Shown here: positions 1 through 64,000 of the stretch, in pieces | Numbering within the stretch: the stretch's first letter is position 1 | Layout of the letters: each line of letters opens with the position of its first letter | From: Acanthochlamys bracteata | Lineage: Eukaryota > Streptophyta > Magnoliopsida > Pandanales > Velloziaceae | Assembly (NCBI GenBank): GCA_019914995.1 | Contig: CM034136.1 | Span: forward strand, 2,991,270-3,055,269 | DNA length: 64,000 nt | Direction of reading: 5' to 3' | Notes under the pieces: generated by a model | What the model saw: the letters and a program-made list of their open reading frames with translations, nothing else | Told to the model about the DNA's origin: nothing | The model's database searches: none | Position numbers and translations under genes: made by a program

Positions 1-930
1 TCACCGCCTGCCACTTGCCTCCGGAAAAGACCTGCAACCCAGGTATGTCATCTTGGCTAAGGATAGTCACGGAGGTTCCATCGCAATGGGGGCCGGTACC
101 GAGGGTGAGCTGTGGCTGCTGGCACGGCGGGTAGTAGTTGACCCTCATGATTGATTCACTCCCCTTGAAGTAGTCTACAAGAGTTGATCTTTCTAGTCCC
201 AGGCTCACGCCAAGCATCTCGACGATCTCCAGCGACAGCTTGTGCATCATATTGCAGTACTCTTCCCAAACCATGCTACACATATGCACCAAATTATTTA
301 ACAATATATACAACAGAAATCTGTACTATGCATACATGCATATATAAACATAAAGCTTTTAGATCAACTAGTCTTTTATTCAGGTAAATATTTTACATAC
401 CCGAAGTCATGGAAGTTTTGGCCCATGGTTTCGACAAAATAGTCATGAATGGAACCAGAAGCACCGGGGTCTGAAAGATGACGAATAGAGAGAGTCTCCT
501 TCCATGGGAGCTTGGCAGACCACCTATCTGTGAAGCTGCTACTGTAGCCGTAACTCTCTCTGGACTTTCTCTGAGCACGATTCTTTTCGGATAGCGGCAT
601 TTTAAAGAATTGATCGGTGATCCGATAAACCTTGGCAATGAACTCAGAATCAACGTTGTGGTTCTTGAGATGGAAGAAGCCGACGGTTTCGCAAGCTCTG
701 CGAACTGCTTCCAGGATTTCTTTAGATGCCTGCGGATCGTTGATGCATGACTGAAGCTTATGGAAATCGATAACCGGTGCATTTTGCTCTTCAATAAGGC
801 CATCGTCAACCTTCGTCTTGAAATCATCGGGCCACACAAGCTGGGTAGGAATGTTCGCTTGCTTGTTCAAGTTTACTGCATCAAAAACCAGTTGTGAACT
901 GTCAATGGTGGCCATGCTATCTAGTTTCAC
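1..930 (-). CDS. GA20ox: Gibberellin 20-oxidase, 5' part (two exons seen, 3' end outside window)
   Basis: 2-oxoglutarate/Fe(II) dioxygenase of the GA 20-oxidase type, a cytosolic enzyme that successively oxidises C-20 of gibberellin precursors. Exon 1 is 930-401 (176 codons plus 2 bases). It carries the N-terminal signature LVFDAV...IPTQLVWPDD, then APVIDF, the DIOX_N core and LPWKETLSI, close to the family's LPxKETLSF. The donor GTATGT follows at 400. Exon 2 runs from 275 to beyond position 1 and begins after TGTAG; it reads VWEEYCNMMHKLSLEIVEML, then the cosubstrate-site motif NYYPPCQQPQLTLGTGPHCD, which contains the first two iron ligands (HxD). The third iron histidine and the 2OG arginine lie beyond the window. 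The first ATG (930) is used; a second in-frame ATG is at 915. Departures from the usual GA20ox sequence are HCDGTSVTILSQD in place of HCDPTSLTILHQD. A related C19/C20-GA dioxygenase is possible but less likely. Confidence 0.88.
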
Positions 931-1150
931 AAGAGTTGTGACCGGCTGCAGGCGTTACAATGTTTTCTCTTGTTGATTTTGATATATGTGAACAGAGTAG
1001 CATGTAACTCGTGATGCCGAGCGGAGTTTTAAAATCATTTTGTTTGTTGTATTGAATGCGGGCAATTAGTCTTTGATATATCCGAACTTTTTAATAACAG
1101 CAAAACTAAAAAGAAGACGTATGATTAACATGTATGTATGTTACTCTTTT
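931..1150. promoter_or_regulatory. Upstream region of the GA 20-oxidase gene
   Basis: About 220 bp between the start codon and the first foldback element. It must contain the 5' UTR and proximal promoter of the minus-strand gene. I see no unambiguous TATA box or GA-feedback element. Foldback and LTR insertions begin about 240 bp upstream of the start codon, so the proximal promoter is short before it meets transposon DNA. Confidence 0.4.
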
Positions 1151-1167
1151 AGGGGTACTCCCTCTTG

Positions 1168-1480
1168 ATTATGGCTGAAATATCCTCCAAATTCAATCTC
1201 CACAGTTGGATATAAAAATTTATGAGTTAGAAATAAACTCACAAAATTTCAGTTTAATCGGATTGTAAATCGATATCCATTTGTTCACTTGATCAAAATA
1301 AACAAAATTATATAAAACATATATTCTGAAATTTTTTAATTTTTGTCATTTTGATCAAATGACTGAATAAAGGTGAATCTATGATTTGATTATGCCAAAA
1401 TTTGGTGAGTACATTTCTAACTCATGACTTTTCATATCCAATAGTATAGATTGAACTTGGAGGTCACTTTGGTCATAAAT
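1168..1480. repeat. Foldback (long inverted repeat) element 1
   Basis: The left arm (about 1168-1318) and the reverse complement of the right arm (about 1328-1480) share long similar stretches, including CTCCAAATTCAATCT, a GGATAT...ATGAGTTAGAAAT block and TTTGATCAAAAT, with scattered mismatches. The arms meet with almost no loop, so the RNA or single strand would form a hairpin of about 150 bp. It has no coding capacity. This looks like a MITE/foldback transposon; I could not fix a target-site duplication. Confidence 0.7.
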
Positions 1481-1529
1481 CGGATCGGATATGAAATGCC
1501 CGAAAGTGCCCGTATATGTATATGGATAC

Positions 1530-1715
1530 TTTCTCTTCTAAAGACAGTTCCACGCACTCTATAATAATTTTTTACCGTAGAGACATTTAAATCTAATCTT
1601 TACCGTTGAATATAATGAATTATAAATAGATAATGTGCTGACAAAAATATTACCTCAATCAGACTACGGGATCGACCTTCATCTTCTCACTTGATCAAAA
1701 TAATACAAAACAGAA

Positions 1716-1746
<31 letters not shown>

Positions 1747-1918
1747 CCAAGTTTTACTATTTATGTCATCTTAATCAAGTGGACAGATAGATGTCGATTC
1801 GTGATTCGATTGAGATAAAATTTTGTCAATATTTTACCGACTCATATTTTATATTTCTAATAGTAGAGATTGAATTTAGTGATCTCTACTGCCAAGAATG
1901 ACTATGGAGTGCCTTTAA
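1530..1918. repeat. Foldback element 2 with a (TA)n loop
   Basis: A second long inverted repeat of the same family as the element just to its left. The left arm (about 1540-1710) shares the blocks CACTTGATCAAAATAA, ACCTCAATC and CACTCTATAATAAT with the reverse complement of the right arm (about 1745-1915). The two arms are separated by a (TA) tract at 1717-1743. Target duplications are not clear. Confidence 0.65.
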
Positions 1919-1971
1919 GAGAGAGTATATCTATCTCTCATATATATACACACATTTTAATTATATCTTTT

Positions 1972-3460
1972 TGTTGGAACTCTCAAGTTAATTTTGATGA
2001 TAACAATGAATTAAGAATTATGGTTTATATTAGACTAATAACTTAAAATCAAGTTCTGCAGGATTAGACAAATCAAGCTTATTTTACTTACGGCAGACAA
2101 CAATAATAGTCATTAAACTGCCAGCTGCTCTACTACTATAAATCAAGTAGCATACAGAACAGATGATCCTATAGTCACACTACAGCCAGCTACTTAACTG
2201 CTGAAGCATACGAAAACTTTTTTGTATCGCTCAAAACAGAGTATTGGGTTCAACAACAAAACTTCAGCTCAAGCTCTTTTCTTCAAAATCTTCTGGACTT
2301 ACAACTCACTGAAGCAAATCAGATACAAGATCCACAACGAGCAAAAATTTATCCTCTTCACAAAAAACAAAAGCTCAATGATCAAAAAAAGAAAACAAAT
2401 TATACAACTAAGTTTGACTAATCAAGTCAAGACTAGCAAGTCAAACAATCCAAAGCAATCAACCTGGGATGCATTTAATTTGGACAAGCCAACTCAGCTC
2501 TCATATTTCAGACAACAATTTAGCTAAATCAAGTTCATAATCACTGACGGGTAAATTCAAATCTCTCTATGCTGCATTTAATGCTATGAAGATATTACAC
2601 CAAGATAGCCGAAAGCAATCGTGGAAGCGGTTGATTAACCGCTGAACAAACTGCTCCTCTCTGACCTGAAAGTTTACCAATGTAAAAGGGCGTTAACGGC
2701 AATCTTTTTCAACGGAAAAATCGTCCTGCATAGAGATGAAATTCTATAAAAAGAGAGATAGAGTAACAGAGAAAAAGTAAGAGCAGAAAACGAAAAAAAA
2801 CATATAATAACTCAACAGCTCTACAACGTTATCACTCAAGCAATTGAAACATTGCTGCTAATCACACTGAAGATATCTCTCTCAGTAACCTTCCTGATCA
2901 TCTCATTAGAAAAACTACGTGAACACTCAATCATCATGAGATAGATTCTATGCTCTACTTCTATTATTTTCTTGTAACTTTATATTGATTTTGTGACAGA
3001 GGAGCTGCGGGCACCTGGTAAAGAAGCTCAGATGGAGTTTGGTGAAAGTTCTTAAATCTTATAATAGAGCTAGCATATCAGCCAGAGGGGCAGTGGTGTC
3101 CAGTAGGCTGTAAGGGGTTGTCTTGGTGAAAAGACCCGGTAAGAGTAAGTGTGTTTGGTGAAGCATTTTGCTCTTGGTGTATATGTAGCTTATTAAAGGT
3201 TTAGTGAAGCTTTGGCTCTGGTGATAGAGCGTCCGTAGATGTAGGCAAAGAGGTTTTGCCAAACCACGTTAAATATTCTGAGTACTATTTTTTTTAACTA
3301 AGTCAGCAAACATTCTAACACTTTCTATTTGCAGGTTACATAACTAACTCAGCCGGTTGTAAGCCTGTTGTCTGTAAGATTATTAAACTTCACGAAAATT
3401 TTTATTTATTAATTCAATTCACCCTTCCACTCTTGAGTTAATCTTACAGGAGATTCAACA
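1972..3460 (+). mobile_element. Solo LTR, copia (SIRE-like) type
   Basis: An isolated long terminal repeat of 1,489 bp. It begins TGTTGGAACTCTCAAG and ends GATTCAACA, so it has TG...CA ends. It is flanked by a perfect 5-bp target duplication CTTTT (1967-1971 and 3461-3465). The start, with TTTTGATGATAACAATGAA, and the terminal CAATTCACCC stretch resemble long LTRs of SIRE/Maximus-type copia elements. No internal domain is present, as expected after LTR-LTR recombination. The intact target duplication suggests a moderate age. It is a fossil with no coding capacity. Confidence 0.85.
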
Positions 3461-3465
3461 CTTTT

Positions 3466-4339
3466 GTATATCTTTATTAACCACAAAAAGATGATAAAAA
3501 AGTTCGGCCTTCTTTTAGTAAGAACATATTTGCTTAAATTTTAAATTTAGAGACTTTATCTAAAAACTACTATTTATATACTTCTACTGAAAAAAATGAT
3601 TGTTGAGTTTTTGACTAAAAAACTACTTTTGTCTGAATTCTATTTAGTTAAATTTCATTATTTAAAACTTTTTCTAAAAAAATTGAAATATGTTGCTACA
3701 CTTGTACTTATAAGTGAGCCTTTAACTATATAACAAAGATGTATTATTAAAAATTTAAATCTATTTCATTTATTATCTAATTTCTTAGAATTTAATTTTT
3801 ATAACATATTCTATAATGCTTTTTATTTAATATTTTTATATTAACATTTATAAACTTATTAATAAATATATTATTATTATTATTATTATTTATTGTAATG
3901 AACTTGGAAATGTGTTTACTTTTGTAATGAACCTGCTCATACCTTCATCTTCAACAAAACTAGAGTAGTGTATCCCAAAAAAACGCACAACTTAGAGAAC
4001 CTAAAAATTAACAAATAAAAATAAAATAGTTTACAAATAGCAATCAATAAATAGTTTAACTTATGCTAGAATGAATAAATCATTTTATTTTTCTTGCAAG
4101 TTAATCCCATACGAATTGTTTACAATCAAGTATAAAGAAATGATACTCCTAAATATTATTTATAAAGAACTTGCACATACATAATATTTACGATAATTTT
4201 GTTCCTTCACATTGCTCTTCAAAGTTACTTTTTGTTCCTTCATATGCACTTCAAACGACTTGACACCTGTTGAAGAAAGAATAAAGTAGCGAATGCTATG
4301 AGTTAACTCTTGAATGTTTTGCAAACAGCTGTAACCTAG
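3466..4339. other. AT-rich intergenic DNA
   Basis: Between the solo LTR and the CACTA element. Very AT-rich, with a short ATT microsatellite near 3870-3892. No gene, tRNA or clear repeat structure was recognised. Confidence 0.6.
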
Positions 4340-5539
4340 AAACACTACTAAAAAATGACCTTCACCGGTTGATAAAATACCGACAAAAATAATACAATCG
4401 GTAACGTATCAAATATTGATTAAATATAATTTAATCGATAATATATTTAAATTTATCAACTGAATTTTAGTCAGTAAATTTATCGACTAAATTCTTTTTA
4501 GTCGGTAGATTTGTCGACTGCATGATATTAGTAGGTAATTAAATATCAGTTGGTAAATTGTGCTACTAGATCTAAAATTTAGGTGACAGATTTTATTTCA
4601 TTTGTCTTCGTCATTGCCCTCTCTCCTCTTTCTTTAGAAAATTTTCTCCCTCTATTGCTGCTTCTCTTACCAATATCTTTCCTAATTAAACTCATTTTGT
4701 CCTATTTACTGTTTTTTTAATCTCTTTTTTTCTTTCCTTTTTTCTTCCCTATGCCTACACTACTGCAAATTTATCCTTTACCGACTGACCAATTCTGTCG
4801 GCAAGAGGAGTAATTCAGTCAGTAAAGAATATTACCGACTAAAACAAACTCGGTCGGCATTCAATCGGCAAAGACTGATCGGTAACCCGTTTTTCGACTA
4901 ACAAACTAATTTAGTCGGCAAATTACTGTGTACTGCCGACTGATTTATTTTAGTAGATAATTAAAACAAATTATCGACTGAAATTTTAGTGGGTAAATTA
5001 AAATTACCGACTGAAATTTTAGTGGGTAAATTAAAATTACCGACTGAAATTTCAGTAGGTAAAAAAAATTACCAACTAATTATTCAAGGGTAAATTTAAA
5101 TTGCCGACTAAGATATCAGTGGATAAAATCAAATTACCGTCTATAATTTTAGTGGGTAAATTTAAATTACCAACTAAAATTTCAATAGGTAAATTTAAAT
5201 TAACGACTGAAATTTTCGGTGGCTAAATTTTAAGTTATCAATTGAAAACTTTAGTAGGTAAATTGATATTTTTGACTAAAACTTGTTATATTCTATATTA
5301 TGCATTAATATTACAAAAATATTTATTAAAATAATAAATAGCATTAAATATATATTTTTTAAAATTACACACCATTCATAAAAATATTTATAGTAGTATA
5401 TAAAATATTTATTAATACTACATATGTTCAATATTTATCACTATCAAATTTTCATTCATTAGTTTCACCTCCAAAGCTGAAATACCTCTTGCTGCTGCTC
5501 AACAATGTGAGACTTTAACTAGCATCTTCAGAAGCTAAC

Positions 5540-7125
5540 TTAGCAGACTTCTCTTGCCGTCTCAGCAAACTTAGCTCCTTTAACATATATATAAGCTTAA
5601 GCTTCATTCTTCACATTCTACGTTTAATAGATTTTCAACAAGCTCGGACTCATAACTAAGGAAGTCAGGCATATAGTTACTAGCGTCACACTGAGTACTG
5701 CCAATTTTGTATCGTTCACAAATCATAACCTTCAGAAAACCACAAAAAAAGAAGCAAAACTTATATAAGTTTGTCAGGTGATAAATCAGAGGTATGGACA
5801 ACCTTAACTCTTGGAAAGCAACTGAGGACTGGCTTTGGCTTATGATGGAGAATGTTTTGCTGATGATTGCTTGGGTTCCCACTACAGAGGCTAGTATAGC
5901 TATTATGAGCACATGCCACCTTATACTCTGTAGAAGCAATGGTTTTCATCAATATTTAATTGTGAAATCTAGCATAAGCAATATAGCTATCAGAGAAAAA
6001 ATTCATGCAAAATAAATGTTCTATAGCACTGCCATGGTTAATGCAACAATTATTAGCGAAAGGTCAGGCCTCCTCTTATGACTCCAAATTAACTAAAGCC
6101 TCAGTTATCTAAGTTTATTCACACAAAAGCTTCCATGATTTATTCACAGATTTTTGGCGAATTTAATTGATAAAAGAATGCAGCTTGACTAAATATTTGT
6201 TAGCTGGCACTATTACCTTCTTTTTCTTCACAAGCTTAAGAAATTTGATGATGCAACAACGCCTATGGTCGTCCTAAGCCATAAGCCTATGCATATCCAA
6301 ATTTGATTTTTCTTCCAGTTAGAGTTAAGCTCCTTAAAATAAGTCCATAAGCCTATCCAATGCCTATGGTCATCCTAACTGGCACTAATTCCTCACATGT
6401 TCAGCTAGATAAGCTAGTTCAGCTAACAAGATGAGAACAAAAACTTCATGCCTACCAAGAGCAACTATACTTTCATTAAAGCTCTTCCTCTAATCCAGAA
6501 TGCACATTAATCTTCCATAATTGCAAAGATAGTTTGCACAAGTCGCAGGACGAAGCCAAGATACTCACACTTCACACATAGCACAAAATATGTGTCTTGT
6601 CAACATTACCAACTAACTAATCAACAGTTTTCTCTTTACCTCGTGACTAAGGGAAAACAAAAATTCCAGAATTAATAGCAAACAACACTAAAAATATCAG
6701 ATTTTTTAAGCAAATATCCATACAACAGTGATACCCCTAACAACATGATTGAAGGGAAGCCTAAAAAATAATTTATCATCGCACGTAAGAACAAATGAAC
6801 ATAAAATCCTTCAGAAATGTTAAGTTTATCACAAATAGAGCTCAATTAGATACTCAATCACAAATAAGGAGGAGAAGATAAACTTAGATTTCAGTGGTCC
6901 AATTTCACAAAATTGACGACGGCGAAAGTATGGCTCGCACACACGCCGGTGAGATCTCAGCTTCAATCGCTGGCGCGTCTATGACGAAGGCAGCGGCAGT
7001 TAACAAGGAGGAGATTAGAGGTAGAAGAACAAGGAGAAATCAAGCGGGGAGGAGAGTTCGAAGCCGGAGCGGGAGCGGGAGAGACGAGCCAAGCACTAGT
7101 AGAGAAGAAAGAAAATGAACGGAAA
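5540..7125 (-). other. Remaining gene-like cargo of the inner CACTA element
   Basis: Non-repeat DNA inside the inner element. On the minus strand, 5604-5720 stays open and reads RYKIGSTQCDASNYMPDF, ending in LLNVECEE and a stop. A nearby frame, about 5520-5590, reads LKELSLLRRQEKSAKLASED and then stops. I could not assign these to a family. The 6880-7120 stretch is clearly GC-richer than its surroundings and resembles a plant 5' UTR or first exon on the minus strand. This would fit a captured gene running right to left. Whether all of it comes from the potassium-transporter donor is unknown. Confidence 0.4.
5785..5925 (-). pseudogene. Captured HAK/KUP/KT potassium transporter exon fragment
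   Basis: On the minus strand, after a CTACAG acceptor-like site near 5926, one frame reads WHVLIIAILASVVGTQAI followed by ISKTFSIISQSQS. A shifted frame continues with CFPRVKVVHTSD. Together these match the HAK/KUP/KT transporter segment usually written FVIAILASVVGSQAIISGTFSI...ALGCFPRVKVVHTS. The coding frame is broken by about one frameshift between the two parts. The fragment lies in the middle of the inner CACTA element, opposite to the window strand, so it is DNA captured by the transposon rather than a resident gene. It is too short to encode a transporter. Confidence 0.75.
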
Positions 7126-8060
7126 AAGATAACAAGCCGCGAGTAAATAGTATTATTATTTATCGACCAACAACTATTAGTGGTAAATTAGCTAATGAAA
7201 ATTTTAGCAGATAAAATTACCGACTGAATATAAGTTAAGTCGATAAACTTTTTGACCGAATTAGGTTCAGTCGGTAAAAAATTTTAATCAATAAATTTAC
7301 CGACTAAAATGGATTTCAGTCAAAAAATTTACCAACTGAATATATTTCAGTCGGTAATTTATTAATAAATATAAAGCTTTGATAAATTTATCGACTTGAT
7401 CGTTTTTTTTTGGGTAAAGCATCTAATTTACCGACTGACTATGTTCTCAGTCTGTAATTTAAAAATTTTACCAACTAAATTATTTTTAGTTGGTATTTAA
7501 TAAACTTATCGACTATATTTTATCAGTCGGTGTTTTATAGTCGATAAAAACTATATTTGTAGTAGTGCTACTACCCACATCCCATGATCTCCTTTCTTAG
7601 GCATACATGTCACACCCGGCGTCGAGCATTTCTCCTCTATCCTCTAGCCTTCATTCTTGTCCTCTGGCTGTTGCCGTCATGCTTTGTTTTTTTTCTTTTT
7701 TTGCCTTCTTTCTTCCCCGACGCCTACTACCCATAGGCAAGAATCCTAAATTTTGCCGGACTGCTTCGCCTGCCTTCCGGCCATGCTGAGCAACTAGAGA
7801 CTCTTCCCTCACAATATTAAGATTTTTCTCTTTTTGAATTTCGATGAATTGCTGCTCCATAATGTGAATCTATGGATTGTCGAATGTTGATGATTTTTTT
7901 TCTATTGATTTTTATGAAACATGGCTCCTCTCCAACTTAGACAACAAGATTTTGGCAGTGATGCTATCATGTCAAAAATTTTAATGATGTAATGATTTTT
8001 ATGAAACATGACTCTTCTCTCTAACTCAATTGTTTCTTCTGTAATGATGCTTGACTGCAG

Positions 8061-8159
8061 GAGAGCAAATTTCTGAATCTTTTAAGATTTATGTGGAACC
8101 CATTGTCATAGGTTATGGAGGCGGCTGCGATCATGGCCATTGCTTTGGCCAATGGAGGG
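8061..8159 (+). pseudogene. Captured plasma-membrane H+-ATPase exon (first membrane segment region)
   Basis: After an acceptor TTGACTGCAG, 33 codons read ESKFLNLLRFMWNPLS, then a stop where the family has tryptophan, then [16 protein letters not shown], and a donor GTTAG follows at 8160. This matches the P3A proton-ATPase exon KESK.[30 protein letters not shown], including the family's exon borders. The tryptophan codon has become TAG. The fragment lies inside the outer CACTA element. Keeping both splice borders shows capture of genomic DNA rather than of a spliced mRNA. Confidence 0.88.
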
Positions 8160-8488
8160 GTTAGTTTTATTGGCAATCACATATATCTGTAATATTTTTC
8201 TGTAATTTTTTGTCTAAATTCACCTGTTGTTTTGAATTCGTGAGACAAAGAAAGCCACCAATTCTAGTTGTCTTTGTTGTTGTATTATGTTGTTTGCTAT
8301 AGGCTCTAGTCAGTGATACTTTCGCTGCAATTACTTACCAATTCAAGCCAGAACATTTTCTTTCTAATACTTATCTAGCTGTTTGTTTAGTTGGCATTTT
8401 ATTAGTTCTATCATGATGATGAGTATTTACTATAATGATGTGGTGACATTGAGTATTGATTATAAATTTCTATTTGTGTTTGTACAAA

Positions 8489-8594
8489 TGCTCATGGATG
8501 GACCTAGAAAGAGGAAGAGGCTGCCGTTCTTATCCCACGAGATATTATCAGAATTAAACTGGAGATATAATTACTGCAGATGCTCAACTCCTTA
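8489..8594 (+). pseudogene. Captured plasma-membrane H+-ATPase actuator-domain fragment
   Basis: One frame reads EEEAAVLIPRDIIRIKL and, after a one-base loss, DIITADAQLL continues. This corresponds to the actuator-domain stretch [34 protein letters not shown] of P-type proton ATPases. The N-terminal LMDG is in another frame, and the tryptophan of DGRW is again TAG. The fragment lies 330 bp downstream of the first H+-ATPase exon fragment, in the same orientation, but the exon that lies between them in real genes (KPPDWQDF...) is missing. It is most likely from the same donor gene after an internal loss. Confidence 0.75.
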
Positions 8595-8790
8595 AATGGG
8601 TTTCTTTGATAATTGACCATATCCTAACATATTTTGTCAAGCATCTTAATAATTTTAGAATTATATTCACTATTTGATGTTTGATTTTTTTTCTCGTATT
8701 TTCTTATCCTCAAACATTGTCAAGATTTACATTTTCCAATGATTATTTATTATCATTATTTCGATCAAAGTTGTTATTTACTTTATGCAG

Positions 8791-8948
8791 GGACAACAAG
8801 CTGACCAAACTGCTTCTTGATTCCTTGGGTGGGAGAACAAAAACTTGTATAATAACTACTTTCACCTTCAGTATATTGCATTGAAGAGACTCTTATTAAT
8901 ACCTTACGTTATACCCATAAGACAAAGAATATTAAAAATAGGCCTGAG
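8791..8948 (+). pseudogene. Captured kinesin-5 (BimC) motor-domain exon
   Basis: After acceptor TTTATGCAG the frame reads DNKLTKLLLDSLGGRTKTCI and ITTFTFSILH. After a small deletion, EETLINTLRYTHKTKNIKNR then PE ends at a GTATTT donor. This is the end of the kinesin motor domain (RDSKLTRLL.DSLGG.TKTCIIAT...LEETLSTLDYAHRAKNIKNRPE), and the NIKNRPE ending is typical of kinesin-5. The switch-II-proximal motif is present; the rest of the motor is absent. Like the H+-ATPase pieces, it lies on the + strand within the outer CACTA element with splice borders kept. It is non-functional as protein. Confidence 0.85.
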
Positions 8949-10877
8949 GTATTTATGTAATATTTGCTCTAAACATTTTCTCACTGTTATTATGTAATGG
9001 ATATTTATGTAATGGATATATAATTATGAATTTTAATGAATGTTATATCTCAATTGATGAATATATATGAATTTATTGTAAATTTAGTACATATTTAATA
9101 ACTAAAATTTTGATGGATAAATTAAATTTACCCAATGAAAGTTTAGTGGGTAAGTTGAAATTACCCACTAAAATATTCAGTTGGTAAATTAAAATTATCC
9201 ACTGAAAAATTCAGTCGGTAAATTAAATTACCGACTAAATTATTCAGTCGATAAACTGAAAGTATCGACGAAAATTTCAGTTGGTAATTTACTATTTAAT
9301 ACCGACGGAATTTTTCGTTTGGTTGGTAAGTCGTTTAGTGACTAGTCGTTGCCGACTAACACATACTCAGTCGACAATTTGTGTTACCGACTAATTTATC
9401 ACCAATACCGATTGAATTTTGCAGTCGTTAAAGTTCCAATTTGTAGTAGTGAAAACATGATATAGAAGGATGAGCAACAGAAATAACAGTTTACTAAGAA
9501 CTCATCACTTGTATCAAACGAAACATCATTCCCAGACATGCGCAACCTTTTCTCTTTGTATGAAATTACTAAGTGCATAAATGGTACCCAATACCTTACA
9601 TCTTAGAACCAATGCAAGAAAACAGGTCATTAGTATTTAGATCATTAGCGATTAAGAAAAAACGGTCAGTAATGAAGACCAATAGCGACTGACTCACAAT
9701 GATCGCTATTATAAAAGTGCTAGCGACCGGCGTAAAAAGTAGTCACTAGTATTTATGAATCAGCGACTATTTTGTGGCTGCCATCTCTACTGATTCTAAC
9801 ATTAATTACTAAAGTATTCGCGACCATGACATATAGGTCGCCACTTCAAATATTAGCGACCAGAATGGCTAGCGAGTCGCTGTTGTCCTAAAGCAATATC
9901 GACCATCGTTGATCGGACGCTATTTCAAAGCAATAGCTTGCGTTTTAGTCCGCGATTGTGAATGCTTTAGAATAATAGCAACCGTTCTGGACTGCGGTCG
10001 TTATTGCTTTATGATAATAGCAATCGTGTATGTCTGGTCGCGATTGAGAAGCAATAGCTACCGTATATGTCTGATCGTGATTGATAAGTAATAGCGACTG
10101 TCAGCTTTTGTCTGATCGCTATTATATAAAAAATAAAAATTAGTTTATAAAAATTTATTTATCAAAATCTAAACTATTGGATGTGATTTATATTCTTTAT
10201 AGATCATATTGACAAGAGTTTAGATCATTTGAATGATATTTTGTGCTCAATTAAAATAAAATATTGATTGAACGTATAAGATTTAATAATTTATTAGCAT
10301 AATCAGAGTAATAACTTATATCCAAACTTGATGAAACTTTTTGTGAACAATAATGTTATATCATATGATGTATTTATTGGTATAGATCTCTATTTTATTC
10401 TTATAATTATGTGAATTAAGTATATACGTAAGCAACGATAGGACTAGTTAGTTTATGACTTATACTCCTAACCCGCGCCGATCTCCTAATCTCGCAGGTC
10501 TCCCGCCGCTTGCCGCATTGAGCCCATCTCGCAGCGCTGCAACTCGCTGTCGCCTCCTTTTGCCGTGCTTTGATGCCACCGTGGCCGATTTTAGTGAATT
10601 TGTAAATTTTATTTAAAATTAATAGAATATTTATTTTACTAAAATTAATTTTAAAAATTGTGATAAGTAATTATAAATAAATTTTATAAAATTATAACTA
10701 ATAATATTATATAAGTAATCTGTACAAAATTTATTAGTAAGAAATTAATTTTGTTAATAGAATGTTAATGTTTCTTTTGTTGTATATAGTTAATGTTTCT
10801 TTAATTATGAATCAATTTAATTTTGAAATGAACAAATCAACTAATTAAGTAGTTCTATGTTAATATCTTGTTGTAGT

Positions 10878-11215
10878 AATAGATAAGAGTTGGATGAAAA
10901 TTAAAAATAGAGTAAGCGAAGAGTATATTGATGGAGTTAAAAAATTTATGAAGTTTATTGGTCAGTATATAGAAAATATGGAAAGTATTTAACGACAGTG
11001 TAGATTTTGTTTAAATATATATTGGCAAATTTGAAAAGTGGTTGAAATGCATTTAATAACAAAGGGTATTATGGTGATGTATACCACATGGCTGGATCAC
11101 GGAAATAAGCTTTCAGAGACTAACAATCAATCAAGTAGAGGATTAGGAGAAACTCTTATTGTAGATGTCGACAGTGATGATGATGATAATGAATTATTTG
11201 AAATGCTAAATTAAT
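10878..11215 (+). pseudogene. Transposase-associated domain relic of the CACTA element
   Basis: The first part reads KSWMKIKNRVSEEYIDGVKK then FMKF, matching the start of the plant transposase-associated domain (DRSWM...R.S.EYI.GV..F). A later stretch (about 11046-11215) reads HLITKGIMVMYTTWLDHG and then an acidic tail VDVDSDDDDNELFEMLN and a stop. This matches the domain's C-terminal half (HL...GFM..Y..W..HGE). The cysteine-containing middle is unreadable, and a frame break separates the two halves. No TNP2 catalytic region follows within the element. Confidence 0.65.
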
Positions 11216-11324
11216 TGTAGTAGGTCATGAGTAAAATACTTGAAAAATGTTCACAAACTGACTAGCCGATTACATAAGAACAAATTATATAAAGAGTTTT
11301 TGGAAATAAATCTGGTTTGTGGTT

Positions 11325-11577
11325 AGGGATCAGGACCAAAACTACAGCGTAAAGATGATCGTGTATTCGAGGTATCTAGTCTAAGGACTCAACTAGAGAG
11401 AGTAAGAGAAGAACGGGAGGGTATGAGTGGAAGACTTAGTGTTCTTCTGTAGGAGGTCTCAAGAGTGACTACCCTTGAAGAGGAACTAGAGCGATAACAT
11501 CCGCAATTCAACGTACTCGTGTAAATGATGCAGTTTATGACAAATCAACTGCAAAGACAGGATCCAACTTTAGGTAA
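11325..11577 (+). pseudogene. Coiled-coil tail of a CACTA-encoded protein
   Basis: A nearly open frame reads VFEVSSLRTQLERVREEREG, MSGRLSVLL, a stop, EVSRVTTLEEELER, another stop, and FNVLVQMMQFMTNQLQRQDP. The heptad-like Leu/Glu/Arg pattern and the MTNQLQRQDP ending resemble the C-terminal coiled coil of the second protein (PttA/tnpA-like) of plant En/Spm elements. It has at least two in-frame stops. It lies between the transposase-associated relic and the right subterminal array. Confidence 0.45.
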
Positions 11578-12699
11578 GTGGTTATCTTGTGGTCGTAAAC
11601 TTCTCACTCTTCAATTTTTTTATAATTTATTAATATTATTATACGATATCTTTAGATATCAGCAAGTTAGAGAAAATTTACGATTTAAAATTTTAATTTA
11701 GAATAATTTAGTTTAAAATAATATAGGGGGGACTAAAATATGAAATAAGTCATCAAATGGTACGAAATTGTTGCCGACACGATCGGCTCGACGAGTGAGA
11801 CGGCAGGAAGAGTAGGAGGAGTAAGTTAGAGTCAATTTTAAAGTTTAAAAATTTAATATATAAAAGCTTATTTATTACAATATAGGGGTCAAAATATAAA
11901 CTAAGTCGTCAACATAGGCAAATTTGTTTTCATTTTAGATTCACGAACGTTAGTTCTTATTTGAGAAGAAGGACGCCCTCAGTATTTGATTCTTTGGTTT
12001 ACGCAGTTTTTGATTATTTAGAACAATCTAATGAAATATTTTTATAAATTTTGTATTTGTTGTATGAAAACAACGATATAATATAAAACTTATATAATAT
12101 TGACTATATTTTGTATTTGTTGAATGAAATTATAAATTTAGTAATATTTAGTATTGAATTAGTATGTTATAATATTTTTCGTTAGAATATAAATAAAACG
12201 TAAATAAAAAAACTAAATTAGCGACCAGAATGGAGTAGTCGTTGATATCAAATAACAGCTAGTAGCGCGATGTGGTAGCTAATGGGTAAACAATAGGAGC
12301 TTCTGTGACCAGTAGCTGGTGGTCGCTAAAGTGAACATTTGCGGCTAACTACTTGCAGTCGCTATAGTTCTTGCTAAAGCGACTAGGCGATTTGGCCGCT
12401 GATGTCAGCACTTTACGATCGTTTGCTCGAGATCGCTGATGTAATCATTAGCGATCACTGTGAGCTGGTCGCTACTGTCAATATAATTGCGACCTTCTTT
12501 ACCTGATCGCTAATAATTTAACAGTGACGATTGGTATTGTTGGGATCATTGCGACTGTAGTTTCAGTTGGTTGCTAAAGGCTTTAGCGACAGTGCAACTA
12601 GTTTGGCGACCATCTTTTTTTGGTCACTAAAAGCTTTAGTGACGGTTTTCAATTTATAGTGAACAACTTTTGCGACCGCTATTGGTGAACCCTCCACAC

Positions 12700-13605
12700 T
12701 GCTTCAACACACCTATCACACGACATGCCAACCTTGAGAACGACTATCTGCAAACAAAACATATAGCGTTAAGATACTAGGAAGGGTCATAATGCATAAA
12801 ACCAAATTAGGAGAATGAACTTGTCACTAGGAACTAGAATTGAATCAAGTGTCATTAAGAAATTAAATTTCCATGCCTAGTTAGAATTTAACTTTTTAGA
12901 CTAATTTGCTACATGCTTCTAGAAATTGGATTGCAGTTTAACCACAAGCATAAGTCTTCCACAAGATGGCATCAAAGAACAATTTAGATGGGGTCATATA
13001 AATAACTTTTCTAGTTCTAGATTATGTTGATTCTAGCTTTCACAATTATATTCTAGAATTACATTACAAGCAACCATGAGAATTACCGTTCTGATGCTTT
13101 TCTTTTTCAATAAAACAATCGCTTGTTTAAGTAAAACCTAGTAATCAAACAAGCTTTTTAATGTTAACTACTTTTTTCGTTTAAAAGCGCCAAACAAGCA
13201 TTCCCAAACATGCCCTAACTATTTGAAGTAATTTGATACATAAAAATCCCAATGATTGCATTGCCATAATCTTCCTTAAGCACGTTTAACTAATAATATT
13301 ATTTTTTGTTAATCTTCCATTTTATATTATATAATATCTCATTTTTTATGTAACAAGTAATTTTGATAATATATTAAATAGACTTGATAAGTACTTTAGA
13401 CTATCTAAATCGAACTTAATTCAAATAGTGTTAGTTCGTTTAAGTGAAATTCAACTCAACTTTTTAATTCCTCAAGTTTTGTCTATTTAATTATGGTAGT
13501 GAGAGCACGTTTGGGATTGCTAAAACAAAAGTAAGCTTTTTTCTTTAAAAAAAGCTTTCATTTGTTTCCGATTTTTTAAAAATATATATATAATTATTTT
13601 ATGAT
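12700..13605. other. Intergenic DNA between two CACTA relics
   Basis: No gene recognised. A stretch near 13120-13215 and another near 13503-13560 contain words of the CCAAACA/GTTTGGGA type seen at MITE ends elsewhere in the window, so degraded MITEs are likely here. Ends could not be fixed. Confidence 0.4.
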
Positions 13606-13608
13606 GTC

Positions 13609-14030
13609 ACTATAATAAAAAGTACTAATAAAGATCGAAGAATCAAGTCGTTATTTTACAAAACTAGTTGCACTGCTATCTGCAACAATAAAAATTGGTC
13701 ACCAAAAGTCTGTAACCGATACTAATAGCGACTAGAAAGTGAAGTTGGTCACAATTGACTCTCACAATCGCGAGCTACCACTTTTGGTCGCCAAAATCTT
13801 CAGCGACCAATTAAACTGGACGTTATCAACATAACAGCGACCAACAAACACAAGTCGCTATCATTAGTGATCGGGTGGAGGCTAGTCACTATTTTATCGC
13901 TTTAGCGACCAAGTTTGTGTTGGTTGTTATTACCATAATGACCATCACTGGTCGCTAACGACTAGCGACCAGAATGTTGTTGGTTGCTAAAGAGTAGCGA
14001 CCAACATAATTCTAGTCTCCAATTACAAAA
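13609..14030. mobile_element. Small AGCGACC-array fragment of the same CACTA-like family
   Basis: It starts near CACTATAATAAAAAG (13609), similar to the reverse-complemented right end of the preceding AGCGACC element (CACTATAAATTG). It contains at least eight copies of GCGACC or its complement up to about 14010. No right terminus was found, so it may be a truncated end or a short deletion derivative. Confidence 0.5.
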
Positions 14031-15656
14031 TTTTTGTTCAAAAACTTTTGGTTATTTAAACATATAAAATAGTATATAATGAATATTATAAAGAATATTT
14101 GATTGGGACGAACCAAATGCAAAATTTAGTTTCTTTTCTAAATTTGTAGTTCCCTTGGAGAGGTTCCTATAAGGTGTTCAGTGGCTCTAGGAAGGCTTCG
14201 AATTAACTAGCTCACTATCTATGTATCATATAGACTTTATTTTTAAATGATGTATAGTAGCTAGTTGAAATATATTATCATTTGATTCACTGACAAGATA
14301 AACTCTAATATGCAACGAGAGGATGTTTCGATTTGGCTTGTAAATCTTCAACGATTCTACATAATGTATTTTTTTCTTATAAGCACCAATATTTTCACCA
14401 CTTGGTGTAGTAGTTTAATATAATATACTGTTCTAATGTATTGTTATAGTAACATAATGGATGATTTGTGATGCTCCTTGTAACATAATCTGTAATTTCT
14501 TCTTAAATGAAAATCGAATTCGAAGTTTTGAACTAAAATTTGGGTGTTAGCAACATTAGTTTTGATATCACCTTTGTGATATGTTCATTGCCAGAAAATT
14601 ATTATAATTTTGTCTTGGTCTTGTGAAAATCTTATTTATATGATACTCTAACTTTAATGAAAGAATCTAGTTTAATTTGTACTTACATCTGTTCTTCAGT
14701 TCTGCAAGTCTTTCATACGTAGCACTTTATGATTAATGATTTTGTCATACTAGCCAATTATTATGTAGAATGATTTTGTCATTGTGAAAGAGCACGCGAC
14801 TAGTCAGTTGTCTTTTAGGGGAATATAGGTAGACTTCTAATGCAATAATAGTGATAGCCAGCTGGTTATCTCTTATTATCCATGTGCTTTGTTTTGGTTT
14901 TATGATTGCATATAGTCAGATTAGCTATATTACAAATAAATTACAAATTACAAATTTAATTCTTTTTATTATAAGAATAGTTTTAGGGTTCCGATAGTAA
15001 TGCAAACATAAAGTTATATATTTAATTTTCATAATACCCATTAGGTTTCTTTTCTAGAAAACTCTCATCTCCAAAACGTTAATGACTTAGGTGTATTCTT
15101 TTTATACAACTCACTTCTGTTAAAAGTCACTTCTAACTCAGTTCTAAATATACAAAAGAATATAAAATGTCACTTCCATTTACTTCTTTTTATAAAAGAA
15201 CACAAAATTAAATTTATTTTCAGTAATACTATTTATAATAACTCACTTTCTAATAATTTATTTCTAAATAACTCATTTCTAGTTTAAAAGAACTTACCCT
15301 AAAGCACTTTTTAAATAAACCAAATATTTTACTATGACGTCATTTGGTAATGTGGTGCGACAAGCTAAACATACTTTTATCATAAAAAGTACTTCTAGTG
15401 TTTAGTTCACTTCAAAAGTAACTTAAGTAATTTTAGTTTTTGGCTCTAAAGCGCTTTTAAAAAATCGCTTTTGTTTAAGATAGGTTACCTCATCTATAAG
15501 TGACTTTCTCTCATAAAAATTCACATTCAGATGACTTTTATATTTATTTCACCAATTTACTTCTAATAACTCATTTTCCAAAAATTTATTTTTCAAAATG
15601 TACTTTTGCACAAGTAAATGTGCTAAAGAGAAAAAAAATACTTTAGCAAAAGAGAT
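14031..15656. other. Intergenic AT-rich DNA
   Basis: No gene recognised. 15040-15600 is full of repeated short words such as ACTTCT, CACTTCTA and AAAAGTACTTCT, suggesting an old degraded repeat. Nothing else could be supported. Confidence 0.45.
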
Positions 15657-15659
15657 TTA

Positions 15660-15927
15660 GGGTGTGTTTCAATTACAATAAACTCTAGTTTCTCCTCTCA
15701 GATTTTGAGTTTGGTCACTTTATGTGTTTTTATTGGTCATTCATGTGTTTTAGTTATTATTTCGAACTTTATTTTCACTTTTACATCAAACTCTATTTTT
15801 ACCAAATTTCACTTCACATACTTCAAGTAGCACTCGAACTGTGTCTATTGAATTTTATTTCTTACCGAATTTTACTTTTATAAAATCTAACTTTACAAAG
15901 GTCACCTCATGTAATTAACACACGCCC
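15660..15927. mobile_element. Tourist-like MITE with TTA target duplication
   Basis: 268 bp, starting GGGTGTGTTTCAATTAC and ending GTAATTAACACACGCCC, so the terminal inverted repeats are about 17 bp with a few mismatches. A perfect TTA duplication flanks it (15657-15659 and 15928-15930). The TIR and trinucleotide duplication fit the PIF/Harbinger (Tourist) superfamily. No coding capacity. Confidence 0.85.
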
Positions 15928-16182
15928 TTAATTAAAGTACTTAGAGAGTATTTGGCAATGTTTATGACATTGCTTTTCTTTCAAAAAGTTTTCATTTTTC
16001 AATAATTTTTCACAGCATTTAATTGTTATTTTTAAAATTTTAAAAAATACATATGAATTATGTATAATACAATTTATATATATATAATTTTTATTTTTTA
16101 AGTCAAAAATTCAAATACATTTTTTAAGAAATTTTTAAATAAGCTTCGTTTCATAAACCTCTTCATAACTCCAGAAAGCTTA

Positions 16183-16443
16183 GGTCCCGTTTGGCATTGC
16201 GTTTCAAAAAAATAACTTCGTAATTTTTTATTTCATATTTTTTAATACATATTTTATAAGTATATAGAAAATTTATTTAAAAATTTAAAAAATGTAAAAA
16301 GATTTTACGTAGTAAAATCTTTTTATTGTATATTTTTATTATTTTTTTAAAAATAAAAAAAATAAAATTTGTTTCTCAAAAAAAATAAAAATATTTTTTA
16401 TTTTAAAAAAATTCTATTTGATAAGCAACTCGTAAACGGTTCC
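16183..16443. mobile_element. Tourist-like MITE with TTA target duplication, next to the PRL1 promoter
   Basis: 261 bp, starting GGTCCCGTTTGGCATTGC and ending GCAACTCGTAAACGGTTCC. TTA is duplicated at 16180-16182 and 16444-16446. The interior is extremely AT-rich and shares the TTATAAGTAT...AGAAAATTTATTTAAA core with other MITE copies in the window. It ends about 190 bp before the PRL1 start codon, so it forms the distal part of that promoter. Confidence 0.85.
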
Positions 16444-16473
16444 TTAGAGCTTTACCAATTACCATACTACAAT

Positions 16474-16615
16474 TGGGCCGCCGCAGTAGGCGTGTGCCTA
16501 TTTAAGTTTCTCGAATCGTAAAGCATCGGCCCATTTATTGAGACCACCAGTGAAGAAAAAAAAACATAAACGAAACAAAACGAAAAAGCAGAGAGAGAGA
16601 GAGAGAGAGAGAGAG
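16474..16615 (+). promoter_or_regulatory. PRL1 proximal promoter and 5' UTR: site II-like motifs and a GA tract
   Basis: TGGGCC (16474-16479) and GGCCCA (16528-16533) are site II-type elements, common in promoters of plant housekeeping genes. A TATTTAAG at about 16498 could serve as a weak TATA-like element. A (GA) tract of about 25 bases (16591-16615) sits 20 bp before the start codon, probably in the 5' UTR; such tracts are bound by plant BPC/GAGA-binding proteins. The transcription start itself cannot be seen. Confidence 0.5.
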
Positions 16616-16634
16616 TTGTGGTGGTGGCTGTGTT

Positions 16635-19600
16635 ATGCCGGGGCTAACGACGGCAACGGCGGCAGCAATGGATGCAGTCGAGCCGCAATCCCTGAAGAAG
16701 CTCAGCCACAAATCACTTAAACGTGCGCTAGACCTCTTCTTTCCTTCACACGGCCAACAAATCCCCATCGACGCTGAGAGGTTTTTCTAAATTGCTGCTC
16801 TATAATTTCTCTTCACTCAATCAGGAAATAATTCCATGTTTTTTTTATTCTTCATTCCGAGTTCACGAATCTTACCAATGTTGTATTTTGTGGTTTTCTT
16901 TGGTCTTCTATGGATGCAGCAAGAAGATTCGGATTAATTACAAGGTTAGACAACCCATGTACTTCTTTTCCCCTTCGTTATTTGTCCCTTTAATTCAAAT
17001 CGAGCTTGGAATTTATAGGAACACGAGTAAGCATGAATTACGAACTTCATTGAACACTAATTTTTTAATTGCCTGTCTTCTGAGGCCTTAATGAAGCTCG
17101 ATAGTGTTTTATTTGAAAAAAAGGTATGTCTTGGTGAATTATATTGGCTCTTGTGCTGTCGTTGTGTTTGTGGATAATGTAGAACCTTTTGCCTTCTGAC
17201 TAATACAGGTTAATGCGGAATATGGAGCAGTGAAGAACTTGGCTAGTGAGCAAGCACGTGATGCTAGTGCACGAGGTCAAGGAGACCTAGCTCTGGCTAC
17301 TAAGGATATGGCACTAGCACTTCCAGGTCAGTTTTTCTTTTCAATCTAAGATACATAGATTGAGAGGTTAAAATTTTTTTGGTCTTAGCATTGTGGTGTT
17401 TCTTTTGATTCTTTTGATATGATATGATATGGTAGTCTCACTTTTTATGCATACTGTGATGTGATGGATGGTTTATTTTGTTTGTTTCTTTTCCTTCTAT
17501 TAAACACTAGTAAATTCCTTTGACCAACAACCTGATCTTCTTACCTTGTAAAACTTCTTGAATACTGTAACAGGCACTTACAATTGGATGTGAATTTACT
17601 AACCATTCACATTGTAAGTGCACTACTGGTGCTTCTCTCGGATGAGTTTGCATGGAGATTTGCTTGAGAACTATGCCTTGGATTTTGGTTTCTTCTTATT
17701 GGAAATAGTGTTCTAATAATCGTACATTATAATCTAGCTGCTTCTATGCAATGTATCTTATGCTGTTGTTATTGTGATTCTATATTTTTGAAATGGGCAA
17801 ACTTAGAACAAATACTTTAGTTAATTGATCTAGTTTTAAGCTTTATGGCTTCATTTACTTGGCTATCATGCAGTTTGCTCGTATCATGTAAGTTACAAAT
17901 AGATGTCATCTGTGATGAATATGAGCTTCTGGCACAAATGAATTCCCTGCTTGATCTCTTATAACTTTTGCTAATTTTCAACAGAAGGTTTACAATTCTC
18001 TCTCGTCTTCCATTGTTTTGTAGGCATGGTAAATGTCAAATATGATTTGAGGTGTATGCCCTCAAATGTATTGTGCACCTTTATGAATTTAATTTTAAAA
18101 TTATTTGTATTGCAAATTCATAATGTATCTCTGCATTTTTGATCAGGGAAACAAGACTCTAGAGATGGCATCGTAGATGGTGGTCTTGGGACTATTGTCC
18201 CCGCACTGAATATGCAAGTGAAAGGCTTGTAAGTGTGATCTCTTTGATGCTTGAATGCCTTTTTTTTGCGAATTTAAAAAGAACTATCGATTTCTTGCTA
18301 TTCTGTTTTGTTGATCGTGGTATTCAAATGTTCTTTTAACAGTGAGACAGGCACTCCTAGCAGAAATGCTGTAGGGTCAGTTATAGCAGCTACTAGCTCA
18401 TCTGAGAGGTGATGGTCTTTCTGTTAGTCATAATGAACATAGTCATAGAGTTTGGGAGTTGTTTTGTGTTTTCTACAATCTTGTACTCTCTCTCATTCTA
18501 GAAGATACTTCTCACGTATCCTTCTGTGATTTTTACCAGGCATCAATCAACATCTGCTTTGATGGAAAGAATACCTAGTAAATGGCCTCGTCCTGTGTGG
18601 CATTCTCCATGGAAACATTACAGGGTACATTTTCTTTCTTTTTCGTGCTAAATGAAAATGTCCTGTTAATATTGTTGTGCTTCTAGACATGTAATGTGGC
18701 ACCGAGATACCTGTAATAAGCTATATGTAGCTTTAGTCAGGCCCATAAAAACCTTGCACTGGTACAGTCACTTTCAACCTTCTTGGTTTTAGTTGATTAT
18801 TGGACATTCTAAGATTAGTACGTTGTTGGATTTTGCTTTCACTAGCAGTTTGACAAAGAAAATAATGTGTAAGGCTCTCTTTCTTGATAAGATGCCCGTC
18901 TTGCTTTGCTTGGGCTACTCTTTTTGAAAATTTGGTTTTGACTCTTTGCTTTGTCCTGCTTGCTGTGGCTCAACTCATGTTAGTAGGCCTACTACTATTT
19001 TTTCATAAATTAGCATGTTATTTAATTTAGTTTTTTTGGATTATCCTGTTTAATGTTGCTACTGCTCTTAATATGAAATGAGGTTATGAATATTGTTTAC
19101 TGCTATTTTTTTGCAATTGGCTGCTAACACTTGTAAGATATTACGGTGCCACCTTGCTGTGAGTTGTTAGGTGTTATAATAGGTTTCATGCCTGTTTTGG
19201 AGCCCCTTCATATGTTCTCCTTCAAGTCAAATATACTGAGTTCTTGTTTGGAGGCTCTTCAAACCTATGGATGACTTCTTTTGTACTAGCACTATTCTTG
19301 TGTCGTCTCATCAGATAGCTTGTATGGCTTTGCTATTTCAAGTGCATGTTGCATCTTAAGTTTCTTAGCCTTCATTATTTTTTATCCACCTATAATATTT
19401 TGTGAATTTGCGACAGAATTTGAAACCCTATTCGAGCCCCTTTTCCTTTCATCTTAATACGTCTTAGATACTTTTCCTTTCTTACCAATATTTGAAGCTT
19501 TGTTACAGTAAGTTCCCTATCCTGTTATTCCTAACATTTCTTATATCTTTGCAGGTGATTAGTGGTCATCTGGGGTGGGTGAGGTCAATTGCATTTGATC

Positions 19601-22600
19601 CTGGCAATCAATGGTTTTGCACTGGGTCTGCGGATCGCACAATAAAGGTACTAGAAGTGCTACTATTAAGGTAGCATTATCTGTTTACAGTGCTGTTTTG
19701 TGCATGCTTCAGAATTGTGATAACAGTTGTTTGACCACTAGCGCATTTGACTGTTTCAGCTTAATTCTATTCTGTGTCTTGTTTAGGAATTTTAATTAGC
19801 CATCTAATCTTACTTTCTGCTTGCCCTATCATCGGAGAAGATAACTTCTCTAACTTGTTCAACATTGGCTTTTAATCTTCATCTTGGTGATTTTTCTTTT
19901 GTGTGCTTAATCCCTAATAACCACTACTCATTTGCTTGACATGCATCAGAGTAGCTCTCATCTGTTCAGAATCTTTTTAATCCATGATGGCTTCTCTTTT
20001 TCTGGAAGACCTTCCGAAAGTTTATTAATCATACATACTAGGCTTAATGTGCATTCTGCATAACATCCATGTCAAAATCTCTCTGAGATGGAATTTCTCA
20101 TATTTTGTGCTTTTTCTGAATGTATATATAGTTGTCCTCTCTATGCAGTTGCAAAGTGCACACTAGCCATTAGCATGTCCTGCATGATGTGCACTTGGTT
20201 GTTATTGCATGTGCTGTGTCATTTGTTGTTATTGGTAGTTCTAGTGAGCCAGTTGCTTCTGCTTCTTTATATCTTCCGTCTTTGGTGTCTTATATATTAA
20301 TTATGTTTGCTCTGTGCCGCTTTCTTTTCTGAAGATTTGGGATGTTGCTTCTGGGAAATTGAAGCTGACACTGACAGGACATATAGAACAGATACGTGGT
20401 CAGTATACCGACATTTGATATAAGTATTATTTCGACCATGATGCATGTCTTTTGTTTGTCATGTTTGTTGAAATTTAGGACTTGCCGTGAGCCAAAGGCA
20501 CACTTATTTATTCTCGGCTGGTGATGACAAGCAAGTTAAATGTTGGGATCTTGAGCAAAACAAGGTTGTAGATCTTGTTTGATAAAAGAAAGATCTTCTG
20601 AAATTAAACCTTACGCATTTACATGGGCACTGAGTAATCATATGCTTTGTTAACGATTTAAAGGTGATAAGGTCATATCATGGGCATCTAAGTGGTGTCT
20701 ATTGCCTAGCTCTTCATCCAACTATCGATATTCTGTTAACTGGAGGTCGGGATTCTGTATGCCGGGTATGGATCTCCTCTCTCTCTCTCTCTCTTTAATT
20801 TATTTATTTTTAAGTAATGAAACATGGTTTGCTACTTCCTCTATCTTATAGTTATTGAAGCAATTGTATTTCTCAGGTATGGGACATTCGTACAAAAGCA
20901 ATGGTTTGTGCTTTATCTGGCCATGATAATACTGTCTGCTCAGTTTTTGCTCGTCCCACGGTAGGCTACTTTTCCAGTGCACATAATAGCTTCTGAACTG
21001 TCTAGAAATGCTTGTGTTCTGACAAGTTGTTTTTATTATAGAAAACTGTATGATAATGTGGGTCATATTGAAATGTATATGTTTATTTCTAGAAGAGTTA
21101 ACTAGTGTATATATCTATAATTGTTAGGGCTTCTCGTCTTTCATGACTTTTGAAATGAAAAGTCAAACTGCGTATTGATCTATTTAACTTATAGGAGTAT
21201 CGCAAACGTTCTTATGATATCATGAAGCATGTCTGATCATGTTTCCTGTTTATGTGTCATGCATCAACTGGGTTTTAACCGATCATGGCTAAAGACAAGG
21301 AACAGCTGTACGTATAGACAAATATTAACTGAAAATAACATCGTAACTTTCTAAAAGCTGTACAAGAGTATATATGAAATCATGCAAAACTTTATGGAAA
21401 TACTTCCTAGTAATATGCTTGTTGAACTATGATCATGCATGTGCTACAGCCCTTCAGATGTTTCTCTCGTGATAATAATTCGTGAATGTGCCTCAGACCT
21501 TCTGATGTTTCTCATAATATATTAGATATCACGATTTTTGTATGAACAAGAAGTTACTGCAGTGATTTGATGCTTTTTCAAGAAATGATATTAGGGAAAG
21601 GACAAGCTTTTTGCTGAGCTTTAATTCTCAAAGTGTTTCACTATGATCAAAATGCTTAGTGTATTGGTCTAATTGTAATTGCTACAATCCAGGATGCCAA
21701 TAACTAAGATTCATATCATAAGTCAACAAAAAAATTTCAGGGTGAGGAAATGTTTCTGTAACAAGGCTAGATGTATATTAGTGAGTTATTATGGTTGAAT
21801 ACCAATAACTAAGGGTGCAATGGTTTTATGAAAGTTACAATTGAGTTTAGAAGTGATCGCAATTAGGGAGATATGATCCCAGGTGAAACATTATAGGAAT
21901 TTTCGTAGCATTTATATATGCTATCCTGTTAATTTTTGAAAAAATCAACTATCAAGCTTCTAGTTTTGTATAAATAATTCTTATTGCAGAAGATTTTGTG
22001 AAGTTGTAGTATCTGGTTCTTGTAGTATTTGTTCCATCTGTCATTACCTGGCAGACTGTTCTATATGTAATTTTCATCCCTTTTCTTTCCGAGTTATTTT
22101 AACCCCCACGCCACCTCGTTGGTAGTGGTATTTTGTTAACATCCATTTTTAGGTGGCAAGTACACTCTTGCATATTTTGTGTAGAGTGTTTATCATTGCC
22201 AACTGAAAGAATTAATTGTCATATCTCCTTATTTAATTTCTTGCGTTTATAGCTGAGTCATCTGATCTTAAATTCATGATATGCTTGTTTATTACAAATC
22301 TTCATCTCAGGATCCTCAAGTTGTGACTGGTTCGCATGACACAACTATTAAATTTTGGGACCTTGTCGCTGGTAATTACCATCTTTCCTTTAGATTGCAC
22401 AATTTTTTAGTAAATTTCTTTATTCTATGAAAACACTGAAGATCTTCTTCTTCAGGAAAAGCAATGTGCACACTCACCCATCACAAGAAATCAGTCCGTG
22501 CCATGGCACTACATCCTAAGGAGTATGCTCTTTTATTTATCTCGGCCATCTTTTTCACATTTTACAATTTTGAAAATGCCTTATTACTTTGAAGTGCTTT

Positions 22601-24482
22601 TAGCTTAATCAGAAAACTAAGCTGTCTCTTCCAATTCCAGGCATACTTTCACTTCGGCATCTGCAGACAATATTAAGAAATTTAGTCTCCCGAAGGGCGA
22701 GTTTTTGCACAATATGCTGTAAATTTCTTACTTCTCTTTGCTTTATTATGAACCTCACAATTTTTACTAATGATGGATCAATTTAAACATAAAAGTCTTA
22801 ACTCAGTAGGCATAGCTTTTGGCATCTTTTTTTTAAAATTTGTCTATCCATTAATAGCTCATAAATTGGACTATTGATCTGTTTGATGAAGATTGGGCAA
22901 GATAGTTGTTGAAGGAAGATGATGTACTAAATTTGATATAGTTGAGCATGGTGGACTATATGTGATTCTTTGGCAATCTCATTGTGTGTTAGTTGAGAGA
23001 TCTGGTTAAGTAGATCTTTTGTGCCTAGCCAAATCTAGACAGTTTATAGTCATTGAACACGCTTTTGATATGCATTGGTTCTGGAAGCATACATGGTAGA
23101 TGGATGCACATTTCTAAAGTTCTATCACACTGCTTGCCGAAGGCCTTCAGATATCATCTCGCTTATTACTTATGTAATTTTATTGCTTTGGGCTTCTTAG
23201 AAATCTTATAGTTGTAACAGAAACTGCGGGTACCATGTCACTAGAGAATTTGTAGGTTCACTCAATCTGTCTTTTTCTTGTCTGATAACTCGATGTGTTT
23301 GTGATCTATACTAATGACGACAGGGTTTTGTATTCACCGTCACGAAGCGTCTTTAGCTCCCTGTTTGAGCAACTACGACCTTAATGCTTTTGGTGTTGCA
23401 GTTTTTCTTTTAATGAGCTGGTTACATTCTTGTGCCGCATCCAGCTTTATTTCTTAGTAAATTTAAATTATTTTCTTTAATTTCTAAGAACATGGCAAGT
23501 GGTTGTTTACCTTTTATCTTGAAATTGGTTGTTTACCTTTTATTTTGCAGTTCACAACAGAAAACAATTATCAACTCAATGGCTGTAAATGAAGATGGTG
23601 TCATGGCAACTGGAGGCATGCAAAATCTTAAGTTTTCTGTCTTATTTAAAATGTCAATGATTAGTGTGATAGCCAGTTATATTCCTTTAGCTCTCACCAT
23701 GTATTTTAAAGTATTTAACGTGTCTTTTTCCTCTAGCTTTCTTTGTTTACATTGGACACGAACAAGATTGCCTTTATATGTTGACGGTGCTTAGATTCTT
23801 TGCGTATACATAAGAAATTATCCTCTCACTTAAAAATTTTGTTCTAACATCATTTATATGACATGCATCCTATAGGATATTGTTTCTTAATTCTTGCGGA
23901 TAAGAAAAGGCCTGTAACCTGCCAAGGCCATCCTGCTTAAAATTCTTGGTCACATTGCAAACACTGTTTAAATATTGAACATATAATTTCTTCTTTGACT
24001 TTTAGTTATTGATTTGAAGATGATAATGAAAGCCTTTGGTTTTGGTATTCATAGTTGTTGCCCATATCATATCTCCACTTATTTTAGTCATTATTTTAAA
24101 GGTGATAATGGGAGTCTTTGGTTCTGGGATTGGAAAAGTGGTCATAATTTTCAGCAAGCTCAGACTATTGTACAACCCGGTAAGTAGAGGTCCATTTAAT
24201 CTATTTTATGGTTTTCACTTGTTTTATAGGTCTCGAGGGTAGTAGGGATGACATCAAGCCTCTAACTTAAAAGTTTCGAGTCAGTAATAATATTTACATT
24301 TTCCAACAGGCTCACTGGATAGTGAAGCATGCATTTATGCCCTTTCCTATGATGTAAGTGGCTCGAGGCTTGTCACTTGCGAAGCAGACAAAACTATTAA
24401 GATGTGGAGAGAAGATCTTACTGCTACACCAGATACGCATCCTCTGAGTTTCAAGCCTCCCAAAGAGTTTCGCAGATATTAA
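16635..24482 (+). CDS. PRL1: PLEIOTROPIC REGULATORY LOCUS 1 (PRL1/PRP46-type WD40 protein), 17 exons
   Basis: A nuclear WD40 scaffold of the NineTeen/MOS4-associated spliceosomal complex (PRP46/PLRG1 orthologue), linked in plants to immunity, sugar and hormone signalling. Exons: 16635-16780, 16920-16944, 17209-17326, 18147-18228, 18343-18408, 18540-18624, 19555-19647, 20335-20398, 20479-20564, 20664-20765, 20877-20960, 22311-22371, 22456-22522, 22641-22718, 23551-23615, 24102-24179, 24310-24482. They sum to 1,473 bases, or 490 residues, near the 486 of the Arabidopsis protein. The N-terminus has [18 protein letters not shown]. The conserved [20 protein letters not shown] precedes seven WD repeats from about residue 175 ([68 protein letters not shown]). 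It ends [10 protein letters not shown]. One intron (after 23615) is GC-AG. A second ATG at codon 12 is possible. PRL1 and its paralogue PRL2 are not separable here. Confidence 0.96.
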
Positions 24483-27440
24483 ATTTGCATCAATCCTACG
24501 ATATGGTGCAACAGATCTTTCAGTACTTGTATGATGCAATCTGTACAGCTAGGGACAATTTCAATGTGATAGAGGTATGGAAGATCTGATTCAAGTAGTT
24601 GCTAAAGACCAATTTGTGTAAGTGTTTAGTGATTGACATGGGTAAATTCTGTGTGTAGGAGAATAAGATGTATTTGTATTTGCTGGGCTGCTTCTTAAGC
24701 TGAAAGACGATTTGAGTCATGGTCAATGATTTGCTAATTCGGGCATGCCTATTCTTGTCTTTGATCAGGTTACGTTTAGCTTTATTAAAGCACGAGCATC
24801 TCCAGCACCCCTAACTGCACATGAGATTGCATGCAAAGTATGCCTTTAGAGGAGTGACTTTTCTGAGTTCTCTTGCACTGTCTTGTAAAATACAATATGT
24901 GCATGAGTGCATCTTGCTTAGTTCTTGATGTTTTTGAACTCTGCCTCTGCCGTTTTGGGGATTCTTGTGTAATTTGTTAGACCTTTGTAAGAATCAACTT
25001 AGTGGGGTTATGATCACTTTTAAGTGTAATTTGTATTGTTTGTTAATTGTGTTTTTCGGAAAGAGGTATTTTCTTGCTTTCTAGTCCTTTGTGTTTTGTT
25101 GTCCTGTTATTTCTTCTGTTGTCAACATGTTTCGGAAGCTGTCATTCTTTCAAATTCAAAACAAATGTAGGATCACTATTGAACTAATCGTAGCTTTCAA
25201 ATTTCTTGGCGGTTGTCGTAGTGCTTTTACGTTCGCTTGATAATTTGAAAGCTTGTCCTGAATTGAATATACATGGAAGTGGTGGATTCCTGTAGGTTAT
25301 ACTTTGAACGGTTGCAGCGACATCTTAAATGGTACGAACATGAGAAAATGGAAGTTTCTGTTTCTAAAATTTTGAATGCAGCCAGGAATAGAAAAGAAGT
25401 TCTCTTTGTGAGTCCTAAGATTTCCACCGACTTATAACGAAATATAGGAAAAGTCGGAGGAGAAATCTTCGAGCTCCGGTAAGATATTGCAAGGAGCTGC
25501 TGGGGTTCTGATAGCGCTGCAGCAACGACTACTACTAACTACTGTACTGTTTGATATCTAACGCTGCGATGACTGTGACTATTTCAACGCTAAAATAGTT
25601 AGTCTTCATTGGCTCAAAATCTTTTGGTGTGATCTGCGGATAACAAAATCAATTCTTGAGAAGTTGAAAATCGTCAAACATGTTAGCAATCAACTGTTAG
25701 TGAAGATCTGGTATCGACAGGGACGACCGCAATACCACGAACTGTCAGCCATCTCAGTGTTTGTTGTATATTCAATCCGCCTATTACATTTCCATACATT
25801 AAAATTCACGTGGAAATCTGCTGCAGAAAAAAAAAACAAACAGTAATAAAAATGATCGTCCCACTTAATCCTTCTTAAAATTGTCGAGGAACTGTTGACT
25901 GTGTGTTGAATAATGCTTCTAATTGTTTGATTTCAAGGTTTGTTTACATTACTTTCACTTGATTGGTACTAATGATCAATATCATCCAAGGGCCATTCTG
26001 TAGCATATGAATCGAAAATTTATTACATAGAAAAAATAAAGCAGTTCTAAACTGTGCATCGTGAAGGCAAAACATGAATATCACACAACTGCGAATCCAT
26101 AGAAGAACATAAATTCTAAATAGTAGAAAATAAAATGTAAATGTTCTGTCAAATATGTTCGTTTAGCGTATCTTGGATATTGACATACAACATTTAAATA
26201 GCATCTGTAGCATTATTCACCTAGACTCACTAATATTATATGCTTTAGTACAAAATAACCAACTAACCATTCTTAAGGTTTGGCACAATGTTCTTAATGA
26301 ATATTTATACATTCTTGCAAGCACATGCTAAGAATGGAAAGCAAGGTAGAGCTCATAATGCCCACTTTAATCCCCACAACTAACATGAATTGTCATTCTA
26401 ATCAATCTACTGCCTAAAGTGGGGAGAAATTATTTCATACATAGGACAGGAGAGAAAAAAGAGTTATAGCAACAAAATAGGACCACTTGAAATATGATGA
26501 TCTCGTTTTGATTCCGAAGTATGTTTATGTTAGATACAAGGGAGCAATCTCTTCTAACAACACTGGCCCTCAATCTGCTAACTTGCAAATGTCATCTGCG
26601 TAGTGTGTAGGTCATCATCGTCCAAGTTAATCAATCAATCAAACGTATATATCAATTTTGATGATCACTATCATAGAGTAGGGTAGTGACTGTAGGGAAG
26701 ATTCGTAAGGCAAAAAGGTTCTCTTCGCTTCAGGTACTCTTCCTAATAAGAATTGTTTCTACATTAATAGCCAGGTAACCTGTCTAGAAGGATACAAAAG
26801 AAGCGGGCCGAACTTTAATTAGGTAGTTTTCAAATAGCTAACTATCGAAGACATTACTTAATTCTTTTGGAGGTTATTTGATTACATAGGCCACACCTAA
26901 CTCAAATTTGTTTTTCTAAGCCACCTTATAAAAATATGTATTTGGGATCAATTTTTTATGCTAAAAGACCAAAATTTTTTCAACTCAGATTTGCTCTAGC
27001 CTCTTCTTCTCCCCCATCCTAAACCCTTCATCTTCTCTATTTACATATAACTCCTCCCTAACTCTTGTCTATCTAATCTTTTCATATTGCAAACTGCTTT
27101 ATTTGTATTGCTATCTTAATTTCTACAATGATTCACTCGCTCTGGTGAAGTCTTAATCGTGTCTAGAAACAATCTTCCCCGTCGGCTTTGATTGCGTAAC
27201 GCGAAATCCATCATATCATTTCTCTTTCCCGAAAAATAATAATGGCTATATGAGGTATGCTGAGATAATTGTAAGATTTTCCTAAGGTATGGCATCGTTG
27301 TTTGATTTGTTGTCTCGTCTACATTATTAAGGTCACATATAGTCGCATAAGTGGCACATATCCTACAACTAGCACACAAGATCACCCATGGTCACACATA
27401 TTGGTCGCATAAATTAGACAGAAGAGTTGCAATAGTCACA
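24483..27440. other. PRL1 3' region and intergenic DNA
   Basis: The first few hundred bases are PRL1 3' UTR; the polyadenylation site could not be placed. Beyond about 25000 I see no gene, tRNA or well-bounded transposon. The short open frames here have no recognisable protein signature. Confidence 0.5.
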
Positions 27441-27444
27441 TATA

Positions 27445-27695
27445 GGGTGTGTTTATCTAGGCTTGGAAGTGGGTAAAGTGGAGTTTCTAGGAAGTGGATT
27501 TAAAAAATTAAATTAAAAATTAGGAATATTTAATAAAAATAAATTTTTATATTAATTTTATACTAATAGTAAGTTTTAACAAATGAATTTTTTAAAAAAA
27601 AATTGATAAGAAAATTTTATTTTAATTTTTTTATTTATTTTATATTAAAAGTGAGTTTAGAAAAAGTGGAGTTTGGGGTGTTGGTAAACACGCCC
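27445..27695. mobile_element. MITE with GGGTGTGTTTA ends
   Basis: 251 bp, starting GGGTGTGTTTATCTAGG and ending TTGGTAAACACGCCC, giving inverted ends of about 11 bp. Flanks are ATA and ATG, a near-match target duplication. The AT-rich interior is non-coding. It is Tourist/PIF-like by its ends. Confidence 0.7.
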
Positions 27696-27699
27696 ATGG

Positions 27700-30320
27700 T
27701 GTATCTCCATATGCGATTCTTTCTCTTTTCGTGCAATCATGTGCAATCATGGTTTGATATGGTAATACACAATGTATTCTTTTTTCTTCAATTTATTTCA
27801 TATAAGTAACATTCAGCAATTGAAGAAACTTCTTTAATCGAACCAAATATATCATAAAAGGTAGGAGAAGATGGATGCTAATTTAGGTTGGGAAAGGATG
27901 GAACACAATAAATTATTTATGGTTGAAGGTTAACTTATCAACAAAACACAGACGTAATGTGGCAACTAGAGACGAATAGAATCGTTGACAAGATGAATCC
28001 TCTTTCCAACGAGTTCCTATTAGATTAGAGTTTTTCAGATAGTTCATACTCAATACTTCATTTTATATTGAAGGTTAACCACATGAGGATAATCTCAACT
28101 TATCAACACTGAATTAGTTAGATATCAAGTTTTTATTACTTATAAGATTTTATTATAATGATTCTTATTGAATTTTAGTCAACAATGAAAACTTTAACTC
28201 TAGCTAACTCAATGTTAAGTTGTTTCAATTTATTCTTATGATGCTTAACCTTCAATCCTAAAAAGAAGAATTGAATATGATATGTTCAAGAGACTCTAAT
28301 CAATAGGGACTCATCGAGAAGAGGATGCTTTTTACCAACCATTTCAACCGTCTTCTAATAGCCATAATACGTGCGTAAATAATTTGAAGCATTCACTTTT
28401 TCAAAACGATTTGAAGTTTTCACATTGTTGAGGATTCATTAGTTCAAAATTATGTTTCTGAACATTTATATAACTTTATTTGTAAATATGGTTGCTATCT
28501 TTTAACCTTGTAAACAAATGTGTATTGATGATATCTTTTTAAAAAGTTTTTCTACTTTTTAAATCTTGTCTGAAAAATAATTTTGATAATTGTTAATGCC
28601 CTAATTTCTGAATATTTTTAATTTATAAATGCATTTTAATATATGTGACCATTATGTACAACATTTGTGCTACCATTATGTGCTATCGTTTGTGTCCGTA
28701 TTTATTACTTGTACAACATATAAATTTAAAATATCTTATAAATTTTGATTTTAAAATTATAAATATTTATATATTGAGTGTTGATATATCTAGTGATTGC
28801 TTGTTGATTACAAGTAATTATTCTCATAAGTTATCATTTATACGACCATATATTATCCCTATGCATCATGTGGGAGCCTATATTGACCACAAATCAATGA
28901 AGTCAAATTGCATAGCGCCACATCCCCCACATGCATGAATCAAACAAAATTCATTCATAAAATTTAAAAATATTCAGAATACGAACATTAACACATTTGA
29001 CATATGTACGACTAAATATTTGTCTATCTCTTACACATTTATAATGTTTAGAAATAAGATAATATTTACCTATTTCAAGTAAAAAAATTACCCTTGTTTG
29101 ACTATTTGTGACGTTGTGCGACCATTATTAATCAATTGAGATCATGTTCGACAACGAACAATATGGTAACTTTTTCTTGAAATTTAGAACAATGCATATC
29201 CTTACTCTGTTCAGAGAAAGTCCGAAGATGAGCTCTTTATTACCATGTCTTCAGTTGGTCACATAGGGAAGCATCTTCTAATGCAATCTATGCCATGTGT
29301 GGAGATACAATTCATAATGAGCCCTACAATCATTATAACTTACCATGTTGTAAGTTTATCCTCAACACCAAGCAGTTCATACTCAACATTACTACTTCTA
29401 GTTGGTATATGCATTGCGAATTACAAGTGTTCACTATTCTATCTATTACATAGTAAATATCAAAGTACACATAATACATATCAAATAATTGTATTTGAAC
29501 GGTGACAAATTATCAAAATAAGATTGCATATGGTTGTATATAGTCGCACACATAGATGTTGTGTGCACACTATGTATACGACTATGTACGATCTATACGA
29601 CTACTGTGTGCGAGTTGTGCGACCTGTGCAATCCTAATTGATACGGTTGTCATTATAATTTTTTTATCTTTGTGTCAAACAAATTTCAGACTAGTTTTTT
29701 TCTCTCTTTGTCAAAAAATTTTCACTAACTTTATTTGTCGCGACTCAAATTTTAAAGAAATTATAAATAATAACCAGATTGATATGATGAATAAGAATAT
29801 TAAAGACATGTCAACTCGTCAAACCTTTATTAATGTCGGTCGAATATCAGTTTAGGAACTCCAAGCTTGAGAGCCGACGGAGTCGAGATTCGCTGGCAAA
29901 CTTTCAGAGCAAAAATTTAAAATGTAGGTCTAATATTTTAATAGTTAAATATATAAAAAAAATATAATTATACAAATATATTTTAAAAATGTGATAAATA
30001 AACACAAAGTGAGGGCAGATGTGGCCTATTAAACAAAAAACCAATCCTTTTGCCATCGGGAAAATTATGTAGTCATTTGGATACACTGTAATTGTCGGTT
30101 GATATCATTGTCCTTGATCGACCCCTTAAGGTATATTTCATAGTTTTAAAGTTTCTATAAAGCAGCATATTTCTAGTAATTTTGTATTTGATACACCCCA
30201 CCCTAGGAAACTCAATCTTGTACATATTTGTCGTCTCGATATGCATATACGGTTCGATGGATTGTATATTTGAGTATGAAAATTCCAATTTCTGCCTCAT
30301 AGTTCTTGAAGTATGAGTGT
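27700..30320. other. Intergenic region with recurring TGCGAC/GTCGCA words
   Basis: No gene recognised. Together with 27280-27440, the patches 28640-28880, 29100-29160 and 29540-29640 repeatedly contain words such as TAGTCGCA, GTGCGACC, TGTGCGA and TACGACTA. They resemble a diffuse subterminal array of an old DNA transposon, but no termini were found. Confidence 0.35.
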
Positions 30321-30324
30321 CATA

Positions 30325-30580
30325 TGGGGACGTTTGGAAAAGCTTTTCCCAAAAGCTTTTTTTTATTGTTTTATTTTATATTTTTGAATACATCTTTTAT
30401 AAGTATTTAGAGAATTTATTTAAAAATTAAAAAATATAAAAAAATTCTACGTAATAAGATCTTTTTATTGCTTATTTTTATTATTTTTTAGATAAAAAAG
30501 TATAGCTTATTTTTCAAAAAAGATAAAAATATCTTCTATTCTAAACAAATTTTATTTCAAAAATATTTCCAATGCTCCCA
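30325..30580. mobile_element. AT-rich MITE, GGGGACGTTTGG family
   Basis: About 256 bp, starting TGGGGACGTTTGGAAAAGC and ending TTTCCAATGCTCCCA. It shares the internal TTTATAAGTATTTAGAGAAT core and the CTACGTAATAAGATCTTTTT segment with the MITE near the PRL1 promoter. The target duplication is uncertain (ATA or TA). Confidence 0.7.
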
Positions 30581-30584
30581 TAAT

Positions 30585-33500
30585 GCATTAAACCGTATCA
30601 CCTTCTACATCTCAAAAATAAATAAAATGTACATATTGGGTCTGTGTATGTAATGGGGTAGCAACAAATCCATGTTCGACTTCACTTAAATTTTCAAAGC
30701 AAAACTCTCATCTAGATTAATTTGTGATTGCATTAAGACAAAATTAAAGTCGACTGATGTATTCTCGCATTTATCAAAATTACAAAGATTGTGTTAACAC
30801 AAGTTATTGTTTACTTGTCCAAAGATTTAAATTACTTATTAGTTATAGTGAGCACTAAATGTTTTTCACGAATGCCATATGGGAAAACACTATGCAAGAA
30901 AGTAAAAGCATGTTCAGATTTTGAATAATTTTATATAGTAGAGAAAGTAAGAAAGAAAGAAAGAGATGAAAGATACTTTAATGTAGGTGGTTCTGTTGCT
31001 TAAATTAAACAGACCTAAATATCAGTTTTCGAAAAGCTTTTGAATATCACTGTCGCTCATGTTTATGTAGCTTTAAAGCCTCTCATTGCCGACGACATAG
31101 TTGTTAATGTTGTTGTTGCTACTTGACTGCTACTGCTTATCTTCTATTTATTTTCAAGGTTTGCTTTGTTTTTGTTTCTACTTGACTGCTAGCTACTGCT
31201 GCTTATCTTATATTTATTTTCAAGGTTTGTTTTGAAGGGTTACAGAAAGTTGTTAGGCACTTCCTCTCAGAAAATTAATATAAGATCCGGTCTCAAAACT
31301 AGAATAATTGGCTAACGTTTTAAGAATTAGCATCTTCTATATAAAGTGCTAATTTGAAAATATCAAGGAGGTGGATTGTTAAATCCATCAAATCATGACC
31401 CAGTTTGGCACAGACCTTGACAAGTTAATGGCACACCTATAAATTGACAAGAGTGTTTTTTCACTTGGACATCATTGGTAGGACTCTCCGTTATTGATCC
31501 GAACCTAGTTTAATTTAGAGATCCAACAATTTTATTTTCAGCAATATGCAAGATGGCTTCAACCCACCAGCCTCTAATACTAATTATATGACTAAATTTT
31601 TAAACAAAAATAATTGGCCAACAAACTGAAGATTTAGTATCACCTATATTTAAGCACAAATCTATTTCAATATTCAACCAATATGAAATTATTAAGAGCG
31701 TGAATTGTTAACTCTATCAAATTATGACCCAATTTGGTCCAATATAAAAGGAGTTGATGGCTCACCTCTAAATTGGCTATATATGTTTTATTTAGGCGTT
31801 ATTTCCTACGCACATCCAATATTAATTCAAACTTAATCCAACTTGGAGGCCGAAGAATTAAACACTAAAATTTTTCTTAAGTATGTCATGTTTAGTACTT
31901 TAATTATATCATTAGTGGAAGATTTTAGTTTCAAGACATAAGGATTATGAATTATTGACATTGCATTTTCAAGCAAGTACCATGTTAGTAATTATCCAAA
32001 AATCAGATAGAAACTTTCTTTTGATTAGATAGCGAAACCAATCCATTGAAAACCAGAAAATGGGATAAGTTTGAACACATATTTGAGTAATAATATATGT
32101 GACATATACTTCCCCGATAATTTGCATGTGGAGTATAACGCATGATATCTACATCAAACAAGATCATCAATCATGGGCTAACCAATTTTTTATCAAAAAA
32201 CTTGAGAAATCAGTTATATATAACTCATTTGTTACTGCCAGCAAGCTAAGACTTACAGGGAAATGGTGGGTAGGATTCCACTGCAATTCTACTTTTATAT
32301 CGTTCTCAGCATTGAATTAAATAACAACAACCACAAAGAAAGACCACATGTAATTGCAACGTTGGTTGCATTTTCAATCTAAAACATTGTTTGTTGCTAA
32401 GCTCACCAAAGTCTTCTATTATTCTAAAACATACCTGTCTTGAAAATGATGTTTTTAGTCAAGGGATAGTTGGAAAAAAAAAAAAACGTAAACTAACAAG
32501 TGCGAACAATGATTCACCAGAATTCTGTTGCATTGCCACTATCTACTCAAAAGAAAATTTTATCAAAAATAAGAACCTTCCACATGGTTGCCATGTGGAC
32601 TAAAATGAAACAGTTGTTTGTATAATTTGCTCAAATTATAATGTGATATACCTGTTTTTTGTTGTAGTTATTAATATATAAAGAGCAATATAGCACTGCT
32701 CAAGTCTCTTGATAGTTGATACTCTTGTTAATACATGCGCTTGGGAGTAGATGATATATACCAATTTAAAATGGGTTTCTGAATAATTAACTACAATGTA
32801 GTGGAACTGTCAAGTGTCAATATCTATGTAGTTTGTTGTTTTTGGGGCTATATATAAATCAGCGTTATTCGCAATTTCATTCATAACAAAGTATTAATTA
32901 GTCATGAATATATAGAGAATGTGATGGATAATATACTTCGACTAGGAATTAGTGTTCATTATGATTTGGGTGTAAGTGCTTATTCCTCTCAGGAAGCCCT
33001 TTTGCTACAACTTATCAATAGAAGAAATGAGCTTGGTGAAATTGAATCCGTAATAAGTTAATTAGAGGTAAGTTCAAAAAAACTGAAGTAAGTTAATTAG
33101 ACGTGAGTTCAAAAGATCGAGTCCGCACCGTTAACAAAGCTTACCGTGTTGTTTCGTACCAACCAAACGGAGACAACTCACCTTCTCCAAGCCAACCGAT
33201 TCTCCAAATACCATCACGTTCATCTCATATTCTCATTTGCATCGCACTACTATATTATTGTTAATTAGTTTAATTCTATATATAATATCTTAACCACAAC
33301 TTTGTCCTTACAACTAATGATAAATAATAACCATAGACTAATTATGCTATAGTTATTACGACTAACCGTCTATGTCAATTAATTTAAATTCAATTAAAAA
33401 GCTGAAAAAGGTCGAAGTGGGGGTTACCAGAACCGTCCACTTGTCCAAAGATGCAAAGGTACTGTGCTGCATCGTTGACGAACCCCACACCAGCTCGCAT

Positions 33501-34015
33501 ATTTGGGGCCCGCAGTTGCTGGTTGTTGCTACGTTAGAAAAGGGACGAGTATTGAATGTACGGAAAAATTTTGTAAAAATAAGTTTTATAAATAAATATT
33601 AAAAACAGTGATTTGAAAAAGAATTTAATTTTATAGAAACTAAGTTGAAAATAAAAATAAATTTTAAAGTAAAATAAAATTTTTAATTATAAATAAAATA
33701 TGTGATTGTTTAAAACTTTAAATGGACAAAGGACTTTCTGAAATTTGAAACAAGCCGTTATACTTGAATTACTATTGAAATACTGGAGATATTCTTTGTG
33801 TAGAAAGTAGAAAGTGATTATATGCTGAAGAAAATAAAACAAAACAAGGTTGTAATGTTCATTTAACAAAGTCAACTTCGAGATGGAAATTTCACCAGTT
33901 TACATCTCGCAAGCATAACAACGGTTGCGATAGGTTTCATCGGACGGTCAACATACGACAGCGAGTAGTCTGAGCGGAAATTTATTTAATTTATTTTTCT
34001 TCACTCAATTTCCTG
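30585..34015. other. Intergenic DNA upstream of the UXS gene
   Basis: No gene recognised. A repeated sentence-like block (31140-31185 and 31188-31240: TTATTTTCAAGGTTTG with TGACTGCTAC) marks a small local duplication of about 60 bp. 31370-31860 contains two loosely similar stretches around AAATCATGACCCAGTTTGG and AAATTATGACCCAATTTGG, about 340 bp apart, probably an old repeat. 33120-33260 is less AT-rich without an open frame of note. Confidence 0.4.
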
Positions 34016-34018
34016 TGG

Positions 34019-34029
34019 TATATATAAAT
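34019..34029 (+). promoter_or_regulatory. TATA box of the UXS gene
   Basis: TATATATAAAT lies about 130 bp upstream of the UXS start codon. This spacing fits a transcription start near 34055 and a 5' UTR of about 100 bases containing a long pyrimidine-rich tract (34100-34152). Confidence 0.55.
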
Positions 34030-34159
34030 TGAAGCACCCATCAAACCGGGAGTAGAGGAGGAAGAAATTAAAAGCTTTAGAAGAACAGACACTGTTCTGT
34101 TCTTTCGCATTATAAAATATTTTTCTTTTTTTAGTTTTTTTTTTTCTTTTCAATCGAGC

Positions 34160-37100
34160 ATGGGTTCATCGGAGTTGATCTATCGCGGCCATGAAACGCC
34201 GTCTTCCGGCGAAAATGGCGGCCGGTATTCTCCGAAACAAGCCAAGCCATGGACGTCAACGTTCTCACGCCCGATCCGGTATCTCCTTCGTGAACAACGG
34301 CTTCTGTTCACGCTTGTCGGCATGGCTCTGGCAACTCTCGTCTTCCTCTTCTCTCCTTCGGCAAGGCCGGAGAACTTCGCGGGGTTCACTGAATCGACGG
34401 CGGTTTCAGCGGCGGCGGCGGCGGCGGCTTTGAAGGTGGTGAATTATCAATCGATGGCTGTGAGGCAGCCACACCGAGCAGCTTATGAGCAGAGGTTCAG
34501 AATTCCGTTGGGGTTGAAGAGGAAAGGCTTGAGGGTGGTGGTTACCGGTGGAGCAGGATTCGTTGGGAGTCACTTGGTTGATAAACTTATCGCCAGAGGA
34601 GATAGCGTGATCGTTGTCGACAATTTCTTCACTGGGAGAAAGGAGAACGTTATGCACCATTTCGGTAACCCCAATTTCGAACTCATCAGGCACGATGTTG
34701 TTGAGCCAATCTTGCTCGAAGTCGACCAGATCTATCATCTTGCTTGCCCTGCCTCGCCTGTTCACTACAAGTTCAACCCCGTCAAGACAATCATATCCTT
34801 TATAAATTTCATTTCCCTGGTTCCTTCGATCTATCTCTTTATCTAGTTCTTGTTAGAAAAAAAACGCTTTTTTTGAATTGCAAACTTTCTTGATATCGTT
34901 GATCGGCTTCACTTTCATTCGTGCAGATTTTTTGATAAAAAAAGTAGAATTTCTACTCTTTTTCCAAAAAAATTTGAACATTTGGTTTCTGATTACAGTT
35001 ATTAGTATGATTTATGGAAAGTTAGGTTTGTAGGATGACGTATATATTTCATAACAGAAATCTCTGGATTTCTTCTCAGATCAATCTTTTCTCATTCTCT
35101 CTACTTCTGTCCGTTTGTAGTTGGATTAAATATACTAGTAATGAGTTAATGCAACCATTCCCTTGTGGGAAACGTAAGTACAAAATCTTCACTTTGTTCA
35201 AAGAATTGGAGACCTTAACCCAAGAATTGGTTGATGGTCGCACAAGACGAACGTGGTAGGGACACTGAACATGCTTGGATTGGCTAAGCGTGTTGGCGCG
35301 CGTTTCCTTCTCACCAGCACCAGCGAGGTCTATGGAGATCCACTTCAGCACCCTCAAGTCGAGACCTACTGGGGCAATGTCAACCCAATTGGTCAGTATC
35401 ATACCAAATTCAATCAATCTCGTTCCAATTTCATCCGTATTCAAACAGATTTTGATCAATTTGCAATAGATCTATTTAATGCTGGAGAGATAGGAGAGAA
35501 GGGGAGATTAACAAGGTTTTAGTTTGGTTTCTTAGGGACTGGGCTAGTTTTCAGGTGATATCTGCCCACTATTGAGTGGCATGTGATCACTGCTCATGCA
35601 TTAATTCACTTCAAGACCCTTGCTCAAGCTTGTTCTGTAATTTATTAGTGGTGGGGATTGAGAGAATCAATGGGTTCCATTTCACTGCTTTTTATTTCAG
35701 GTGTTAGAAGTTGCTATGATGAAGGGAAGCGGACGGCCGAGACTTTGACGATGGACTACCACCGTGGTGCTCAAGTTGAGGTAGATCTTTATAAAACTTA
35801 CAGCTTTCTTTCACTGTTTTACTTGTCGGCTTAATTAAAGGTTCAATTGGTATTGCGATGTCATTGATCAATTGTTTATTGTTTGGGAGTAGGTTAGAAT
35901 TGCTCGGATCTTCAACACGTACGGCCCTCGCATGTGCATTGATGATGGCCGGGTTGTCAGCAACTTTGTTGCCCAGGTACTGCATCAAAATAAGTTCATG
36001 GTTTTCCTTCCTTTTAATGACAACAAATTGGGGAAATGTTTTCATTTATATGGTGAATTACAGGCATTGAGGAAGGAGCCAATGACAGTTTATGGAGATG
36101 GAAAGCAGACAAGGAGCTTTCAATATGTCTCTGATCTGGTAATACAGATATTATTATCTATATCTGACTACTTTTTGGTGATCTTATTCTAGATAATGAA
36201 AAAAATTAGTGAATGAGACATTTCATAGCATGCATTTGGCTTTTAGGATTGGAATAATCCTCATTTTAAGACTAAACTAAATCAAGCAAAAATTAGTTTT
36301 GTTTATAATCATGGTTACATGTTAAGTGGCAGCATATTCACAAGAATGGAGTGACAACTGTACATGCTGTTCCACGTGCGCACCTAAGTTGCTTGTGTGC
36401 TGTAGTTAGTCAACCATCTAACAGCAGAAAGGTTTTGCTCAGTTTTCAGATAACATATAATTGAGTATCGAACGTATGCCATCCATTAACTGATCTTAAA
36501 ATGATTTGTGTAATGAGATAAGATTTCCACTACTCATTAAGTTTCTGAATGAACTTCATACTCCAAGATCGAAGCCAAGACTTATTTCCGAACATCTAGG
36601 AGTGTTGCTTTTTTATTAGACATCATGATACACTGTTTACTGATCTGGTAGTGTTCTTTGGGCAGAAATTTATCGGTAATTGGGGAACTGCATCCTGTAT
36701 GCCATTAAGGCCTTTGTAACTGCAAAATGTTGAATAGTCGGCACATAGTTGAAACTGCAAAATCTTTTGCAACTCTGGAAAATCTTGCTTTTGCTGCCAT
36801 GCATTATTATTACCTAAACTTAGGTGCTGTAGAAATGCCAAGATTTTTTTCCCACTGTATTGATGTTCATGTGCATACTGTGTAATTATCTGTAGCATAT
36901 TAACTGTCCTAGTGAAATAACGACATGATCGCTATCTCTACATTCTTGCACAGATCTGGAAAAACTTATGACACTTTGCATAGGAACTAAAAGTGCTAGA
37001 GTCCTCCAGACTAATAATATTTAATTGAAGTTTCTTTGAAGTATCTGATACTGGTAGCAACTGATTATCATTTAATCAAAGAGCTCATTTAACTTATCTG

Positions 37101-37581
37101 GATTAAGGATTCAGATGTAGAACATAGTTGCAACTATCTGACACATTGTACTTGATTAAGGCTTGTTATTTGCTTTTAACATTGAACCTCTGATGCCAGC
37201 AGAATCACAGAGAATGTTATGTTTACTGGTTGGCATATGTAATAGCAATGTTTCTTACAGGTGGAAGGGCTGATGAGGCTGATGGAAGGTGAGCATGTAG
37301 GTCCATTCAACCTGGGTAATCCAGGTGAGTTCACAATGCTTGAGCTGGCCAAGGTGGTGCAGGAGACCATTGACCCTAATGCGCGAATTGAGTTCCGGTC
37401 AAACACAGAGGATGATCCCCACAAGCGCCGTCCTGACATCTCCCGAGCCAAAGAGCTTCTTGGTTGGGAGCCGAAAATCGCTCTCCGCCAAGGTCTTCCC
37501 CTCATGGTATCAGACTTCCGCAAGCGTATATTCGGTGATCACTCTTCTGAATCCTCCAATGTAGGTGCCGGTGCTGCTTGA
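34160..37581 (+). CDS. UXS: UDP-glucuronic acid decarboxylase, Golgi membrane type, 6 exons
   Basis: Converts UDP-glucuronate to UDP-xylose using bound NAD+, supplying xylan and other glycans. Exons: 34160-34792, 35244-35391, 35701-35780, 35893-35976, 36064-36138, 37261-37581. They sum to 1,341 bases, 446 residues, the usual length of the membrane-bound plant class. An N-terminal cytosolic stretch with basic residues precedes one membrane segment at about residues 48-64 ([17 protein letters not shown]), giving a type II Golgi protein. The alanine run follows at 84-90. The NAD-binding GGAGFVG is at 130-136 and [11 protein letters not shown] at 154-164. [10 protein letters not shown] (235-244) and Y266-x3-K270 (CYDEGKR) form the SDR catalytic set. 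[10 protein letters not shown] and [13 protein letters not shown] follow. The first intron is AT-AC; the others are GT-AG. The start is the first ATG after the TATA box. Confidence 0.96.
34793..35243 (+). other. U12-type AT-AC intron of the UXS gene
   Basis: The intron starts ATATCCTTT, an exact match to the U12 5' splice consensus, and ends CGCAC. A branch-site-like CCTTAAC lies at 35213-35219, about 25 bases before the 3' end. Splicing here joins NPVKTI to [12 protein letters not shown] in frame, restoring the invariant UXS sequence. No GT-AG alternative restores it, because the coding bases on both sides are needed. Confidence 0.9.
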
Positions 37582-39310
37582 AACCCTTCCCTGTAGGCTC
37601 AATATGCTTACTTGGCTCAGAAGCTTGTAAAATGCTTGCCTTGGAGAGGCACTGAATGGATAGGCTCCGTACGGGCAGGTTTTTCAGTATTCTGGATTGT
37701 GATGGTCATCATAAGTTAATACCCCTGATCGTGATGATGATTGGAGATGCATAGTTTCACAAGTTTTAACTCTTTCTTTGTGATGTGTAATTTGCCGTTT
37801 ATTATGAAGAATTATTATTGTATGAATAGGATGGAATACGTTTATGTTATTCTTTCAAAAGTTGCAATGAGGCCTTTAGAAGTTGTTCACTAGTCTTGAA
37901 TCAACTTACTGCATTAATCCTGACCGGCTAAATGAATCTTTTCGGGATTCCATCTATATTCAAAGTCCTACAGCGAAAAGATTTTATGGAAACTTGTTGT
38001 TGATTTCATCTTATTGATAATACTGTTATCTTGAAGAAAAACAGTTCTACATAGAATGCTATATCTTAATCCCCTATATAAAGTTAAGATGATTGGTGTA
38101 TATATTTGAAGTAAATGAGGTTAATTGAATGCTATTATGATCATTAACATAGCACCAGTTATTATAACGTATACGGTCTAAATTACCACACCAGGTAAAT
38201 AATGAGCTTTTTTGTTACAAAGTAGACTCATTTTCAACGCATAGTTGCAATTTAGATAGAAAAGATATATTGTGATGACTACTAATATCACATCAATGTC
38301 TTGACATTTAAATTAAGGCCACTTGGTAGAAACAATTTGGGCACTATTTAGCAGTTCCTTTTGAACTCCACTTAATACTAATTTCTTATTTTATTTTATC
38401 AATAAAATTTTTATAATATTTATAAAAATATATCAAAATTTAAAAATATTTAATTACATGCTGTAATATTTTATTACAATATATTTTTTTAGATAAAATA
38501 AAATTTGAAATATTATTAAAATAATTTTTATTTTAATAAAATTTTATTTTATAAGTACTTTCAAATGTTATTTAGAGACGTAGAGCTTTTTATACACAAA
38601 GTAGATGCGTTGAGGATTGAAATGCACCGGAATAAATATTGGATACTAAGTTGTACCTATTAACTGGAACCATAAAAATTATGGTGCAATTTAGGACATA
38701 TTTCAAATGTATTTAATTGAATTTTACGAAAGTGAAAAATAAAAATAAGATTTGAAAAATGAGTTGAATGTAAAATTTAATTTTTGTTTTACAATTGTTC
38801 GTTGAAGTCGGTTGGAAATGCATAGTATTTGTATTTTGAATTATTTGTTGAAGTTGGTTGGAAATTGAATTCAATCTGAGAATGTTTGTTTGTTTTTTTG
38901 CTGGCTTAGAACGTCTGAGATTTCGGAGTTGCTATTGTTGACTCGGCGAGTCGACCCTCGAGTCAATTTCAAATCTGTCCATTCGGACAATTTTTTAGAT
39001 CTTTCGATATTCTGAAAATTATGCATTAAATCCTTATTCGACTTTGTTTTAATCCTAAAAATAACGATTGCGAGGTGGGTATCATATTAAAAAGATAAGG
39101 AGAAAAATTAGTGAAATTATGTGCTAACCAAACACGGGAGCATCATGTCAAAAAGAAAGAGAGCACTAATTACAACGGTAAAAGGATGTAATGGGGAGAG
39201 CTTGGTGATTACAATTTAATGAAATCCCCAAATGCTTTAAATTGTGATATTATTTTTAATCATAAATATATAATTTTTTATAGTTTTTATTTATTATAAA
39301 AAAGAAGAAA
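37582..39310. other. UXS 3' UTR and intergenic DNA with a degraded MITE
   Basis: The 3' UTR of UXS occupies roughly the first 250 bases. 38330-38585 is a degraded copy of the AT-rich MITE family (TTGGGCACTATTT at one side, TTTATAAAAATATATCAAAA core, CAAATGTTATTTAGAGAC at the other). No gene is recognised in the remainder. Confidence 0.45.
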
Positions 39311-39670
39311 TTATTGAAACTTCAAAAAGTTTGATGATAATAAAAATTAAATAGAGCATTTAAGTAATAATAAGCTCAACCGAAGTATTTCGAAAGAACA
39401 GCAAAGAAATTAGCTAGCTATCGCTCGTGCTGTCTTTACTTCGGACATCAGTCAGCTACCGTTGCTGCGGATCAGCTCAACAGCATTTATATAGAACAGA
39501 GAACAAATCGAACACCAGCTGGTACATGCTGCTGTTCATTAGAGAATCTATACAAAGCAGCCAAAGAACTAGCTAGATGGTGAGCTATTAATTATCATAC
39601 AGAGAATCTTTCGAAGATCACACTAGAACAACAAACATGTAATATTTAGAGCTGATTTCAAAGATGATTT

Positions 39671-39889
39671 GGGGGTTTTTTAGTTCAACTTAATAAAAAA
39701 ATAATTTTTTAATTTTTAATTTTATATTTTTAATATATATTTTATAAGTATTTAAAAATTTTATTTTAAAAATTAAAAAATTTTAAACAATAAAATTTTT
39801 TTATTAATTTTTTAAAATAAAAAAATAAATTTATTTCTAAAAAAAATATAAAATTTTTTATTTTAAAAGTATTTCTAAACGTTTCCTCC
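39671..39889. mobile_element. AT-rich MITE inserted in the relic LTR
   Basis: About 219 bp, beginning GGGGGTTTTTTAG and ending CTAAACGTTTCCTCC. It shares the ATATTTTATAAGTATTTAAA core with the other AT-rich MITEs. The target duplication is not clear. Confidence 0.6.
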
Positions 39890-41550
39890 AGCTGTTGCTG
39901 AGCCAGATCTTCAGACCAAATATAATAAACGGCCATACACATTACACATTCTCAACAAGGAGAAGATCAAAAGAATCATAACCAAGCTCAGAAGAATTGA
40001 AGAAGAAGCAAAGAAAAACAGTGAGCTTCATAGAAAAATCAGCGTGATCAACCAACTCTTAAACAGCATTTACATATGTTACAAGAATCCATTTGCCATA
40101 AAGTTTGGAGGACAAAGAGACCATCATACTAGCATTTCGATACACATAACATGTCCAAGATGCATCAATAACAAATCACATCCCTAGAGCATATACATTT
40201 CAAGTTAAAGGTTTTATCTAAATTTCATTCCTTACAAGCTGGCATTGTAAATGATCATTTCACACCAAGTTCGCTATCTTACTATAATCAATACTTACAT
40301 CACAAATTGTAATGTTAAAGCAAAAGGCAGAAAAGAAAAAGAGGAGTCCAAGCTGAAGCTGCTGACGACTAGAAGACCCGACAGACGCTAGCACAAACTG
40401 AAGAATTTGAATTAAAAGAGAAAATCATCAAGAAGAATAGAGCAAGCACAAAAAGAAAGGAGCAGGTCAAGCTGGAGCAGCAGAATTTACATCACCGCTT
40501 TCGGCTAACATTGAAATGGACGGAACAAGCACCAAAGTTCAAAATTCTCAACTTATCTATTTCTAAAACTTGAAAATTCGATCAAGAGAGATGAAGAAGA
40601 AAGCCGAGATGATAGTGAAAAGAATGAAGCTCGCAGCAACAGTTTAATTGTTGGAAATGCTCAAAACTCATTTTGAGTAAGTGCGCTGTGATCTAAATGA
40701 AAAAGCTTTCCTTACCCCACCTACCAACCTGACACCCCTGGGAGAGCAATTCTCGTCCGTTAGAGAGGAAATTCTAACTGAAAAGAAATTTTAAAGATGA
40801 GAAAGAAGGATATAAGAACAGATCTAACCGAGCAGAAGGTTATAAGTGCAACAATAAAGAACACAGAGAGCATTCGGTTTTATTGAAAAATTTGAAGTGC
40901 TAAACCGTTAGCAAACCAGTCGATTACTTAACCACCGATTAAAATACTTCGTAGACTGTTTGCGTTTTTAAATCCTCTCTTATTCTTATTGAGTTATAAA
41001 ACTGTAGTGATCATGAGTTACATCAGAACAAGGTGCAAAACCTCTGTAAAAGTTCTAAATCCTTATAAACTAGTATACTGAGTGCAGGATGCAGTCGGAA
41101 AGGAAATGTGCTTAAGTAGAAATCTTCAGTGCTATCTTTTGTAAAAACTTTGTTGTGCAGCCATAAGAGACTGGTGGAGTTCAGAAGGCATCGGCTGATT
41201 TTGCGTAGGTGAGAGAACTCGACTGGAAGCGAATTCGTAGCGCTTTATATAAAAGTAGTGAAATCTATACGTGTTGGAGTGGTCATGGATTTAGATCGAG
41301 TTGGCAGCTGAACCACATAAAATTCTTCGTATGCATTTGTGCTGACTTCGCATTTGATATACATTATTTAGAACTAACACCACAAGCTAACTTGAGAATT
41401 CCGTAAAAAGATCAGCAAGCTCGCAGCTAGCTGATTCAACAACTGATTAACTTATTATCTTACTTATTATTGAGTGTAGAAAAAAGTAAGTAAAGCAGTT
41501 AGCTGATTTAGCTATTGATTCTGCTTAGTGTTGAACGTAAAGAAACAAGT

Positions 41551-42050
41551 AGAGGGGTAAAATAGGCCGGACCAAACGGGCCGACCCGCGATCCGATCAG
41601 TTGGTTCTGTCATCGGCTCGTCCAGTCCGATAAATAGTGACAGGACCGGGCCGGCCCAGACCGGTCCAACGGACAGGATGGGCCGATTATGTTGGTCTAT
41701 CGGGCGGCCCGCTCGTCCGAGTACTGTTCATATTGACCGGTCAATATAGACCGTCGACCAGATCAAATTTTAATAAAATATATTTTTATATTACTAAAAA
41801 ATAAATTTAAAAATAAAAAATATTTATTTTTTAATTTTATTTTAAAAATATTTTTTATTTTTTATTTTTTATATAAAATTAAAATATAAATCGAATAAAT
41901 AAATCAGGCTGGGTCCTGAAAAATAAAATCGAGCCGAACTGATCCGGCCCAGATGCTTTATCTAGGCCGGACCAGTCCGGTCCGATCTATTAATTTGACT
42001 CGGACGGGCCGATTTGCGTAAGTCCGGCCTGTCCGTTTTTGCACTTATAG
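41551..42050. mobile_element. 500-bp hAT-like non-autonomous element rich in GGCCGG motifs
   Basis: Flanked by a perfect 8-bp duplication AAACAAGT (41543-41550 and 42051-42058; the match extends one further base), the size made by hAT transposases. It starts AGAGGGGTAAAATAGGCCGG and ends CCGTTTTTGCACTTATAG, so the ends are imperfect inverted repeats. Both subterminal parts are packed with GGCCGG, GGGCCG and GGACCGG words, far GC-richer than the surroundings, around an AT-rich centre. No open frame. Confidence 0.8.
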
Positions 42051-42524
42051 AAACAAGTATGAAAACCAGCCAGCTATTCTAACTGTTGCTTTCAAGAATC
42101 AGAAAATTAGTGGGACAATTAGCCCGCTATTTGAAACTAATTTTTCTCTGTTAGGAAAGAACGAGTATACTCAATAAACCTGCAGCACAGTCACCTAGTG
42201 TACCTACTGCTTCGCCTCTATTTAGCATAAAAGTTTTTATATTTAAACTTTATTTTACAATTCAATTCACCTCTTCTCTATTTGATGAGTTGGTTGGGCA
42301 AGTGTCCATAACATAAGATTTAAATTATTTTGAGGAAAAGATTTGTGACAATCTCAACTTCTGTTGAGATCCTACTGCATCGAACTAACTTCACTTAACA
42401 AATTATGAAGTTATTTGACTCCAATTTCATTATCTTGAAATTCATTTATACGTGAACAATAAACTCATTTTACTCATTTCTGAAAATTTATTTTAGAGTT
42501 TTGACTTGATTGGTGTGCATTTTG

Positions 42525-42745
42525 CATTACTTTTCTGAACTTTTTAACAAGTTTTTTTATGGTATATTTATAAATAAATTTTTTATAATATTTTATCAAT
42601 TTTATTTAAATATTTAAAAGATATAAAAAAATTTTACATTATAAATTTTTATTATTATTTAATTTATTTTTAATACTAAAAAATTAAAACTTTTTTAAAA
42701 GATAACATAAAAATATTTTTTATTTATAATCTCAAACAGCACTAA
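42525..42745. mobile_element. AT-rich MITE copy
   Basis: The same AT-rich family by its TTTATAAATAAATTTTTTATAA and TTACATTATAAATTTTTATT core, ending near ATCTCAAACAGC. Ends are degenerate and no target duplication is visible. Confidence 0.5.
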
Positions 42746-42764
42746 GTGAATAAACTCTTAAATA

Positions 42765-42950
42765 GTTTGTCTTTTTTAAAAAATGAACTTTATTTTTTTT
42801 ACTTTTAAAAAAATAATAAAAATATAATCTCATTCCGTAAAATTTTTTTATATTTTTAAATAATTTTTTTATATATTTATAAAATATATATTAAAAAATA
42901 TAAAATAAAAAAAATTAAAAAATAGTTTTTAAAAAGTTAAACCAAACGCG
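42765..42950. mobile_element. AT-rich MITE copy, opposite orientation to its neighbour
   Basis: The core TCATTCCGTAAAATTTTTTT and TTTATAAAATATATATTAAA is the reverse complement of the copy just to its left, and its right end reads AAACCAAACGCGC, close to the CCAAACACCCCC end of the best-preserved copy. The two adjacent copies thus form an inverted pair. Confidence 0.55.
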
Positions 42951-43178
42951 CTCATAAAATGCCTCTACAATTGATTGAGATTGAAATCTTAGGGACTGAT
43001 TTGTATATTGGAAAAAACAGAGGGTTTTATTAAGAATAGTGCTCTTTTTCTAATAAAAGCTTATTAACACGTGTTGTAATGTATCTAATAAAGTTTTCTT
43101 ATAAGTACAATTGTACAAATGTATCTAACAAGCGCGCGAGGCGCGAAATTCTGTTATTAACCTCTTTAATCTAAACAT

Positions 43179-43187
43179 TATAAATAA
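43179..43187 (+). promoter_or_regulatory. TATA box of the NAC gene
   Basis: TATAAATAA lies about 140 bp before the NAC start codon, giving a predicted transcription start near 43215. The inverted MITE pair ends about 230 bp further upstream. Confidence 0.5.
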
Positions 43188-43319
43188 CCCTCGATGATTA
43201 ACTTTATCGTCATTAAGTAAACCTCTTTAATCTCTCTTTATCAGATTCACAATTACACCTAGCCCTAGTCTACTGCTACGCCTACGCACCTGAAATAAAA
43301 ACAAAAAAAGAAACAAAAA

Positions 43320-45405
43320 ATGGCCACTCAGAAGCAGAACAAGAAAGTGAACAAGAAGCCAACATCACCAGATCATCATGCACAAGAAATCTGTCCAAAG
43401 TCTCCGTCGACACCGATAAGCTCTGAAGAAATAACGGAGTTGAGAAACGCCGCCAGTGAGAAGTTTCTGCGATTGCCCAAGTTTTCAAAGGGTTTCAGAT
43501 TCGTGCCTACGGACTACGAACTCGTACGCCATTATCTCTTTAACAAGCTTGCCGGACGCAGCCTTCCCTGCGACATCATCAACGATGTCGACGTATATAA
43601 GTACAACCCACAGGATCTCACAGGTCGTTTCTTGCAGAATATTTATTTCTTTCTTGTTAGTTTCATTCTTGATACAGTTCTTGGTATCTGTTCTTTCTTC
43701 TCTTTAATTATTTTCCCTCTGCATATCTTTCCATTGAAGAATTTCTAATGCACGCATATATACGTTTTGCTTAATATATATTTTACTCTTTCGCTTACTA
43801 TATGCTTTGCTTTGCAGACACTGTTGATGCTTTACAATAAACAGAAACTGCTATTTTGAGGATTTTTTTTATTTTGAATTTGATCCGAAGATTTGTTTAC
43901 TTTTTGCTTAGAGTAACATTTTTTGTTGAGAACAATTTGGTGCATGCAGTGGTTTGTTTAATTAAGGTATAGTCTTTGACGCTTGAAGTGCTTCGCGCAG
44001 GCTTCTGTTATATTAACGTGTGGGAGTTTTCTGCTAATTATAAGTTTCATAAATTATAATGCACGATGTTAATATATTTTATTATTTTGGTCATATTTCT
44101 TTTGTATTCATATAATTAGAACTGATGAATAAATAACCTAGGCTATAGTACTAAAGTATAGTTTCAATAAGTCTAAGATAACATGTAACTTGCTGTGTTC
44201 TTTTTTCTATTTTTCCCAACTCTATTGTATTAGCCCTTCAATCATTAACTATCTAAATACAAAAATTTCCAACTATTTAAAGATTTAGTCTGACATCCCT
44301 AGAGTAGTTCATCGTTCCAATTAGTATCGTGTCATCTCCATATATAAAACTTTCAGCAATGTATTTCTTGTCAATTACCTGTTTGTAATAATTCGAGGTA
44401 GCTTGTGATATTTCTCATTATTGAACTGTGTGTACATGTTGTTGGATGTAAATCAGAAATATACCGGAGCTTTGGAGAAAATGAATGGTATTTCTTCACT
44501 CCAAGGTCACGGCGATACGAGAAAGGAAACCGTCCTAACAGAACAGCCGGAGACGGATTCTGGAGAGCCGTAGGGTCTGATAAGACCATAAAAGAACATG
44601 GCAGGCAAATCGCATCGAAGAAAACTTTAGATTTTTTCTGGGGAACGCCAAAAAATTCTACCAAGACCAATTGGATCATGCATGAATTTTTGCCTACTAA
44701 TGCAATCCACTCTAATTTACAGGATGGTACTATGAAGGTAAAATTCATATCAATTTTACTACGTATTTAACCTTTTTTTAATTTTATATTTAGTATTTGT
44801 TCTTTGGATTCTGTTGCGTGCAGCTGGATACATGGGTGCTATGCAGTATTCGGAACAAAAGAAAACGCTTGTACAAATTAAAGGGTGAACAAGCTGCAGT
44901 TACATGCTGCATTAACGAAGCTTCTAGCTCCAGTCTGCAACAGCCAGGAAACAGTCGCCAGGAAGAAGAATTCATGAACGATCAGACAGCGATTGTACCA
45001 CATTACAGCCCTTCATCTGGCTATATGCTTATTCCACAGAAACAACAAGGATACTTTCAACAGGAACAAATATTCATGAACGATCAGTCTGCGATTGCAT
45101 CGCAGTATAATTCTTGGTCTTCTACCGCTTATCTGCAGCAGCTTCAAGGAGACTTTCACCAAGAAGAAGTGTGCATTAATAATCAGACAGCGACGGCACC
45201 ACGTTATACTTGCAATACAGTTCCGAAGATGAACGCACTAGAAGGAGAAGGCTGTAGGTATGATCAGGTACTTGCAGATATTTCCTTCGAAGATTACACC
45301 GTTGATTCCTGTTTCTTCATCGATGCTTCTCAGTACCAAAACTTGGATGGCAGCAGCAAATGCAACCATATGCATGCTCAAGAACAAGTAACAATTACTC
45401 AATAA
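43320..45405 (+). CDS. NAC-domain transcription factor, 3 exons
   Basis: A plant-specific DNA-binding transcription factor. Exons: 43320-43623, 44457-44737, 44824-45405; total 1,167 bases, 388 residues, all GT-AG. A lysine-rich N-terminal extension of about 55 residues precedes the NAC domain (residues 57-210). Subdomain A is [20 protein letters not shown], then [14 protein letters not shown], then C/D with [43 protein letters not shown] and finally [15 protein letters not shown]. It is divergent: FVPTDYELV for FHPTDEELV, and CSIRNKRKR for CRIYKK. The standard NAC gene layout of two exons for the domain and a long third exon is kept. The C-terminal region has three imperfect repeats of about 32 residues around [13 protein letters not shown]. 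No membrane segment, so not a membrane-tethered NAC. The specific orthologue is not recognised. Confidence 0.92.
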
Positions 45406-45559
45406 AGGATCCTATAGATGCTGTTGAGATGGACTTCGTCAATAGTTTACTGATATTAATTGTTATGTGAAGTACTTGTTTTCTGAAGAGTCTGAACTTT
45501 TGTTTTCTGAATATAAATTTGAACTATGGAATCTAGCACCGTATGCCCCAATCTCTAAC

Positions 45560-46080
45560 ACAAGTTGAAGTTTATAACAAACCCCTCCTTCAATCTCTCC
45601 CGCCCAACTCCTCCAGTCTTCATCTGGAACATGATCATTGTGCCGCTTCAGTTGGTACTTCTTCCACTCTTCCCTGTTTACGTCCTGATCTCTACATGTT
45701 TCCTTCTTCCCCTTACCTCCCTTTCTTCACCAGACGTTCTCACTATCTCCCGCTATGTTCGCTCACGCTTTCCTCACAGGTACTTCTGCCCGACTCGATA
45801 CCTGCACTGCTCGGATCATTCTGTAGTTCTGTACTCATTCTGCGGCAGATGATGCTTGCGCTCTGTTCTACCAGAACCGTCCAGAGGGAACTTGTTTCCT
45901 GGAATTCTATTATTTGTGCCGATCTCAGAGTAGGATCTATCTCTGCTGCAAGCAAACTGTTTGACGTTATGCCTGTAAGAAATGTGGTGATTACATAGGT
46001 GGTCTAGAATTGTTCAGATATACGCAGAGATAGCGAGAAGATCCGCCAACGAGTTCACCCTCTCGAGTTTGCTTTCTCCT
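45560..46080 (+). pseudogene. PPR (pentatricopeptide repeat) pseudogene fragment
   Basis: Pieces of a PLS-type PPR protein spread over shifting frames: TNPSFNLSRPTPPVFIWNMI, then SPDVLTISRYVRSRFPHRYF, then DDACALFYQN, then ELVSWNSIICADLRVGSISA continuing ASKLFDVMPVRNVV, then NEFTLSSLL. These match the family's alternating VFIWNTMI, SPD..TFP.VL, LVSWNSII and A.KLFDEMP..NVVSW segments. At least three frame changes are needed, and the gene stops after about two repeats, while PLS-PPR genes have ten or more. It begins only 155 bp after the NAC stop codon on the same strand. No targeting peptide is visible. It is a decayed partial copy; the donor gene is unknown. Confidence 0.75.
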
Positions 46081-46084
46081 AAAA

Positions 46085-49000
46085 GCAGATCAAATCTGTT
46101 AAAACGTTTTTGATTTGCAGAAGTGATTCATCTGTTAATAAAATGACTTGTTAGATTATATTTTTGAGCTATACATAAAATAAATAAAACTAGCTTTTAT
46201 ATATATATATATATATATATGACAGGATAGAGGTACAATGAATCTTATACGTGTGCCGTTGTACATAAATTCGGATAACCTAATCCCAATCAACTTAACA
46301 CATTCAACGCGACTAATTTTTGCAATTTAAGATATAATTTTACAATTTCGGCCCTTTTTAGGGCAAATGTATCATTATATATACTTGTGTCATGCACGGT
46401 CGTACAAGGAAGTAAAAGATTGCACAATTTAGTTTAATAATATATTTTATGAAATCTTTTAAAAAAATATATTGCAATCCAATTGATAAGAACAGTGGCA
46501 TCTTACTTAAAAAGATTCGAATACAAGTTATAATACAATTTTTAATTTAATATACTTTAAAATTTTGTTCTAAATTTGATCGCATTGGGTCACACTATGT
46601 GCAACCGGTGTGCAACTTAATACTATCTTGCGCGATCCGTGTTGGTCGCATTGGATCAAAATAAGTCAAAATAGGAAATAAAATTAAGTCGACATGAGGT
46701 CGACTTAGGTGGCACGCAGAGCTAATACGGTTGCACCTAATGCGACTAACACGAGTTGCACCTAGTTTGAATTATTTACGACTTCCTATTGGTTTCATTT
46801 GGATGTAATGTTGATTTCATTTCGACTTTCTTCTTCAACCTAACTTTGACTATTATATTAGTTGAACCATTTATAATCAATTTGAGGTGGTGTCTTAACT
46901 TGTTAGCACGTGAGTCTCGTAACTTTCAGCAAATTTTAAGATGTAAGATTGAATCCATTTAATCACATATTTATATTTTAATATATAAAGTAACAAATTT
47001 GCTCAAAAGAACTCGAAATTGTAAGCATCAACCTAGTGCACGTTAGATTCGCTATCAGATAGTCTCGTAGCAGCACAACGCATAGTACATCCTAGTTTCA
47101 ATCATCATTTATTATCATATTCAAAATTTTGTCTTCATTTACTTGTCAATCGTTTTGGTATTAGAGGCATTCAATATTGAAATTTTTTCTCCTATTTCTT
47201 TCTATATCATTAAAGTTAATTTTCATTAGTCTATCATAGTTAATTTTCCAATATCATTCTTCTTCAAATTATCACGGCTGAATCTTTCTAATTTTACTAC
47301 TACTACTACAACAAAAAGGATAAATCCAAACTCACTGCCACTTCCGTTAGCAACCAGCAGTTGTTGCCTCTACTCGTTATCTCACCACAGATCTATTGCT
47401 GCAACCTATCCCTCTTACTACCGCCAAATCACGTACGTTCACCCTTCTCTGCCGTTGCAGCACATTTGTCTTCCCTCATTGGTTAATTGAGCAACCGTAT
47501 ATTTTTCCTTCATCGGCGCATTCCTCTACAGTAGCTACCTAATCACCACAAGGTACACCACCGCCTCACTGTATCTCGATTGTATCCTCCGCCATGACTG
47601 CTTGGTCACCATCTTCGTGTTGTCATCGTTCCGATAAACTCACTAGAATTGATTTTGCTTGGTTAAAATAATTTTCGCCAAATAACGATGTCTTAATCTA
47701 ACTATTTTTTGGACTTTTCACCTAATGCACTTTCTTTGAAATTTCGCTAACGATTTGACTAAATGGTCTTGAGTAAGAACTATTTCGTCGTGATTGTCAT
47801 CTTCTTGATTATCTAGATGGCTTGATTAAGCGCGTTTTCTCACTAGTAAATGATGCAATAGTTGATCGGGAACTGTATTCGTATTGTTCAAAATGTTTAG
47901 GATGATCATAATGAGCAGATTATTTATATTGATTATTGCTTTTGTGGAAAATATTTCAACTACGGCATTATTATGCAAGAATTTGAGTATACAATTTCTT
48001 TAGTCAGGTGTAGTCAATATCAACTGGTTACAAATCTTTAGCCCCAGATACAATGAACGCACGATTCAGAAGTTTTGTACACTTATTTGAGGCTACTAGC
48101 AGGAGCTTCTAAAGCTTGAGGCTCTTAATCTAGACTCTAGTTATCTCGTACATGTTGCGAGCACCGTCAGCCTTATTAGTTTCCTTTGGATTTGCATTAA
48201 AAGTTTCAGTCGGTGAGCGGTCATATCATACAGAACAACTCTAATCTGGCTTCTGATATTCTGAGCTTGTTGACGAAGAGACTCCATTACGACCTCTATT
48301 GACAATACCTACCTCGACTTCTAATACGACCATAATTCTTGCTATTATTGCACACACTTTTTTTTCCACCTCGAGAGGGACCCATACTCCTAAAGCAAGA
48401 CTTCTTCTCGTCCTCACTACACTTTCTGTTGTAAGCCTAATCATTCTACTTCCATATGTTCCGTTCTTATTATCATCGTAGTACGTCAGGTCACTCTGAT
48501 ACATAGTTATTTTCAACTGCTATCCCATCTGCTTTCTCAGTATTAGCTGGTGAAGGCGAAAGGGACTCACTTCGACTTGCTTTGCTAATTGTTCAGCCAA
48601 ATGATGTTGATAACATAATACTTAGTCTATCGTTATGATTAAGCAGATTTTCAGTATCGTCTTAGATAGAGCTTCAGCTCTAGTGCCAGTCCGTATTTAT
48701 TCGCTCCTCTACTTTTGTCTTTCTAATTTCTCATGGTATATCATCTTCTTGAATTTCTGATTCTAGTCATCTTACTATATGACTTCCGATCTGCTATTAT
48801 TATCTATCGATACATGTTTACGAGCAAACTTTTCTGATTACATATAGTTGATAACTCTCAATTGTCCAGTGTATGGATATAGTATCTAGACTGACTTAAC
48901 TTACCTTTTGTAGCCGATTAGGACTTCTATTGGCTCTTGAGGAGTTTGCTTAGACTTAATCATTTTGAAGTTGGGCCACATTCTTTCTTTCTTTTCTTTG

Positions 49001-51490
49001 CATTTTTATTTCCTTAGTTTTAAATTTCTTCAATCTTTACCTATTATTCACACAAATAACGTAATTTAACTTATATGCATATGAAATCAATATTTAGAAT
49101 AATAAACTGACACTAAAAATGCATATAATTGTACTCTTATCTTTAATTTATACAGGAACGTCTGTCCTCGCTGTCATTGTTACAGTTTTGTTTTTGAAAA
49201 TATAATGGATAAATGTTGGTTTCTTGATCTTCTCTACTTGAGTGAGTACTAAAGTCCCAAGAAAGCATCCTCCTTTCTTTCCTAATAATAATAACAATAA
49301 CTCTATTCCAATTCCATCCAAAATAACGTGCTGGATTAGAAAAAGAAAAAAACAAAAACAAAACCATAGTTGCTTCAAATCTTCTTCATAACAGAGAACC
49401 AAACGACAAGCTATATATATCATGAAGTTGTTCTATGTTCACCCGCCGCCACAACCACTTCACTCTTTTAGCAGTAAATAGAAAATTAATGAGTTGTATC
49501 ACTCACCCTAGAAATATGTTATGTCCTTGTGCTTCTAGTATTTGAAGAAAAAAGAGGAGATCCAAAGGGATTTGGTACTGTTTTCTTGTGCGTACGATGG
49601 TTGTGGACTTGGCACATCTGCATCAATTCCCTTTACTTCTTTTCTTTACTCGATCTTTTCTTCATTTGTGTCTCTCTCTCTCTCCTCCATTTAGAATAGC
49701 TCTTCCTATCTCTTTCTTTCTATCTTTCTATGTCTTATTATTAGGTAGTTTTTTATGTTGGACTTCCGTAGCTTTGGTTTTATATACAACAAAGAGTTTA
49801 ACAAATATCTTCTCATCTTATACGTAAAGAAAAAAAAGAGTAGCAAGGAGATGGAATACTATGAGATAGCAAAGAGGAGCGCAACTCTTCACTTGTAGAT
49901 GGATCCCTAAATCTTCTCCACCAAAGGCTCTAGTCTTCCTTTGATATGCGTGGCAGGAAATCACTGAGGAGGTATAAGAGCAGCCGTGTCGGAGAAGACG
50001 AACAAAAATGAATTTCAGAACTTGCCCAGGTTGCATCCACTGACCTATGGGGAAAATTTTTTTTGGAGGAAATACGGCAATTGCACTACAAGTGCACTGA
50101 AGGAGAGACATTTGGAATGTATTTTAATTGATAGGAAGAGAGTTTCGTTAAACTAAGTTTGATAGAACTAAGTTCAGTGACTTCGCAAAACTCAGTGAGT
50201 TCAGTAAGTTTGAGATACATTGAAACATAGAAAGTCAGTCCGAAATTACAATCTGGCTAGAAAAAGTGAGTTTTCTGTAATTAAAATACATCATTCTGGT
50301 TGCATGTGCCTTGAGTGCTTGTTGTTCTATGTATATCATGGTCGACTACTATTACTTGCATGCAATCTAGGTTAAGATCTATGCTGATTTTGATAAATGC
50401 TTGTTGAATCCCAACTCACACTACTCCATACAACCAAGTCCTTAATGTTGAAAAAGAAAAACGCAAAAGTTATGTAGAACGTTATTGAACATATTCTAGC
50501 AAAGAACTTAATCGAAGACATGAATCGGCATAGAATTAGAGAGTGGGCATCATCTAGAATTATATAATGGCGTTTGGATGCTTTTGTGTTTTTCTTGTCA
50601 CTTTTTTTATTGTTTGATAAGCCAAGAGTCATTGTGCTTTCCATTTCAATAGTAATATTTTTAGGGTAAAAATATATATAATTTTTTTAATCCATCCTTT
50701 ACCACCTTGACACATTATTTTTTAGTAAAAATATTAGTTACAACTTTCGTTTCAATAACAGAGAAGCGCTAGCATGAAGAATAACTAGTTCTTCCTCAAG
50801 CATAGAAGAACACCTAAGCATTTTTAGCAAGTTTGTAGTTCAAATCCCATTAGTACTTTTACTTCTATTGGTTCAAAGAAGCGAAGCTGCTCTTGATGTT
50901 TGAAATGTGCTCGAGTTAGATAGGTTACATCATTCATTAGTAACCTTTCTGTTTCACTTAAAATTGTATTGTTTGGTTTGGCCGTTCATTAGTACGCCCT
51001 ACTTCAAATTCATGAATCAATGAGATGCGCACAACTTCCTCTATTCGCAGTGCAATCGAGGATAGTTACTGAATTTCTATTCATAGTTTTAGATAATAGG
51101 TGTCAACTTTATCATTATACAAAATAGGAGTGTGACTGTCTCTCTTATAATATACGAGTAAGTCTGGATTCTAGGCCATGTTTCAGAACGATTAGGCCAT
51201 GCTTATATGGTTCCTCGTAGAAGTTGGATCTAAAGACAAGTTGCCTCCATTTGGATTGAAGTTGAAACTATGGTTGGACTAAATTTGGTGCTTGGGGAAG
51301 TGATTATATAATTTAGTGTTTGGTAAACTTTTTCCTAAATCCTACCTTGACGCTTCTTAAATTGAAAAGCATTTGGCAAAAACAAGGTCAGGAGAAGCAA
51401 CTTTGTATCTGTTCCTCCTAAATTGCAGTAATTGATTGGTGATATACATCTCGATTTTTTGAATGATGACTTAACTGTATGGTGATAGTG
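46085..51490. other. Gene-poor intergenic DNA
   Basis: A (TA) microsatellite sits at 46197-46220. 46570-46760 repeats GTGCAAC/GGTTGCAC words in both orientations, as in a transposon subterminal array. At about 47155, TTGGTATTAGAGGCATTC resembles a retrotransposon primer-binding region, and 47330-47640 is less AT-rich; a very old LTR-element relic is possible but not demonstrable. 49660-49690 is a CT-rich tract. No intact gene is recognised. Confidence 0.35.
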
Positions 51491-51499
51491 GTGTTGCAG

Positions 51500-52468
51500 G
51501 ATGTGGTATGCATCTTGCAGAGGCAGGCTATGCGGTATATGGTATGGACTATGAAGGCCATGGTCGTTTCATGGGCACCCAGTGCTACATCAAGAAATTT
51601 GACCAGCTCGTTTATGACTGTGACTCTTTCTTTAGGTCCATTTGATGTAAATGAAACTTTTTGAAACCTGAACATATCATGGTTTGGTACTGCATGCAGA
51701 GAAGTAGGAATACATGAAGAAGTGTCGATTGCTTTATGGGGAGTCACGGGTGGAGCAGTGGCATTGCTACTCCACCGGAAGGATCCAACATTTTGGGACG
51801 GTGCTATCCTTGTTGCGCCTATATGCAAGGCAAGCTAATGCACTAACATCATTAATCTGTTGATCTAAATTCCTTACACTGGATTGGTGATTCTAGCTAA
51901 TCACGTAACTGAACCTATTAATAAGTTCATGAACGACTAGGTATTGATTTATATCAGAGAAGGTGAAGCCCCACTAGGTGGTGGTGAACCTGCTAGCAAG
52001 GTTGAAGAGATCATTCCCAAGTGGAAGATCGTCCCCATCAACGACGTCATTGACTCCACATTAAGGACCTTAACAAGCATGAAGAGGTAGGTCAGTGTTA
52101 CATTTATACATGCTGAGACATCAATCATGTAGATAAACTATATTGTCACATTCTTTATTAGAGTTTTGGCCTATCACCACATAGAAACAGGCACTTGTTT
52201 TCATATCTGCTGCTAAGCTGCTATTGGCTTTTTTTGTATTGCATGCCACTTCTAAGACTACAGTTACACATGCATACCCATGTATATATGCATGATGAAC
52301 TTGCTATACTATATATGAGGTAATTCTTTATTTTGTGATGATATTTCATTCATATGGAGTACACAGATACGGAGCAGCAACAAGTTAATATACCAGGATA
52401 AGCCCCGACCGAAGACAGAGTTAAAGCCGCTCTGCATAAGTGTTTACCAAGAGAAGAGGCTTGCGGAG
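51500..52468 (+). pseudogene. Monoacylglycerol lipase / caffeoylshikimate esterase-like pseudogene
   Basis: Four exon-like blocks of a plant alpha/beta hydrolase. 51500-51635 reads AEAGYAVYGMDYEGHGRFMG and FDQLVYDCDSFFR. 51700-51829 reads KKCRLLYGESR in one frame and GGAVALLLHRKDPTFWDGAI in another, split by a one-base loss just after the nucleophile-elbow GES; it ends LVAPICK at a GC donor. 51958-52086 has EKVKPH, a stop, VVVNLLA, then a frame change to VEEIIPKWKIVP. 52367-52468 reads NKLIYQDKPRPKTELK. The usual N-terminal exons (start through HGY) and the end with the catalytic His are missing. Exon order and borders follow the functional genes, so this is an unprocessed, decayed copy of a host gene. 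Confidence 0.85.
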
Positions 52469-52655
52469 GTTAGCTTGTTTCAGCTGCAGACACCATCTCT
52501 ACTGTTTAGGGCTATCTCCTTTACTAGTATTCACGTATTGTAATCTCAGAACAACATCTCAATCTAGAGCTAATTGAACATTAGATTATTTGACGTTGTT
52601 CCTGAATTCATTAGCTGTGTTAGAGACAACCTTGAAAGTGTTCAGATAAAGGAAC

Positions 52656-52862
52656 ACTTGGGTCATGTTTGGCAACGCTGTTTTGGTACTTTTAGTAAAA
52701 AACCAAAGAACCTAACAGTAAAGTTTATGTTTGGCAACGGATACTTTTGAGCAAAATAAGCTGCTTTTTGTGCCCCAAAAAATAAGCAACTGATCGCTGC
52801 TTTTGCAAACAAGCAGAGCGCTGCTTATTTATTTTACCAGTTGAAATGACTATGTTATTCTT
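52656..52862. repeat. Possible MITE end or degraded hAT-like repeat
   Basis: GGGTCATGTTTGGCAACGCTG followed at 62 bp by ATGTTTGGCAACGGATAC, and runs such as AGCTGCTTTTTGTGCCCC. The wording is typical of MITE ends, with an internal direct repeat of ATGTTTGGCAACG. No opposite end was found. Confidence 0.35.
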
Positions 52863-54967
52863 AACAAGTTTGATAAATTACATGCATATATCCCGCTCAC
52901 CCACCCAGGCAGCACTCATTCGCTCGCATTCACTCTCTCCCTCGATCACTCACCTACCGCCGTTCTGCTCATTCACTCTCCCGTTCTCTCACCCACCGCC
53001 GTTCTTTCTTTAACTCCTCTCATTCACTACTTCCCCATTTATCCAACCGTAATTTTTCAAAGTCGACACCGTCTCCGTTCCTAAATCTTCCAAACGGATC
53101 TATTTCTCGGTACTGCGGAGATCTTCAAAGACAAATCTTCTACGCCGATCTACGTCATCATTGTTAAGGAGATACTCTAGGTACTTCATTTTTTTTATTT
53201 AATTCTATTTTGTATGTTTAGATTTAAATGATAAGTTTTTTTTTTAATTCGGAGATTTATTAGCCAGAAAAGTGTGTTTTAGATTCAGTGAATATATTTT
53301 GATTGTTGGAGGGCTTTGGTGTGTGAATTGTTATCGGTTTGTGTTGAGATGAATTCTTTTGATTGATCTTTGATTTGGCTGTTCTTATCTAACTTAATCC
53401 AGAGAATTTGAAGTAAATGATAGTATTTTTGGTGATTTAAGAATATGATGAGTAATTTGAAAGCTTGTGATTTGTGTAGAAAAGTATATACTTCGATTTA
53501 TAATTCTCTTTATTTTCTTTGTTGTTTTTTTCCTTTCAAATATTTTAATTAGATCAAACATCCAACAACATGATTCAAAGATCATAAGAACAATAACAAT
53601 TCTAACCCACTCGAGTAAGATCACAAGAAAGTTCTGAAAATTCATGTGTAAAGTCAAGTATGCAATGTTCTAAAAAAAATCTCAAAAGAAAAAGTTTGTT
53701 GTGCTCCCTCTGTTTGAGAAGAACTCGTGGGAGTTGTGCTCCCTTTATTTCCTTATACTAAATTTGATTTTGTAATATTATATTAATAATATTTATAATG
53801 AGAAGAACCTGCTGCTTCTATTGAATCGAACTTTTTTGTTTCTTGAATGGAAGCACAGCAAAAGCAATGCACGGTGAGTTTTTAATGCCTTTGCTTCACA
53901 CTGCTCTGTTACAGTGTTAATGATTACTTTCTGCTTAAAGAGAAGAATGAATGAAAGAAAATGACTTGAATGAAAAGGATAAATATGAATTGAGCGGGTG
54001 TGTTGTGTTGCATTTTTTCACTATATGCATGCATATTGAAAAGAAAGTTCTGCATGTCGCTATTTTGTTTATGCATTTGTTTCGGAGTTTGAACAGTCCG
54101 GTAGGCGTTGCTGATTGTCTAATTGTCTATGCATTGCTAATTGTCTACTTCTGCTGCTCTACAGTCTTGTAGGCATTATCTTAGGAGTTTGAACAGTTAT
54201 TTATTTATATGTTTAAATAATTAAACGAATGTTTATTTAAATATTTAGAAATGTTTCACTATTTATGCATGTTACACTGATGTTTATATAAATATTCTCA
54301 CCCATTTAACTACTTGATGTTCCACTGACTATGCATGTCCTCCAAAGGCTTGTGCATGTCCTCCACCGGATGTTTATATAAATATCTAGTATTTTGCTCT
54401 TAGTAGTACTTGCAGATAATTTCACCTTGTTCCTAAACTTAACTCATTAACTACTTGCTGTTGTCGCAGCAGACTGAAAACTTGAAAGGACCACTCTTAT
54501 GAGAAATGCCCTCTCTATCCACCTTTTCTCGTTTTACAATAGAATCTTTGCCCTTAATACAAGGGAGATCCTTCTTGTTGCTTCTGAGAATGCACTGAGT
54601 CGTAATCCTGTCAAACATAAAGTAATCTTCTTATCCAAATCGAAAACAAACAAAACTTAACAATTTATCCAACAGACAGAGATCAATATATTCATAATGT
54701 AGTTCCAGGCCTCCTGCACCTTTCTCTCGAACCACTGGTCTTTTGGCGTACTAGGCATTAGTAGCTCTCTTCATTGCTAGTTTCTCTTTTTGATTTTTAG
54801 AACCTATAGCTACTCGATCTTTTTTATTGTAACTTTTTGCATCTTTTCCGCCTTTTATGTACTCATGATGCTTCAAACCTTGGTCTGCCATCTATTTCTC
54901 CTTCTTAAAAGCCTTGTGATCTTTAACAAAATTCCCGCTCTTCTGGATATCGAACTATTGGAATCAC
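52863..54967. other. Intergenic DNA
   Basis: 52900-53180 is C-rich, with a repeated CACTCTCC/CACCTACCGCCGTTC motif, and resembles an untranslated first exon, but no coding exon follows that I can support. The remainder is AT-rich without recognisable features. Confidence 0.35.
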
Positions 54968-54970
54968 ATA

Positions 54971-55230
54971 GGGGGCGTTTGGGATTGCTTATGAAATAAA
55001 ACTTTTATGAAATGAAAGGTATTTTTGTCCTTTTTAAAAAACGAGCTCTATTTTTTTTACTTCTAAAAAAATAATAAAAATATACAATAAAAAAATCTCA
55101 CTCCGTAGAATTTTTCTACATTTTTTAAATTTTTAAATAAATTTTTTATATATTTATAAAATATGTATTGAAAAACGTGAAATGGAGAATTGAAAAGTTG
55201 AGTTAGGGGAAAGTAAAGCCAAACACCCCC
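54971..55230. mobile_element. Best-preserved AT-rich MITE, GGGGGCGTTTGG family
   Basis: 260 bp, starting GGGGGCGTTTGGGATTGC and ending GTAAAGCCAAACACCCCC. ATA is duplicated on both sides (54968-54970 and 55231-55233). The interior carries the CTCCGTAGAATTTTTCTAC and TTTATAAAATATGTATTG core found in the other copies in the window. The clean ends suggest it is among the youngest copies here. Confidence 0.85.
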
Positions 55231-57390
55231 ATAGTCCTATTTTGACTGGTTTAACATCATTTGCATTCTCTATGACGGGGCTTTGGTCTACATCCTTGTG
55301 CTTCTTATGGCTGTCAAAATGTAAAGTCTTGTCAAGAAATTCCTTTGTGTAACTTCCTTCGAGTTCACGAGCATCTTTTTCAGATTAATCTATTACTTTT
55401 ACGCAGGCATTCGTGCCATATTTACGGACACGGAACATTACTGCCAATGATCTCGAATACGACAAACCCTCCGCAATGTATGTTATGACCCACTACAAAT
55501 TCTGGCCATCCCTCCACGAAAGCTATGGAACCATTCACTAAAGTTAATCGCATCTTCCAGCATTTCCCTCCAGGATCTTGAACATAAACAATACTGATTG
55601 ACTGCGTTATTTAACATTGAAGCAAATTTGGGAGGAATGTACTGCATATTTAGAGTATTAGAACCAAGGAGTGACAGGATATATCAATATATAAAAGCTT
55701 AGTATGGTTTAAGAAAATGGCTTTTGGTGTACTTTGAAGATGAACATGTGCATACATGTATGCCTATATGTACGTCTAACGTGTCACCTACATGGTACAT
55801 GCATATGTATATTGATGTGGTTACTACTAAATGACTAACACCGGGGCTAAATCAGCACAACATGAACCTGTTGATTGCCTATTGCTAACTACTGTTCGCA
55901 TCATGTAGTATATAATCAATGCCGCATATTCATGACAAATAAGCATTAAGACCAGATGTTACTCTAGCTTACTACAAACAAGAAAATGGAAGAGAAAATG
56001 AAAGAAATTTCAAACTCTCTTTACGCCCATGGCCTGTGAATACTGATGTTTAATTGTTGCATCACAACCGACACCCAAATATTGTGGAACATTGGCATGC
56101 GTGTAAGAAAGCATAGAACAAGAACTAATGCGCAAGATAAATTGCGTGCCTATCCTAACCATTTTATTAAAACATTTGCAGGAAAAAGATCACCGATGGG
56201 AAACTACAACCAGCATGGATGGCTGGACAATCAAAAAAACTCTACCAGTTACGCTAAGAGTAGAATAACCAGGAAACACTGGATTACAACAAATCAAGTT
56301 GCCAATGCGGAGTTACATGAATTCAGTAGCACTATAGCAGAAATGGAAGGTAAATAATTACTGGATAACATATATAAAAAATAATGGTACGCGAGTAATA
56401 AGATGGCCATATAAACAAACCAACAGATCATATATGCCTTCTACTTAATGATCAATATGTATTTTCTAATACCAAAAGAATAGATAGGAGAAAAGTACAT
56501 GCACGACTTAAAAGGTGTCAGTTCAATTTTACTTTTTCATCTGGTAGTTGTCTTCAAACTTGGAACTTTCTTTTAGGAAATATTTTTAAGTTACTACGGT
56601 TGCAACACTTGTATTCAGAGAAAAAAACATCACCTTAACAGCTTGAAGATGACAAAGAAACTTCAAAATACAAGCGAAGAAAATGAAACTTATCCTAGAT
56701 AACATCGTACCAAGGAAGAAGACTACCACTTTCGAGTTCAATAGCTATAGATGTAAAATGTTTTAATATATATACCTTTTCTGTACATCCGTTTCTTATA
56801 TTTTTCTTTTCTTTTGACCAAAAAACTTTCCGTTTCAATAATTTCCGACAGGTAACGAATTAGAGACAATTTTTTGACAGATATACTGATCATGTTCATA
56901 TAGGGAAGCATTCAGAAAAAAAAAAACAAGATCATTTCAGATCTCTAAGGAAATGTAGTAACAATATTAAAATACTCTATTTTTCTTCAAACCGAAGAAG
57001 AACATAAACTGAAATCTATCTACTAGTCAGTGCATCAATTGCTCAGAATTTTAGCCTTTTCCATGTAACAGAACTATAAGGCTATCGTTTAACTTCAGAA
57101 ACAAAGATTGAACTTTTTCTTCTTTTTAGTCAAGCAAAAGCAAAATCAAAATCAACATCTATATTTTCATCTTCATCGTGCAAGATATCCAGTAATAGTG
57201 TTTTCCTTCAAATAAACAAACTAAATGCACTAATAAGGATCTTCAAATATTCTGTAAAAGAAGTACAAAAAGGAAATACAAATAGAAACGCCAATCACGC
57301 CCACAACAGAAAGAACGAAAAAAAGGAAAATCCTAGAATATAATCTTTTACGTAAAAGCGAGATGGAAAAATTTTGTGATAAGATGCTAA
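55231..57390. other. Intergenic DNA left of the B3-like exon
   Basis: If the B3-like exon belongs to a live minus-strand gene, its downstream exons should lie here, but I found no convincing B3 second exon. A + strand open frame of 103 codons (56046-56357) has no recognised motif. A run of repeated CATATG/CATGTACAT-type words is at 55745-55815. Confidence 0.35.
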
Positions 57391-57391
57391 C

Positions 57392-57475
57392 CAGAAAATT
57401 TTTGTAGTTCCCAATCATGGGTTTAAAGAAAGACCCAGGATGTTCCCGAGAGGAGGCAGTGAGCTTTGGCGCCAT
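57392..57475 (-). CDS. Possible first exon of a B3-domain (REM-like) gene
   Basis: From ATG at 57475 the minus strand reads 28 codons, MAPKLTASSREHPG then SFFKPMIGNYKNFL, ending at a GTTAGC donor. The pattern FFK-x-M-I-G-[DN]-[FY]-x3-L is the opening strand of plant B3 DNA-binding domains of the REM group, and an intron at about this point is common in those genes. The next exon (expected to begin with an IP..F motif) was not found to the left, so this may be an orphan exon, a pseudogene, or a chance match. An upstream in-frame ATG is at 57511. Confidence 0.35.
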
Positions 57476-57569
57476 TATATTTTTGCTCAAATCCTTGTTA
57501 AAAAGCAGCACCGATCAAATAGTTTAATTCTCTTCTTCAAAACCTTTCTAAAAAGAATTTTCTTTTTTG

Positions 57570-59460
57570 GTTAATTTCTCATAAGAAATGAACAAGGGCT
57601 TTCCAAAAGATAGTAGAATAAGGAACCAAAACAAGCACTATCAAAGTCAGCACATTTAAGTATGAGAACATACCTGAGCCAAATAAATAAAGAGAAACTG
57701 AGAAAGAAAGCAACATAAGTAGGATTCGCCTTCTCCGCACTCACCTATACCATCTTAGAAGATTCTTCACACATCAGCAATACCTTACAAAATAGCTTGG
57801 TTTGTTGGTTCTAATAGCAGAAATGCTTTAGCATTACGGAAAACAATCAGAATCACAAAGTTGTTAATAGTCTTTAAGTATGATAGTACAGTGAATGAAA
57901 GAGTTTCGAAAACATATTTTACTATCATTATGTATGATAGTACAATGATTGAAAAACTGATGCTTCTACAGTCAAATGTTAGAGTCCACTAGCCAGATGA
58001 AAATCAAATCATAGTGAAGGATATAAGGACCTTCATCTCCTCTGAAGAAAGAGCATCAAACTAGCACAGTGTTTCTGGCATCACAAAAATGATTAAACAG
58101 AAAGCTACCACCAATGACTAACCATAACTGAAATCCTAAAGGAATGCATTAGGATTAGTTTCACAAATCAAAATCAACATTTTGTTGCAAATAACTAATC
58201 AAATCAGCACAAGAAGCTGGTTACAAAGTGAGACTCAGATTTCAAGATGGAATATTAGTTCAAAACTTGTCCTAATATCCTTTTCTTTACTCTCACTACT
58301 AAACAAACAAAATATATAAAAAAAAAAAAAAAAAAAAAAAGAAAGATGTACCTGTTTGGACCATGTTTAAAAGTTTTTCCTCAAATTTCCATTATCATGC
58401 TCACCACCTTCCCGAGTACATAATGAATCCAATCACTTAGGCGCCACTGACCCCATTATTACTGCCAGCATGGATCTGCATGCATAAAGCAGTTCATGAA
58501 ACATGTACTTCAGACTAGTTTAGCTTTTGTATTTTTGTTTTTGCAGTTCATATAATTCAGTTTCTTTTTTAGCGTACGGATTTAAGTGTGACATTTTCTC
58601 TAGTTAGAAACTTAGCAAAAAAATGCAACAAATCCTAGTTCCTACAAAATTAAAGAGCTCGTGAGTAAGCATATACCTTAAGACTCACTTCTAATAGCTA
58701 CCAATTTTCTTTTTGAATCAATAGTTTTATCTATCTAATTAATGTTTTATAGCAATAAAATAGCAGCCTTTGGAAAAGGAATTCTAAGTATTTTAAACAT
58801 AAATTTGCAATGAGCTACAATTATTCTTATGTCCAAAAAAATGAAATGTGCATCGTATCCAATAAACTTATTGACAACAAAAGTACAACCCAGACCGAGA
58901 ACATCAAACCTTACTAACTGTACAGGCCCATCTGCAAAGGAATTCCAAATGCAATGCTTATCTGCCTTCAACAAAGCTACTACAAACATAATTTTATACA
59001 ACTCACACAACAACAAATTACACATTATTTCTTTTAAAACTCACTAAGCACCTACATTTACTGGTATCGAGTTCATATCATAGCTTACCCAAATATAAAT
59101 GTATTATGAAATATTTATCTTTTAAAACTTACTTTTGTTTAACTACATGAACTACTATTAGAATAATATAGAAGTAGCAAGTACAACTATACAATTCTCA
59201 ACATGACTTACAATAATTACTCCACCAGCTAACACATCTCAGATGCACTACAATTCAAAATTCCTTCTCAAAATAAGTCCACTTCAAATCCTTCTCAATT
59301 AAGTAACCTACATACTTGCTTTTGTGAAAATTGGGGTCTGAAACCTCAAATAAGAGTATATTCTAGCCAAGCTTCATTCTTCAACCGATTTAGAGATACA
59401 AATTTACCTAGAGGGCTCCAAAAAAAGGTGATACGAAAATACAAGTTCACCCACTAAAAT
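57570..59460. repeat. Tandem ~2-kb unit, copy 1
   Basis: The first of three diverged tandem copies. Landmarks shared by all: CATACCTGAGCCAAATAAA (57671), CCTGTTTGGACCATGTTT (58351), and GCAATGCTTATCTGCC near 58950. A poly-A tract (58318-58340) precedes the second landmark. The unit is AT-rich, with several splice-like signals on the minus strand (for example GGCTCAG followed by GTATGTTC). Confidence 0.75.
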
Positions 59461-61505
59461 CAATGAGCAAACAACAATGGGTCATTTAAAACAAATGTAT
59501 TCACAAATTTGAAAAGCAGTTTGCACTTAAAACAGTTTTCAAAATGCAAAACTAAACATAAGAAAGAAACAATGGCTTTCCTAAATACAATACCAAAATA
59601 AACCAAAACAACCACTATCAACTCCAGTACATTTAAGTACGAGGGCATACCTGAGCCAAATAAATAAAACACAAACCCCAGAACAAAAGCAAGAGAACTA
59701 GGTTTCACCTTCTCCACACTTGCACCAGATTATCCCACCTTACAAGATCCTTCACATATTAGTATAGCGTATATTACAGCTTGGTTTATTAATTTTAATA
59801 GCTCAAGTGCTTTAAACATTTGGAAAACAATCAGAATTACAAAGTCACAATAATCAATTGGTATGCTAGTAGGATGACTGCGAGTTTAAAAAGCAATATG
59901 ACAATACGATACCCCAGATTCGCTTTTATTTAAACCATTGGTAATAATCCAGCGAAGGGAGGATTATTAAATTATATTAAGCTATTACACCCACAATCCA
60001 AGGGCAGACAAAGGAGACATGGCTGCTGAGTTTGCCGGGTAAACGAGAATCTGCATGTTGGGAAGTAATGGGTAGGGATGATAGGCGGTATCGCCTTTGT
60101 TCCATTTTTGTTTTGACCCCACATCCCTTTTCCAATCATATGTTAGGTCCACTAACTTGATCAAAATCAAAAAATGGTGAATATATAAAGGGCCTTTGTC
60201 TCCTGAGCAGCCTTGGTCGCTTTTATTTTATTGGGCGGTGCCTTTGTCTTCTCCTTGAACTAAGGGCGCGAAACTAAAAACAAAGTTCCTACCATAACAA
60301 AACTCATCAAATTTAAAAGCTACTGTCAATGACTAACCAGAATGTTCATTGAAATCTTAAAGTCACTAAGAAGAAAAGAATTTGGTTTAGTTTTAGAAAT
60401 TAGAATCAATGGTACATCTCAAACAACTAACCATATCAGCAGAAGAAACTAGTTAGAAGTGCAATGATGTTCGTCGAGCTTCATATTTCAAGATGGTAAT
60501 ATTTGTTGAAAACCTGTCCAAATATTCTCTTCTATGCTCACTACTAGAACAAACAAAAATATATAGAAAAAAGCAAAATAATGTTTTACACCTGTTTGGA
60601 CCATGTTTGATAGTTTAACTTTTTTTTTTTCTTCTCTTATAAAGGTTTATATAATTCGATTGCTTTTAAATCGTACAAAATGGAGTGCAGAATTTTTGCT
60701 CCTTTAGAACTTAGCAACTACTAGAAATGCCTACAAAATTAAAGAGTTCATAATAAACCATATACCCAAAGTTCAATTACTAATAGCAACAATTTTCTTT
60801 TTAAATCATTAGTTTTAAGTATCTAATTAAAAAAAAACGTGTTACAGCAAAAAAAGATTTTGCGACTTTTGAAAAAGAAATTCTAATTATTCCAAATACA
60901 AATTTTGCAATGAGCTACAATTATCTTAAAAAAAAAAAAAAAAAAAAAAAGAAATGTGCATCGTTATCAAAACACTTTATTGACAGCAAAAGCACAATCC
61001 AAACCGAGAACATAAAACTTACCAACTGTACAGACCAATCTGCAGAGGAATTTCGAATGCAATGCTTATCCGCCATCAATAGAGCAATTCATGCTACAAA
61101 CATAATTTTATACAAGTCACACAGTAATAACAAATAACACATTGTTTCTTTTAACATTCACCTAAGCACCAATACTTAATGCTATCGGGTTCATATCATA
61201 ACTGCGCTCCACATATAAATGTTAACAATCATGAAATATTTTCTTTTAAAACTAACTTTGATTTAACTACATGGACTACTATTAGAATAATACAGAAGTG
61301 ACAAGTACAACTATACAATTCTCAGTATGACTTACAATAATTAAGTAACCAAGATACTTGCTTTTTTTTGAAAATTACGGTTGAGCTAAACCTCCAATAA
61401 GAGTATGCTATAGCCAAGTTTACATTCTTCAAAAGATTTAAGAGATACAAATTTACCAAGAGGGCTTCAAGAATAGGTGATACAAAAATACAAGTTCACC
61501 CACTA
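59461..61505. repeat. Tandem ~2-kb unit, copy 2, with an extra ~200-bp insert
   Basis: The same order of landmarks: CATACCTGAGCC (59646), CCTGTTTGGACCATGTTTGA (60591), GAAATGTGCATCG (60951), CAGTTTGCACTTAAAA (59517). About 59900-60120 has sequence absent from the other copies, including GGTAGGGATGATAGGCGGTA, so the middle copy gained an insertion or the others lost it. Its poly-A tract is at 60929-60950. Confidence 0.75.
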
Positions 61506-62665
61506 AAAATCAGTCAGCAAATAACAAAGGGTCATCTAAAACAAACGCATTCACAAATTTGGAAAGCAGTTTGCACTTAAAAACAGTTTCAAAATGCACA
61601 CTAAACATAAGAAAGAAACAAAGGCTTTTCTAGAATTTACAGCAAAAATGAACCAAACCAACGACTGTCAAACTCCAGCATATTTAAGTATGAGAACATA
61701 CCTGAACCAAATAAAAAAAGAACAAACCCCAACAAGAAAGTAAGAGAATTAGGATTCACCTTCAACGCCCTTGCACCGAATTATACCACCTTAGAATATT
61801 TTTCTGAGATCAATATACCGTACATCATACCTTGGTTTATTGGTTCTAATAGCTGAAATGCTTTAAAGATTAAGAAAAACAATCAGCATCACAAAGCTGC
61901 AATTGTCAATTGGTCTGCTAGGAGAATGAATGAAAGACTTTAAAAAGCAATATAACAAAAACAGATACTTTTGCAATCATATAGAGTCCATTAACTCAAT
62001 GTAAATCACAATACAAAGATAGGATATAGGGACCTTTGTCTCCTCAGTAAACCAAGAGCATCAAACTAAAACAAAGTTCCTGCCATCAAAAAGATCACTA
62101 AATAGAAAAACTACTGTCAGTGACTAATAAGAAATATTCATTGAAATCTTAATAACTGAAAAGGAGACACATTTGCATTAGTTTCAAAACTAAGAATCAA
62201 TAGCATGTTGCAAATAACTAACCAATACCGCAGACTAAGCTGGTTACAAAGTGTAATGATGTTCATTGATCTTCTGTTTTCAAGATGGGAAATATTTGCT
62301 GGATGTCCTAATATTCTTTTGTATTATCAATGTTAGAATAAACAAAAATATATTTTTTTAAAAAAAAAAAGACAAGCCAAACTTTTGAGCCTGTTTGGAC
62401 CATGTTTGATAGTTTAACCTCCAATTTCTATGATCATGCTCATGCTCATCACCTTTCTTGAGTACATAACGAATCTGAACCCCTTAACCAAGAGTATCAA
62501 AACTTGCCAATTGTACATTCTGATCTGTAGAGCAATTCTAAATGCAATGCTATCCACCATTAACAAAGCAATTCAAGATATAAGAATATTTTCATACAAT
62601 TCACATAGTATTAACAAATTACACATTACTTCTTTTAGAAAAACAAGCAACCTACATGGTAACTC
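61506..62665. repeat. Tandem ~2-kb unit, copy 3, shortened
   Basis: Landmarks: CAGTTTGCACTTAAAA (61566), CATACCTGAACCAAATAAA (61698), CCTGTTTGGACCATGTTTGA (62390) and AATGCAATGCTATCC (62540). It breaks off near 62665, so only about 60% of the unit is present. Substitutions and small indels are scattered, which points to old duplications. Confidence 0.7.
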
Positions 62666-63357
62666 GTATATGGTGTATGCATAGAACTTATAGTATTGCT
62701 GTTAACTCATTAACTCATAGTATTTAGACTTCATGAACTCATATCTTGTTATAACTCATATGTATTTATAGTATTTATAGGACTTTACTAATTGTCTAAT
62801 TGTGTGTTTATAGTGTAGTATCTATATGTTACAAGAGTTCTAGGTAACTTGTTGGTGCAAGATACTTGAGACTAGTTAATTAGTACCTAAAAATGAAGTG
62901 ACTTTGATATGCAACAATTAGCATATATTTTCTAAAAAGCAATAGTAAAAACGTAAGCAATCATTTAAAGATTAGGTTACAATTCAAGACGGAGTTGGAT
63001 GGTTTTGTGGAAGTGCTAGATACTTGAGTTGTTCTTAGTTCTAGATCCTAGAATTGACATGTGTATGCTTTTCTTTGTGTTTGTTAATGCTTTCTCAGGA
63101 ATAAGCTAAAATTACAATTGGTCTAGGAAGTATAGATAAGATGCATTGATATGAAAGGTCATGATGTGGATTTATGGACATGACGATCTCTATAGATTTG
63201 GTGCACTACATTGATATGAAAGCATAGATTAGATATGTTGATTGTATTTTCTTCCTATATTGATTTTGGTGATTCTTTATTTATACCATGGGAGATCTCA
63301 TTGCAGTTCTGAGAAGTTCATGTTGCATTTATGCTGATGTTTAACTTTGTTTTGCAG
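62666..63357. other. Intergenic or intronic DNA right of the tandem units
   Basis: AT-rich, with repeated ACTCATA/TATTTATAG words at 62690-62790 and two GATATGAAAG blocks (63150 and 63210). No open frame. If the terminal exon at 63358 is real, this is intron sequence of that gene. Confidence 0.35.
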
Positions 63358-63492
63358 ATTCATGGCTCTTTTGCTAAGCGAGCCATCAACCTCACGGTGC
63401 CATCAGAATGGTGTCTGCCTACAATTTTTGATAAATCTACACAAGGGCAACCAACATTTAGATCCTTTGGTCTTGGAGCCCCTATAGTTTAG
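63358..63492 (+). CDS. Unrecognised terminal exon-like open frame
   Basis: After a good acceptor (CTTTGTTTTGCAG) a frame stays open for 44 codons: IHGSFAKRAINLTVPSEWCL, then PTIFDKSTQGQPTFRSFGLG, then APIV and TAG. The composition looks protein-like (varied residues, low Leu/Phe/Ile bias compared with random AT-rich frames), and no start codon lies within it, as for a last exon. I do not recognise the family, and no upstream exon could be found. A degraded copy of its first ~25 bases and its acceptor region lies 540 bp downstream. It could equally be an exon stranded by rearrangement. Confidence 0.3.
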   Translation: MHGSFAKRAINLTVPSEWCLPTIFDKSTQGQPTFRSFGLGAPIV

Positions 63493-64000
63493 AGAGATTT
63501 GTAGTAGGCTTGAATGTATCTACTAAAAATAGTGGTCATGACTTGAGAAATTTTGTTATTATGGATATTTTGTTGAGATGCTTTTTTTATCTAGATGAAT
63601 GAACAGTGTTACCAAATATCTGTGTAGCTAAGCTATGTTTCATCGTTTCTGTTTGCTATTAATTCTGACAAGTGTTACAGTTTTGTCTTAGTTCTCTTGT
63701 TCTGTTGTGCTCTTGCAGCTAATATTAGGAATTTGAAGAATGATTTATATGCTTGAGTTGTGTAATCGCTGTCTTAAAAGTAGTTAATAGTCATGAAAAC
63801 GAATTTGGAAAGGCATGTAACGTAAATAGGAGGTTTCATTGGCTAGTAGTTCTAAGAACTTATTTGTTGCATTTATACTGATGTCTAACTTTGTTTTGCG
63901 GATCAATGGCTCTCTTGCTACGCGTTCAAACAGTGCATCTATAGTTGCTTAAGAAGCTTGAAATGTAAAAGTAAAAGAAAAATATATATCCTTATGTTTT
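63493..64000. other. Possible 3' UTR, then a duplicated acceptor region
   Basis: 63848-63923 repeats the acceptor region at 63305-63382 (shared words TGTTGCATTTAT, CTGATGT, TAACTTTGTTTTGC and CAATGGCTCT against CATGGCTCT). In the second copy the acceptor AG is changed to CGG and the frame is lost. No other feature is seen to the window end. Confidence 0.4.

Follow-up and report, generated by a model that had tools for sequence, protein, structure and literature searches.

Evidence for two nested CACTA elements carrying fragments of three host genes in Acanthochlamys bracteata

How did pieces of three unrelated genes, for a HAK/KUP potassium transporter, a plasma-membrane H+-ATPase and a kinesin-5, come to lie together between CACTA-type ends in the genome of Acanthochlamys bracteata? 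The question is raised by positions 4343–9451 of a 64-kb window (the whole stretch of DNA that was analysed, 64,000 nucleotides), and the reading that we favour, at a probability of roughly 0.9, is that two non-autonomous CACTA elements, probably of one family, are present, and that the inner one, with its HAK cargo, was inserted in inverted orientation into the cargo of the outer one.

Element ends, target-site duplications and nesting

The outer non-autonomous CACTA element (4343–9451, plus strand) is 5109 bp long, with the termini CACTACTAAAAA and TTTGTAGTAGTG and with subterminal repeats, and its target-site duplication AAA was located by the end-motif scan on both the left (4340–4342) and the right (9452–9454) side. 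The inner non-autonomous element (4758–7567, minus strand), 2810 bp in length and similar at its ends to the outer element, is bordered by the duplication CTA at 4755–4757 and 7568–7570, identified in the same scan. All four ends start with CACTACT, a trait of the CACTA (En/Spm) superfamily thus present in both elements. Transposition in this superfamily produces target-site duplications of 3 bp, and this trait was likewise present, as AAA in the outer and CTA in the inner element. The earlier note had described two nested CACTA elements with these two duplications, both of which were found, and the coordinates proved exact. The chance agreement of two random trinucleotides in this window is 0.022, from which the probability of two matching duplications by chance becomes ca. 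5e-4. Over the 64 kb, the simple motif scan returned the four CACTA-type ends of the outer and inner elements and three weaker matches, located at 39621 (plus), 60539 (plus) and 25223 (minus). No blastn match to either element (E-value up to 1e-3) was obtained in the 64-kb window outside 4343–9451.

The subterminal zones of both elements are arrays of near-palindromic units of ca. 33 bp, e.g. AAATTACCGACTGAAATTTTAGTGGGTAAATTT. Within approximate limits, these regions extend over 4343–4560 (outer left), 4758–5290 (inner left), 7140–7567 (inner right) and 9090–9451 (outer right); the inner left region includes a tandem array with a period of 33 bp at 4968–5264, and the outer right region an array with periods of 33 and 67 bp at 9101–9291. 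All six end pairs were aligned over 60, 120, 200 and 300 bp, with z-scores obtained from 100 shuffles. At each of the four lengths, the two top raw scores belonged to the pairs outer-left/inner-right (20.0, 42.0, 47.2 and 52.8 with increasing length) and outer-right/inner-left (20.2, 26.8, 37.2 and 87.5), the other four pairs scoring 10.2–20.0 at 120 bp. The z-scores backed the same pairing at 60 and 120 bp and were tied at 200 bp, outer-left reaching 7.6 with each inner end; at 300 bp, outer-right/inner-left was far ahead (15.3), and inner-right scored 8.4 with outer-left, 8.8 with inner-left and 9.2 with outer-right. Orientation is blurred in this comparison because the repeat units are near-palindromic. 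On the basis of end similarity, the inner element is probably, though not certainly, a same-family copy inverted relative to the outer element, a point absent from the earlier note; in that case all the cargo, HAK on the minus strand and ATPase and kinesin on the plus strand, would be oriented alike with respect to the element that carries it.

The insertion site of the inner element was reconstructed by joining its flanks with one CTA, and the joined sequence was aligned to the rest of the outer cargo. The best match scored 47, compared with at most 34 in 200 shuffles, and included 12 exact bases spanning the junction; these bases, GCCTACTACCCA at 7722–7733 (plus strand), represent the insertion site in its empty state and lie in a pyrimidine-rich near-duplicate. 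As controls, the left flank joined to the beginning of the inner element gave 35 of the 47 points, and the end of the inner element with the right flank gave 20, so that the junction itself contributes no more than a fraction of the 47. The presence of a near-copy of the insertion site within the outer cargo supports nesting.

A different origin would be the fusion of neighbouring one-family insertions, the outer ends then being used as one element without simple nesting. Pack-TYPE elements are described as acquiring sequence in this manner in the available parts of two papers (PMC8903248, PMC13317346), and the top raw scores among the end pairs were those of outer-left/inner-right and outer-right/inner-left. 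We consider this fusion unlikely, as the inner element has a CTA duplication of its own, its insertion site is unbroken in the near-duplicate, and the combinations 4343/7567 and 4758/9451 are without matching duplications (AAA versus CTA). Due to the same disagreement of the duplications, two overlapping instead of nested elements, 4343–7567 and 4758–9451, were ruled out. Nesting of the inner element in the outer one is thus the well-supported arrangement.

Host gene pieces between the element ends

In the inner element, an exon piece of a HAK/KUP potassium transporter gene was identified at 5785–5927 (minus strand), with a frameshift. Against the Pfam family K_trans, this piece gave E-values of 3.3e-6 as an unedited open frame and 1.6e-12 with the two frames joined; against Potassium transporter 5 in PDB, which was named in all seven matching rows, the respective values were 0.006–0.02 and 7.3e-11. 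Read by eye, its border is CTACAG/AGTATA, with the acceptor-like CTACAG on the 5′ side. A stretch at 6893–7125 (minus strand), beside the inner element's right-hand end, is richer in G+C (0.45–0.50 versus 0.30 alongside) and looks by eye like a leader or first exon; it had no Pfam family match on the minus strand.

In the outer element, the earlier note had reported cargo from an H+-ATPase gene, and this identity was borne out by matches to AHA2, with the correction that the cargo consists of two separate pieces. Piece A (8061–8159, plus strand) corresponds to AHA2 residues 44–75 and contains one in-frame stop; with X at the stop, the PDB search returned AHA2 (5ksd) with an E-value of 1.2e-9 and, as the second of two matches, ‘Plasma Membrane ATPase’ (1mhs) with an E-value of 0.85. 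Piece B (8494–8603, limits approximate, plus strand) corresponds to AHA2 residues 131–159, contains a frameshift and, at its start, a stop, and matched AHA2 in PDB with an E-value of 1.3e-4 when the two frames were joined by X; the second of its two matches was unrelated (E-value 0.91). In alignments to AHA2 residues 44–159, piece A scored 121 and piece B 60, the maxima among 300 shuffles of each being 43 and 39, respectively. Neither piece reached a Pfam family at E-values up to 1. By eye, piece A has the borders TGCAG/GAGAGC and GGAGGG/GTTAG, and no splice-like borders were seen for piece B.

A stretch near 8250–8300, located between pieces A and B, is exon-like by eye, and a query joined with it scored well; it is not claimed as a middle ATPase exon, as its score when aligned alone was equalled or exceeded by 88 of 1000 shuffles. 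With AHA2 residues 44–159 as the only yardstick, no ATPase similarity above that of shuffles was found at 7700–8055 or 8610–8785, and earlier or later ATPase exons may still be located there, the comparison being limited to these residues. A 30-nt direct repeat (7903–7932 and 7990–8019, 90% identical, starts 87 bp apart) was also observed in the outer cargo just upstream of piece A.

The third gene piece is a frameshifted kinesin-5 motor-domain exon at 8791–8948 (plus strand), which lies about 190 bp from ATPase piece B. With the two frames joined, the Pfam family Kinesin was matched with an E-value of 3.2e-12; as a single frame with stops as X, the E-value was 0.0027, a match that falls short of the Pfam cut-off. 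The top match in PDB was a kinesin-5 (E-value 1.3e-16), compared with 4e-13 for the best match of another class, KIF3B, and the best 22 of the 60 matches listed (135 matched) were named Kinesin-5, KIF11/Eg5, Klp61F or KRP-130. By eye, the borders of the exon are TTATGCAG/GGAC and CCTGAG/GTATTT.

The Pfam and PDB matches back the cargo assigned previously, HAK/KUP to the inner and H+-ATPase and kinesin-5 to the outer element, and pieces of host coding DNA between element ends, as is typical of Pack-CACTA, are therefore present. The further statement that splice borders are kept on the ATPase and kinesin exons is valid for piece A and the kinesin exon, on both sides of each, and not for piece B; for the HAK piece, a splice border was seen on the acceptor side. 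The AG/GT borders at piece A and the kinesin exon, as read by eye, suggest that the cargo was probably captured as genomic DNA, and the capture of host-gene pieces as such would follow from the content of the 64-kb window.

Alternatively, the gene pieces could be resident gene or pseudogene sequence that was invaded by CACTA elements, instead of cargo. This we hold to be highly improbable, given that the two end pairs enclose parts of three unrelated genes, piece B of the ATPase being so close to the kinesin exon. Capture as cargo is the reading retained here.

A stop, a frameshift or both were found in all four gene pieces, and the cargo is decaying and most likely without protein function. 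The earlier note had suggested that, if transcribed, the unit could yield chimeric RNA or small RNAs against three essential genes. The splice-like borders retained on two exons would fit a chimeric gene that is functional, or small-RNA production from the unit with regulation of the three donor genes, and chimeric spliced RNAs from a soybean CACTA element that had captured gene fragments are described in the available account (PMC1947982). Such a functional unit is very unlikely, although the stops and frameshifts count against a protein and not against small RNAs.

Further captured genes were searched for in nine frames, on the minus strand at 5290–5780 and 5950–7140 and on the plus strand at 7568–8060, and eight of the nine were empty in Pfam at E-values up to 5. 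The remaining frame gave a match to MlrC_C (E-value 0.29, 11.8 bits with a cut-off of 27.2), which was regarded as a chance hit. The remaining strands and cargo segments were covered by a six-frame Pfam scan at E-values up to 1. The same scan, of limited sensitivity, returned no transposase family in 4343–9451; it also overlooked the HAK and ATPase pieces, and therefore is evidence against an intact transposase, not against small remnants. Both elements are non-autonomous, and being without a transposase does not exclude membership in the CACTA superfamily. No RNA families were found at gathering score in the 64-kb window.

Proposed history and surroundings of the locus

Whereas the ends, duplications, gene identities, stops and frameshifts are read directly from the DNA, the order of capture and insertion that we infer is as follows. 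The outer element would have taken up genomic pieces of the plasma-membrane H+-ATPase and kinesin-5 genes, and the inner element would have acquired the HAK/KUP gene piece before its own insertion. The inner element would then have inserted into the outer cargo in the opposite orientation, duplicating CTA. Both elements would presumably be mobile only with transposase supplied in trans, and the outer ends could now mobilise all three cargoes jointly. It is a tentative and rather doubtful extension of this history that such inverted nesting, between two same-family CACTA elements with gene cargo, is an intermediate stage in the stepwise formation of multi-gene Pack elements that move jointly. 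Should the genome contain further copies of the 5.1-kb composite, they would reveal nesting as a way in which cargoes become joined; otherwise the consequence is mainly one of annotation, as H+-ATPase, kinesin-5 or HAK gene models called here would be false. The locus offers a clean single-locus example of CACTA elements collecting and combining unrelated gene pieces.

Adjoining the outer element, a second repeat-rich element was observed at 9620–12690, with subterminal repeats of the TAGCGACC type; its ends were not found. A Transpos_assoc domain (PF13963) is located at 10885–11103 on the plus strand (E-value 3e-17 with stops as X) and contains two stops. The repeats at 9.6–12.7 kb and this domain indicate that more than one CACTA-related element is present at the locus. 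Elsewhere in the window, an open frame at 376–954 (minus) belongs to a 2-oxoglutarate dioxygenase-like gene (PF14226, E-value 1.5e-25), and one at 34028–34846 (plus) to an NAD-dependent epimerase family gene (PF01370/PF16363), which we take to be probably UDP-glucuronate decarboxylase; the open frame at 37246–37581 may be a later exon of the latter gene. The open frame at 43299–43748 (plus) may represent the beginning of a NAC transcription factor.

Comparison with known gene-carrying elements

The earlier classification as a Pack-CACTA-type unit agrees with the features that can be tested in the sequence, namely the ends, the duplications and the host coding pieces. Gene-carrying CACTA elements are covered in a 2026 review (PMC13317346), and in a narrow literature search no paper on a published nested CACTA element with a captured H+-ATPase was found. 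The comparisons below refer to the available parts of the cited papers.

Tgm-Express1 of soybean is a 5.7-kb CACTA element with five host gene fragments, giving rise to spliced chimeric RNAs (PMC1947982). Like the present case, it is composed of fragments of unrelated host genes that retain exons, introns and splice sites; it differs in that a single element, itself situated in a known gene, contains all five fragments, whereas here three genes are distributed over two nested elements, and in that spliced RNAs were demonstrated, the present case being known from DNA alone (PMC1947982). In Chenopodium, CACTA elements carry captured gene fragments and, as here, subterminal repeats (PMC8978399), but their fragments are situated upstream of a transposase-associated (TAD) domain, none of which was found in 4343–9451. 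The maize retroelement Bs1 has transduced pieces of three genes, one of them for a proton-dependent membrane ATPase (PMC13317346), and thereby resembles the present combination of three host genes with one membrane H+-ATPase; being an LTR retroelement, Bs1 represents a different mechanism and has no kinship to the elements described here.

A likeness is also seen to Pack-CACTA elements, known in Arabidopsis and maize, those of maize frequently combining sequence from two or more source loci (PMC8903248). As in these, the elements are non-autonomous, with CACTA-type ends, target duplications and host coding DNA, but for Pack-CACTA the family copies and source genes are known, whereas the present case is read from one 64-kb window (PMC8903248). 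Orientation is mostly conserved in local maize pairs (12/15 for hAT and 12/13 for PIF) and likewise in new Arabidopsis Pack-CACTA insertions; in contrast to such local insertions, which mostly keep their orientation, the present pair is nested and probably inverted (PMC8903248). The case thus fits Pack-CACTA or Tgm-Express-like elements and is a known sort of gene-fragment shuffling, not a new one, its less usual trait being that two elements with gene cargo, probably of one family, lie one inside the other and probably in inverted orientation.
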